40,039 nt of DNA. Source: a virus. Position 1 is the stretch's first letter; each line of letters begins with the position of its first letter. The notes below the pieces were generated by a model. The model worked only from the letters and a program-made list of their open reading frames with translations, was not told where the DNA came from and made no database searches. Where the stretch lies: positions 1 to 40,039 of IMG/VR virus record IMGVR_UViG_3300046520_000057, one strand, 5' to 3'. This document shows, in pieces, positions 1 through 40,039 of this stretch. Both the position numbers and the translations under genes were made by a program.

Positions 1-127
1 TTTTTACGATCACGAGGCTTAATCCATGGACAAGCGACTCAAAGCACTGACTGAACAAATCATCAACGATGGCACCCACGGCTCTCTCCTTAATACGGTG
101 ATGTCCGCCAAGGCGTACACTGGCATT
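1..127. repeat. Terminal direct repeat, left copy
   Basis: These 127 bases recur without a mismatch at 39913-40039. The repeat starts inside the last codons of the 39704-39934 gene and runs into the HTH gene at 26. Reading across the join gives an uninterrupted gene order, so the molecule is circular or circularly permuted. A length of exactly 127 equals a common assembler k-mer size, so an assembly overlap is likelier than a true packaged terminal repeat. Confidence 0.95.
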
Positions 128-340
128 CTGCGTGCCGTTGTCGCGGCTGGTGGCTTCTCGCAGCTCGCTAGGCAGCTCGGCGTGTCCTACCAGGCTGTGC
201 AGCAATGGCTGACGCAGGGCTACGTGCCTTTGATCCGCGTAACGGAGATCGAGGCGCTCTACGGCGTTCCGCGTACCGAACTGATGAATCCTAAATACGC
301 CGCAGCCTTGGCTGAACCTAGCTTCTCGTCCGACTTATAA
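26..340 (+). CDS. Small HTH regulator, Cro/YdaS-like
   Basis: A 104-aa protein. Residues about 40-85 read as a helix-turn-helix of the YdaS/Cro type: an amphipathic helix, then SQLARQLGVSYQAVQQW, then a run of IEALYGVPRTEL, the usual pattern of phage Cro-like proteins. It would bind operator DNA in the cytoplasm. The start has a GAGG Shine-Dalgarno (SD) eight bases upstream, which lies inside the terminal repeat. It follows the 39704-39934 gene by three bases across the circle junction and precedes the primase-helicase, so the three form one rightward early operon from the promoter at 39646. It is the best candidate to bind the CAAG-N6-CTTG dyads in the leftward promoters; that link is inference. 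No CI-like partner is present. Confidence 0.75.
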   Translation: MDKRLKALTEQIINDGTHGSLLNTVMSAKAYTGILRAVVAAGGFSQLARQLGVSYQAVQQWLTQGYVPLIRVTEIEALYGVPRTELMNPKYAAALAEPSFSSDL

Positions 341-352
341 GGGCCGCAAGCC

Positions 353-2386
353 ATGGAGCCTAAGGTGATGGCAGACATAGAAAGCGTCCAGGCGCCGGCA
401 GCACTGCGCGCGCTTAAACAGTGGCTTATCTGGAAGATGGAACCGAACCCCAACGGCCCGAAACCCCGCAAGATGCCCTACTACGCGTGGAGCGCGAAGA
501 AAAGAGGCAAGCACAATACCCCCGACGACATTAGCCAGTTGGTCGGCTTCTCCGAAGCCAAGGCTTCCGCAGCGCGTCTCGGCCCAAACTGGGGTGTAGG
601 CCTGGCAATGATCACTGGATCGCCTGTGACTGCTCTCGACTTCGACCGGTGCGTCACTCAGGACGAATCCGGCAGCCTGGTAATAGATCCGGCAGTCGAT
701 CAGATGATTGTCGGCACCTATGCTGAGATCAGTCCGTCAGGTACTGGCGTTCGCGCCTTTGTGGATGGCGTAGTGGGCAATGGTCGGCAGGCGCACCACG
801 ACGAATGGGACTATGGCCTAGAGCTGTTCAACGGCACCGGCTTCGTGACCTTCACGGGGAACGTGACCGAGACCACGAAGCTAACCGGCGACGAGAACAC
901 GGTAGCTAAGCCGAACCCTTCACTTTTAGAGCACATCGCGAAACGCTTTGGCCCTTCTGCTATTAAGGAGAAAGCGCCCGCCGTTGACGAGGTGTTCACC
1001 CTTCCGCCGCCTCGCGTTGGCATGTCGATTGATGAGCTGCGGGAAATGCTCACGAATCTGAACCCCAACATGAGCAATAAGGAATGGCACGATCTCGGCG
1101 CGGCCCTCCACCACGAGACTGAAGGATCGCCCGACGGCTGCGCCCTTTGGGACGAGTGGAGCGCAGGCGGCAGCGGATACCCTGGCACGGATTACTTTGA
1201 ACAGCGTTGGGAAGGCTTCGACTCAAGCCACGAGAAAGCAATCCGCGTCGTGTCCTATTTCAAGGCGGCGCAAGAAGGCGCCATCGCTCAAGGCAAGACG
1301 TGGGAAATCCCACGAACCAAACCCATTCCTTCTATCGGCCCTGCTCCAGATAGCGGCCACTTCGATCTGTGTTCGTTCGCTGACTTCCTGGCTGAAGACA
1401 TGGAAGAGGACGATTGGTTTATTGAAGGTTTTCTGCCTAAGGCTGATATCGGAATGCTTTTCGGTGCGTCGGGTTCCGGTAAATCCTTTCTGGCGCTGGA
1501 CATGTGCCTGTCTATCGCCCGTGGCGTCGAGTGGAACGGCCGGTGGGTCAAACAAGGCCGCGTGCTCTATGTCGCCGCCGAAGGCTCCAAGGGCTTCAAG
1601 AAGCGCGGTCGCGCCTACTGTCAGCACCATGGCGTTGATCCCAAGGATTTCCCGATGCAGATCATTCGCCGGGTGATCCCGAACCTCACAGATGCTACCA
1701 GCGTCGCCAAGCTGGTCGAAGACGTTACTACCCTCGGCCCGTTCGACATTATCGTCCTTGATACCTTCGCTCAGGTGACGCCCGGCGCCAACGAGAACAG
1801 CGGTGAGGACATGGGTGACGCCTTGGCTAATTGCCGTCTGATCCGTGCCCCTCACGACTCCATGATCCTGCTCGTTCACCACGTCGGCAAAGATGCTAGC
1901 CGTGGCGCCCGTGGTTGGTCTGGTCTCAAGGCAGCAGCTGACGTGGAGCTTGAAGTGGTCGCGAACGATAACGCTCGGCATGTCGAAGTGACCAAGATGA
2001 AGGACGGGGAAAAGGGGTTCATCCAGGGGTTTTCGCTGTCTACGGTCGTGCTCGGGCAGGACTCACGCGGCGACGATGTGTCTAGCTGCGTCGTGGACTA
2101 CAACGCTAAAGGCAAAGTGACTGAAGCCGAGACCGGCGCCAAGGGTGCCAACCAGCGGGTCGTCAAAGCCGCTATGCGTGAGCTGATGGACTTCGACAAC
2201 GCTCCAGTGCCGCGTAGCACCCTTTGGAAGCTGGTAGAAAGCAAATTGCCACGAGGCGCACAGGCGAAAGATCCTCGGCCACGGCAGTTCAAGCAGGCAC
2301 TCGATTCTCTGGTAAACGATAAACACGTAGTAAAATGCGGATTTAACGGTGAAGACCTATATGAACTGCCTAAAGGAGATGCGTAA
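353..2386 (+). CDS. Primase-polymerase / helicase fusion with PriCT-2 domain
   Basis: A 677-aa replication protein with three parts. Residues about 15-180 resemble an archaeo-eukaryotic primase-polymerase: KQWLIWK near the start, a DxD-like pair D96/D98 in ALDFDRC, and EISPSGTGVRAF at about 125-136. Residues about 224-290 match PriCT-2 (EWHDLGAALHHETEGS, ALWDEWS). Residues about 360-600 are a RecA-like AAA_25 ATPase with Walker A GASGSGKS (371-378) and Walker B IIVLD (D470). A basic C-terminal part may be a winged helix. It should prime and unwind phage DNA. The ATG has AAGGG nine bases upstream; an in-frame ATG at 368 is possible. The GGTAC repeat array begins just after its stop codon. Confidence 0.85.
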   Translation: MEPKVMADIESVQAPAALRALKQWLIWKMEPNPNGPKPRKMPYYAWSAKKRGKHNTPDDISQLVGFSEAKASAARLGPNWGVGLAMITGSPVTALDFDRCVTQDESGSLVIDPAVDQMIVGTYAEISPSGTGVRAFVDGVVGNGRQAHHDEWDYGLELFNGTGFVTFTGNVTETTKLTGDENTVAKPNPSLLEHIAKRFGPSAIKEKAPAVDEVFTLPPPRVGMSIDELREMLTNLNPNMSNKEWHDLGAALHHETEGSPDGCALWDEWSAGGSGYPGTDYFEQRWEGFDSSHEKAIRVVSYFKAAQEGAIAQGKTWEIPRTKPIPSIGPAPDSGHFDLCSFADFLAEDMEEDDWFIEGFLPKADIGMLFGASGSGKSFLALDMCLSIARGVEWNGRWVKQGRVLYVAAEGSKGFKKRGRAYCQHHGVDPKDFPMQIIRRVIPNLTDATSVAKLVEDVTTLGPFDIIVLDTFAQVTPGANENSGEDMGDALANCRLIRAPHDSMILLVHHVGKDASRGARGWSGLKAAADVELEVVANDNARHVEVTKMKDGEKGFIQGFSLSTVVLGQDSRGDDVSSCVVDYNAKGKVTEAETGAKGANQRVVKAAMRELMDFDNAPVPRSTLWKLVESKLPRGAQAKDPRPRQFKQALDSLVNDKHVVKCGFNGEDLYELPKGDA

Positions 2387-2401
2387 TTCTTGCGCGTTTC
2401 A

Positions 2402-2520
2402 TTGGTACAGTTGGTACAGTTGGTACGTTTAGTACTAACCGTACCGAGTGGGTAGGTCAAGGTCATGGTACAGTCGGTACGGTAAGGTTAGAATAACCGT
2501 CCGTACTGTACCAATGTACC
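2402..2520. repeat. GGTAC iteron-like array (candidate origin or operator)
   Basis: A 9-bp unit TTGGTACAG stands in tandem at 2402, 2411 and 2420 (the last one diverging in its final two bases). Two more GGTAC units sit 9 bp apart at 2467 and 2476. Inverted GTACC copies lie at 2441, 2508 and 2516; CTGTACCAA (2506-2514) is the exact reverse complement of the unit. A small dyad, GGTTA-GAA-TAACC, sits inside the second block. The array lies between the primase-helicase and the next genes with no open frame of its own. Iterons beside a replication gene suggest an origin; clustered operators are the alternative. TAGAAT at 2489-2494 could be a -10 box. Confidence 0.7.
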
Positions 2521-2529
2521 GAGGTGAAC

Positions 2530-2673
2530 GTGTTGTATTTTGCAGATTGCGTTTATCAATATGAAAAGCGCAATAAATGCAGATTATATAAACCCGCAAG
2601 AATTGCGCGTAATGCAGATCACGACCACTGGCCGAGACGCCTTCCACTGGTTCGCGGTTTACGGGTACGCTGA
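2530..2673 (+). CDS. Hypothetical 47-aa basic protein
   Basis: A short frame with GTG start and GAGGTGAAC directly upstream, the best SD in this stretch. It encodes 47 residues, basic, with two cysteines near the N-terminus and the segment YEKRNKCRLYKPARIARN. I do not recognise a family. It starts ten bases after the GGTAC array and ends 25 bases before the next gene's start, so it is probably the first gene of a small operon with 2699 and 2805. Another frame (TTG 2540 / ATG 2561) overlaps it and runs to 2869, but lacks a good ribosome-binding site; its real product more likely starts at 2699. Confidence 0.55.
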   Translation: MLYFADCVYQYEKRNKCRLYKPARIARNADHDHWPRRLPLVRGLRVR

Positions 2674-2698
2674 TCACTCACCACATGGAGCGGAACCC

Positions 2699-2869
2699 AT
2701 GGCATGTTCCGGATGCGCTCGACGTCGGGCGAAACTCAAAAAACTATTGGACTTAGCCAATGAACGATTCGAAGAACTCAAGCAACGGATTACTGGTGCT
2801 GCGGATGTCAGAGCCACTGACGCAAGAGCAGATAGAAACCCTGGTCGAAGCGATAACACCGACCGCTAA
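2699..2869 (+). CDS. Small CxxC protein with basic helix
   Basis: A 56-aa protein beginning MACSGCARRRAKLKKLL: a CxxC pair followed by a basic amphipathic helix, a layout common in small phage proteins near the packaging genes. The function is unknown. The ATG has GGAG eight bases upstream, which decides this start over the longer in-frame options at 2561 and 2612. The C-terminal third is polar and low in complexity and overlaps the start of the next gene in another frame. Confidence 0.6.
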   Translation: MACSGCARRRAKLKKLLDLANERFEELKQRITGAADVRATDARADRNPGRSDNTDR

Positions 2870-3119
2870 CGCACTCGGCCTAGAACCGATGGTTTTAGGT
2901 AACGGTGCTGATGTTCGCATCGAGACGGGCTCTGCTGCTGTCCTTGCTCGCGTCTGTGAGGCGTTAGAGGCAATGGTCAAGCAAGGGGAGCCTCCAGAGC
3001 TTAGCGAGCCTCAGATCGCACCACAGGCGCTTAACGCTAGGTCGACAGGGTTGAACAATCGAACGATCCTAGACGCTGTATTGGCTAAGCCTCTGCTGCC
3101 AGGTTCGCCCCGTGGCTAA
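2805..3119 (+). CDS. Hypothetical acidic phage protein
   Basis: About 104 aa from this start (MSEPLTQEQIETLVEAI); an upstream ATG at 2760 would add 15 residues. Neither has a clear SD, so the start is uncertain. The N-terminal 65 residues look like one compact alpha/beta domain; the C-terminal part is Pro/Ala rich and probably disordered. No recognised family. The stop codon overlaps a possible GTG start of the HNH gene, so the two are likely co-translated. Confidence 0.55.
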   Translation: MSEPLTQEQIETLVEAITPTANALGLEPMVLGNGADVRIETGSAAVLARVCEALEAMVKQGEPPELSEPQIAPQALNARSTGLNNRTILDAVLAKPLLPGSPRG

Positions 3120-3132
3120 GTCCAGGGTCACC

Positions 3133-3465
3133 ATGCAGCCCACACGAGCGCGTGAGGTCAGTACCCAGTCCGTGCAGATGCTGAACCCTGACGCATGGCG
3201 CGAGGGGAAGAACTCGTACCAACAGGGCTACACAGGGAAGTGGCGTAAGGCGCGCTTGGCCTACCTAGCCAAGTATCCCCTATGCGTACGGTGCCAGGCT
3301 GAAGGCCGTGTCACTGCGGCCAATGAGCTTGATCACATCCAGCCCCACCGTGGGGACATGAAGCTGTTCTGGGATAGCAGCAACTGGCAGCCACTATGCA
3401 AGCCATGCCATAGCCGCAAGACAGCCCTCGAAGATGGAGGCATAGGCGCTGCGCGTAGAGGGTAA
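3133..3465 (+). CDS. HNH endonuclease of the packaging module
   Basis: An HNH (His-Asn-His) nuclease of about 110 aa. The core is CVRCQ (first zinc pair), ELDHIQPHRGD (catalytic His), NWQPLCKPCHSRK (second zinc pair and final His), all intact. In HK97-like phages an HNH protein beside the small terminase is needed with the terminase for cos cutting and packaging; position and size fit that role rather than homing. The ATG at 3133 has CAGGG just upstream; a GTG at 3112 that overlaps the previous stop would add seven residues. The next interval is rich in dyads and is a likely target site. Confidence 0.85.
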   Translation: MQPTRAREVSTQSVQMLNPDAWREGKNSYQQGYTGKWRKARLAYLAKYPLCVRCQAEGRVTAANELDHIQPHRGDMKLFWDSSNWQPLCKPCHSRKTALEDGGIGAARRG

Positions 3466-3739
3466 CGCGCAATGGTAGCGCGTTCGTGCAAATTGCATGA
3501 ATCAAATGAGAATGAAACTCATGCAACGACGTGAGTGACGTGCTTCAAGCGCGTTTCTGCACGGATTTGGTGCAAAACAGGGGCGAAATGCGAATGGATC
3601 GCACTGACGGGGGGTAGTGGCGTGCTACACCCCTCTCCAGATTGGAAATCGCGCCGACCCCTTTTAGAGATTTAATTGTGCCCCAGGCTTTGCGCCTCAT
3701 GTTACCCTCCGAACACGAGTAACATGCAGGTAACAACAC
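3466..3739. other. Dyad-rich intergenic region, candidate cos/terminase site
   Basis: 274 bases without a convincing gene between the HNH gene and the small terminase. It holds two perfect 8-bp inverted repeats: TTGCATGA/TCATGCAA (3493-3500 and 3519-3526) and CATGTTAC/GTAACATG (3698-3705 and 3719-3726), with a further GTAAC at 3730. A third stem, G-run with GTAG against CTAC with C-run, lies near 3609-3635. In phages with this gene order the cos site lies here. I cannot read the cleavage point. The second dyad is directly upstream of the terminase gene and might instead be an operator. Confidence 0.5.
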
Positions 3740-4219
3740 ATGCTGACCGAAACCCAAGAGCGCTTTTTCCAAGCCACCCTGCGCGGAGAGAAACCGCATC
3801 AGGCCGCGTTGTCCGCCGGACTATCCCCTAACAGTGCCAAAGCCTCCGGCTTTCGTATGCGCAAACACCCGGCAATCGTGGCCGCACTGGCTGCTGTCGG
3901 TATCGCCACTAAAAACCTAAAGCCGACTGCTCCGGGAGCGCCGACGGAAAGCGCCGAAGACGCGGCTGCCGACATAGCCACGGTGGATATCGAGGCGACC
4001 GAAGACCCGAAAGTCTTTTTGACAGCGCTAATGAATTCACCGAAGGCCGGTGTCAAGGCGCGACTGGAAGCGGCAAAAGCGCTGCTGCCGTTTGAGCATT
4101 CGAAGATTGGTGAGAAAGGCAAGAAGGCGACCAAGGCAGACGGCGCCAAAGAGACGGCCACCGGGACAAACGCCTACGCGACCCGCAAACCGCCTTCACT
4201 GAAAGCGGTGCCTAACTAA
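3740..4219 (+). CDS. terS: Terminase small subunit
   Basis: A 159-aa protein. The N-terminal 50 residues form a helix-turn-helix typical of small terminases (KPHQAALSAGLSPNSAKASG, then RKHPAIVAAL). A Thr/Ala-rich linker follows, then a helical stretch at about 95-125 and a basic Lys/Ala-rich tail. It would recognise the packaging site and load the large subunit. A weak SD (CAGG, nine bases away) precedes the ATG. Its stop overlaps the large-subunit start by one base (TAATG), implying coupled translation. Sequence similarity to named families is weak, so the call rests on HTH, size and position. Confidence 0.8.
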   Translation: MLTETQERFFQATLRGEKPHQAALSAGLSPNSAKASGFRMRKHPAIVAALAAVGIATKNLKPTAPGAPTESAEDAAADIATVDIEATEDPKVFLTALMNSPKAGVKARLEAAKALLPFEHSKIGEKGKKATKADGAKETATGTNAYATRKPPSLKAVPN

Positions 4220-5892
4220 TGGCCGTACCGGTCTACAGTACTGCGTGCCCCGACTGGGAAGATCGGATCATCGAGGGAAGAACCTTGGTTCCCTTCGCGC
4301 CGCTGTTCCCTGAATCGGCTGAAGAGGCACGAGAGTTCCGCCATAAGCTCAAGATCGTAGACGTGGGCGACGGGCAGCAGACAATCGGCGACATCGGGGC
4401 CTCTTGGGCTGAAGACGTAGCCAACGCTGTTTTTGGCGCTTATGACCCTGAGACGGGTATCCAGCTCATTCGCGAAGCGTTCGTCCTGATCAGCAAGAAG
4501 AACGCCAAGTCAACCGAAGCGGCAAGCATCATGCTCACCGTGTTGAAGTTGAACTGGAGGCAGTCGGCCGAGTTCATCATCCTGGCACCGACTAAGGAAG
4601 TCGCCGACAACGCCTTCGCTCCTGCGCGGGACATGGTGAAGAAAGATCCGACCCTCGATAGCATGATGCAGGTGCAGGACCACATCCGGACTATTACCCA
4701 CCTCGGCACCGGTTCGACGTTGAAAGTCGTGGCGGCGGATACGAACACGGTCGGCGGTAAAAAGGCCGCGGTGATCCTGGTCGATGAGATCCACTTGTTC
4801 GGGAAGAACCCCAACGCGGCGAAAATGCTCGTGGAAGCAACCGGCGGTTTGGCGTCACGTCCTGAGGGATTCGTGCTGTACCTGACCACGCAATCGGATG
4901 AACCTCCGGCCGGTGTCTTCGCCTCGAAGCTGATGTACGCCAGGAAGGTACGAGACGGCGAGATTGACGACCCCAACTTCTTGCCGATCCTCTACGAGTT
5001 CCCGGAGTCGTACATTGAGAACAAGCTCTACCTCGATCCGGCTAACTTCCATCTGACGAATCCCAACTTGGGCAAGTCGGCCAGTATCGAGTTTATTTCA
5101 CGGGAGATCCGCCGAGCGTCTGAAGTAGGACCGGCGGAAATGCTGATCGTCCTGTCCAAGTACCTGAATATCGAAGTCGGGATGGCGCTGCGCACAGACC
5201 GATGGGCTGGCGCTGACCACTGGCTAGAACAGACCGACGAGAAGGTCACGTTCGAAGCTCTGCGCGATATGTGCGAAGTAATCGACGTAGGGATTGACGG
5301 CGGCGGCCTGGATGACTTGCTCGGACTAACCATAGTCGGACGGTTAAACGGCAGCGACAAGTGGGTATCGTGGTCCCGCGCGTGGGCGCATCCGTCCGCT
5401 TTGCAGCGAAACCTGGCGGAGAAGTCCAAGATGGAAGACTTCTCGCAGCAAGGCGATTTGGTCTTAGTGAAGCGGATCGGCGACGACGTGACTGAGCTTT
5501 GCGATTTGGTAGAGCAGGTTTACGAGTGGGGTCTACTGGATAAGATCGGAGTGGACCCTGTAGGCATCGGCGCCATCTTCGACGAATTGATCAACCGGGA
5601 AATTCCAGAAGACAAAATAGTCGGTATTAGTCAAGGCTGGAAACTCGGCGGCGCGATCAAGACGACGGAGCGACGCCTGGCCGGCGGACAGATCAGCCAC
5701 GCCAAACAAGGTCTAATGGTTTGGTGTGTCTCCAACTGTCGCGTAGAGCCTCGGGCAAACTCTATCCTGATCACCAAGCAGGCTTCCGGCTCGGCCAAGA
5801 TCGACCCGGTGATGGCGCTGTTCAACGCAGTAAGCCTGATGTCGCTCAACCCGCCGGCTGCGCACAAAAAGTTCCAAATGCTATTTCTTTAG
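4219..5892 (+). CDS. terL: Terminase large subunit, HK97-type
   Basis: 557 aa, the usual length for HK97-type large terminases. The ATPase half has the family's deviant Walker A (ISKKNAKST, residues 91-99, in place of GxGKT), Walker B VILVDE (D189/E190) and a TTQS coupling motif. The C-terminal RNase H-like nuclease carries acidic residues in IDVGIDGGGLDD and a final Asp in KIDPVMALFNAV. It pumps DNA into the prohead and cuts at the packaging site. It is followed 34 bases later by the capsid fusion gene. All key motifs appear intact. Confidence 0.95.
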   Translation: MAVPVYSTACPDWEDRIIEGRTLVPFAPLFPESAEEAREFRHKLKIVDVGDGQQTIGDIGASWAEDVANAVFGAYDPETGIQLIREAFVLISKKNAKSTEAASIMLTVLKLNWRQSAEFIILAPTKEVADNAFAPARDMVKKDPTLDSMMQVQDHIRTITHLGTGSTLKVVAADTNTVGGKKAAVILVDEIHLFGKNPNAAKMLVEATGGLASRPEGFVLYLTTQSDEPPAGVFASKLMYARKVRDGEIDDPNFLPILYEFPESYIENKLYLDPANFHLTNPNLGKSASIEFISREIRRASEVGPAEMLIVLSKYLNIEVGMALRTDRWAGADHWLEQTDEKVTFEALRDMCEVIDVGIDGGGLDDLLGLTIVGRLNGSDKWVSWSRAWAHPSALQRNLAEKSKMEDFSQQGDLVLVKRIGDDVTELCDLVEQVYEWGLLDKIGVDPVGIGAIFDELINREIPEDKIVGISQGWKLGGAIKTTERRLAGGQISHAKQGLMVWCVSNCRVEPRANSILITKQASGSAKIDPVMALFNAVSLMSLNPPAAHKKFQMLFL

Positions 5893-5926
5893 GTTACAGT
5901 GCGCGTAATTTACCGGAGCTGTATAC

Positions 5927-7909
5927 ATGAACAGAGCCTACAGTTTTCTTGAGATCAAAGGCGTCGACGACGAAGCTCGGGTATTGACCGGCATCGCCAC
6001 GACCCCTCAAGTTGACCGCGCCAGTGATGTTATTGAGCCGCTAGGCGTGAAGTTCCAGAACCCAATGCCGTTGCTGTGGCAGCACGACCACGAAAAGCCG
6101 ATCGGGACTGTAGTCTTCGACAAGCCGACCGCCAAAGGCGTTACGTTCACCGCGACCATCGCTAAAGTGACCGAACCCGGCATTCTGAAGGATCGCGTAG
6201 ACGAAGCCTGGCAGTCTGTTAAAGCTCAGATCGTGCGCGCTGTGTCCATCGGCTTCCGCGCCTTGGACTTTGAACCGATTGCCGGCACCTATGGGCTCCG
6301 CTACAAGTCGACTGAAGTCTACGAATTATCGCTGGTCACCGTTCCCTGCAACTCTGATTGCAAAATTTCCACCGTAAAGTCTTTCGACATTGGATTACCT
6401 GCCGCGTCCGGCAAAAAGGAATTCACCGTCGTCAAACTTGCGAAACCTGCCGGCGCTTCGGCAACCGCTACGAAAAAACTACCCGTTAAGCCGAAGCCCG
6501 AGGAGGGCCTAGATATGAAAACCGTTTCTGAGCAAATCGCGGAGTTCGAAGCAACTCGCGTTTCCAAGTCCGTCGAAATGTCCGCCATCATGGACAAAGC
6601 CGCCGAAGACGGCACTACCCTGGACGCCGAGCAGTCGGAAGCGTTCGACACCCTGGAAGCTGAAGTCAATGCAGTGGACAAGCACATCGCTCGTCTGAAA
6701 GGCATGCAGAAGTCTCAAGCACAGAACGCCAAACCCGTCACCGACCACGGAATCAAAACTTTGGACATCGGCACTGGTTTGCAGGTTCGCGCCAAGAATA
6801 CCCAGAAGCTGGAACCCGGCATCGCGTTCGCCCGTGCGGCGAAGTGCTTAGCTATCGGCCACCTGGAACACCGCGACGCGATCAGCATCGCCAAATCGCT
6901 GTTCGACGGTCAAGACAACGTGATCGCCGCAACCCAACGCCTCGTGACCAAAGCCGCCGTAGCACCGGCAACCACTGCTGACCCTACTTGGGCTGGCAAC
7001 CTGGTCGGCGACGAAACCAGCGCTTTCGCAGATTTTGTCGCGTATCTTCGTCCTCAAACAATTCTCGGGCGTTTCGGCCAAGCTCCGGTGCCAAGCCTGC
7101 GTAATGTTCCGTTCCGCGTGCCGCTGATCGGTCAGACCTCGGGCGGCGACGGTTACTGGGTGGGTGAAGGTCAGGCCAAACCACTGACCGAATTCGACTT
7201 CAGCCGTACCACCTTGGAACCGTTGAAAGTGGCGAACATCGCCGTCGCAACCATGGAAGTGATCCGCGACAGCTCGCCGTCTGCTGACGGGATTATCCGT
7301 GATCAACTGGCGGCCGCGCTGCGCGAACGTCTTGACCGCGACTTCATCAACCCCTTGAAGGCTGCTGTAGCGGGTATTTCGCCTGCCGGTATCCTGAACG
7401 GCGTCGCCGGTATCCCGTCGAGCGGCAACGATGCTGACGCAGTACGCGCCGACATCAAAGCGCTGTTCACCTCGTTCATCACCGCCAACAACGCGCCGAC
7501 CTCCGGCGTGTTCATCATGTCCTCGGTGACCGCCCTGGCCTTGAGCCTGATGCTTAACCCACTGGGCCAAACCGAGTTCCCAGGCATCAGCATGAACGGC
7601 GGTACGCTGTTCGGTCTGCCCGTGATCGTGTCCCAGTACGTGCCGTCCGATTCCGGCGGCTCCCTGGTTGCACTGGTCAACGCCAGCGACATCTACGAAG
7701 CGGACGAAGGCGGTATCGACTTGTCGATGTCCACCGAAGCCTCCTTGCAGATGGACAACGCTCCGGACAACCCAACTACCGCTTCGACGGTACTGGTCTC
7801 CCTCTGGCAGCGTAACTTGGTCGGCTTCCGTGCTGAACGTACCATCAACTGGGCTCGCCGCCGTCCCTCGGCAGTGGCTTGGTTGGATAACGTTAGCTGG
7901 GGCGCGTAA
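5927..7909 (+). CDS. Prohead protease-major capsid protein fusion, HK97 fold
   Basis: 660 aa made of two usually separate proteins. Residues about 1-160 are an S78-type prohead protease with likely catalytic His in WQHDHEKP (53/55), Ser107 in VSIGFRA and Glu133 in VYELSLVTVP. Residues 160-200 are a Lys/Pro/Ala linker. Residues about 197-270 are a charged helical delta/scaffold-like segment. The rest is an HK97-fold capsid protein (FRVPLIG, YWVGEGQAKP, ILNGVAGI, GFRAERTINW near the end). The start has GGAG eight bases upstream. A strong internal SD and ATG at 6501-6517 could make a separate 464-aa capsid protein. A terminator follows the gene. Confidence 0.92.
   Translation: MNRAYSFLEIKGVDDEARVLTGIATTPQVDRASDVIEPLGVKFQNPMPLLWQHDHEKPIGTVVFDKPTAKGVTFTATIAKVTEPGILKDRVDEAWQSVKAQIVRAVSIGFRALDFEPIAGTYGLRYKSTEVYELSLVTVPCNSDCKISTVKSFDIGLPAASGKKEFTVVKLAKPAGASATATKKLPVKPKPEEGLDMKTVSEQIAEFEATRVSKSVEMSAIMDKAAEDGTTLDAEQSEAFDTLEAEVNAVDKHIARLKGMQKSQAQNAKPVTDHGIKTLDIGTGLQVRAKNTQKLEPGIAFARAAKCLAIGHLEHRDAISIAKSLFDGQDNVIAATQRLVTKAAVAPATTADPTWAGNLVGDETSAFADFVAYLRPQTILGRFGQAPVPSLRNVPFRVPLIGQTSGGDGYWVGEGQAKPLTEFDFSRTTLEPLKVANIAVATMEVIRDSSPSADGIIRDQLAAALRERLDRDFINPLKAAVAGISPAGILNGVAGIPSSGNDADAVRADIKALFTSFITANNAPTSGVFIMSSVTALALSLMLNPLGQTEFPGISMNGGTLFGLPVIVSQYVPSDSGGSLVALVNASDIYEADEGGIDLSMSTEASLQMDNAPDNPTTASTVLVSLWQRNLVGFRAERTINWARRRPSAVAWLDNVSWGA
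6501..6517 (+). promoter_or_regulatory. Internal ribosome-binding site in the protease-capsid fusion
   Basis: AGGAGGG at 6501-6507 stands seven bases before an in-frame ATG (6515), at codon 197 of the fusion. This is stronger than the SD of the full gene. Initiation here would yield a 464-aa product that begins MKTVSEQIAEFEA and holds only the scaffold-like helix and the capsid domain. This would let the phage make capsid subunit in excess over protease, as phages with separate genes do. Confidence 0.6.
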
Positions 7910-7931
7910 TACGCTACGCTGAGTGAACAGG

Positions 7932-7956
7932 AAAGGCCCTTCGGGGCCTTTTCTTT
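7932..7956 (+). terminator. Rho-independent terminator after the capsid gene
   Basis: An 8-bp perfect stem AAAGGCCC/GGGCCTTT (7932-7939, 7944-7951) with a TTCG tetraloop, followed by TCTTT. It sits 23 bases after the capsid stop. A promoter begins right behind it, so capsid expression is separated from the next genes. Confidence 0.9.
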
Positions 7957-7982
7957 GAGTAATTTTCGGAAACCCGTATACT
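7955..7982 (+). promoter_or_regulatory. Sigma-70-like promoter before the head-tail genes
   Basis: TTGAGT (7955-7960), 16-bp spacer, TATACT (7977-7982). It overlaps the end of the preceding terminator and lies 26 bases before the ATG at 8008. The downstream CGGACGAA resembles the CGGGCGAA after the promoter at 16287. Confidence 0.65.
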
Positions 7983-8007
7983 CGGACGAAATTTGAGGAA
8001 TTCTCGC

Positions 8008-8283
8008 ATGAGCAAAGTCGAATTCATCTACAGCAAAGGCGGGAAGCGTGTCTCTATGCCGCTGCGCTACGCTGAGACTCTGCGCAAACTCGGCCATGGC
8101 ACTTATCAGACCCGAATGTTGACGGCTGCTATCCCCGTGACCGAACCCCTGGCGTCTGATGCGATCACGGCCTTCGCCGCCGAACACAATATTGACTTGT
8201 CCAAGATCACCGGCACCGGTAAAGACGGGCGCATCCGCAAGTCGGATGTTGAAGCAATTATCGAAGCGCGGGATTTGGTCTAA
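8008..8283 (+). CDS. Small head protein with E3-binding-like (LEM/HeH) domain
   Basis: 91 aa. Residues 1-45 form a small beta-rich part. Residues about 50-85 (DAITAFAAEHNIDLSKITGT then GKDGRIRKSDVEAII) match the peripheral subunit-binding (E3-binding) fold of dihydrolipoamide acyltransferases, including the IDLSKI-GTG-GRI-K-DV signature. In phages such 35-residue helical domains occur in small proteins near the portal; the role is unknown but probably structural. GAGGA eight bases upstream fixes this start rather than 7993. It overlaps the portal start by one base (TAATG). Confidence 0.75.
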   Translation: MSKVEFIYSKGGKRVSMPLRYAETLRKLGHGTYQTRMLTAAIPVTEPLASDAITAFAAEHNIDLSKITGTGKDGRIRKSDVEAIIEARDLV

Positions 8284-9659
8284 TGCGTCTACTCGGCTTT
8301 GACATATCGCTAAAGCGCTCGGCGGTCACGGCTGAGAAGTCCCTAACCAACGTGCCTGTATCGCGCGGCTGGTGGCCGCTCGTTCGTGAGCCGTTTACCG
8401 GCGCATGGCAGCAGAACAAAGAACAGCGTTTGGATACGCTGCTGAATTACCCGGCGCTGTATGCCTGCGTATCCCGTATCGCGACAGACATCGGCAAACT
8501 GCCGTTCTGCTTGAAGTCGAAAGACGCCAAAGGCATTTGGTCCGAGGTTGACAGTCCGGCGTTTTCTCCGGTGCTGCGCAAACCGAACCACTACCAGACC
8601 GGCCAGCAATTCCGAGAGTATTGGTCACTGTCCAGGTTGACGCAGGGGAATACCTACGTGCTCAAGGAGCGCGACAGCAGGAACATCGTTGTCGGCCTGT
8701 ACATCCTCGACCCGTGCCGCGTCATGCCGTTGGTGTCCGACAGCGGCGAGGTGTTCTACCAGCTCTATACGGACAATCTGAACCTGTTGCCGGACGGCTT
8801 TAATGAACTGGTCGTACCGTCCTCCGAGATCATCCATGACCGCTGCATCTGCCCATTTCATCCGCTGATCGGCCTTCCGCCGATTGCTGCCGCGTACCTG
8901 CCGGCGCTGAAGAACATGCGCATCCTGAAGTCGTCGGCCGAGTTCTTCGGCAACAACGCGCAGCCGTCCGGCATCCTGTCGGCCCCCGGCGCGATCAGCG
9001 ACGACACCGCGAAGCGTTTGTCTGAGCACTGGAATACCAATTTTACCGGGGAAAATTCCGGTAAGGTCGCGGTCGTCGGTGATGGCCTGGCGTTCGTTGC
9101 GCTCGGCAGTAAATCCGTCGACGCACAGATGGTTGAACAGCTCCGCTATTCTGACGAGCAGATCTGCCAGCCGTTCGGCATCCCCCCGTTTAAGGTGGGC
9201 CTCGGCACCATTCCCTCCGGCCTCGGCGTGGACGCGATTAACCAGCTTTACTACGATGACGCGTTGCAATCGCCTATCCAGGCGATGGAAACGCTGCTGA
9301 CCGAAGGCTTAGGCGCTACGCCGTACAAGGTCGACATGGACGAGACGGTTCTGATGCGGATGGACGCCGGCAAGAAAGCCGAGTACCACAAAACGCTTAT
9401 CGACGGTAGCATCGAGACGATCAACGAAGGTCGCTTGGACTTCAATTTGCCACCGCTTGACGGCGGCGATACGGTCTACAAACAGCAGCAGGACTTCCCG
9501 CTTAGCGTGATCAAAGATAACAAGTTGCCAACGCCAAGCGCGGCGCCAGTTGTCGAGACGCCAGCGGAACCCGTGGTCGATGACCAAACACAAAAGGCCC
9601 TTGCAGAATTGTATTTATTCAAGGCAGTTCAGGCCGCACGAATTGAGGTTATGCGATGA
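8283..9659 (+). CDS. Portal protein, HK97 family
   Basis: 458 aa, typical for the Phage_portal family. Features include the N-terminal YPALYACVSRIATDIGKLPF helix, LLRKPN-like VLRKPNHYQT, WSLSRLTQGNTYVL, the PLIGLPPI region, and RYSDEQICQPFGIPPFKVG in the wing/stem part. It forms the dodecameric ring at the unique vertex through which DNA passes. The C-terminal 50 residues are Pro/Ala rich. Its end overlaps the next gene by four bases (ATGA). Confidence 0.93.
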   Translation: MRLLGFDISLKRSAVTAEKSLTNVPVSRGWWPLVREPFTGAWQQNKEQRLDTLLNYPALYACVSRIATDIGKLPFCLKSKDAKGIWSEVDSPAFSPVLRKPNHYQTGQQFREYWSLSRLTQGNTYVLKERDSRNIVVGLYILDPCRVMPLVSDSGEVFYQLYTDNLNLLPDGFNELVVPSSEIIHDRCICPFHPLIGLPPIAAAYLPALKNMRILKSSAEFFGNNAQPSGILSAPGAISDDTAKRLSEHWNTNFTGENSGKVAVVGDGLAFVALGSKSVDAQMVEQLRYSDEQICQPFGIPPFKVGLGTIPSGLGVDAINQLYYDDALQSPIQAMETLLTEGLGATPYKVDMDETVLMRMDAGKKAEYHKTLIDGSIETINEGRLDFNLPPLDGGDTVYKQQQDFPLSVIKDNKLPTPSAAPVVETPAEPVVDDQTQKALAELYLFKAVQAARIEVMR

Positions 9660-10327
9660 TCGACCCGGTAGAGTTCGGCAAGGCCATGGGTGCCCTGGTA
9701 CGGGAGGCAACCGCTCCGTTGCTGTTGCGTATCGACCAGTTGGAAAAGCAACTGGCGGACCTGCCAGCGCCGGAGAACGGCAAAGACGCCGACATGGGCG
9801 CGCTGAAGTCGCACCTTGAAGAACTTGTCAAAACGATTGCGCCCGCTGCACCTTTGCCGGCGCCTTCTGCTGATGAAGTAGCGGCCACCTTCGAGCGCCG
9901 CTTTTCAGACCTGACGCTCTCGTGGGAACGCCAAGCGCGCGACACTTTCGAGAAGGCCGCCGACCGCATCCCGAAACCGAAGGACGGCCGCGACGCCTTG
10001 GCGTTGGAAAACTTCGACATGCTGCTCGGCGACGACGGGCGTACTGTCACGGTCAAGATGCAGGCCGGTGAAACCGTGATTGAGAAGTCGGTGAAAATCG
10101 CCGGGGTGATCGACCGGGACACCTTCAAGCACGAAGGCACCTACGAGAAGGGCGACGGCGTGTCGTACGGCGGTAGCTTCTGGATTGCCAAGTGTGACGC
10201 GCCGAAGGGCGTGCCGGGTAGTGGTGAGACTGATTGGCGCTGCGCCGTGAAGAAAGGCCGCGACGGTAAAGACCTGCGCGAGAACGCGAGTACCTTCGAC
10301 CCGGCTAAAGGAGTGTCGCTGAAATGA
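9656..10327 (+). CDS. Virion protein with carbohydrate-binding-like C-terminal module
   Basis: 223 aa. The N-terminal half is helical/coiled (LLLRIDQLEKQLADLP, then FERRFSDLTLSWERQA). After a Pro/Lys/Gly linker (KPKDGRDA) there is a beta domain at about 115-215: GVIDRDTFKHEGTYEKGDGV, WIAKCDAPKGVPGS, DWRCAVKKGRDGKD. This recurrent phage module resembles ChtBD3/CBM5-12-like sugar-binding folds. Genes like it sit next to the portal in many siphoviruses. It could decorate the head or bind cell-surface glycans; function unproven. Its stop overlaps the next start (ATGA). Confidence 0.65.
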   Translation: MIDPVEFGKAMGALVREATAPLLLRIDQLEKQLADLPAPENGKDADMGALKSHLEELVKTIAPAAPLPAPSADEVAATFERRFSDLTLSWERQARDTFEKAADRIPKPKDGRDALALENFDMLLGDDGRTVTVKMQAGETVIEKSVKIAGVIDRDTFKHEGTYEKGDGVSYGGSFWIAKCDAPKGVPGSGETDWRCAVKKGRDGKDLRENASTFDPAKGVSLK

Positions 10328-10698
10328 TGTACGTGACGCTTGAGCGCGGGAAGCAGCACCTGAACATGGATCACGACTTGGACGACGTGTTGATCACGGC
10401 GTACATCGGGGCGGCTTCGGGTGCGGTGAAGAACTACCTGAAGTCGGCCAGTCCGTACGAAGTCGAGCGCGACAGCAACGACGATCCTATCCTTGATAGC
10501 TCGGGCGATCCGATCTACGTCGTCGATAGCTCCGGCGATAAGGTCGTCAAATACGAAGTCCAGGCCGCCACGCTCTTGCAGCTCGGTTTCCTGTACAAAG
10601 ACCGCGACGAGAACGCGGACGGCGCCTATGATATGGGCTACCTGCCAAAGCCTGTCACCGCTTTGCTCTACCCGCTTCGCGATCCCGCCCTAGCCTAA
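10324..10698 (+). CDS. Head-tail connector, gp6-like
   Basis: 124 aa; the start MMYVTLERGKQHLNMDHDLDD and the helix QAATLLQLGFLYKDRDENAD are diagnostic of the HK97 gp6-like connector that sits below the portal. A stretch at about 50-75 contains short repeats of DSSGD-type (ILDSSGDPIYVVDSSGDK), an insertion compared with the family core and probably a surface loop. It overlaps the preceding gene by four bases. Confidence 0.82.
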   Translation: MMYVTLERGKQHLNMDHDLDDVLITAYIGAASGAVKNYLKSASPYEVERDSNDDPILDSSGDPIYVVDSSGDKVVKYEVQAATLLQLGFLYKDRDENADGAYDMGYLPKPVTALLYPLRDPALA

Positions 10699-10710
10699 AA
10701 GGATTCGACC

Positions 10711-11541
10711 ATGGCAGACAAATTTGCACGCGCCTTCGGAAGCTTCCTGCGCCGCATCGTCGACATGGGCGACGGCACCTATTCGGAACGCGTGGTCGCC
10801 ACCCCTCCGGCTGATATGGTGGTAGACGGCAAGCTTCAGGTAGACGCCGAAATGGATTTCCCGCCGGCTATGGTGATCGGCGATCGATTGAAAGTGAACC
10901 TTGACGAACCGATCGACGTGACGCTCCCGGCGACCCTCATCAATGCGAACCGGCTGAAGGTAGAAGTCGACGACCCGGTAGACGTGAACCTGCCGCAAGC
11001 ACTGATCACCGGTGGAGGCATCGCTGGTATTAGCCCACGGCTTCGCGTCGACTCAGGGCAGACAGGGTTTTTCGCCGGCCGGATGTTCCGTGCTTTCATG
11101 GAAGGCGTTATCCCCGTCGCGGGGCCTTCCGTCCAGTTCCGCTTTACCGCTCCGGTGAACTTCATCCTGTGGACGCAATCTTTGGTGCTTACCCAAGGCG
11201 CGTTACAACTTGAGATTTATACCGGCGCTACACCTTCCGGCACTTGGACACCTATAACACCAATCGGCCTGAACCGGATGTCGGAGCGTCCAACGCCTTT
11301 TTACGTTCCGGTCTGCACCATTGAAACCGGCGGCAACTTCACCGGCGGCACGCGTACCGATGTGCTAAAGATCCGTGCGTCTTCGGCCAACAACAGCGCA
11401 AGCAACGTGGGTGGCGAATGGAGTGAACGCGGTCTGCCAACGGCGGTATTCTATGGCCGCTTCAGCACCTTGACCGGAGGCCTGACGGTCAATGACGCGG
11501 CGCAGTACGTGTATTCCCTAGGCTGGGAGGAACGCCCATGA
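10711..11541 (+). CDS. Putative virion structural/decoration protein
   Basis: 276 aa. Residues 35-105 contain three related beta repeats (GKLQVDAEMDFP, DRLKVNLDEPIDVTLP, NRLKVEVDDPVDVNLP), spaced about 25 residues, followed by a C-terminal beta-rich domain (FRAFMEGVIPVAGPSVQF, SLGWEERP end). I do not know the family by name. It lies between the connector and the head-closure gene, has a clear SD (AAGGATT) and overlaps the next gene by four bases. This argues for a head or neck component, perhaps a decoration or fibre-like protein. Confidence 0.6.
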   Translation: MADKFARAFGSFLRRIVDMGDGTYSERVVATPPADMVVDGKLQVDAEMDFPPAMVIGDRLKVNLDEPIDVTLPATLINANRLKVEVDDPVDVNLPQALITGGGIAGISPRLRVDSGQTGFFAGRMFRAFMEGVIPVAGPSVQFRFTAPVNFILWTQSLVLTQGALQLEIYTGATPSGTWTPITPIGLNRMSERPTPFYVPVCTIETGGNFTGGTRTDVLKIRASSANNSASNVGGEWSERGLPTAVFYGRFSTLTGGLTVNDAAQYVYSLGWEERP

Positions 11542-11876
11542 GCCGCGCCGGCCAGTACCGCCATCGGGTGGACATCCAGGATTGGAGCGAGGTGCGCGAC
11601 GAGGAAACCGGCGGCTTTGTCGAAGCGTGGACTACGGTCTTCGCCGACGTGCCAGCGCGCATTGCTCCAGCCAGCGGGAAAGAGTTCCTGGCCGCTGCGG
11701 CTATCCAATCCGAGATCGTCGCGCGCATCGTAATCCGCCAGCGCCCCGGCCTGAAGGCCAAGCAACGTATTTTGCACAATGGCGATATTTACAATGTCTA
11801 CGCGTGGCTGCCGGATCAGGAAAGCGGGAAGGATTTTGTATCCGCTCCTTGCTCGCGTGGCGTGAATGAGGGCTAA
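11538..11876 (+). CDS. Head-tail joining/closure protein
   Basis: 112 aa, matching the phage head-tail adaptor family (SPP1 gp16/HK97 gp7-like): GQYRHRVDIQDWSEVRDEET at the start, ETGGFVEAWTTVFADVPARI, then RIVIRQRPGLKAKQRILHNG and IYNVYAW. It closes the connector once DNA is packaged and forms the tail docking surface. It starts inside the stop of the previous gene (ATGA overlap). Confidence 0.82.
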   Translation: MSRAGQYRHRVDIQDWSEVRDEETGGFVEAWTTVFADVPARIAPASGKEFLAAAAIQSEIVARIVIRQRPGLKAKQRILHNGDIYNVYAWLPDQESGKDFVSAPCSRGVNEG

Positions 11877-11908
11877 ATACAAACCCAACCAGCTATAGGA
11901 TTTACCGC

Positions 11909-12088
11909 ATGACTACCACAGTTAAAGTAAGTGCGCACTGCAGTGACGACAAAGAAGTTCAAGTATCTATCGCCGATTCAGTAAGCGGTAACGTACGTGA
12001 GAATTTCGTGCTGCAAAACGGCGAAACAGCAGACCGCGTTGTGTACGATGACCTCGTTATCTCCGTTCTAGAACGGAAGAAAGCCTAA
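11909..12088 (+). CDS. Hypothetical 59-aa protein
   Basis: A 59-codon gene with ATG preceded by TAGGA at eight bases. The product (MTTTVKVSAHCSDDKEVQVS at the start, ending VISVLERKKA) alternates hydrophobic and polar residues and should be a small beta-sheet protein. It contains one Cys and no signal. It begins the accessory cassette and ends four bases before the next gene. The function is unknown. Confidence 0.7.
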   Translation: MTTTVKVSAHCSDDKEVQVSIADSVSGNVRENFVLQNGETADRVVYDDLVISVLERKKA

Positions 12089-12092
12089 TCCT

Positions 12093-12647
12093 ATGGGCCG
12101 GACGTTCGTCTGCATCGCCTCCGGCCCAAGCCTCAACGCGCGCGACTGCGAACTGGTCCGGATGTCAGGCCTTCCCACAATCGCTGTGAACAACTCATGG
12201 CAGCTAGCCCCGTGGTGCGATCACCTTTACGCAGGTGATCTCGCATGGTGGGATGCGAGCATCGCCCAAGTGCCAGATGGCCCGAAGCGCTGGAGCTGTA
12301 CGCGCCAGGCAGTGGCAAAGCATGGGTTGAACTTCCATGAAAAATACGGGGAGTACAATAGCGGCATCCGGGCGATTGAACTGGCCTTTCAGCTCGGCGC
12401 GGAACGCGTCCTGCTTCTTGGGTACGACTGCACGGTGTCCAGCGGTACGCACTGGCACGGCGACCACGAGAACACGAAGAACCCGGATGAACTCCGGTGC
12501 CGCAAATGGGCCGCGCAACACGCTCGTCTGCCGCAGCGCGATAAGGTCGTCAACTGCTCGCGTGAAACGGCGTTGGAATGCTACCGGCTCGGGTATCTTG
12601 AAAAAGAGTTGCAAAAGGTTGTTGACACTTGTGATGCGACTGACTAA
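12093..12647 (+). CDS. Rossmann-like phage protein (DUF115/glycosyltransferase-like)
   Basis: 184 aa. It opens with a strand-loop-helix FVCIASGPSLNARDCELVR that resembles the nucleotide-binding start of DUF115/6-hydroxymethylpterin pyrophosphokinase-like and sialyltransferase-like Rossmann proteins. This is followed by IAVNNSWQLAPW, YAGDLAWWD, GAERVLLLGYDCTV and THWHGDH. The same architecture occurs in many siphoviruses of proteobacteria next to head-tail genes. The likely role is sugar or nucleotide chemistry together with the GT9-like gene downstream; substrate unknown. No good SD is visible, so it may depend on coupling with the 59-aa gene. Confidence 0.65.
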   Translation: MGRTFVCIASGPSLNARDCELVRMSGLPTIAVNNSWQLAPWCDHLYAGDLAWWDASIAQVPDGPKRWSCTRQAVAKHGLNFHEKYGEYNSGIRAIELAFQLGAERVLLLGYDCTVSSGTHWHGDHENTKNPDELRCRKWAAQHARLPQRDKVVNCSRETALECYRLGYLEKELQKVVDTCDATD

Positions 12648-12729
12648 AGTTCGTTTCGTAGGGAATGCGCAGGCTGATGCGCTAAGCGTGATAGGTGACC
12701 GGATTTCTAGACCGGGTGACAGGATCGCC

Positions 12730-12800
12730 TAATTGTGTAGCTCACCGGTAGAGCGGCCGTCGAAAGCGGCGCGTTGCGGGTTCGACTCCCGCCCAATTGA
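12730..12800 (+). tRNA. tRNA-like element 1 (degenerate; anticodon position GAA)
   Basis: The D arm GCTC-ACCGGTA-GAGC (12740-12754) and T arm GCGGG-TTCGACT-CCCGC (12776-12792) are canonical. The anticodon arm is GCCG-TCGAAAG-CGGC, which puts GAA at 34-36 but C instead of T at position 33. The acceptor stem pairs TAATTG with CAATTG only with a one-base bulge (T12736), and no CCA follows. GGATC upstream (12722-12726) can pair with GATCC downstream (12799-12803), extending the stem. It may be a decayed tRNA-Phe, or a tRNA-like regulatory RNA. Confidence 0.45.
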
Positions 12801-12916
12801 TCCGGAGTTCAGCGCCGGAGCCTACAAGATCAACCAACGCCAAGACCGCGAAAGCATGGCAAGTCTGATGACCGAGTTTGCCCGTCGCTGCCCGCACATG
12901 CGGAAATCGTCTTCAT

Positions 12917-13045
12917 CGGAATTACAATTGCATACGGATTAGGCAGGCATGTCGAAATCTGAATGAGGCAGGTAGCTCAAAGTCGAGCCCACTGCAGGGG
13001 AGATCGGGGTGCAAGTCCTCGCCAGCCGCTCAGTTGTAATTACCG
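12917..13045 (+). ncRNA. Structured RNA: 14-bp helix enclosing tRNA-like element 2
   Basis: CGGAATTACAATTG (12917-12930) pairs with CAGTTGTAATTACCG (13031-13045): 14 pairs, one G-U and one bulged A. Inside lies a second cloverleaf-like fold. Its acceptor is GGCAGG/CCAGCC (12967-12972, 13022-13027; one A-A mismatch). The D arm is GCTC/GAGC (12975-12988) and the T arm CGGGG-TGCAAGT-CCTCG (13005-13021). Only 16 bases separate the D and T arms, too few for a normal anticodon plus variable arm. It is not a functional tRNA by this reading. A terminator follows 28 bases later. Confidence 0.45.
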
Positions 13046-13073
13046 ATGCAGAGGATTCAAATTCCCGTACTTC

Positions 13074-13099
13074 AACCCTGCTTCGGCGGGGTTTCTTTT
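13074..13099 (+). terminator. Rho-independent terminator after the tRNA-like interval
   Basis: Stem AACCCTGC/GCGGGGTT (one T-G pair) with TTCG loop at 13082-13085, then TCTTTT. It ends just before the SD of the glycosyltransferase gene, so it would end an RNA transcribed through the tRNA-like elements. Confidence 0.8.
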
Positions 13100-13109
13100 A
13101 GGAGTCGCA

Positions 13110-13982
13110 ATGATCATCCACGGAATGCGAGGTTTGGGCGACGCGATCTACTCCCGCGCCTTTATCAAGCAGCTACCCGGCGAAATCTACTACGACACCC
13201 CATGGCCCGAACTCGTGGCCGACCTGCCAAACGTTCACTGCACCCGCCCGCAAACCACGCTACGCACCCAGGCAAAGAACATCGCGCGCCAAGCCGTTTG
13301 GACGATGCCACCAACGCGTCAACCAACGCGCCAGATCCGCTACGGCACCGAAGGCATTATAAACGGCATGATCGGAAGCTTCGGCGTAATGCCGGGAGAG
13401 TTCGACCTTCCGCCGCTACCGCCTTCGCCCGAGTCCGGCCCGTACGTCGTTGTGCGACCTGCTACCGTGCGCAGCGAGTGGCGTGCCGATACGCGTAACC
13501 CCGAACCTTTCTACCTCCATCAAGCGGCGATTACCGCGCAGCGGAGGGGATATAAGGTTATAAGCGTCGCGGACCTAGAGGAAGGCAAAGAGTGGCATGA
13601 AGGGATGCTCCCTCCTGCCGACGTGCGCTACCACAAAGGCGAACTGCCGGTCGAACAACTGCTGGCGCTCGTCAAGGGTGCTGCTGCCGTGATCGGCGGT
13701 ATCGGCTGGTTGGTTCCTGCTGCACTCGCGGCTAAGGTGCCAGCGTGGATTATCTGCGGCGGCCAGGGTGGATTCAATTCACCGAAGCAGATCTGCCCGG
13801 ACGGAAGTACAATTACCTTCGCAGTGCCGGACAACTTTTGCCGGTGCAAGTTAAAAATTCATGAATGCGACAAGAGGATTTCCAACTATGACGCCAAGCT
13901 TACCGCGTGGGCTGACCGACACCTTGCTTTGGTCGGAGGAGCTGGGGCGCGGATTTCACACGCGGCCAGCAATGCGCTATGA
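13110..13982 (+). CDS. GT9-like glycosyltransferase (heptosyltransferase-like)
   Basis: 290 aa, GT-B style. The start MIIHGMRGLGDAIYSRAF is the family glycine-rich N-terminal loop (compare GxGD in ADP-heptose:LPS heptosyltransferases). YVVVRPATVRSEWR opens the second Rossmann half, and VKGAAAVIGGIGWLVPAALA with the following GGFNSPKQICPDG fits the donor-binding C-terminal part. It would move a sugar from a nucleotide donor; the acceptor could be virion protein, host LPS or another glycan. AGGAG precedes the ATG closely. A longer reading frame from 12963 crosses the structured RNA and terminator and is not credible. The 3' end overlaps the methyltransferase gene by 95 bases. Confidence 0.7.
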   Translation: MIIHGMRGLGDAIYSRAFIKQLPGEIYYDTPWPELVADLPNVHCTRPQTTLRTQAKNIARQAVWTMPPTRQPTRQIRYGTEGIINGMIGSFGVMPGEFDLPPLPPSPESGPYVVVRPATVRSEWRADTRNPEPFYLHQAAITAQRRGYKVISVADLEEGKEWHEGMLPPADVRYHKGELPVEQLLALVKGAAAVIGGIGWLVPAALAAKVPAWIICGGQGGFNSPKQICPDGSTITFAVPDNFCRCKLKIHECDKRISNYDAKLTAWADRHLALVGGAGARISHAASNAL

Positions 13983-14505
13983 AGGCCAGTATTTCGCACA
14001 CTACCAGAAGCTTGACGCGACACCGATGGGCGGCCTGCTGACCAAAGCGCGATTGGAACTGGTAGAGAAGTACACGAGCGCTTGCCTAGGCGTGGACATT
14101 GGGATAGGCGGCGGACGCTACGTTAAAGAGTCTTGGGGCTTCGGGTACGACGTATGCGACGACGCGGTAACTTGGCTAAATCAGATGGTTTCCTACGTTG
14201 ACCCTTACGTCGCACCGGTCAACCACGTGACCTGCTGGGACAGCCTGGAGCACATCCCGGAGCCCGAGAAGCTTTTGGCTAATGTCCGTGATTGGCTATT
14301 CGTCTCCATGCCGATCTACAACGACATGGCCGATGTGCTTCAGTCCAAGCACTACAAACCAGGCGAACATTTGCACTACTGGACGCTGCCGGGGTTTGTG
14401 AACTGGTGCGAAGCGCAAGGCTTTGAATTGCAGGAAGCGAACCACGCCGAATCGGAATTGGGCCGCGAAGGCATTACGTCGTTTGCGTTCAAGCGGGTCG
14501 GCTGA
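13888..14505 (+). CDS. SAM-dependent methyltransferase, class I
   Basis: 205 aa. Motif I is VDIGIGGGRYV (69-79), followed by FGYDVCDDAVTWL (acidic residue at the end of strand 2) and CWDSLEHIPEPEKLL (motif around strand 4, with DSLEHI typical of Methyltransf_11/23). HYWTLPGFVNWCEAQGFEL matches the C-terminal HLH(W/Y)-type segment of small-molecule or sugar methyltransferases. AGAGG about ten bases upstream favours ATG 13888 over 13861. With the upstream glycosyltransferase it suggests synthesis of a methylated sugar modification; this is inference. Its stop TGA is part of the TGATAGACT motif (14503). Confidence 0.7.
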   Translation: MTPSLPRGLTDTLLWSEELGRGFHTRPAMRYEGQYFAHYQKLDATPMGGLLTKARLELVEKYTSACLGVDIGIGGGRYVKESWGFGYDVCDDAVTWLNQMVSYVDPYVAPVNHVTCWDSLEHIPEPEKLLANVRDWLFVSMPIYNDMADVLQSKHYKPGEHLHYWTLPGFVNWCEAQGFELQEANHAESELGREGITSFAFKRVG

Positions 14506-14586
14506 TAGACTGTGCTCCGTGACTGTATCCAGTGGTACGAAACTCAGCGGTTATCGGAGCCATTAAGTTAGCTCGCAGTGATCGTT

Positions 14587-14616
14587 AAAAGCCGCCCTCT
14601 CAAAGGCGGCTTTTTC
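14587..14616 (+). terminator. Rho-independent terminator closing the accessory cassette
   Basis: AAAAGCCGCC (14587-14596) pairs with GGCGGCTTTT (14605-14614) around an 8-base loop and is followed by TTC. The approximately 80 bases between the methyltransferase stop and this hairpin carry no gene that I can see. Confidence 0.9.
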
Positions 14617-14623
14617 TTGCCTG

Positions 14624-14632
14624 TGATAAACT
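14624..14632 (+). promoter_or_regulatory. Extended -10 promoter candidate before tail genes
   Basis: TGATAAACT just after the terminator fits an extended -10 (TG-N-TAAACT). No -35 is apparent. The same TGATANNCT pattern occurs at 14503, 16306 and 27057, each at a boundary between late gene groups. Confidence 0.4.
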
Positions 14633-14655
14633 CCCGGCAAACCGAGGGCGACGAC

Positions 14656-15099
14656 ATGGCCGACTGGATCACGTACAAACTGAAGGGTGCTGAAGAGCTG
14701 TCACGCGTTTTCAAGACGCTACCACAGGAGCTACAGCGCCAGGTTGTCGTGCCGGCGGCCAAGGACGCCATGGACATTGTTCTCAAAGACGCCATCCTGC
14801 GCGCCAGCAATATCGATGATCCGTCGACCATTCCGGATATCTCGAAAAACATCGCGCTCGTCGAGGACAAAAAGTTCTTCGCCGAAACCGGTTCGACGAA
14901 AATCTCTGTCGGTGTGCGCAAAACGAAACGAGGTCAGCGCGGTGGAAATACTTATTATTGGTGGTGGGTCGAACTCGGTACATCGCGCAATCGCGCGCAG
15001 CCTTTCATGCGCAATGCGCTTGGTCAGAACCAGCAAGCCGTGTTTCAAGAGTTCCTAAGCAGCGCGAAGTTTCAGTTGATTCGGTTGGGGTTAAATTGA
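14656..15099 (+). CDS. HK97 gp10-like head-tail/tail component
   Basis: 147 aa from the ATG with GAGGG six bases upstream. The sequence ITYKLKGAEELSRVFKTLPQ, then VPAAKDAMDIVLKDAI, the YYWWWVELGTSRNRAQPFMR block and the terminal helix are typical of the HK97 gp10 family. These proteins help join head and tail. The gene ends 35 bases before a homing-type HNH gene that has been placed between it and the tail terminator, which it normally adjoins. Confidence 0.85.
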   Translation: MADWITYKLKGAEELSRVFKTLPQELQRQVVVPAAKDAMDIVLKDAILRASNIDDPSTIPDISKNIALVEDKKFFAETGSTKISVGVRKTKRGQRGGNTYYWWWVELGTSRNRAQPFMRNALGQNQQAVFQEFLSSAKFQLIRLGLN

Positions 15100-15134
15100 T
15101 AAGGTACTCCCGAATTCATTCGGAAGTGCGCTCT

Positions 15135-15917
15135 GTGAAAACCTGTACGAAATGCAAGCACCTCAAGGATTTTTCTTTATTCAGCAAGCGAGCAAAAGCC
15201 GCCGACGGGCTTACCCACTATTGTAAGGGTTGCCTGAAAATACAGCAGAAGGAATGGCAGACTAAAAATCAAGATAGGGTAAAGGCGTACCGAAAGTCGT
15301 ATATCGTCGAAAACGCCGAGAAGGTAAAAGCAACGCGGAAACGATACCAGGAAGAAAATGCGGAAAAAGTGAAAAAAGCTAGAGCGGATAAGTATCTGCG
15401 AACACGGGAGCAGTGCTTATCCAAGGTTAAAGAAAATGCAGCTAAACGACAGCCCGAGATTCGCGCTTACCAAGACGCGTATAGGAATGCTAACAGGGAA
15501 CGTTTGAACGCTGCTTCACGGGTTTATCAAGCTGAGAATTGGGAACATAAAAAAGCCTATATGAAAGGGTATTTTAAGACTCGTATGGCAACTGACCCCG
15601 TATTCGCCGTTGGTCGCAGAATGCGATCCAGAATGGGCGTTTTCTTCCGTAAAAGCGGTTTCGGCAAACCGGCCAAAACTTACGACCTTATTGGCTGCTC
15701 TTTTGAATTTCTAGCGAAACACTTAGAGGCCCAGTTCTCCGAAGGCATGACATGGGAGAACAGGAATCAGTGGCACATAGACCACCGCATTCCGCTGAGT
15801 TCGGCCAGTAGCATTGAAGAAGTCACAGCTCTTTTCCACTATTCTAATCTGCAACCCCTATGGGCCTTCGACAACATTTCCAAAGGCGGTAAAATGCCTG
15901 AAGAGGTCTACGCGTAA
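15135..15917 (+). CDS. HNH homing endonuclease with N-terminal zinc ribbon
   Basis: 260 aa. It starts KTCTKCKHLKDFSLFSKR and continues HYCKGCLK, a two-CxxC zinc finger. A long Lys/Glu/Arg-rich helix carries degenerate ENAEKVKATRKRYQ-type repeats (about residues 45-160). The nuclease part is HLEAQFSEGMTWEN, WHIDHRIPLSSA, NLQPLWAFDNISKGGK, intact. Such repeats plus HNH are seen in mobile phage endonucleases. The GTG start has GGAAG eight bases upstream. Its AAA/AGA/TAT-rich codons differ from the GC-rich neighbours, a sign of recent transfer. It ends in a one-base overlap with the next gene. Confidence 0.82.
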   Translation: MKTCTKCKHLKDFSLFSKRAKAADGLTHYCKGCLKIQQKEWQTKNQDRVKAYRKSYIVENAEKVKATRKRYQEENAEKVKKARADKYLRTREQCLSKVKENAAKRQPEIRAYQDAYRNANRERLNAASRVYQAENWEHKKAYMKGYFKTRMATDPVFAVGRRMRSRMGVFFRKSGFGKPAKTYDLIGCSFEFLAKHLEAQFSEGMTWENRNQWHIDHRIPLSSASSIEEVTALFHYSNLQPLWAFDNISKGGKMPEEVYA

Positions 15918-16285
15918 TGGACGTACCTTTCTACACAGTGTGCAAAGCTGATCCAGCCGTCCAAGCGCTGCTCGGCGGTACGTCACCGAGGATCTACCCG
16001 TTTGGAGCCGCGCCGCAGACCGTTGTAAAACCCTACGCCGTCTACCAGTGGATCGGCGGATCGCCGTTCAACATGCTGAACTGTCGGCCTGATGCAGACC
16101 GCGCCAGCCTCCAGGTGGACGTGTACGGATCTACTGCGGCGTCCAGTACGGCGGCGGCCGAAGCTATCCGTTACGCGGTAGAGCTCGACAGCTACATCAC
16201 ATCGCATAGGGGCACGGACCGCGAAGCCGAAACGTTGCTCTATCGAACCAGCTTTGATCTCGACTGGCTGGTCGAAAGGGTCTGA
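15917..16285 (+). CDS. Tail terminator/completion protein, DUF3168
   Basis: 122 aa: VCKADPAVQALLGGTSPRIY, PYAVYQWIGGSPF, SLQVDVYGSTAAS and the C-terminal YRTSFDLDWLVE fit the DUF3168 tail-completion family. It caps the tail tube and docks to the head. ATG shares one base with the HNH gene stop. Confidence 0.82.
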   Translation: MDVPFYTVCKADPAVQALLGGTSPRIYPFGAAPQTVVKPYAVYQWIGGSPFNMLNCRPDADRASLQVDVYGSTAASSTAAAEAIRYAVELDSYITSHRGTDREAETLLYRTSFDLDWLVERV

Positions 16286-16286
16286 T

Positions 16287-16314
16287 TTGCGAAACCCCCG
16301 GCGCGTGATATGCT
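16287..16314 (+). promoter_or_regulatory. Promoter before the major tail protein
   Basis: TTGCGA (16287-16292), 16-bp spacer, TATGCT (16309-16314), with an extended TGA in front of the -10 (TGATATGCT). It lies immediately after the tail-terminator stop codon and 37 bases before the major tail gene, which needs high expression. Confidence 0.6.
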
Positions 16315-16350
16315 TCGGGCGAACGTTCATTACTCAACGAGGCTGCACCC

Positions 16351-16833
16351 ATGACACTCAAGAGCCAGGGCACTGACCTGTATACCATCGACCCGGATAC
16401 CGGCCTGTTGCTGGACGTGGGTTGCGTCACCTCGATTGACGGTATTGATACCGCCATCGACCAGATTGAAACGACTTGCCTCAACAGCCTATCCCGCACT
16501 TATGAAGCCGGCTTGGCCACTCCGGGCGCGGCAACTTTCGGATTGATGTTCGACCCTGCCGACGTGAACCATGTCCGCCTCCATCAACTGAAGACCGCTG
16601 GCGTCACTCTGCAATGGGCAATCGGCTTGTCCGATGGCACCGCAGTGCCGACTACCGCGAATGACTCCGCCGGTGATGACGAATTCGTTTTGCCGCCCAC
16701 TCGTAGTTGGATCACCTTCGAAGGCTACATGAACAGCTATCCGTTCACCTTCGCGCTGAACACCATGGTCACTTCGACCGTCGGTATCCAAGTCTCCGGT
16801 GAACCGGTTCTCGTTCCTAAGTCGTCGAGCTAA
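16351..16833 (+). CDS. Major tail tube protein
   Basis: 160 aa, a lambda gpV-like tube protein: start MTLKSQGTDLYTIDPDTG, then ETTCLNSLSRTYEAGLATPG, a beta-sandwich with FEGYMNSYPFTFALNT and a C-terminal VSGEPVLVPKSS strand typical of the family. Hexamers stack to make the tail tube. It has its own promoter (16287), a sensible arrangement for an abundant protein, and is followed three bases later by the tail chaperone gene. Confidence 0.85.
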   Translation: MTLKSQGTDLYTIDPDTGLLLDVGCVTSIDGIDTAIDQIETTCLNSLSRTYEAGLATPGAATFGLMFDPADVNHVRLHQLKTAGVTLQWAIGLSDGTAVPTTANDSAGDDEFVLPPTRSWITFEGYMNSYPFTFALNTMVTSTVGIQVSGEPVLVPKSSS

Positions 16834-16836
16834 CCC

Positions 16837-17211
16837 ATGGCCCTACTGACTCTGCAAAGCTTGAAGGACGCCGGCGCATTTGCCGGCGCACCGGTTAAAC
16901 GCGAGATCCGTTATCACGGTCTTGATGGTGAAGAAGTCGTCGCCGATATCTGGGTCCGTCGCGCGTCTTACCACACGATCACCAATACGTGGAAAGCCGC
17001 AGAAGGCAACCAAGAGCACTTGGCCGCACGAATCGCTACCATGGTCTGTGATGAAGAGGGCGGCCCTATCCTGTCGACTGCCGATGTACTCGGTACGGCG
17101 GACCCGGCACGCGGCCCGATCTGCGATACGCTGTTCCTGGCGCTGATCACCGCGGTAAACGAAGTCAACTCGGCAAAGACGATCCCCCAGAAGACCTCTG
17201 GTTCGAACTAG
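16837..17211 (+). CDS. Tail assembly chaperone, gpG-like
   Basis: 124 aa, the short product of a G/GT pair. It sits between the major tail and tape-measure genes, as in lambda. The beta-rich N-terminus (VKREIRYHGLDGEEVVADIW) and small helical C-terminus match the general pattern. A CCCCC run at 17184-17188, just before the stop, allows a -1 slip into the frame that encodes the T extension. Confidence 0.78.
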   Translation: MALLTLQSLKDAGAFAGAPVKREIRYHGLDGEEVVADIWVRRASYHTITNTWKAAEGNQEHLAARIATMVCDEEGGPILSTADVLGTADPARGPICDTLFLALITAVNEVNSAKTIPQKTSGSN

Positions 17212-17492
17212 TCCTGAACGGTGTAGGCGGCCGGACGGTCGCCGAAGCCCAACAGAACCTGTCGATGGTCGAAGCGCGGCAATGGGCGCAGTACATCCGC
17301 CGCCACGGGGGGCTGAACATCGCTGAACGCGTCGAGCAGGCTGCCGCGTTGATCTGCGCAACCGGCGCGCAACTGATGGGCAACAAGAAAGTAAAGGTTG
17401 CGGACTTCATCCCTAACAGGGAATCCGACGATGAACTGCGGTATGCTACGCCACAAGACTTCTTAAAAGTGCTCCAAGCGTCGAGGAAATAA
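17187..17492 (+). CDS. gpT-like extension of the chaperone, made by -1 frameshift
   Basis: The frame continues PEDLWFELVLNG, GRTVAEAQQNLSMVEAR, WAQYIRRHGGLN, a familiar gpT signature (WF-EL-L, then VE---W-YI--HG). It lacks its own start before 17265, where an ATG lies in the middle of the conserved part. Reading ATC-CCC-CAG in the zero frame, a slip by one base lets the P-site tRNA re-pair on CCC. The predicted GT fusion is about 218 aa. It should recruit the tape-measure protein during tail assembly. The heptamer is not the classical lambda GGGAAAG, so the exact slip site is inferred. Confidence 0.72.
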   Translation, partial: PEDLWFELVLNGVGGRTVAEAQQNLSMVEARQWAQYIRRHGGLNIAERVEQAAALICATGAQLMGNKKVKVADFIPNRESDDELRYATPQDFLKVLQASRK

Positions 17493-17494
17493 CT

Positions 17495-20113
17495 TTGGCC
17501 GTATCGTCCCTGGGCGCCCTCACAATTGACCTCGTCGCGAATACCGCAGGTTTCGAACGCGGTATGGATCAGGCCGAGCGCGCTTTGGCGTCGACCACGA
17601 AGGAAGTGAAACGACAAGAAGCCGCGCTAGACAGGCTCATCGGTCAGATCGACCCGACCGTTGCGGCCTACAGCCGCCTCGACAAGATGGAGCAGCAGCT
17701 AGAAGCGCACCGCAAAGCGGGCCGGCTGCCGACCGAAGACTATAAGCAGTACAAAACCCAACTGGACGCCACGCGCGCTTCCTTGGCGCAGACTGATGCG
17801 GCCCTAGCGAAGAGCGGCATGTCGGCCAAGGCTACCGCCGCAGCGCTTCGCGGCGTGCCGGCTCAGTTCACCGACATCGCTGTCTCGCTCCAATCTGGGC
17901 AAGCCCCGTTGACTGTCCTCCTGCAACAAGGCGGCCAGCTCAAAGACATGTTCGGCGGCATCGGGCCGGCGGCTTCCGCCCTCGGCGGTTATATCGTCGG
18001 GCTGATCAACCCCTTTACTGTGCTAGCCGCTACCCTCGGCACGATCACCGCGCTATTCATCGACGCGGAGAAAGAAGCCAGCGCCTTTAACAAAGCGCTG
18101 TTCAGCGGCTCGGCAGCGTCAGGGCAAACCGCTTCGTCTCTATCCGAGATCGCGAGCAGTGCGGCGATCATCACCGGCAAACTCGACGAAGCGCGCAAAG
18201 CGGTTATCTCCCTGGCCAGTGCCACCGGGCTCAGCGAAACGCAATTCCGTAACTTGGCTTTGGCCGCTACGGCCATCGGGGAGTTCACCGGCAAAGGCGC
18301 GGCGGACGTTGCGAAGTCCCTCGGCGACTTGGGCGACAACGCGACAACCGCAGCGCAGAAGATCAGCGCGCAGTACGGACTGATCACCAACGCGCAGTAC
18401 GAGGTTATCAAAGCTCTCGACGATCAGGGCAAGAAGCAGGAAGCCTTGGACGTTCTGAGCGCTACCCTGGCCGAGAACGCTCAGAAGCGTTTGCAGCAGT
18501 ACCGCGACTCGCTGTCCGACCTTGAGAAAGATTGGGACGACATCGGTACGGCGATCAGCAACGCCTACAGCAAAGTGCGCGGAGAACTTTTCCCGGACGC
18601 CGCCAAGCAGATTGAATTGCTGGAACGCGTTCTGCAAACCCGGAAAGAAGGAGGCATCGCGGGCGCGATCTCCACCGGCCTCGGCGAACTGTCGACCTCC
18701 CTCGGCTTGGCGGAAGAAACCACAGAGGCTTTGGAGAAGCAGCTAGCCCTGCTGAAGCAACAGGAAACATCCAAAAAGGCGTCGGCAGAAGCCGAAGGTA
18801 AATCGGTCCGCGAAAACCAAGCATTGATAGCAGCCGACGCCGAAAGGCTGAAGGCGTTGAAGAACGCGCCGAAGCCTAAAGAGTTCCGCGAAGACGCCGG
18901 CCAGCGGATGTTGAACACTCTGCGCGAGCAGGCGGCCGCGTTGCAGGTTCAGGCCGACACGAACGAGAAGCTTGGCACTCAAGCCAAAGCGCTTGCCGCT
19001 TTCGAGCAGCAAATTGCCGACATCAAAAACAAAGGCATCACGACCGCCGACCAGAAGTCGCTGCTCGCCTCTGAGGATCTATTGCGCGCGCAGCTAAAGC
19101 GCAACGTAGCTTTGGAAGAGGAAGTAGCGGCGCGCAAGCAGTCGACTATCGAAGCCGGCAAGCTGGCCGCGTTCCAAGAGAACCAAGCGTCGAAGCTTAG
19201 CCAAGCGCAGGAAGGCTTAGACTCTTCCCTCGTCGGGCTCGGGCAAGGCGACCAGTTGCGCGAACGTCTCAAGGAAGACTTGGCGATCCGTAAGGAATAC
19301 CAATCAGAAGTCGACAAGCTGAACGCGCAATTCAACAAGGGGCAGATCAGCGAAGAGCTTTTCGAAGAGCAGAACGCAATCCTCGAAGAAGCCCTGGCTA
19401 CGCGCTTGGTGATGCAACAGGACTACTACAACCAAGTGGACGAAGCGGCCGGTAGCTTCTTCCTTGGCGCCTCGGAGTCGTGGAGCAACTACCTGACCGA
19501 AGCCACGGACGTAGCGGCGCAGACCCAAACGCTCTTCGACGGCGCATTCAGCGGCTTGACCGACGCGCTCTATAACTTCGTGACCACAGGCAAACTGTCG
19601 TTTCAAGACCTGGCCGCCAGCTTCGCGCAGACCGCACTGAAGATGTTGATTCAGTACGCGGCGGCTCAAGCCATCGCGGCGGGGCTCAACGCCTTCACGT
19701 CCACGGCAGCGATCCCGGTTGTCGGTCCTATCGCCGCACCGGCTGCCGCTGCTTCAGCCCTGGCCTACGCGGGCGGCCTGTCGGCCAGTATCGCGGCGGT
19801 CGCCGGCATGGCGCACGACGGTATCGATTCCGTCCCGCAGGACGGCACATGGCTTTTGCAGAAAGGCGAGCGCGTGACCACGGCGCAGACCAGCGCCAAG
19901 CTTGACAAGACCCTGGACGGAATGAAAAGCCCGAGCGGCACCGGCAACACTACGGTAAACTTGATCGAAGACGCCTCACGGGCCGGCCAAACCGAAACCC
20001 GCGAAGAGGACGGTCAAAAGTTTATCGACCTGTGGATCTCGAAGCTCTATTCGGATGACGACGTGATGGATGCATTGAACCGTAAGACCGGATTGCAAGG
20101 CGTGGGCCGCTGA
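17495..20113 (+). CDS. Tail tape-measure protein
   Basis: 872 aa with a TTG start, supported by GAGGA seven bases upstream. N-terminal coiled coil (GFERGMDQAERALASTTKEV), a lambda-TMP-like hydrophobic segment at about 120-200 (RGVPAQFTDIAVSLQSGQ, then FGGIGPAASALGGYIVGL), long helices and coiled coils to residue 650, and the family C-terminal domain (LSFQDLAASFAQTALKMLI, Ala-rich hydrophobic stretch, MAHDGIDSVPQDGTWLLQKG). It sets tail length: by the usual 1.5 angstrom per residue the tail would be about 130 nm. It overlaps the next gene by one base. Confidence 0.92.
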   Translation: MAVSSLGALTIDLVANTAGFERGMDQAERALASTTKEVKRQEAALDRLIGQIDPTVAAYSRLDKMEQQLEAHRKAGRLPTEDYKQYKTQLDATRASLAQTDAALAKSGMSAKATAAALRGVPAQFTDIAVSLQSGQAPLTVLLQQGGQLKDMFGGIGPAASALGGYIVGLINPFTVLAATLGTITALFIDAEKEASAFNKALFSGSAASGQTASSLSEIASSAAIITGKLDEARKAVISLASATGLSETQFRNLALAATAIGEFTGKGAADVAKSLGDLGDNATTAAQKISAQYGLITNAQYEVIKALDDQGKKQEALDVLSATLAENAQKRLQQYRDSLSDLEKDWDDIGTAISNAYSKVRGELFPDAAKQIELLERVLQTRKEGGIAGAISTGLGELSTSLGLAEETTEALEKQLALLKQQETSKKASAEAEGKSVRENQALIAADAERLKALKNAPKPKEFREDAGQRMLNTLREQAAALQVQADTNEKLGTQAKALAAFEQQIADIKNKGITTADQKSLLASEDLLRAQLKRNVALEEEVAARKQSTIEAGKLAAFQENQASKLSQAQEGLDSSLVGLGQGDQLRERLKEDLAIRKEYQSEVDKLNAQFNKGQISEELFEEQNAILEEALATRLVMQQDYYNQVDEAAGSFFLGASESWSNYLTEATDVAAQTQTLFDGAFSGLTDALYNFVTTGKLSFQDLAASFAQTALKMLIQYAAAQAIAAGLNAFTSTAAIPVVGPIAAPAAAASALAYAGGLSASIAAVAGMAHDGIDSVPQDGTWLLQKGERVTTAQTSAKLDKTLDGMKSPSGTGNTTVNLIEDASRAGQTETREEDGQKFIDLWISKLYSDDDVMDALNRKTGLQGVGR

Positions 20114-20625
20114 TGGCGATTCCTGTCTACCCCGAAGGGCTGCCTTGCCCCCTGCGGGAGAACTACGCCTTCACGCCGGTCAACAATATCCGTCGCACGC
20201 AGATGGACAGCGGGCGTGCGCGCCAGCGTATCGAGTTCCGCAATTTTCCGACCATGGTTCAGCTTCAGTGGGTCATGTCAGCGACACAGGCAATCATATT
20301 CGAAGCATGGGGCGCGCAAGTAGTCGGCGCCGGATGGTTTACCATGACTCTGCTTACGCCTCTCGGCTTCGAGCAGCAAGAGATACGCTTTACGGAAACG
20401 CCGGTAGGCGGCGAGCTTACCGGCAAATTCCTGTGGCGCTATCGCGTCGTTTGCGAAGTCCGAAACCGCCCATTGCTTGATCCGGGATGGATAGATTTTC
20501 CTGAATTCATATTGGAAGCGGATATCATAGACCTTGCCCTTAACAGGGAATGGCCGCTTAATCCATGGCAGATCTACGCCGACGCCATGGACACCGCAAT
20601 TAACGAGGACTGGCCGCAGCCATGA
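20113..20625 (+). CDS. Minor tail protein (gpM-like position)
   Basis: 170 aa. The start MAIPVYPEGLPCPLRENYAF with NNIRRTQMDSGRARQRIEF, then the AGWFTMTLLTPLG and WRYRVVCEVRNRPLLD segments, is a frequent family of siphovirus tail-tip proteins directly after the tape measure. It likely belongs to the baseplate-like tail tip ring. Residues after about 135 form an extra tail rich in Trp and acidic residues. Stop and next start overlap (ATGA). Confidence 0.75.
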   Translation: MAIPVYPEGLPCPLRENYAFTPVNNIRRTQMDSGRARQRIEFRNFPTMVQLQWVMSATQAIIFEAWGAQVVGAGWFTMTLLTPLGFEQQEIRFTETPVGGELTGKFLWRYRVVCEVRNRPLLDPGWIDFPEFILEADIIDLALNREWPLNPWQIYADAMDTAINEDWPQP

Positions 20626-21425
20626 GCGCATACAATACTTTGAACCCGGTCCCGTCACTCGATCCGCGCGACTTGGACGACAACGCGACAATCCTCGACC
20701 GTCTGCTTAATGAAGCGGTGCCGAGTGTGAATGATCGCATGGGCGTGCCCCGCAAAACGTGGGCACAGGTAGAGATCGACGCTTCGGTGCTTATCAGCCC
20801 AAATCTCACCGCCCTAGCCGGTTTGACGGGTGCCGTCGATACCGCACCTCTGTTCACCGGTCCCGGTGCCATGACCACGATGACTGTGACGGCCGCCGGC
20901 CGCGCACTGATCGACGATGCTGACGCTGCCGCACAACGCACAACGCTCGGCGCGGCGCCGGTTGATAGCCCTACGTTCACAGGAACTCCGGCGGCCCCGA
21001 CAGCAGCAGTGGGTGATAGCGATACTTCCCTCGCTACAACGGCCTTCGTCCAAGCGGAGATCGCTAACAAGCGCGCATGGCTCAGCTTCACGCCTTCGGT
21101 AACGGTAAGCTCAGGCGCGTATACCTTGGCCAGTGCCACCGGGCGGTACATGGTCGCCTTCGGCATCTGTCATTTTCAGATGACCCTTACTGTAACCACT
21201 AAAGGCACCGGCGCTTACCCTATTCTTACACTGCCGTTTCCTGCCTTGGCGGGCTCTCTGAACATGCCTTTCATCGCGGCGGAGATCCCAATTTCGGGCA
21301 ACTCAGGACGCGCGGCTATACGGTCTGACCTGGCTTCGGTTCTGCTCGGCTCTTACAGCACACCGGACCTGGTTACCGCTGACGGCGCTGTGGTAACTAT
21401 CTGCGGCTCATACCCTATCGCTTAA
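20622..21425 (+). CDS. Short tail fibre with phage tail repeat
   Basis: 267 aa. Residues 1-50 (AYNTLNPVPSLDPRDLDDNA, RMGVPRKTWAQVE) resemble the N-terminus of the following spike protein and are probably a shared virion-anchor domain. The middle has LGAAPVDSPTFTGTPAAPT and GDSDTSLATTAFVQ, the phage tail-fibre repeat linked to trimeric fibres. The C-terminal 120 residues are a beta-rich tip with no recognised family. It would bind a host surface receptor. It starts within the previous stop codon. Confidence 0.75.
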   Translation: MSAYNTLNPVPSLDPRDLDDNATILDRLLNEAVPSVNDRMGVPRKTWAQVEIDASVLISPNLTALAGLTGAVDTAPLFTGPGAMTTMTVTAAGRALIDDADAAAQRTTLGAAPVDSPTFTGTPAAPTAAVGDSDTSLATTAFVQAEIANKRAWLSFTPSVTVSSGAYTLASATGRYMVAFGICHFQMTLTVTTKGTGAYPILTLPFPALAGSLNMPFIAAEIPISGNSGRAAIRSDLASVLLGSYSTPDLVTADGAVVTICGSYPIA

Positions 21426-21437
21426 AAGGAAATACCC

Positions 21438-23468
21438 GTGGCTAATACTTACAACACCGGAAACCCTCTACCGTCCTCGGCGCCCAAGGATCTCTACGAC
21501 AACGCTTCGAACTTCGACGACGCGATGAATGGGCCTTCCCCCGCATGGTTTGACCGTTTCGGTGTTCGTCGTGAATCGTGGGCCGGCTTGTCAGCGATGT
21601 TCAAAGACGCCATTGCTAACGTCGGCTACGTGTATACGGTCCCGCTTGAATACGCCGCAGGAATCGTGGTCAGTCTGCCTAACCACGTTTTCCTGAAAGA
21701 CGGAGAGTACTACAAGCCTGTTGCTAGTCTGCCGCTGCCTTACACGACCACGGGCGACTGGCTGACCGAGGCCCCTAACTTCGTTTCGGTCGGCGATGCC
21801 GTGCTACGGACAGACCTGGCCAGTAACGACCCCGGCAAAGGGATCTCCCTCGTCGAAGGCGGCTTCCGTACGGTAGAGAACCTGGCAGCCTTGCGCGCCT
21901 TGACGGCTGCGTCCGGGTCTTCAGTGTTCGTGACTCGGCACTCTGCCGGGCGGGCGGGCGGCGGTATTTATAGACAGGTTCCAGGCGACGGCTCTACCGC
22001 TGACGACGACGGATACCGTATTACCTCCGGCGATGGTACACGGTGGGCTCGTGAGATAGTCGGCGGCATCTTACCGGAAGTGTATGGCGCGCCTCGCGAT
22101 GGCGTGTCCAGCGATACGGCCGCCATACAGAAAGCTTTGGACTATGGGTACACCGCTGGCTACCCGGTTCTTTTTGCAAGCGGCGTTTACGTACTGGCGG
22201 TCAACTCTACCCCCGGGGCAACGTTCTGTCTGCTCAATAAAGGGACGAGCATGATAGGCGTAAATGCTGGCACAACCCTTCTCGTCCCGCATTCGAGTCT
22301 GTCTGTCGATACGGATTACTTCCAAATCCAGCCCGATAGCTCCGTGCTTGACTGGATGGAAATTCGTAATTTTATGATCTACCCGGGTTTCAGCGGAACG
22401 AAAAGAGGTAAGCGCTCCTTCCTGGTGAACATGGATCAAACGAGTAACGCCTCCTCTTTGCGTTTCGATGGGGTCTATTGCGGCCCTGGTAATGACATCT
22501 CGCTGTTGTGGCTTACAGACCCTGTTGATAACCTCCAAGGCGGGCCAGCGAACTCCGTGTTCACCCGTAGCCATTTCTGGGAAGGGGTACACCTTGTCAA
22601 CCACGGCGACAGCATTTCGTTCGAAAACTGTGTGTTCCGTTCCTCCGTCGGCAGTGGACGTATCGGTCTGCGGACTCAAGGCATCAACCTAGGTGGCGGT
22701 CAGCCGTCACAGCTCAATGTGCGCAAGTGTAACTTCGACTGCGCGGGCGGCGCCTTCGTCGCGGAGTCCGGTCTAAGTGGCTCTTTCACCATGAACAACG
22801 TAGAGTTGTCCCATGGCACCGGGTCTTCTTCCGGCGCCGTTGTGGACCTGAATGGTGGCGCGGCATATATCGCCTATATGGACGTATCGGATAACAATAT
22901 CGGGGTGTTCGGGGCCGGAGTCGTCGGGCAGTTGATCCGCGTCGCTAACGCCACGGGCGTCAAGATTCGAAACAACAGACTGTCCAGCGCAGGGCCGTCT
23001 TACGCTGCCCGCGCTATTCTGATCACGTCGGGAGCTACTGACACCGAACTGGAAGGCAACGAGATCGGTACTAATTTCGTTACCACGGTGGATGATAGCG
23101 GGGTAGGTACGCGGGGTATCCCGAGATCCATAGCACCTATTAACGGTTTCTCAAATTCCCCATCAGGAGCGGCGCCATTCTCAGTCAGCAAAGCCCCCGG
23201 CGATGGAGCTTTGAAGTTCACCTTGGATCTGCTGTGCCCCGCAGGCGGCGGGAGCGGTTCTGTGTTCGGGGTTTCGCCTTCAGGGTTTCGCTATGGGTTT
23301 CCTATGATGGGGTCCGGCGTAGGGACCACAGCAGCAGGCTTCTTTCAGCCCGTGAAAATATACGTGCAAACAAACGGGAACGTGTCTCTTGAGTCCGCCG
23401 AAATATGCACGCGCATCGAGGCAAACTTCTCGCTTCCAGGCCTTGGATTTATCAGTGGTAACCTCTGA
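21438..23468 (+). CDS. Tailspike with right-handed beta-helix
   Basis: 676 aa. N-terminal anchor (TYNTGNPLPSSAPKDLYDNA, RFGVRRESWAGL) paralogous to the preceding fibre. A linker with beta segments (VENLAALRALTAASGSSVFV) leads into a pectate-lyase-like beta helix from about residue 210: EVYGAPRDGVSSDTAAIQKA is the classic entry motif, then repeated strand/Asn-turn coils (ISFENCVFRSS, LNVRKCNFDC, VKIRNNRLSS, TELEGNEIG). It probably binds or depolymerises a surface polysaccharide. The catalytic residues cannot be named. SD AAGGAAA precedes a GTG start. Confidence 0.8.
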   Translation: MANTYNTGNPLPSSAPKDLYDNASNFDDAMNGPSPAWFDRFGVRRESWAGLSAMFKDAIANVGYVYTVPLEYAAGIVVSLPNHVFLKDGEYYKPVASLPLPYTTTGDWLTEAPNFVSVGDAVLRTDLASNDPGKGISLVEGGFRTVENLAALRALTAASGSSVFVTRHSAGRAGGGIYRQVPGDGSTADDDGYRITSGDGTRWAREIVGGILPEVYGAPRDGVSSDTAAIQKALDYGYTAGYPVLFASGVYVLAVNSTPGATFCLLNKGTSMIGVNAGTTLLVPHSSLSVDTDYFQIQPDSSVLDWMEIRNFMIYPGFSGTKRGKRSFLVNMDQTSNASSLRFDGVYCGPGNDISLLWLTDPVDNLQGGPANSVFTRSHFWEGVHLVNHGDSISFENCVFRSSVGSGRIGLRTQGINLGGGQPSQLNVRKCNFDCAGGAFVAESGLSGSFTMNNVELSHGTGSSSGAVVDLNGGAAYIAYMDVSDNNIGVFGAGVVGQLIRVANATGVKIRNNRLSSAGPSYAARAILITSGATDTELEGNEIGTNFVTTVDDSGVGTRGIPRSIAPINGFSNSPSGAAPFSVSKAPGDGALKFTLDLLCPAGGGSGSVFGVSPSGFRYGFPMMGSGVGTTAAGFFQPVKIYVQTNGNVSLESAEICTRIEANFSLPGLGFISGNL

Positions 23469-23962
23469 TGAGCGTTATCCTTGCGGAGGTTAACGCGGGG
23501 GCGAACGAGCGTTTTGATGAGATTATCAGAACGCTCGAACTGACCTGTCCGGCGTGGGACGCGCCCGTCTTCATCTGCACCGGGTTCGAAGACATCACGG
23601 CCGTTACGGAAGACGGCCGCACGGTGACCTTCATCGGCGCCAACATTGATATCGCCCTAGCCGCGAAGAACAACAAGGGCAATCAAACACTGGCCTTCAC
23701 AGTGGACAACACCACCGGCGAAGTGTCACAGCGTGTCGACCAAGCCATCGACGGTGACGCTCGCGTGACGTGCATTTACCGAACCTACCTTAGCGGCAAC
23801 CTGGCGGCGCCTGCTGAACGCCCTTACGTTCTGTCGCTGCTGTCCGGCGCTATCCAGGGGGTAGAGGCGCAGTTACAGACCGGTTACTTCAACATGATCG
23901 GCGTCGCATGGCCGCGCAACCTGTACACCGTGAACGAGTATCCGGCACTGAGGTACATCTAA
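23468..23962 (+). CDS. Tail tip protein, DUF1833
   Basis: 164 aa: EVNAGANERFDEIIRTLELT, VFICTGFEDI, FIGANIDIALAAKNNKGN and the closing GVAWPRNLYTVNEYPALRY match the DUF1833 family found before NlpC/P60 tail peptidases. It occupies the gpL-like position and likely forms part of the tail hub. Start and stop each share bases with the neighbouring genes. Confidence 0.78.
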   Translation: MSVILAEVNAGANERFDEIIRTLELTCPAWDAPVFICTGFEDITAVTEDGRTVTFIGANIDIALAAKNNKGNQTLAFTVDNTTGEVSQRVDQAIDGDARVTCIYRTYLSGNLAAPAERPYVLSLLSGAIQGVEAQLQTGYFNMIGVAWPRNLYTVNEYPALRYI

Positions 23963-24351
23963 TGCTGTGGGTTAATCGTTATCTGGAAACGCGCTACGTG
24001 GACGGGGGGCGCGGTCCTGAGGATTACGATTGCTGGGGCCTTGTGCGCCAGGTTCGCCATGTCGAGCTAGGCTTTCCACTGCTGCCGGAGTATGGGTCGT
24101 TGCGCAATACGTCGCCGCGCGACTTCACCCGCGCGTATCGCCGGGAGAGCAGAGCGTTACGGGAATGCGGGCCGGAGCATGGCGCGATCGCGGCTGTGCT
24201 GATCGGCTCCATCTGCACGCACGTTGCTGTAGTGCTTGAATACGAAGGACAGTTTAAGATACTGGAAATCAACCCGACTCGCGGCCCTCGCTTCCTCCCC
24301 TTGGATAAGTGGCTGCGCGACCATAATCGAGTGACCTTCCATAATGATTGA
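23962..24351 (+). CDS. NlpC/P60-type tail tip peptidase
   Basis: 129 aa. The catalytic Cys24 lies in EDYDCWGLVRQV and the His87 in SICTHVAVVLEY, followed by an Asn/polar strand (ILEINPTRGP), as in NlpC/P60 enzymes. It should cut peptidoglycan peptides during DNA entry and corresponds to the C-terminal half of lambda gpK. The ATG at 23962 shares its A with the preceding TAA; a longer frame from 23908 has no support. It overlaps the gpJ-like gene by eight bases. Confidence 0.85.
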   Translation: MLWVNRYLETRYVDGGRGPEDYDCWGLVRQVRHVELGFPLLPEYGSLRNTSPRDFTRAYRRESRALRECGPEHGAIAAVLIGSICTHVAVVLEYEGQFKILEINPTRGPRFLPLDKWLRDHNRVTFHND

Positions 24352-27049
24352 AGTCTTCGCGAGCCGCCTTTCGGATACCGGGAAGGAAACCTACCGAACG
24401 CGCAAAGCGCAAACCATCTTGGCGTGGTTGCATGCCAACGGCGTTTCCTCCGATACGAATTTGAACAAGCTACAGATCAGCGTTTACCTGAACGGCGAAC
24501 GGCTGCTGCCACGTCAGTGGGCGCAGACCTCCTTCAAGCCCTCCGATCACGTAGAGATCTACCGGGAGCCGGCCGGCGCGGATCCATTCTCGATTACCTT
24601 CGCGCTGATCTTCGGTGCGGCGGCCTTGCTTAAAGCCTTGGTTCCCAAGCTGCCGACCACGAACAGCAGTAGTCGCGGCCAGGGCAACCCTTTGGAGGAA
24701 GCCAGCGCCAAGGGTAACAAGGTAAAGATCAATGACGTGATTCCTGAATGCGCCGGATACAACCCTGCGCGCTATCCAGATTACGCGGTGCCGCCGCGCC
24801 GATACTTCGCCGGCCCTCGTGAACAGCGAATCGAAATGCTGTTGAACATTTCCAAGGGTTCGGTTCAGGTGCCTCCTAGCACCGTCAAGACTGGACAGAC
24901 TCCTCTACTGTCCCTAGGTGACGACGCTAGCTTTTCGATCTACCAACCGGGGGCGAACCTAGCCTCGGAACCCGCTCGGCTGTTCTGGTACACCGCACCG
25001 GAAGTAGGCGCCAGTTCCACCGGTACAGCGGGGCTCGAATTGACTGTCAGCACGGACCTGACCACGGAGGCTACCGCGTCCGTCTACGCTTTCAACTCGA
25101 CCACGGTTAGCATACCGACTGATGCAGGGACGTTCCCTGACGACTGGACATCAGGACTGATGCTGAACATCTTCGCGCCATATCCCTACACCGTCGCCGA
25201 CGGGACCGGGACCGGCGGCCGGGACGTTATCAGTGGTGACATCGCGCAGCTCGGCTTCGTCGCGGGCGACACTATAGAAATCACGGGCGACAACGCCGGT
25301 CAGTACGCCGTCTTCTCTGCGACGCCTACCGAGCTTCAGCTCGACTATGCGTCGGGCGCCCCCGGTACAGGCTTGGTCGTCGGCGCGGTGTCCATGTCGA
25401 TTACCTTCCGTGGCTCCCGTTACCGCATTCTAACCGCCGGCAGCTCTAGCCTATTGGTTGAGCGCATCAAGTCGAACGGAACAGCGGATGGCGGATGGCC
25501 AGGGTGGTCCAGCATGTCGTCGAACCTGGCGCGCGTTCAACTGGACCCTTCGAACTACCAAGGAGGCTACCGAGGGCCCTTCCCCGCGTGCCCACCGGGT
25601 GAAGTTATATCCGTACTGGAGTGGGATACCTTGTTCCCATCAGGGATCATCGGCTTGGGCGCGAAGGGAGATCAATACACCGTATCTTCGACGAATACGT
25701 TGGAATACCGCGACATGGCCCTAGGGGGTGCGTGGACCCCCCTGGTAAAGACTGAAAGCGGGAACACCCTTGACTCTCAAGGCTTTACCTATCGCCACAC
25801 ACTGCCTTACCCAATGCGGGCGGAAGCGCGTATGAAGCGAGAGCCGAAAGTCGGTGGGGTCGCTTCTAATGAAGTGCGCGACGCGGTGCAGTGGCTTCAG
25901 CTCAAAGGTCTGATGGAGAATTCCTCTCCATCCACATACGACGACGTGACGATGATCGCTTGCAACATCAGAGGCGGTGACCGCATTTCATCCCAGACGG
26001 AGAACCTCGTGTCGGTGGAATGTACCCGCATTCTCCCAGTGTTGCGGGGCGGGGTATGGCGCGCGCCGCAACCGACGCGGGAGATCTCCGCGTGGATAGG
26101 CCACGTTATACGCAGCGTCGGGTATAACGACACTACGGACATCGACCTGGCCGAACTTGATCGTCTGGAGCGCACCCGCTGGACGCCACGCGGCGATACT
26201 TACGACCGGATCGTCACGGACTCTGGAACGGTGAAAGCGAACCTGATCGAATGTTTGCAGGCTGGGTTCTCCGAGCTGACCATAGATCGCGGCGTTTTGG
26301 TGCCGGTGCGTGATGAGCCACGCGGCGAAGTGTTCGACCACGTTTATAATCCGCAGATCATGATCGATCCGTTGGCCTATGAGTTCAAGGCGCCGAACCA
26401 GCCTGACGACTACGACGGCGTGGACGTTGAATACTTCGACCACATAACGCGCCAGTACGAAACGGTGCAATGCCGACTGCCGGGTGATCTTGGCACACGC
26501 GTCGAGCAGGTGAAGCTTGAAGGCGTCTGCGTTCGTTATCGTGCGTGGCGTATCGGTATGCGGCAGCGTCGCTCGCATCTGTACCGCCGTCGCGAATATA
26601 GCTTCCGCACAGAGCTGGACGCGCTGAACAGCGGCTACCTGGACTACGTGGCGCTTGGCGTAACGACGCCAGGCTACGGTCAGTCGGCTTTGGTAGAGAG
26701 CTATCAGGCCGGCCCGCCTGTGACGGTAGGGTCGTCAGAGCCTTTAGACTGGACGAAGACGGGAGCCTATAAAGTCGTGTTGCGCCGCAAAGATGGCACC
26801 GCTTCGGGGCCTTACTTCGCTACGCGCGTAGACGATTACACCTTCACCATTCCGACACTGGACTTTGTGCCGGACCTGAGCGGGCAGATCGACACGCCGC
26901 CTATCATCCAGTTCGGCCATGAATCGAGGTGGTGCTTCCCGGCGTTGATCACGGAGGTGAAGCCGAGCGGCACGAAGTCGTGTGCCGTTTCTGCGGTGAA
27001 CTACGACGTGAGGATGTACGCAGACGACGACAACTTTCCGCCCGCATAA
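24344..27049 (+). CDS. Tail tip attachment protein, gpJ-like
   Basis: 901 aa. Residues 1-75 include a ubiquitin/MoaD-like beta-grasp part (LQISVYLNGERLLPRQW), which in lambda belongs to gpI-like sequence, followed by a hydrophobic segment (FALIFGAAALLKALVP, about 87-102). After it come a Ser/Gly linker (TTNSSSRGQGNPLEEASA), GNKVKINDVIPECAGYNPARYPDYAV and the gpJ-type hub/phage-tail domains. It forms the central tip and helps choose the receptor. It lacks the long fibronectin tail of lambda gpJ; the fibre and spike genes may take over that role. Confidence 0.85.
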   Translation: MIEVFASRLSDTGKETYRTRKAQTILAWLHANGVSSDTNLNKLQISVYLNGERLLPRQWAQTSFKPSDHVEIYREPAGADPFSITFALIFGAAALLKALVPKLPTTNSSSRGQGNPLEEASAKGNKVKINDVIPECAGYNPARYPDYAVPPRRYFAGPREQRIEMLLNISKGSVQVPPSTVKTGQTPLLSLGDDASFSIYQPGANLASEPARLFWYTAPEVGASSTGTAGLELTVSTDLTTEATASVYAFNSTTVSIPTDAGTFPDDWTSGLMLNIFAPYPYTVADGTGTGGRDVISGDIAQLGFVAGDTIEITGDNAGQYAVFSATPTELQLDYASGAPGTGLVVGAVSMSITFRGSRYRILTAGSSSLLVERIKSNGTADGGWPGWSSMSSNLARVQLDPSNYQGGYRGPFPACPPGEVISVLEWDTLFPSGIIGLGAKGDQYTVSSTNTLEYRDMALGGAWTPLVKTESGNTLDSQGFTYRHTLPYPMRAEARMKREPKVGGVASNEVRDAVQWLQLKGLMENSSPSTYDDVTMIACNIRGGDRISSQTENLVSVECTRILPVLRGGVWRAPQPTREISAWIGHVIRSVGYNDTTDIDLAELDRLERTRWTPRGDTYDRIVTDSGTVKANLIECLQAGFSELTIDRGVLVPVRDEPRGEVFDHVYNPQIMIDPLAYEFKAPNQPDDYDGVDVEYFDHITRQYETVQCRLPGDLGTRVEQVKLEGVCVRYRAWRIGMRQRRSHLYRRREYSFRTELDALNSGYLDYVALGVTTPGYGQSALVESYQAGPPVTVGSSEPLDWTKTGAYKVVLRRKDGTASGPYFATRVDDYTFTIPTLDFVPDLSGQIDTPPIIQFGHESRWCFPALITEVKPSGTKSCAVSAVNYDVRMYADDDNFPPA

Positions 27050-27056
27050 TCATGCG

Positions 27057-27065
27057 TGATACACT
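27057..27065 (+). promoter_or_regulatory. Extended -10 promoter candidate before lysis genes
   Basis: TGATACACT directly after the gpJ-like stop, 37 bases ahead of the first holin ATG. No good -35 (TTTCCG would be 19 bp away). It shares TGATANNCT with the late boundary sites at 14624 and 16306. Confidence 0.4.
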
Positions 27066-27101
27066 TTGGTGCATCTACGACCGACCCCAAGGGGCGCTGC
27101 G

Positions 27102-27482
27102 ATGTTCGACAAGTGTAGCCCGGAGTTCGTTTCAATCTGCTTCATCCTGGCCGCTGTAAACCCGTGGGCGGCTACCGGTGCCGCCTTCGGATGTTGCTTT
27201 TTCCTCGCCGCGCCCATGGCGACCAATGGTTGGCAACGCTTCAAGCTGATGATGTTTTCTTGGGGCATTGGTTACGGGAGCGGGGTGTTCTTCTACGGTG
27301 GTGGGCCGCCGTGGAACGAGAAGGCGATGATGGTCAGCGCGGCACTCTCTGCCCTTGGCGCTGTCATATTTACTGCGTTCTACTACGTGATCGACAAAAA
27401 TGGCCCATTGCCATCTTGGCTTGAGAATATTTTAGATCGCATCCCCTTGTTCAAACGAAACGGTGACAGCGATGGACTTTGA
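27102..27482 (+). CDS. Putative holin, three membrane segments
   Basis: 126 aa from ATG 27102 (AGGGG eight bases upstream). Three hydrophobic segments are visible: ICFILAAVNPWAATGAAFG with the following CCFFLAAPM, then the Gly-rich FSWGIGYGSGVFFYGGG, then VSAALSALGAVIFTAFYYV. A short basic tail ends FKRNGDS. It lies first in the lysis cassette, so a pore-forming holin or antiholin is likely. It resembles phage holin superfamily proteins by layout only. Confidence 0.65.
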   Translation: MFDKCSPEFVSICFILAAVNPWAATGAAFGCCFFLAAPMATNGWQRFKLMMFSWGIGYGSGVFFYGGGPPWNEKAMMVSAALSALGAVIFTAFYYVIDKNGPLPSWLENILDRIPLFKRNGDSDGL

Positions 27483-27780
27483 AGCGGTGTTGTTAGGTAT
27501 GCGCGCTCTGGTCTACTTCCTGACGTTCCTGATCATCGCCTCATTCAAAGCGGACGGCTGTCGCTGGCGCCCAGGTGTCTCCCTCTTCGCGTGGGGTCTT
27601 GGCGGATCGTCCTTCGCCTTCTCAGTGCTCATAGCTACCGACTGGCCGCACAACCTGTTCATGGGCCCACAATGGATTCCCACGGTCTACAGTCTGTGCG
27701 TGTTCTCCCTGGTCGCAAGGTGCCGGGGCAACCTAGCCAACCTTCTCCCTAAGTTCAAACCCCGGACGCCTCTCACATGA
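27472..27780 (+). CDS. Second small membrane protein, putative holin/antiholin
   Basis: 102 aa from ATG 27472 (a GTG at 27463 is possible). Three hydrophobic segments: ALVYFLTFLIIASF, SLFAWGLGGSSFAFSVLIA, and VYSLCVFSLVARC, with a basic C-terminus. It overlaps the first holin-like gene by 11 bases and the endolysin start by four. This arrangement is similar to the 3TM holins placed next to Pseudomonas phage endolysins. It probably acts with, or against, the upstream membrane protein in lysis timing. Confidence 0.65.
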   Translation: MDFEAVLLGMRALVYFLTFLIIASFKADGCRWRPGVSLFAWGLGGSSFAFSVLIATDWPHNLFMGPQWIPTVYSLCVFSLVARCRGNLANLLPKFKPRTPLT

Positions 27781-28259
27781 CTCTAAAATCTGACATTGCG
27801 GCGGGCCTCGCGCTCTTGCCGGCCAGTATGAATTCGACGGGTGCTTCCGTTCTGCTCTACGCTACGAACCTTCAAGAGAACCCACGGCGACTGGCGCAGC
27901 AAGTCGGCGGTCCTGCCGTGGGCGACTACCAGTTCGAGAAAGGCGGCGGTGTCAAAGGCGTAATGTCGCATCATGCCGTGGCGTACCTTACTCGCGCGGC
28001 GTGCGACGCTCATAAGGTGGAATTCAAAGCCGGACCAATCTACGAAGCGCTAAAGACCGATCCGGTCTTGGCCGCCGCATTGGCCAGGCTGCTGTACTAC
28101 ACCGATCCAGGTTCTATGCCATTTGCTGGTGACGAGGTGTTCGCCTGGCGGATGTACCTTCGCACATGGCGGCCGGGTGCCTACGTGCGTCAGCCGGAAG
28201 AACTCCGTGCGAAGTGGAAAAAGAACTACGCCGATGCGATGAGAGCCTATGACCTATAG
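27777..28259 (+). CDS. Endolysin, lysozyme/transglycosylase-like
   Basis: 160 aa. The pattern LLYATNLQENPRRLAQQVGG, GDYQFEKGGGVKGVMSH, ARLLYYTDPGSMP and FAWRMYLRTWRPG is a widespread phage muramidase-like family in which a Glu after a Gln (LQEN here) starts the active-site cleft. No signal peptide is visible, so export would need the holin. The family assignment comes from these motifs and the position between the holins and Rz. It overlaps Rz by 11 bases. Confidence 0.75.
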   Translation: MTLKSDIAAGLALLPASMNSTGASVLLYATNLQENPRRLAQQVGGPAVGDYQFEKGGGVKGVMSHHAVAYLTRAACDAHKVEFKAGPIYEALKTDPVLAAALARLLYYTDPGSMPFAGDEVFAWRMYLRTWRPGAYVRQPEELRAKWKKNYADAMRAYDL

Positions 28260-28755
28260 GTGTCTTGCCGCGTTCCTGATCGGCGCTGCTGGCGCGTGGT
28301 ACGTCCAGGGGCTGCGCTGGGATAACGATGCGCAGGCTGCCGACTTGGTAACGGCGCAGGCAATCAGCGCGAACGTGGACGCAGTGAACCAACAGCTAAT
28401 CGCGTCACGCGCACAGACGGAAGCCATCCGGCAGACGTTCCTAGAGTACAAGGCAGGTAAAGAAAATGAGACGAGTGCTCTTGAGCGGGCTGTTGCTGAT
28501 GGCACTAAGCGGTTGCGTGTCAAAGCCAGTTGTCCAGCAGTGCGCGCTGATGGAACCATTCCCGGCGGAGCTATCAGCGGAACCGCAGAACTTGACGCCT
28601 CTGTTAGATCGGATTATTTCGAATTGAAGCGAGGGCTTGACCGGCAGTTCGCCGAGTTGCAGTTCTGCCGGTCGGAATTGAGGAAGCGTTCAGCGAAGTC
28701 GGCGCTTACAACGGGTACACGCGGGGAAGTGTCCGCCGTCGGTAATGTTCCTTAG
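28249..28755 (+). CDS. Rz: Rz inner-membrane spanin
   Basis: 168 aa with a membrane anchor at about 5-22 (CLAAFLIGAAGAWYVQG). A long periplasmic helix follows (VDAVNQQLIASRAQTEAIRQ), then VADGTKRLRVKASCPAV, a phrase typical of lambda-like Rz proteins. It pairs with Rz1, encoded in another frame within it, to fuse inner and outer membranes. The last 66 bases overlap the end of the leftward gene at 28690. Confidence 0.88.
   Translation: MTYRCLAAFLIGAAGAWYVQGLRWDNDAQAADLVTAQAISANVDAVNQQLIASRAQTEAIRQTFLEYKAGKENETSALERAVADGTKRLRVKASCPAVRADGTIPGGAISGTAELDASVRSDYFELKRGLDRQFAELQFCRSELRKRSAKSALTTGTRGEVSAVGNVP
28466..28627 (+). CDS. Rz1: Rz1 outer-membrane spanin lipoprotein, nested in Rz
   Basis: 53 aa in the +1 frame within Rz. 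The N-terminus RRVLLSGLLLMALSGC is a lipoprotein signal with lipobox LSGC at residues 14-17; the mature part is short with two prolines (KPVV, EPFP) and ends RIISN. A modest SD (AGGTAAAGAAA) precedes the ATG. The nested arrangement is the standard one for Rz/Rz1. This gene is below 60 codons and easily missed. Confidence 0.88.
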   Translation: MRRVLLSGLLLMALSGCVSKPVVQQCALMEPFPAELSAEPQNLTPLLDRIISN

Positions 28756-28977
28756 AGGTCCGCACTCACATACCTTCGGCGCGAATTCTGCTTTTCCGGC
28801 CACCCTCCGAGTGGCTACCGCGAGATCAGTATGGCCTGAACCATCGCCGCTAGTTATTACCTCGAATTGCTGGCAAGCGAATTCCACCGCCGCACTCAGC
28901 CGCTTATTCTCTTCGCGCAGTTCGTTGCACTCTTTGAATGCTGCCGCGACATTCTCGTCCAGTCTAGTTTCTCTCAT
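28690..28977 (-). CDS. Hypothetical coiled-coil protein, last gene of the leftward operon
   Basis: 95 aa. The first 40 residues form a charged helix (FKECNELREENKRLSAAVEF). The end is a zinc-finger-like CECGPLRN with CTRCKRR. It starts in an ATGA overlap with the DUF3310 gene and ends inside the rightward Rz gene by 66 bases, tail to tail. No recognised family. Confidence 0.6.
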   Translation of the reverse strand: MRETRLDENVAAAFKECNELREENKRLSAAVEFACQQFEVITSGDGSGHTDLAVATRRVAGKAEFAPKVCECGPLRNITDGGHFPACTRCKRRLR

Positions 28978-29288
28978 TTCGCTTTCTCCTCTTCGAATTG
29001 GATCAGCATGTCGATGACGTGCTTCGCCTTGCGCAAGTCCTCGATGCCGCCCTTGTCACGAAACCGGCTGATGTACTTGATAGCGGTGTGCTGGCAGGCG
29101 TCTAAGCCGTTCTTCATCGAGTATTCCATCGGCTGGATGGCCATTTTCGCGTAGTGGTCGCCGCCGACTTGAACGTCTAAGGCTTTAGGTTCGGCTAATT
29201 CTTTGCGCTGTTGTACGCGATCCATATTCTCTTGAATATCGTCGCAGAATCCTAAATGGTCACGCTTTCCGCAAACATTGCAAGTCAT
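28974..29288 (-). CDS. DUF3310 (SaV-like) protein
   Basis: 104 aa. A small Cys cluster (CNVCGKRDHLGFC) precedes the DUF3310 core: VQVGGDHYAKMAIQPMEY, ACQHTAIKYISRFRDKGG, DLRKAKHVIDMLI. DUF3310 proteins are common in phages and are sometimes called putative nucleotide kinases; the biochemical role is not settled. Start overlaps the helicase stop (ATGA). Confidence 0.85.
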   Translation of the reverse strand: MTCNVCGKRDHLGFCDDIQENMDRVQQRKELAEPKALDVQVGGDHYAKMAIQPMEYSMKNGLDACQHTAIKYISRFRDKGGIEDLRKAKHVIDMLIQFEEEKAK

Positions 29289-30682
29289 GCTGCGTCCTCA
29301 ATAGTTTTAAACCCGCGTTCTTTCATCGCTTCCATCAAGATATCCTGCACCTCGCGTTTGCTCTGCAAACGTTCCATTACCAGCTCGTCCACGGTGTCGG
29401 CTGCCATGATCAGGTGCATGAACACCGGACGCTTGAACCCAGCCTGCAACTGGCGCGTAGGGCCTATACGCTCGATGAACTGGAGGAACTGCTCCAGGTT
29501 CCACGAGTAGCCGAAGAACGCCATTATGTTGCTGTGATACTGCAAACCGTCCACGCCGTGGCCCATGCTCGCCGGGTGGCCGAACCACACACGGCCTTCG
29601 CCCGCTTGCGCCCGCTCCAGTCCGCCTTTCTCGGCCAGGTCGATGCCGTCCGGGAAACGCTTCTTAAGCCGCGCCAAGTCGGACTTGAAGTTGTACGCGG
29701 TCAGCACTGGCATACCGGCGGCTTCCTCGATGATCTCTTCCAGGGCGTCCAGCTTCTCGTCGTGGATCTTCTCCCACTGCGTTCCGCCTTCCAGGTATGC
29801 GGCGCCGTTTGCGATCTGCAAAAGCTTCATCGACTTGGCCGCCGCGTTCAGCGCTTCGATCTGCTGTCCGCCTTCCAGCTCCATGAAGAACTGTTTCTCC
29901 ATCTGCTTGTACATGACCTTGGCGGCCGGCGGCAGTTCGACCATGATCTTGTTGATGATCGGCGCTTCAAGGTCGAACCAGTCCGCCGCGTCGATGGTGA
30001 TGCACACATCGCGCAAGGCTTCCTGGATCTGCTCCTGCGCTTGATCGGTCGCCTCTACACCGAACCCGGTATGCGAAGCGCGAAACCAACGCTGCTTGAA
30101 AGCGTCGAACGTCCGGCCTAAGCGGTCGCCTTTGTCCACAAACCACATCTGCCCCCACAGATCCTGTAAGCCGTTAGGGCTGGGCGTACCGGTCAACAGG
30201 ATGATGCGCTTGATCTTGGTGTGCGCGACCCGGGCGAGTGCCTTGGCGCGCTGTGTACCCTGCCGTAAGCGAAAGCCTTTCAACTTGGTCGCTTCGTCGA
30301 TCACGACAGTTTTAAAGGGCCACTTGTCGCCGAAGTGTTCGACCAGCCAGGGCAACTGTTCAAAGTTCGTCGTATAGATCGGCACATGAACGCGCAGCGC
30401 TGCCTGCCGATCCTTCAACGAACCAATGACCGGCACAACCCGCAGATGCTTCAGGTGGTTCCACTTGCGAACCTCGTTCGGCCAGGTTGTCCGGGCAACG
30501 CGCAGCGGAGCTACTACGAGCACGGGGTAAACGTCGTCAGTAAGGCTCAAGTCTTCAAGCGCAGAGAGCGTCGAGGATGTCTTCCCGGTGCCGGGGGAAC
30601 TCCAGACAGCGCAACGCTTGATAGCCTTGATGTAGTCGCTGATCAGTTCCTGATAGCGGCGGGGTACGAAGTCAGTTGCCAT
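29285..30682 (-). CDS. SNF2-type DNA helicase
   Basis: 465 aa, superfamily 2. Motif I SSPGTGKTSS (28-37), motif II VVIDEAT (D129/E130), motif III ILLTGTPSPNG (about 161-171), a C-terminal half with WFGHPASMGHGVDGLQ, and the motif VI-like QFLQFIERIGPTRQ. Its size matches the phage SNF2 helicases that travel with family A polymerase and VRR-NUC. It likely moves on double-stranded DNA in replication or recombination. It overlaps the preceding gene by 11 bases; AAGG stands nine bases before the ATG. Confidence 0.9.
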   Translation of the reverse strand: MATDFVPRRYQELISDYIKAIKRCAVWSSPGTGKTSSTLSALEDLSLTDDVYPVLVVAPLRVARTTWPNEVRKWNHLKHLRVVPVIGSLKDRQAALRVHVPIYTTNFEQLPWLVEHFGDKWPFKTVVIDEATKLKGFRLRQGTQRAKALARVAHTKIKRIILLTGTPSPNGLQDLWGQMWFVDKGDRLGRTFDAFKQRWFRASHTGFGVEATDQAQEQIQEALRDVCITIDAADWFDLEAPIINKIMVELPPAAKVMYKQMEKQFFMELEGGQQIEALNAAAKSMKLLQIANGAAYLEGGTQWEKIHDEKLDALEEIIEEAAGMPVLTAYNFKSDLARLKKRFPDGIDLAEKGGLERAQAGEGRVWFGHPASMGHGVDGLQYHSNIMAFFGYSWNLEQFLQFIERIGPTRQLQAGFKRPVFMHLIMAADTVDELVMERLQSKREVQDILMEAMKERGFKTIEDAA

Positions 30683-30926
30683 CTTTTTTCACCTTCAGGC
30701 CTGAGGCTTCTATGGCGGATATAACCTCTTCGGATTTCATAAGCTCGCCATCCGGGTAGCCGTCGTAGCCTACGGTTCTCGGTAACTCGATCTCAATGGC
30801 TGTGCGGGAAGCGTTCCACGCTGCTTCCATAAGTTCTTCGGATTGCCACCCCAATGAGACGCCGCAGCGTTCGCCTAAGTCTTGTTGCTCCTCGAACCAA
30901 TCCTGAAATTTCCGTGAGTTTGACAT
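30672..30926 (-). CDS. Hypothetical 84-aa protein
   Basis: Acidic, helical and Trp-rich (FQDWFEEQQDLGERCG, ELMEAAWNASRTAIE), followed by a short C-terminal helix. Small W-x-A-R-type proteins of this look are common in phage early regions and have no known role. It lies between VRR-NUC (one-base overlap) and the helicase (11-base overlap), so it is co-translated with DNA metabolism genes. Confidence 0.65.
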   Translation of the reverse strand: MSNSRKFQDWFEEQQDLGERCGVSLGWQSEELMEAAWNASRTAIEIELPRTVGYDGYPDGELMKSEEVISAIEASGLKVKKDGN

Positions 30927-31243
30927 CAGCCGGCCACCCCAAAAGTATCACCGCGCCATACAGGAGTACCACGCAGCAGAGCGCCTAGCATCCAGTCAAC
31001 CTGCTGCGTACTATCAAGCCAGTAAACGAGAGCACCCACCGCACGGCGACGGTCATGGTCGCGCACCTGAGCTTCGGTAGGCTTTTTGCCGGTCGCTTTC
31101 AGCTCAATGAACAACACGCGACCGCTGAAGGTGATAATCCGATCGGGCACCGAACGACGCTGGGGGCTCGTGAACTTGTCGCACAGCGCGCCAATCTCTT
31201 TGCAGCGCTTGACGAGGTACGCTTCGATATCGCGTTCTAGCAT
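30926..31243 (-). CDS. VRR-NUC endonuclease
   Basis: 105 aa, a stand-alone VRR-NUC domain of the PD-(D/E)XK group. Glu3 near the N-terminus, PDR (D34) in SVPDRIITF, ELK (E47, K49) in LFIELKATGKKPTEAQ and the conserved Gln59 form a complete active site. Phage members act on branched DNA and usually stand beside the SNF2 helicase and polymerase, as here. It may resolve recombination or replication forks. Confidence 0.9.
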   Translation of the reverse strand: MLERDIEAYLVKRCKEIGALCDKFTSPQRRSVPDRIITFSGRVLFIELKATGKKPTEAQVRDHDRRRAVGALVYWLDSTQQVDWMLGALLRGTPVWRGDTFGVAG

Positions 31244-31545
31244 GACAAATCCTCAAAGGAATCCACGGTGCAAAGCCGAACGACTTCGAGGCAGGTAGCT
31301 TCATCCATTAGCATCATGTGGCATTGCTCTTTCGGAATCTTCAGTTCCTTCGCCAACCAGTGGTAAGCCTCATTGCGCGACATCTTTCCGCTTTCCCACT
31401 TCGGATCGAAAGCTTTATGCGCCATCATTCGCGCACGGGCCAAAGGGCTGCCCGGCTCTGCGCTTTTCGATTTAGAACGAACGCGACCTACCGGCATGCG
31501 GCCGTCTTGCATACGCTGTATCAAGTAATCCGCTTCTTCACCCAT
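31237..31545 (-). CDS. DUF3268-like protein lacking the usual zinc finger
   Basis: 102 aa from the ATG that follows GGAGGG (a longer frame to 31572 is less likely). Residues 35-100 (SPLARARMMAHKAFDPKWES, MSRNEAYHWLAKELKIPK, CHMMLMDEATCLEVVRLC) match the C-terminal part of DUF3268 proteins. The N-terminal CxxC zinc-finger half normally found in that family is replaced by a short basic segment. Function unknown. First gene after the promoter at 31572. Confidence 0.7.
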   Translation of the reverse strand: MGEEADYLIQRMQDGRMPVGRVRSKSKSAEPGSPLARARMMAHKAFDPKWESGKMSRNEAYHWLAKELKIPKEQCHMMLMDEATCLEVVRLCTVDSFEDLSC

Positions 31546-31571
31546 CACAAACCCTCCTCTAGATGTACGCA

Positions 31572-31600
31572 AGCTTATGCAAGATTCGACTTGTAGTCAA
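31572..31600 (-). promoter_or_regulatory. Leftward promoter with CAAG-N6-CTTG dyad
   Basis: On the minus strand TTGACT (31595-31600), 17-bp spacer, TAAGCT (31572-31577). The spacer contains CAAG-TCGAAT-CTTG (31580-31593), matching the dyads in the promoters at 34631 and 39583. It overlaps the stop codon of the polymerase gene and would drive 31545 and the genes after it. Confidence 0.5.
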
Positions 31601-33666
31601 CCTTTCCGGTAGCGATATGCTTCGAAGCCGGCAGCGGCGAGCGGTAAGCCTTCTGTCCAGTAGCAACCGGCGGACATAAGTTCGGCCAGGTGTTCGTGCG
31701 TGTAGTCGTCGGTGTCCGGCGCTTCGCTGATGATTTCATCGTGGACGGTCAGAACGATTTCATAACCGGCTTTCTCGATTGAGGGGAGGGAGTACGCGAG
31801 TACGTCACGCGCAACTGCCTGGCAAATATTTTCAACGAGCCGGCCCCCGTATGTGCGCAGGCGCTCCCACTTTCGAGTGAACTGGTTCACGCCCATGAAC
31901 GTGATTCCGCCGTCATCTTCAACGCGAGGGTTCGGATAGCAGAGGTAGCGGCCGGAAGGAAGCATGATTCGGAGCCACGCGCCGTCGCGCCGGATCTTGT
32001 GCATACGGCAGGTAAGCGTTTGGCCCGGGCTGTTGATAGCACGCCGCACAACATCTTCCAGCTCTTTCCACCATGCGGCAATCGCCGGGTTCGTTTCGCG
32101 CCACAGGCGTTTGAAGCTATCGCAGACGATGAACGCCTGATCGCTCAAGCCGTATTGGCTTTTGCCCTGGCCGAGTTGCCACTCTAGAAAACTAGCGGCG
32201 TCGTCACGGGTAGCCGAGGGTATAACGTCCCAAGCTTTTTCCGCCATATCCTCCAGGTCGATGCGGTACGTCAACGCCCCTGTGATGTACGCCCCTACAC
32301 CGCCGGCGTAACCTAGCATCAATTCTAAAACTTTTCCGATGCTCCGCTGAGGTTTGTCTACGCTGGCGGGGTCGATGCCGAAAGCCTTCGCGTAAGCGAG
32401 TTTGTACATGTCGTGGCCGTCGCGCAGATCGAAGTCCAAGAACGCTTCCAGCTTCCAGGCTTCCCCCGCCAGCCAGGCCAATACCCGGTTCTCAATACCC
32501 GCCAAGTCGGCTACGACAAATTTCTTTCCGGGCGACGCGATGAACACTCCGCGAATCGCGCTTGAACACTTGTCCATAACGGTAGGGCCGCCGATCAGAT
32601 CTTCAGCGTCGTGCAGCAGTTCTTCGATAGCGTTGCCCACGCCTTCAGGGCTTAGCGTACCCCTTGGGAGGTTCTGGGGCTGAATTAGGCGCCCTGCCCA
32701 ACGCCCCGTGCGCAACGCCCCGCAGAACGCCAGCAGACCGCGTAGGCGGCCGTCAGAGCTAACACCATTGATAACCCTGGTGTATTTGCTGTTGGATGAC
32801 TTGCTCGACTGCTGGCGGACGCGCAGCAAATCCTTCAGCTCTTCCGGCATGTCCTCGTTTTCCAGTGCTTTTTCCAGGGTGCTCCCTTTCAAGTCCTTCA
32901 GCGCAATGCCGTACGCTTCGAGGATGTGCTCCAACATCCTGTCTCGCTGGTTAGCGCTGGCGACCGCGCCGTCCGTCATGTCATGCGCTTGGCGTGACAG
33001 CTCCTTCTGCGCGCGGTCTGACGCACGAATAGCGGCATGCGCCAGGTCTAGATCCATCAGCACTCCGCGTTCGTTGATGCGCTGATCGAGGTGCCACAAT
33101 TCCTTTTCCGCAGCGCGGTAGTTCCACCGAGGCAGCTTCTTGTAGATCTCGCGCATAGCCTCGATGTCGAGACGCCCGTACTCGCGAAACGCTTCCCACT
33201 CAACTGGATGCGTTTCGCGAGTAGCGCGCCGTAGGATCTGATTTTTTGGCCGGGGTTTGCAGAACAACTGGATCAGCGCCTTGCCGGCCTTGTCCTTCGC
33301 CTTGTCCTTCGCGATCCCGAGGATGTCCCCCAGCTTCTCCAGAGCGCCCGGCAAGCTATGTGCCATAGCACATACCATCGTATCGAACGTCTCTTCTACG
33401 GGGATCGTGAAGCCAATCGCGTGAGTCATTACTGTTCGGTCAAACGCGCTGTTCTGAATCACCTTCTCATAAGACGGATCGGCCAGGAGTTCCATCAGAT
33501 CCGAAACATCTTCATCCCCGTCGCGAATTTCTACAGGCCCGTCGCCGACCGCCCACTGCCACATGATGATCTCGGCGCCTTCTGCATAACGGTGCGTCCC
33601 ATTGTTGATCGGCGTCTCGCAGAAGGTTTCCGTGTCGAGGAAAATGCATTTGTCGAGGTTCATCAT
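31597..33666 (-). CDS. Family A DNA polymerase with 3'-5' exonuclease
   Basis: 689 aa. The exonuclease domain is complete: LDTETF (D11, E13), NSAFD (N72, D76) and YGRLD (Y163, D167). The polymerase has motif A DLAGIENRVLAWL (D387; the usual Ser-Gln-Ile-Glu is Ala-Gly-Ile-Glu), motif B RSIGKVLELMLGYAGG (R441, K445, Y453) and motif C TVHDE (H642, D643). No 5' nuclease domain. It is the phage replicase. The start could be either of two adjacent ATGs (33666 or 33663); the preceding GAGGAA suits the second slightly better. Confidence 0.95.
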   Translation of the reverse strand: MMNLDKCIFLDTETFCETPINNGTHRYAEGAEIIMWQWAVGDGPVEIRDGDEDVSDLMELLADPSYEKVIQNSAFDRTVMTHAIGFTIPVEETFDTMVCAMAHSLPGALEKLGDILGIAKDKAKDKAGKALIQLFCKPRPKNQILRRATRETHPVEWEAFREYGRLDIEAMREIYKKLPRWNYRAAEKELWHLDQRINERGVLMDLDLAHAAIRASDRAQKELSRQAHDMTDGAVASANQRDRMLEHILEAYGIALKDLKGSTLEKALENEDMPEELKDLLRVRQQSSKSSNSKYTRVINGVSSDGRLRGLLAFCGALRTGRWAGRLIQPQNLPRGTLSPEGVGNAIEELLHDAEDLIGGPTVMDKCSSAIRGVFIASPGKKFVVADLAGIENRVLAWLAGEAWKLEAFLDFDLRDGHDMYKLAYAKAFGIDPASVDKPQRSIGKVLELMLGYAGGVGAYITGALTYRIDLEDMAEKAWDVIPSATRDDAASFLEWQLGQGKSQYGLSDQAFIVCDSFKRLWRETNPAIAAWWKELEDVVRRAINSPGQTLTCRMHKIRRDGAWLRIMLPSGRYLCYPNPRVEDDGGITFMGVNQFTRKWERLRTYGGRLVENICQAVARDVLAYSLPSIEKAGYEIVLTVHDEIISEAPDTDDYTHEHLAELMSAGCYWTEGLPLAAAGFEAYRYRKG

Positions 33667-34013
33667 TTCCTCACTACAACTTCTAAGGCCGCGATCTCGC
33701 GGTTGATCAGTACCAATCGCTCGGCCATCTCCACGCGCTCTGCATCGGGGTTGCGCGGGTCTACAACGAACTCGGCCAGGGTCTTACGGCGGCGGCGCAT
33801 TTCCTTTACCAACCCCAACAGCACCGGCATATGCAGCTTCAGCTCGCGATGCAGGTAACGCTTATTCGATTTGCGAACTGAAACACCGGCTTTACGCAGA
33901 CGGACACCAACCATCTGCTGGCTGCAACCGAGCTGGGTAGCGATCTGCTGCTCGGTCATTCGATCCTCCAAGTACATCGCAACGATTGTTTCTGTCGCAA
34001 TCGGCAGTGTCAT
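33663..34013 (-). CDS. HTH DNA-binding protein
   Basis: 116 aa. Residues 8-45 contain a helix-turn-helix (IVAMYLEDRMTEQQIATQLG with CSQQMVGVRLRKAGVS), similar to resolvase/Hin-like C-terminal HTH segments. The rest is helical and basic, with RRRRKTLAEFV in the middle. A role in regulation or in loading the adjacent polymerase is possible. It overlaps both neighbours by four bases. Confidence 0.65.
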   Translation of the reverse strand: MTLPIATETIVAMYLEDRMTEQQIATQLGCSQQMVGVRLRKAGVSVRKSNKRYLHRELKLHMPVLLGLVKEMRRRRKTLAEFVVDPRNPDAERVEMAERLVLINREIAALEVVVRK

Positions 34014-34171
34014 ACGACCACCTCATAGCGGATGTTGAAGGTAATGGCACTGCCGTCTGCAAAGTGCATGGTGATCGTGTCTTTTACCCTGTCCAGTTGG
34101 CGGTAGGACATGAGCGCAATCGCTTTGCGGTAAGGGTTATCTGAAGCGCGGACTTCATCGGATATCGACAT
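34010..34171 (-). CDS. Hypothetical 53-aa protein
   Basis: Starts after GGGAGATCGTC with ATG 34171 and stops in an ATGA overlap with the HTH gene. The sequence (SISDEVRASDNPYRKAIAL, then TITMHFADGSAITFNIRYEV) looks like one helix followed by a beta hairpin, a fold seen in many small phage proteins. No family recognised. Confidence 0.65.
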   Translation of the reverse strand: MSISDEVRASDNPYRKAIALMSYRQLDRVKDTITMHFADGSAITFNIRYEVVV

Positions 34172-34181
34172 GACGATCTCC

Positions 34182-34298
34182 CTACTTGATGAACGGATAA
34201 CGCGATTTGTAGAACTTTGCTGCGTAGAGCGCGGCGGCGGGTTTGTAGCCCTTGGCGCGGAGCTTCTTGTAGCACTGGATGCTGAATGCGATGCTCAT
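34182..34298 (-). CDS. Hypothetical 38-aa basic protein
   Basis: ATG 34298 overlaps the previous stop (ATGA) and has a perfect GGAGG four bases upstream. The product is 38 aa, Lys/Ala/Tyr-rich (KKLRAKGYKPAAALYAAKFY), probably one or two helices. No family recognised; coding status is supported by the SD, the overlap and the 10-base gap to the next gene. Confidence 0.6.
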   Translation of the reverse strand: MSIAFSIQCYKKLRAKGYKPAAALYAAKFYKSRYPFIK

Positions 34299-34594
34299 TC
34301 GACCTCCACCATTTCAACTGTTTGCCGGCCAGTGTGTTCGTAGCGTTTCCAGCCATTTTCACGAGACGCTTCGATCTTGGTGTAGATCCCTTTCACAACT
34401 GCCCGAACTTGACCATCCTCCAGCGAACCTTCGCGCAATTCCAGAACATCGAAATCATGGTGCGCATCCTTTTCCAAAAGCTGACGAGCTTTTGCGAGAT
34501 CAATCGCTGTTTCGAGATCGAAAGCGTACGGCCCTACATCGTGGCGATACACCGCTGACTGAACTACGACAAAAATCGACGTTGGCTTCTTCAT
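34295..34594 (-). CDS. Hypothetical 99-aa protein
   Basis: Alpha/beta protein with an opening strand (TSIFVVVQSAVYRHDVGPY), a long helix (LETAIDLAKARQLLEKDA) and later strands (GQVRAVVKGIYTKIEAS). Family not recognised. It is the first gene after the promoter at 34631, with AGGGAGTAACGGGAA as SD region. Confidence 0.65.
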   Translation of the reverse strand: MKKPTSIFVVVQSAVYRHDVGPYAFDLETAIDLAKARQLLEKDAHHDFDVLELREGSLEDGQVRAVVKGIYTKIEASRENGWKRYEHTGRQTVEMVEVE

Positions 34595-34630
34595 TTCCCG
34601 TTACTCCCTGCGTTTGTTTTCGTTAAAGCA

Positions 34631-34678
34631 AATGTACAACGCATTACTTGTATTGTCTTGCGTATCCCGACGAGCGGT
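34631..34678 (-). promoter_or_regulatory. Leftward promoter with dyad and upstream box
   Basis: On the minus strand AAGACA (34654-34659), 17-bp spacer, TACATT (34631-34636). The spacer ends with CAAG-TAATGC-GTTG (34637-34650), an imperfect copy of the dyad at 39589. Seven bases upstream of the -35 lies CCGACGAGCGGT (34667-34678, plus-strand reading), one mismatch from the box at 39618. The two promoters share much of their length, so a common regulator is likely. Confidence 0.7.
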
Positions 34679-34682
34679 CAAC

Positions 34683-34708
34683 AAAAAGCCCGACGAGAGC
34701 CGGGCCTT
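34683..34708 (-). terminator. Rho-independent terminator after the DUF2815 gene
   Basis: Minus-strand stem GCCCG/CGGGC (34701-34705, 34688-34692) extended by a G-T and two A-T pairs, with an 8-base loop and a TTTTT run. It separates the recombination genes from the polymerase operon. Confidence 0.8.
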
Positions 34709-34726
34709 CTGATGTTGCTTTAGCGG

Positions 34727-35263
34727 TTAGGCCAGGTCGTCCGCGTCAGCGCCGTCTGCGATCTCTTCGAAGTCGCTCGCATCAGCCGAGGTGCCGCCAC
34801 CGGAGAACGCTTCGCCGTCTTTGACGAACTGGATGCCTTGCAACTGGGCATTCACCTTCTTGCCGTACTGGTTGTCCTGCGCCCATACGTCGATGATCAC
34901 GTTGACGTAGCAGCCGGAGTAAGGCTTTCCATCGGCGGCGACCAGGGGGCTGCGGTCGCGATCGACTACGGTCGGGCGAACGGTGTTGTTGGCGTTGAAG
35001 AACAGGTTACCTTCGTAGCCGACGTAGGATGCCTTGCTGTCACCGTCGTGGATCAGCAGGTTGTCACCGGCCTTGAGCTCTTTGCCGATCTGCGCCCACT
35101 TGGCGCCCCACTTGGCTTTGCCGACTTCTTCGATCACGGCGCGCAGCGCCTTGATGCCCGGGTGATCAGTCGGGAAGATGAAGGCCGCAGCGAACTTGCC
35201 ATCTTTGTTCGGCTCGAAAACATCAGGGAAGGCCAAGCGAGCGTTTGCGAAAGTGTGTTTCAT
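34727..35263 (-). CDS. DUF2815 ssDNA-binding protein
   Basis: 178 aa: TFANARLAFPDVFEPNKDGK, AAFIFPTDHPGIKALRAVIE, KWGAKWAQIGKELKAGDNLL, GYEGNLFFNAN and DVWAQDNQYGKKVNAQLQGI are the DUF2815 core. The family has an OB-fold like T7 gp2.5. The C-terminal tail is strongly acidic (DASDFEEIADGADADDLA), as in single-strand binding proteins that recruit polymerase. It partners the DUF2800 nuclease upstream, probably in recombination. A good SD (TGGAG) precedes it and a terminator follows. Confidence 0.88.
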   Translation of the reverse strand: MKHTFANARLAFPDVFEPNKDGKFAAAFIFPTDHPGIKALRAVIEEVGKAKWGAKWAQIGKELKAGDNLLIHDGDSKASYVGYEGNLFFNANNTVRPTVVDRDRSPLVAADGKPYSGCYVNVIIDVWAQDNQYGKKVNAQLQGIQFVKDGEAFSGGGTSADASDFEEIADGADADDLA

Positions 35264-35305
35264 GTTGAATCTCCAGTCTATTTTGAGGGTTCTATTTCTG
35301 TTGGT

Positions 35306-36718
35306 TTAGCAAAGGTCGTCGAAGTTATCTTCGACAATCGGTTGTTCTACTTCCGCCGGCAGCTCTTCGAACTGCTCGGCAATCGCCATGCTCAAAGCTG
35401 GACGCTTGTCGCTGGCCGGTGCTACGGATGGCTTGCCATCGCTACGGCCGATCAATGGTTGTAGCTTGTTCCACTTGCGCGGGTTAGCTTCCTTCAAGAC
35501 CTTCTCAGCCGTTGTGGGGCTGATCAGCTTGAAGTCGTACATTTGGTCGACCTTCAGGCGCATCGCTTTCAGCGCGGCTTCTGCTTCCTCCTCGCTGGTC
35601 CAGCTACGCGCACCCTGTCGACCTTCGACTAGCTTGTAGCGCGCATCTGTGAACTTACCGGCCAGTAGGCGGCGCTCAACCTCAGCGCGTACCGCTTTGG
35701 CAAAGCCTTCGATCATGTCGGCCGCATCCATCAGCGTCGCCAAGCGCTCATCTTCCGCCGTGGTCAGCCGTTCGGTTGCCGCTTCAAGCGCCGGGCGAAT
35801 GCTTGGCTTCTTTACTTGGAAGAAAGCGTCTTGGTGTTCTTCAGATGCGTAGACCTCGGGAACGAAGGTAATCGCCTTGGGCGTCACGCCGAAGCTTTGT
35901 GCCAAGAGCTTTTCGGCTTGCGGCATTTCGACTTTGACAAAGCCTTTTTCCAAATCAACAAACTCGCCCACGATAATCTCCGTTGTAAAGTCGATTCGCT
36001 CGGCGCAAGTTGCGGAAGCCTTACAGAATCGGCACTGTTTGTCGCCGGGTACCGCAGTCAACCCTTCAGGCCCTGCCAGGATGCGTTTAGATACCTGGCG
36101 GATCTGTTCAATACGCTCGTTCATCTCGGCGATGTTGAGTTTCCAGCAATCGAAATGATTTAGCCGTGGCTGAAGAATATGGAGCTCGACTTCTTCGATC
36201 TCCCCGAGTGCGTCGAAGTCCGCGACAGCCGAAGCCGCGTACATAAGAAGCTGCTCGTTGCCTTCGGCGAAGACCTGGACGCCGCGGCCGAATTTTAAAT
36301 CCATGCAAAGAAGCTTATTACCCTTGACGATCACTACGTCACTCGTGCCCGTCGCTCCTCGCTCTCCGGTGATGAACTCAATCGAGAGAGTCTGCTCCGG
36401 GTAGATCGTCGCGCCTTCCGCCAGTGAGTAAATCACGTCGAGCGACTTCTGAACTTCATGGGCGAAGTCGTTTCCAACCGGCCATTGACCGGACGTGTGG
36501 AACTCCGTCTTGCCGTCTTTTACCTGAATTCGCGTTCCGAGGAAGTGCGAAGCCTCTACGCCTTTCTCAAGGCATTGCTCTTGCAGGAAGTGGGCGGCGG
36601 TTCCCTCGTCGGAGGCGTCGTTCCCCATGTCTGGGTAGTCCTTCTCTCGATAGGGTTTAACGTTGCAACGCACCCACGTTGCGGCGCCACTTGGGGAAAG
36701 GAATGCGTGACCGCTCAT
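35306..36718 (-). CDS. DUF2800 Cas4/RecB-like exonuclease
   Basis: 470 aa. Nuclease motifs: E38-GTAAH43, GTSD127, D140-L-K142 in LLCMDLKFGRG, and Q156-LLMY160. Cysteines follow the Cas4/AddB pattern: C18 near the N-terminus (WVRCN) and C229, C232, C238 (CRFCKASATC), which suggests an iron-sulfur cluster. The C-terminal 200 residues are helical. It likely resects DNA ends for the DUF2815 protein to coat. It begins in an ATGA overlap with the 64-aa gene and ends 42 bases before DUF2815. Confidence 0.9.
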   Translation of the reverse strand: MSGHAFLSPSGAATWVRCNVKPYREKDYPDMGNDASDEGTAAHFLQEQCLEKGVEASHFLGTRIQVKDGKTEFHTSGQWPVGNDFAHEVQKSLDVIYSLAEGATIYPEQTLSIEFITGERGATGTSDVVIVKGNKLLCMDLKFGRGVQVFAEGNEQLLMYAASAVADFDALGEIEEVELHILQPRLNHFDCWKLNIAEMNERIEQIRQVSKRILAGPEGLTAVPGDKQCRFCKASATCAERIDFTTEIIVGEFVDLEKGFVKVEMPQAEKLLAQSFGVTPKAITFVPEVYASEEHQDAFFQVKKPSIRPALEAATERLTTAEDERLATLMDAADMIEGFAKAVRAEVERRLLAGKFTDARYKLVEGRQGARSWTSEEEAEAALKAMRLKVDQMYDFKLISPTTAEKVLKEANPRKWNKLQPLIGRSDGKPSVAPASDKRPALSMAIAEQFEELPAEVEQPIVEDNFDDLC

Positions 36719-36909
36719 GCCAACCCCCTTTCCCGAAGCTCGTCGTCATCCAGGCTTTGTTCCCATACTGACGCGTCGTCCATTGCTTCTAACAGCTCGC
36801 AGTTGTTGTACGAATTGATAACGCGATCAGCGTAATTGCCACTCTGCATGTCTTCTTGCGAGGCGCCTAGTTCTACCCATGCGCGGAGCACATCAATTGC
36901 TTTGACCAT
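36715..36909 (-). CDS. Hypothetical 64-aa acidic protein
   Basis: Helical, strongly acidic C-terminus (WEQSLDDDELRERGLA). GAGG precedes the ATG. It lies between the 148-aa gene and the DUF2800 nuclease and overlaps the latter by four bases. Family not recognised. Confidence 0.65.
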   Translation of the reverse strand: MVKAIDVLRAWVELGASQEDMQSGNYADRVINSYNNCELLEAMDDASVWEQSLDDDELRERGLA

Positions 36910-36912
36910 GGT

Positions 36913-37359
36913 TCAACCCTCAAGCGCTTGCAGATCGGCGTAAACGGCTTCCAGCTTCACTTGGTCGTTCACTGTGCTGAAGTCGTCTTCTTTGTCCAGC
37001 AGCACTTTGAGGTTGGCAATGCCGTGCTTAGCGTTCAGCGCCTTGATTGCGTCACGCTGCGTCGGGGCCAGTTTGAGCACCAGTGCGCGGACGGTTTCGT
37101 ATGGGATCGCAGGATCTACGTCCTTCGATTCTTTCTCTTTACGTTCTTCAACTTTCGCTTCGTGCTTGGCCTTCACTTCTTCAATTGGCTTGAGGTTGCC
37201 GGCTTCCGCATCGGCAATGCCTTCCGCGATCTTCTCAGCATCGGCCTTTGAAGTCTTTGCAGGCGTACGCCCGGCCAGGGAGAGGGTCAGCAGCTTTACG
37301 GCTTCGGTGTTCGCGAGCAGCGCTTCGGTATGGGCTTGAATCAGGGCTTCGATCGACAT
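36913..37359 (-). CDS. Hypothetical protein with N-terminal coiled coil
   Basis: 148 aa from ATG 37359 (AAGGAA seven bases upstream; the longer frame from 37413 lies across the promoter and is rejected). Residues 1-35 and 45-85 are helical/coiled (AKHEAKVEERKEKESKD). Residues 90-148 form a small domain (VRALVLKLAPTQRDAIKALN, KVLLDKEDDFSTVNDQ) seen in other phages beside recombination genes. It is the first gene of the operon that contains DUF2800/DUF2815, so an accessory role in recombination is plausible. Confidence 0.7.
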   Translation of the reverse strand: MSIEALIQAHTEALLANTEAVKLLTLSLAGRTPAKTSKADAEKIAEGIADAEAGNLKPIEEVKAKHEAKVEERKEKESKDVDPAIPYETVRALVLKLAPTQRDAIKALNAKHGIANLKVLLDKEDDFSTVNDQVKLEAVYADLQALEG

Positions 37360-37385
37360 GTTGCAAGTTCCTTTTTGGTTAAGGT

Positions 37386-37423
37386 GTGCCGCAGATGGTA
37401 GAGAGCGGCACAAGGTATGTCAA
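37386..37423 (-). promoter_or_regulatory. Strong leftward promoter with palindromic operator over the -10
   Basis: On the minus strand a consensus TTGACA (37418-37423), 17-bp spacer, TACCAT (37395-37400). A perfect inverted repeat GTGCCGC-N12-GCGGCAC (37386-37392, 37405-37411) brackets the -10. A protein bound there would block RNA polymerase, so this is a likely repressed early or middle promoter for the recombination operon. Confidence 0.8.
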
Positions 37424-37428
37424 GTGGT

Positions 37429-37716
37429 TTAGTTGCTAATACTTGTAGCTTTATCTACGGCTGATTTAACGCGCTCAAGGAGAGCAGCACCAAAACCTAG
37501 TGGGAGGGAATTTGCTTCCTGCCCTGTGAGCCGCAAAAAGTCTTTGCAACAGGCTAGTAGATCCGGCGCAGCAGAAATCAAAGCCGCATCAGCTTCTGAT
37601 ACGACGTAGGCGATTACTTCGAAAGCCCCCGTCTCGATACTGAAATCCGTATCAGAATGTGCTTGGCTATCGCCGTGTGCTTTCCATGGCCCTGGTGCGC
37701 CTTTAAATTCATTCAT
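37429..37716 (-). CDS. Ea22-like phage hypothetical protein
   Basis: 95 aa: GAPGPWKAHGDSQAHSDTDF at the start, EADAALISAAPDLLACCKDF in the middle. The GPW...N/E-ADA-LI-AAP-LL pattern is common in small phage proteins of unknown role. GGAGAAGGAAA precedes the ATG; the start overlaps the previous gene by eight bases. Confidence 0.72.
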   Translation of the reverse strand: MNEFKGAPGPWKAHGDSQAHSDTDFSIETGAFEVIAYVVSEADAALISAAPDLLACCKDFLRLTGQEANSLPLGFGAALLERVKSAVDKATSISN

Positions 37717-38029
37717 GTTGATTTCCTTCTCCTTTCACGTTATGGATGCAGTACCAACCGTTCGATGGGCTGGCGCTGCCTTTGCGGTGGGTGCCGTTGT
37801 CGAACGGAAAGCCCGAGCACGGACACCCCAATTGTTTGTGTTCTTTCTTCTTGCGATACCAATCAATCCGGTATGTGCCGCCGCAGTCACAATGTACGAT
37901 CGGCTCTATACCTTTTGCTCGAGCTTCACGGCACGCTTTGCACTTGCAACCGTTGCGCATGTTCTCGGGTAGCTGGCTCATGGTTCGCCGGCCATCGCAA
38001 CGGCGGCACCTGCACGGATATCGGTTCAT
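37709..38029 (-). CDS. Cysteine-rich zinc-binding protein
   Basis: 106 aa with 10 or more Cys: PCRCRRCDGRR, GCKCKACREARAKG, HCDCGGTYR, GCPCSGF and WYCIHN. Two or three zinc sites are likely. Start chosen by the ATGA overlap with the previous gene; an internal ATG 16 residues later would lose the first CxCxxC. Could bind nucleic acid or a host protein; unknown. Confidence 0.68.
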   Translation of the reverse strand: MNRYPCRCRRCDGRRTMSQLPENMRNGCKCKACREARAKGIEPIVHCDCGGTYRIDWYRKKKEHKQLGCPCSGFPFDNGTHRKGSASPSNGWYCIHNVKGEGNQHE

Positions 38030-38403
38030 GCGGTGCCTTGGAAGTCGTCAGGGTGCATGCCGTAGAGCATTGCCATCGGCGCTCGAAGCAGCTCTCGCAA
38101 AGCGGACAGCTTTGATTCAAGGTCGGCTATGCGGGCATCTTTGCCGTCTAGTTCTGGATCTTCGTACATTTGCTGTGCTGCGGCGTATGTGGTGTCGCTG
38201 ACGTAGCCGAGTTCGCCGAACCCTGAAAGGCTGTAGCCGATCAACTGGGCGAATTGCTCCCGATCTTCCTGGCCGAACTCAAGACGCGCCAGTTGGTTAA
38301 GATCGATCCCGCCGTTGTCGAGCAGGTGGCGGACGATAGCGTTTTCCTTGAAGCGCAGAACGCCTTTGTCGTCTAGCTGCAAGGGTTGAATGGGATGCTT
38401 CAT
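38026..38403 (-). CDS. Conserved phage hypothetical protein
   Basis: 125 aa. The N-terminal part (HPIQPLQLDDKGVLRFKENA, HLLDNGGIDLNQLA, EDREQFAQLIGYSLSGFGEL) is a pattern I recognise from other phages without a function; the C-terminal part is a coiled coil (RIADLESKLSALRELL). AGGGAG precedes the ATG. Confidence 0.7.
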   Translation of the reverse strand: MKHPIQPLQLDDKGVLRFKENAIVRHLLDNGGIDLNQLARLEFGQEDREQFAQLIGYSLSGFGELGYVSDTTYAAAQQMYEDPELDGKDARIADLESKLSALRELLRAPMAMLYGMHPDDFQGTA

Positions 38404-38414
38404 GGGTAACTCCC

Positions 38415-38483
38415 TTATGCGAAATAGAAGCCGAGCAGGATCAACAGGAGGATGGTCAGGAACATGAAGTCGGCGTCGTCCAT
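38415..38483 (-). CDS. 22-aa single-pass membrane microprotein
   Basis: The product begins MDDADFMFLTILLLI and ends GFYFA: three acids, then one hydrophobic helix. ATG 38483 has AGAAGG at seven bases and follows the preceding stop by two bases; the next gene begins 11 bases after its stop. SD and spacing argue that it is translated. It may modulate the host membrane or superinfection. Far below usual gene-calling limits. Confidence 0.55.
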   Translation of the reverse strand: MDDADFMFLTILLLILLGFYFA

Positions 38484-38485
38484 GG

Positions 38486-38701
38486 TTAATCCTTCTGTTT
38501 TGGTACGAGGGCGTCGACGATAAGGCGGATGTCCACAGCGGTTAGGTGGGTGTCAGGGGCCATGAGAAAAGCGCCTTCTTTGAACCGTAAGGCAATGTCG
38601 CTCCCATAGTCGGCGCCTTCAATAGAAAGGCCTAGGCGCTCGCACGCTTCCAGCGACTCGGCCAGGGTCAGTAACGCTTCAGCCTGTGCGCGGGTGATCA
38701 T
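38486..38701 (-). CDS. Hypothetical 71-aa protein
   Basis: Starts at ATG 38701 in an ATGA overlap with the 46-aa gene (the longer frame to 38824 is the shadow of that gene). Helical: TRAQAEALLTLAESLEACER, then a short strand part (GSDIALRFKEGAFLM) and a final helix. Family unknown. Confidence 0.65.
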   Translation of the reverse strand: MITRAQAEALLTLAESLEACERLGLSIEGADYGSDIALRFKEGAFLMAPDTHLTAVDIRLIVDALVPKQKD

Positions 38702-38838
38702 CTGTTTAAACTCCAGTACCTGACTTCCCATTTCTTGTCGGATTGCCGGGTGAAGTACTCGTGACGTCCGCCTAGCGACAGCCCCATGCAAAACGCTTCT
38801 GCTTCGTCTTTCGTGTCGAACCACTTGCTACTGGTCAT
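38698..38838 (-). CDS. Hypothetical 46-aa protein
   Basis: MTSSKWFDTKDEAEAFCMGL then HEYFTRQSDKKWEVRYWSLN: a helix followed by a beta hairpin, the look of small SPOR-like or ferredoxin-like phage proteins. It overlaps both neighbours by four bases, with GGAAG in front. Under the usual size limits. Confidence 0.6.
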   Translation of the reverse strand: MTSSKWFDTKDEAEAFCMGLSLGGRHEYFTRQSDKKWEVRYWSLNR

Positions 38839-38993
38839 TTCTTCCGATCTCCACGATTAGAATTCACAAGGGGCTTCTGGCCGTCCTTCAACGGCCAGGG
38901 CGATTCCGTATGGCAATCCGGGCAGTGAATAATGCGTAGGCTGCTCATGCGTATCACGTCCGGGTTACCGCACTTTGGGCATTGGAGGGTCAT
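38835..38993 (-). CDS. 52-aa zinc-ribbon protein
   Basis: CPKCGNPDVIRM and IIHCPDCHTESPW give a two-CxxC zinc ribbon, followed by a polar basic tail. Such ribbons resemble small transcription-factor-like or Com-like phage proteins. ATGA overlaps on both sides, so it belongs to the coupled chain from 39202 to 38486. Confidence 0.65.
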   Translation of the reverse strand: MTLQCPKCGNPDVIRMSSLRIIHCPDCHTESPWPLKDGQKPLVNSNRGDRKK

Positions 38994-39202
38994 TTAGGCG
39001 GTTCCGACGCTACGTAGATCGGAGGGGCTGCTTCCATAAAATGTGCTTCTATAGCAGCCTTCAACCATGTTCTGTGGTCGTGGTCCCCGTGAGTGATAGC
39101 TTCGAAAAGGGATTCTTTCAATGCCATTAGCTTGTCGTAGTCAGTCGCGTAGACGTATTCGCCTGCCGCACCCTTAAATCGGTAGCGCTTTACGTCGTTC
39201 AC
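38990..39202 (-). CDS. Hypothetical 70-aa protein
   Basis: GTG start overlapping the previous stop (GTGA) with GGAGG nine bases upstream. Beta strands (KRYRFKGAAGEYVYATDYDK), then a helix with His/Asp (AITHGDHDHRTWLKAAIEA). Family unknown. Confidence 0.62.
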   Translation of the reverse strand: MNDVKRYRFKGAAGEYVYATDYDKLMALKESLFEAITHGDHDHRTWLKAAIEAHFMEAAPPIYVASEPPK

Positions 39203-39321
39203 GCTATAAATCCTCCTGGCATGGTTTTCACGTATCGCTTTGCCGCAGGCTGGTGCATCTGGCCTTTGGCACAGTCGCTGGTGTTGACTTTGGACATCTT
39301 GGGTTTCTTAGGCTGGGGCAT
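39199..39321 (-). CDS. Hypothetical 40-aa basic protein
   Basis: ATG 39321 has GAGG seven bases upstream; the longer frame to 39429 overlaps the preceding gene and is not supported. Product Lys/Pro-rich (PQPKKPKMSKV) with one Cys. Nothing further can be said about function. Confidence 0.5.
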   Translation of the reverse strand: MPQPKKPKMSKVNTSDCAKGQMHQPAAKRYVKTMPGGFIA

Positions 39322-39329
39322 CGGACACC

Positions 39330-39542
39330 TCAGATATTTAAGGCGGCGCATTGATAGGTAATGACGGCTGACTTTTTGTCTGAGAAATTCGGCCGTCCGG
39401 CTCTCGCGACTTCCCCAGCGTTTTTGCACGCCTGCTCTGTAGTGAAGCCAGTGGTAGACGATTGTGAGACGGCCACTGGCGACTCGTTATACCCGGCCGT
39501 GCCTCCGCTCATATAAATAGTGATGATCAGTGCATAGAGCAT
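39330..39542 (-). CDS. Small exported or membrane-anchored protein, first leftward gene
   Basis: 70 aa from ATG 39542 (AGGA nine bases upstream). The in-frame TTG at 39584 lies before the likely transcription start and is rejected. The N-terminus LYALIITIYMSGGTAGY is a short hydrophobic signal or anchor. The rest is Ser/Thr-rich with two cysteines (EQACKN, TYQCAA) that could form a disulfide outside the cytoplasm. As the first gene from the strongest leftward early promoter, a role in superinfection exclusion or host takeover is plausible but unproven. Confidence 0.6.
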   Translation of the reverse strand: MLYALIITIYMSGGTAGYNESPVAVSQSSTTGFTTEQACKNAGEVARAGRPNFSDKKSAVITYQCAALNI

Positions 39543-39582
39543 GTCGGCGATTCCTGTTTGGTTGTTTGCTTTCGATGGGTTC

Positions 39583-39629
39583 AATATACAAGCAGTTGCT
39601 TGCGTTGTCTAGTACTACCGACGAACGGT
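39583..39629 (-). promoter_or_regulatory. Main leftward early promoter with palindromic operators
   Basis: On the minus strand TAGACA (39606-39611), 17-bp spacer, TATATT (39583-39588). The spacer ends in CAAGCA-AC-TGCTTG (39589-39602), a 6-bp-arm dyad. Upstream CCGACGAACGGT (39618-39629) lies inside a perfect dyad CTACCG-ACGAA-CGGTAG (39615-39631). It drives the long leftward operon. The site at 34631 has the same order of parts. Confidence 0.8.
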
Positions 39630-39645
39630 AGGCATTCGTTTAGGG

Positions 39646-39675
39646 TTGTGTTTCTTTAGTGGTTAGTTGTATGAT
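39646..39675 (+). promoter_or_regulatory. Rightward early promoter
   Basis: TTGTGT (39646-39651), 18-bp spacer, TATGAT (39670-39675). It faces away from the leftward promoter, with the CTACCG/CGGTAG dyad between the two. Its position puts the ATGs at 39671/39674 within the -10 and supports translation from 39704. Confidence 0.65.
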
Positions 39676-39703
39676 GCGCCGACACCAACCTGAGGTCAAA
39701 GAA

Positions 39704-39934
39704 ATGCTAGATAAGAAACGCTGGACACCGGCTGAAGCCGCTGCACGTGATCACTTCGCCGGACTGGCAATGCAGGAGCTTATGCGTAGTGCGAGATCAG
39801 TCGGCTATGACTACGAAGAGGGCTACGAGAAAGCGTTAAGCAAGCAGCGCCGGGAGATCGTCAAACGTGCGTACCAAATGGCTGACGATATGCTGCAACA
39901 ACGCGCCCACGCTTTTTACGATCACGAGGCTTAA
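39704..39934 (+). CDS. Hypothetical 76-aa helical protein, first rightward gene
   Basis: Starts at ATG 39704 with GAGG eight bases upstream. Helical throughout: TPAEAAARDHFAGLAMQELM, YDYEEGYEKALSKQRREIVK, AYQMADDMLQQRA. The AYxxADxML ending is common in small phage early proteins near the replication genes. Its 3' end enters the terminal repeat and the HTH gene starts three bases later. Function unknown. Confidence 0.7.
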   Translation: MLDKKRWTPAEAAARDHFAGLAMQELMRSARSVGYDYEEGYEKALSKQRREIVKRAYQMADDMLQQRAHAFYDHEA

Positions 39935-40039
39935 TCCATGGACAAGCGACTCAAAGCACTGACTGAACAAATCATCAACGATGGCACCCACGGCTCTCTC
40001 CTTAATACGGTGATGTCCGCCAAGGCGTACACTGGCATT
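39913..40039. repeat. Terminal direct repeat, right copy
   Basis: Exact copy of 1-127. It includes the last codons of the 39704 gene and the first 34 codons of the HTH gene, which is complete at 26-340. Remove one copy to get the circular map of 39,912 bp. Confidence 0.95.

Follow-up and report, generated by a model that had tools for sequence, protein, structure and literature searches.

The question raised by this locus is whether tRNA-like sequences lying between two phage genes are the remains of decaying tRNA genes or parts of a dedicated non-coding RNA. The window, the whole stretch of 40,039 nucleotides that was analysed, is a siphovirus-like contig that includes genes for a terminase, portal, capsid and tape measure and also encodes a DNA polymerase, a Gp2.5-like SSB and a primase-helicase. 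The gap in question spans 12648–13109 (462 bases) and contains no conserved ORF, in agreement with the original prediction that it holds no credible gene. It is bounded by the following genes.

12093–12647, plus strand: phrog_4603, sialyltransferase-like, flanking the gap upstream; directly adjoins phrog_6804 in distant relatives
13110–13982, plus strand: downstream flanking gene, phrog_6804; the gene whose IMG/VR relatives were collected

Compensatory changes in an outer stem, the stems of the tRNA-like fold and a pair of kissing loops favour a dedicated RNA over simple decay, which was also the original preference. With a probability of about 0.9, the sequences point to an RNA-only insertion made up of exchangeable structured modules, in which a constant frame surrounds a hypervariable insert. 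Two features had been missed previously, namely that the tRNA-like fold is an insert within a much more widely conserved frame, and that the locus as a whole is a promoter-RNA-terminator insertion with hypervariable content.

The signals for transcription were predicted using a consensus scan.

12601–12650, plus strand: predicted promoter block, TTGACA (12622–12627) and TAAAGT (12645–12650) separated by 17 nt
13074–13100, plus strand: predicted intrinsic terminator; T-run hairpins are found at the same place in relatives

The promoter-like site (12622–12650) is an addition to the original description. The TAAAGT overlaps the stop codon of the upstream gene, and the terminator-like hairpin itself (13074–13093) begins exactly where a terminator had been proposed. 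Of the IMG/VR relatives of the downstream gene, 80 were retained and the 23 close ones were compared. In these 23 the flanking genes are approximately 75% identical (67–78% at the start of the downstream gene), and positions 12601–12635 are 94–100% identical while the adjoining end of the upstream coding region is 67–90% identical. The RNA stretch shares only 27–66% identity with a median of 48%, compared to 49% for shuffled letters. In five distant relatives there is no gap at all between the two flanking genes. As these genes abut in distant relatives, and a predicted promoter and terminator are present in the window, the locus resembles a moron-like insertion with RNA content.

The RNA stretches of the relatives are mosaics, built from shared islands that are combined differently. 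The parts include frame modules, the GATCAACCAACGCC linker, tRNA-Trp or tRNA-Gln genes, and modules with closing helices of 18–24 bp, which differ in sequence but keep their pairing. In the close relatives inspected, no intact tRNA gene was found in place of the tRNA-like insert, and the tRNA-Trp genes are separate modules. The linker of the window has an ordinary folding energy relative to shuffles.

12827–12903, plus strand: linker module GATCAACCAACGCC ... CCGCACATGCGG, approximately 85–91% identical in seven relatives

In two relatives (L157 and L158), a CDS that by eye resembles an HNH endonuclease lies between the RNA locus and the phrog_6804 gene, and could be an agent of module spread.

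The first RNA module, at the left end of the gap, is the frame with its insert.

12653–12831, plus strand: module 1, kissing-hairpin frame RNA with a tRNA-like insert; 65.8 bits (E 7e-15) with covariance model R1, a score that is partly by construction as R1 was built from 50 sequences including the window
12658–12662, plus strand: P1 5' strand, GUAGG, pairing with 12821–12825; P1 covaries in 50 frames
12667–12682, plus strand: P2 hairpin, loop GGCUGA, kissing bases GCUGA at 12673–12677
12801–12819, plus strand: P3 hairpin, loop AGUUCAGCG, kissing bases UCAGC at 12809–12813
12821–12825, plus strand: P1 3' strand, CCUAC, partner of 12658–12662

Three relatives from the same locus that were outside the R1 training set (L165, L169 and L170) scored 50.7, 51.3 and 75.2 bits, respectively, and the frame model recovered most of the other test loci. 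Read side by side, the frames share a constant order: P1, which varies in sequence, then GAAU, P2, an insert of 6–175 nt, P3 and the other strand of P1. The consensus hairpins are GCGCA-GGCUGA-UGCGC for P2 and GCCGG-AGAUCAGCA-CCGGC for P3. In an alignment of 50 frames (A1), for which P1 pairing was not a selection criterion, nine of the ten P1 pairs change on both sides and 134 double-change cells were counted, compared to 47 in shuffles (none of 500 reached this value). Sliding the partner strand by 1–3 columns reduced P1 pairing from 91% to 29–45%. The larger set of 162 members did require P1 pairing and a GCTGA loop. The covariation proposed as a check of the original prediction is thus strong among homologues of the first RNA.

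The loops of P2 and P3 are complementary (GCUGA/UCAGC) in 118 members, a constancy that is inflated because members were gathered using exact P3 or 5' patterns and filters that required P2/P3 pairing. Compensated loops were also found. L169 has GCUAA with UUAGC, and four members of the tRNA-like class (L231, L233, L235 and L237) have each lost one base per loop such that GCGA with UCGC remain. A kissing contact between P2 and P3 is well supported by these sequences, though not proven. The folding energy of module 1 is ordinary compared to shuffles (z 0.0), so the case for this element rests on covariation and homologues; the gap as a whole (12648–13109) is mildly below its shuffles (z -1.48). 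The P3 loop in Pseudomonas phage Marin (L002) does not contain UCAGC. A conserved block, CAGTGCTCTTTCCG, was seen upstream of P1 in six stretches and is common among the enterobacterial members.

Between P2 and P3, the frame of the window carries a hairpin, P4, followed by a tRNA-like domain.

12699–12715, plus strand: P4 hairpin of the insert class, CCGG / loop AUUUCUAGA / CCGG; variable pair CG in nine and GC in six of 15 sequences, with no mismatch
12730–12799, plus strand: tRNA-like domain, identified by ARAGORN, the Rfam tRNA model and compensatory changes in 15 homologues
12730–12735 (UAAUUG) and 12794–12799 (CAAUUG), plus strand: acceptor
12740–12743 and 12751–12754, plus strand: D stem
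12756–12759 and 12767–12770, plus strand: anticodon-like stem, loop UCGAAAG (C33)
12776–12792, plus strand: T arm

The search pattern allowed C or G to vary independently at the variable pair of P4, and 15 of 15 sequences were complementary. Two tRNA-like folds had been proposed in the gap. The first was found by both programs: ARAGORN made a single call, Phe(gaa), at 12730–12800, and the Rfam tRNA model gave 33.2 bits on the interval alone against a cutoff of 29. Nothing passed, tRNA included, when the whole window was scanned with Rfam in a faster mode. The second fold was called by neither program and is not confirmed as a tRNA. Across the tested loci, no Rfam 15 family except tRNA reached its threshold; weak matches to Tymo_tRNA-like, YrlA, istR and RsmY fell far under the cutoff and were set aside, those to istR and RsmY covering the terminator only.

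At least 15 distinct inserts, that of the window included, form a class in which the tRNA-like domain comes after a conserved hairpin (stem CCGG or CGGG, loop RUUYCUAGR). The acceptor-like helix is compensated across the class (AAUUG/CAAUU, AACCG/CGGUU, CCAUG/CAUGG, CGGUA/UACCG, UUGGUA/UACCAA), as are three of four pairs in the anticodon stem and four of five in the T stem. The whole tRNA-like structure has 80 double-change cells compared to 25.8 in shuffles (reached in none of 500), and the acceptor, anticodon and T stems had not been selected for in the class alignment (A4). In L165, the nearest relative, the loop is still UCGAAAG while the stem has changed from GCCG/CGGC to GCUC/GGGC.

The bulged acceptor and C33 noted at first sight in this fold are both present, the latter in the loop UCGAAAG at 12760–12766. 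The acceptor, D, anticodon and T arms of a decoding tRNA can all be identified in the insert. A seven-base anticodon loop with U33 was not found, as the window has C33 and members of the class mostly lack U33 or have loops of 4–6 nt (the loops seen are UCGAAAG, UCAAAGU, CGCAAA, CCCAAA, CAAAA and UCGC). Nor was there a free CCA-bearing 3' end, because CAAUUG continues as AUCCGG into P3 with no CCA. Since the irregular acceptor and the non-U33 or short loop recur across the class, they are features of the class. Judged from its sequence, the insert is a tRNA mimic in shape and not a decoding tRNA, and simple decay of a tRNA is rejected on the covariation together with the loop features common to the class. 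A pairing of GCGUGA...GAUCGC around P4 was also tried by hand and fails in the homologues. The palindrome in the P4 loop (CCUAGG/UCUAGA, 12706–12711 in the window) covaries across the class and may close a CUAG tetraloop as an inner pair or else mediate a dimer contact.

The second fold forms a module of a different kind.

12914–13048, plus strand: module 2, a fold with a closing helix of 17 bp, 12914–12930 with 13031–13048

The closing helix reported previously is present, and its length is corrected from 14 bp to 17 bp with one bulged A. D-like (12975–12988) and T-like (13005–13021) arms can be read by eye. The segment 12908–13050 is unusually stable (z -3.16, 1/200 shuffles). The length of the helix is not evidence in itself, as the longest uninterrupted helix is 11 bp and was matched in 40 of 60 shuffles. 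No homologue of module 2 was found in phage records and an exact 19-nt scan matched three loci. The module fills the slot where relatives hold the modules closed by 18–24-bp helices. In ten relatives the modules in this third slot have closing helices of 18–24 bp and start with UUGCACCA. A downstream third copy of UUGCACC in these modules could pair with the same GGUGCAA strand, giving exclusive pairings or a shared strand. In one relative (L176, 2164–2262), a frame is found in the tail of a helix-closed module, with P1 formed by GGUGCAAU/GUUGCACC, indicating that modules can share strands. Marin has a second element (L002, approximately 2740–2880) closed by GCGGCTACG/CGTAGCCGC that contains two T-arm-like hairpins and is like module 2 of the window.

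The frame is not confined to relatives of the window. A 26-base segment (12663–12688) is identical in Erwinia phage Gungnir39 and a longer BLAST match was found in Marin, while scans of IMG/VR found 10 stretches for the 5' element and at least 120 for its 3' partner. BLAST matches to the 5' element were found in 235 phage records, 642 plasmid records and 1260 of 5426 complete E. coli genomes, counts obtained with short queries and lax E-value limits in which each match stands for the element and not for a confirmed full structure. In the genus to which L274 (titled Pseudomonas moorei) belongs, the frame model matched 23 of 149 genomes. Some matches in genome contigs are bare 19-nt matches to P3 (25.3 bits) and are probably due to chance.

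In HK620, the frame is located between pR'/qut and the tQ terminator, ahead of the holin gene. P7 has one clear and one weak frame in a C1-controlled region, tRNA-Asn/Thr ... tRNA-Ile. In D3 the frame precedes three tRNAs, and it is also found just ahead of tRNAs in Klebsiella phage KP591P1, Hafnia phage Meifeng, Erwinia phage phiEt88 and Escherichia phage ASO78B. It adjoins the repressor gene in mEp460, EPP-1, PAJU2 and E. coli prophages, and is present in PY54 and in many prophages. Positions close to tRNAs, or in the interval from Q to the lysis genes, are frequent. A tRNA was found within 600 nt of 12.7% of frames compared to 2.2% of controls, and a terminator-like site within 250 nt downstream of 26% compared to 5%. 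Among the PHROG neighbours sampled, Q was found upstream and holin or endolysin downstream, with terminase, ssb, glycosyltransferase and HNH genes also seen.

The inserts are exchanged between otherwise similar loci. The 162 distinct frames include 159 inserts of at least 25 nt, which group by similarity into 115 clusters, of which 92 have a single member. The tRNA-like L238 and L131 have flanks that are 98–100% identical around inserts that are 36% alike, and PAJU2 (L147) and L081 have flanks that are 92–100% identical and inserts that are 41% alike. Minimal inserts of 6 nt (L127) and 12 nt (L091) were also found, suggesting that an insert may be dispensable for the frame. Pseudoknot-like inserts with stems that appear compensated by eye were seen in L042 (4162–4255), L135 (4012–4108), L064, L099 and L138, with the patterns GAGG..ACUGG..CCUC..CCAGU and GGG..CUUGU..CCC..ACAAG.

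A trans-acting accessory RNA, in which the constant frame displays a variable decoy domain, is the mechanism we tentatively favour, at somewhat short of even odds for the complete scheme. The transcript from the locus would be a stable RNA acting in trans, and the constant frame would protect it or be the site at which a common host factor binds. The working end would be the exchangeable domain, which would mimic a host RNA and may occupy, decoy or regulate a host RNA-handling protein or RNA. For the tRNA-like class, the likeliest targets would be tRNA enzymes or tRNA-cutting defences. Diversifying selection combined with module swapping would explain the differing inserts between near-identical flanks. 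A trans-acting handle with a mimicking end is favoured because the inserts are both structured and fast-changing. However, many of the inserts are not tRNA-like, so a single class of target cannot account for them all.

The strongest rival, which we consider unlikely, is a cis-acting element of the HK022 put or rrn type, in which the nascent frame would bind the elongating RNA polymerase and antiterminate while the insert is an idle extension. The positions of many members at operon heads (pL, pR', tRNA operons) also fit a cis role, with frames found in the pR' leader of HK620 before tQ, beside repressors and upstream of tRNAs. The excess of terminator-like sites within 250 nt downstream (26% against 5%) and the existence of minimal inserts point the same way, and put is likewise a two-hairpin phage RNA (PMC9378689). 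However, HK620 already carries Q, the frame in P7 lies after tRNAs within the operon, and the inserts are structured and covary within classes, as idle extensions would not. Such an element would also not be a homologue of put, as no convincing match was found in HK022: the frame model gave only one weak match, in the nin region, over 24.5–40.8 kb, and no match in 24.5–30.1 kb, the stretch we take to contain pL. The nin-region sequence (L140, 3580–3696; 15.3 bits, E 0.041) may be a diverged member or a chance match.

Two further rivals appear improbable, to a similar degree. The frame could be a building block of an RNA-only assembly like those of GOLLD and ROOL; the frames would then form oligomers, and the insert would be carried as cargo or lie on the surface. 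GOLLD and ROOL also originate in phages or prophages near tRNAs and have a linker that can hold tRNAs (PMC12286853), and in the tRNA-like class the loop of P4 is a covarying palindrome (CCUAGG/UCUAGA), but this palindrome is limited to one insert class, the frame is far smaller at 60–200 nt, and the P2 and P3 loops pair inside one molecule at a fixed spacing. Alternatively, the RNA could be a small RNA or sponge that works by base-pairing, its insert exposing a seed for an RNA of host or phage, in the manner of AgvB acting on GcvB. Phage sRNAs of this group at pR' moron sites, AgvB among them, do have both variable and conserved parts (PMC4104026), but in the class studied the inserts are highly structured and their stems compensated, which leaves few unpaired bases for a seed. 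That the locus is a recombination hot spot gathering decaying tRNA genes as neutral remains, as the mosaic structure, the real tRNA-Trp and tRNA-Gln genes there in relatives and the ordinary folding energies of module 1 and the linker might suggest, is very improbable and already largely refuted by the compensatory changes throughout, the loop 'defects' shared by 15 homologues, a promoter that is 94–100% identical in relatives and a frame kept across phages of many hosts.

On a wider reading, the frame may be part of a phage-wide RNA display, with one kissing-hairpin scaffold, open-ended exchangeable folds and, in some phages, stacked modules forming an RNA-based accessory arsenal. This reading, under which a promoter-RNA-terminator locus would turn over as fast as protein counter-defence loci, is possible but doubtful.

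More than 160 distinct members were found, including some in well-studied phages (P7, HK620, D3, mEp460, PY54), yet the frame is missing from Rfam 15. Searches of the literature by core sequence or topic found analogues only and not the frame, with most subscription papers lying outside the search. Structured phage RNAs near tRNAs are a known kind, examples being GOLLD, ROOL and rnaC and rnaD of T4. What appears to be new is the frame family, with its exchangeable inserts, and the RNA-only hypervariable locus. The design of a constant frame with a variable insert differs from that of the RNA families compared, and the frame makes the question of the function of stable phage RNAs such as T4 rnaC/rnaD, GOLLD and ROOL testable in laboratory E. 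coli. Should the inserts prove to be decoys, they would provide a readable list of host RNA-handling targets.

GOLLD and ROOL are large structured RNAs of phages and prophages found near tRNA islands. Like the frame RNAs, they are phage- or prophage-encoded, often near tRNAs, and have a conserved and a variable part, and tRNAs can lie within the linker of GOLLD (PMC12286853). The frame differs in its much smaller size, its two kissing hairpins and the wholesale exchange of its insert, and no Rfam match to GOLLD or ROOL was found in the window or the tested loci. The T4 RNAs rnaC and rnaD, the stable RNAs known as species 1 and 2 (PMC9697503), are likewise non-tRNA phage RNAs beside a tRNA cluster. 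Homology to them was rejected, as the frame model found no match in the T4 tRNA region. T4 rnaC (L326, 1409–1547, minus strand) ends in a T-arm-like hairpin, GGGUUCGAAUCCC, and tRNA-like parts may be common in non-tRNA phage RNAs.

HK022 put resembles the frame in being found at operon heads, and differs in being approximately 70 nt without an insert, and neither an outer stem nor a loop-loop contact is described in the available part of the source (PMC9378689). Like a phage moron, the locus is inserted between genes that abut in relatives and has a predicted promoter and terminator, but its content is RNA only and differs between relatives. AgvB and the other prophage anti-sRNAs are also phage RNAs from moron sites in which a variable part mimics a host RNA. 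AgvB is a short, Hfq-bound sRNA that acts by base-pairing, and no kissing frame or tRNA-like domain has been described for it (PMC4104026). As AgvB acts by mimicry from a moron site, it provides a precedent for mimicry by phage RNAs at such sites (PMC4104026).
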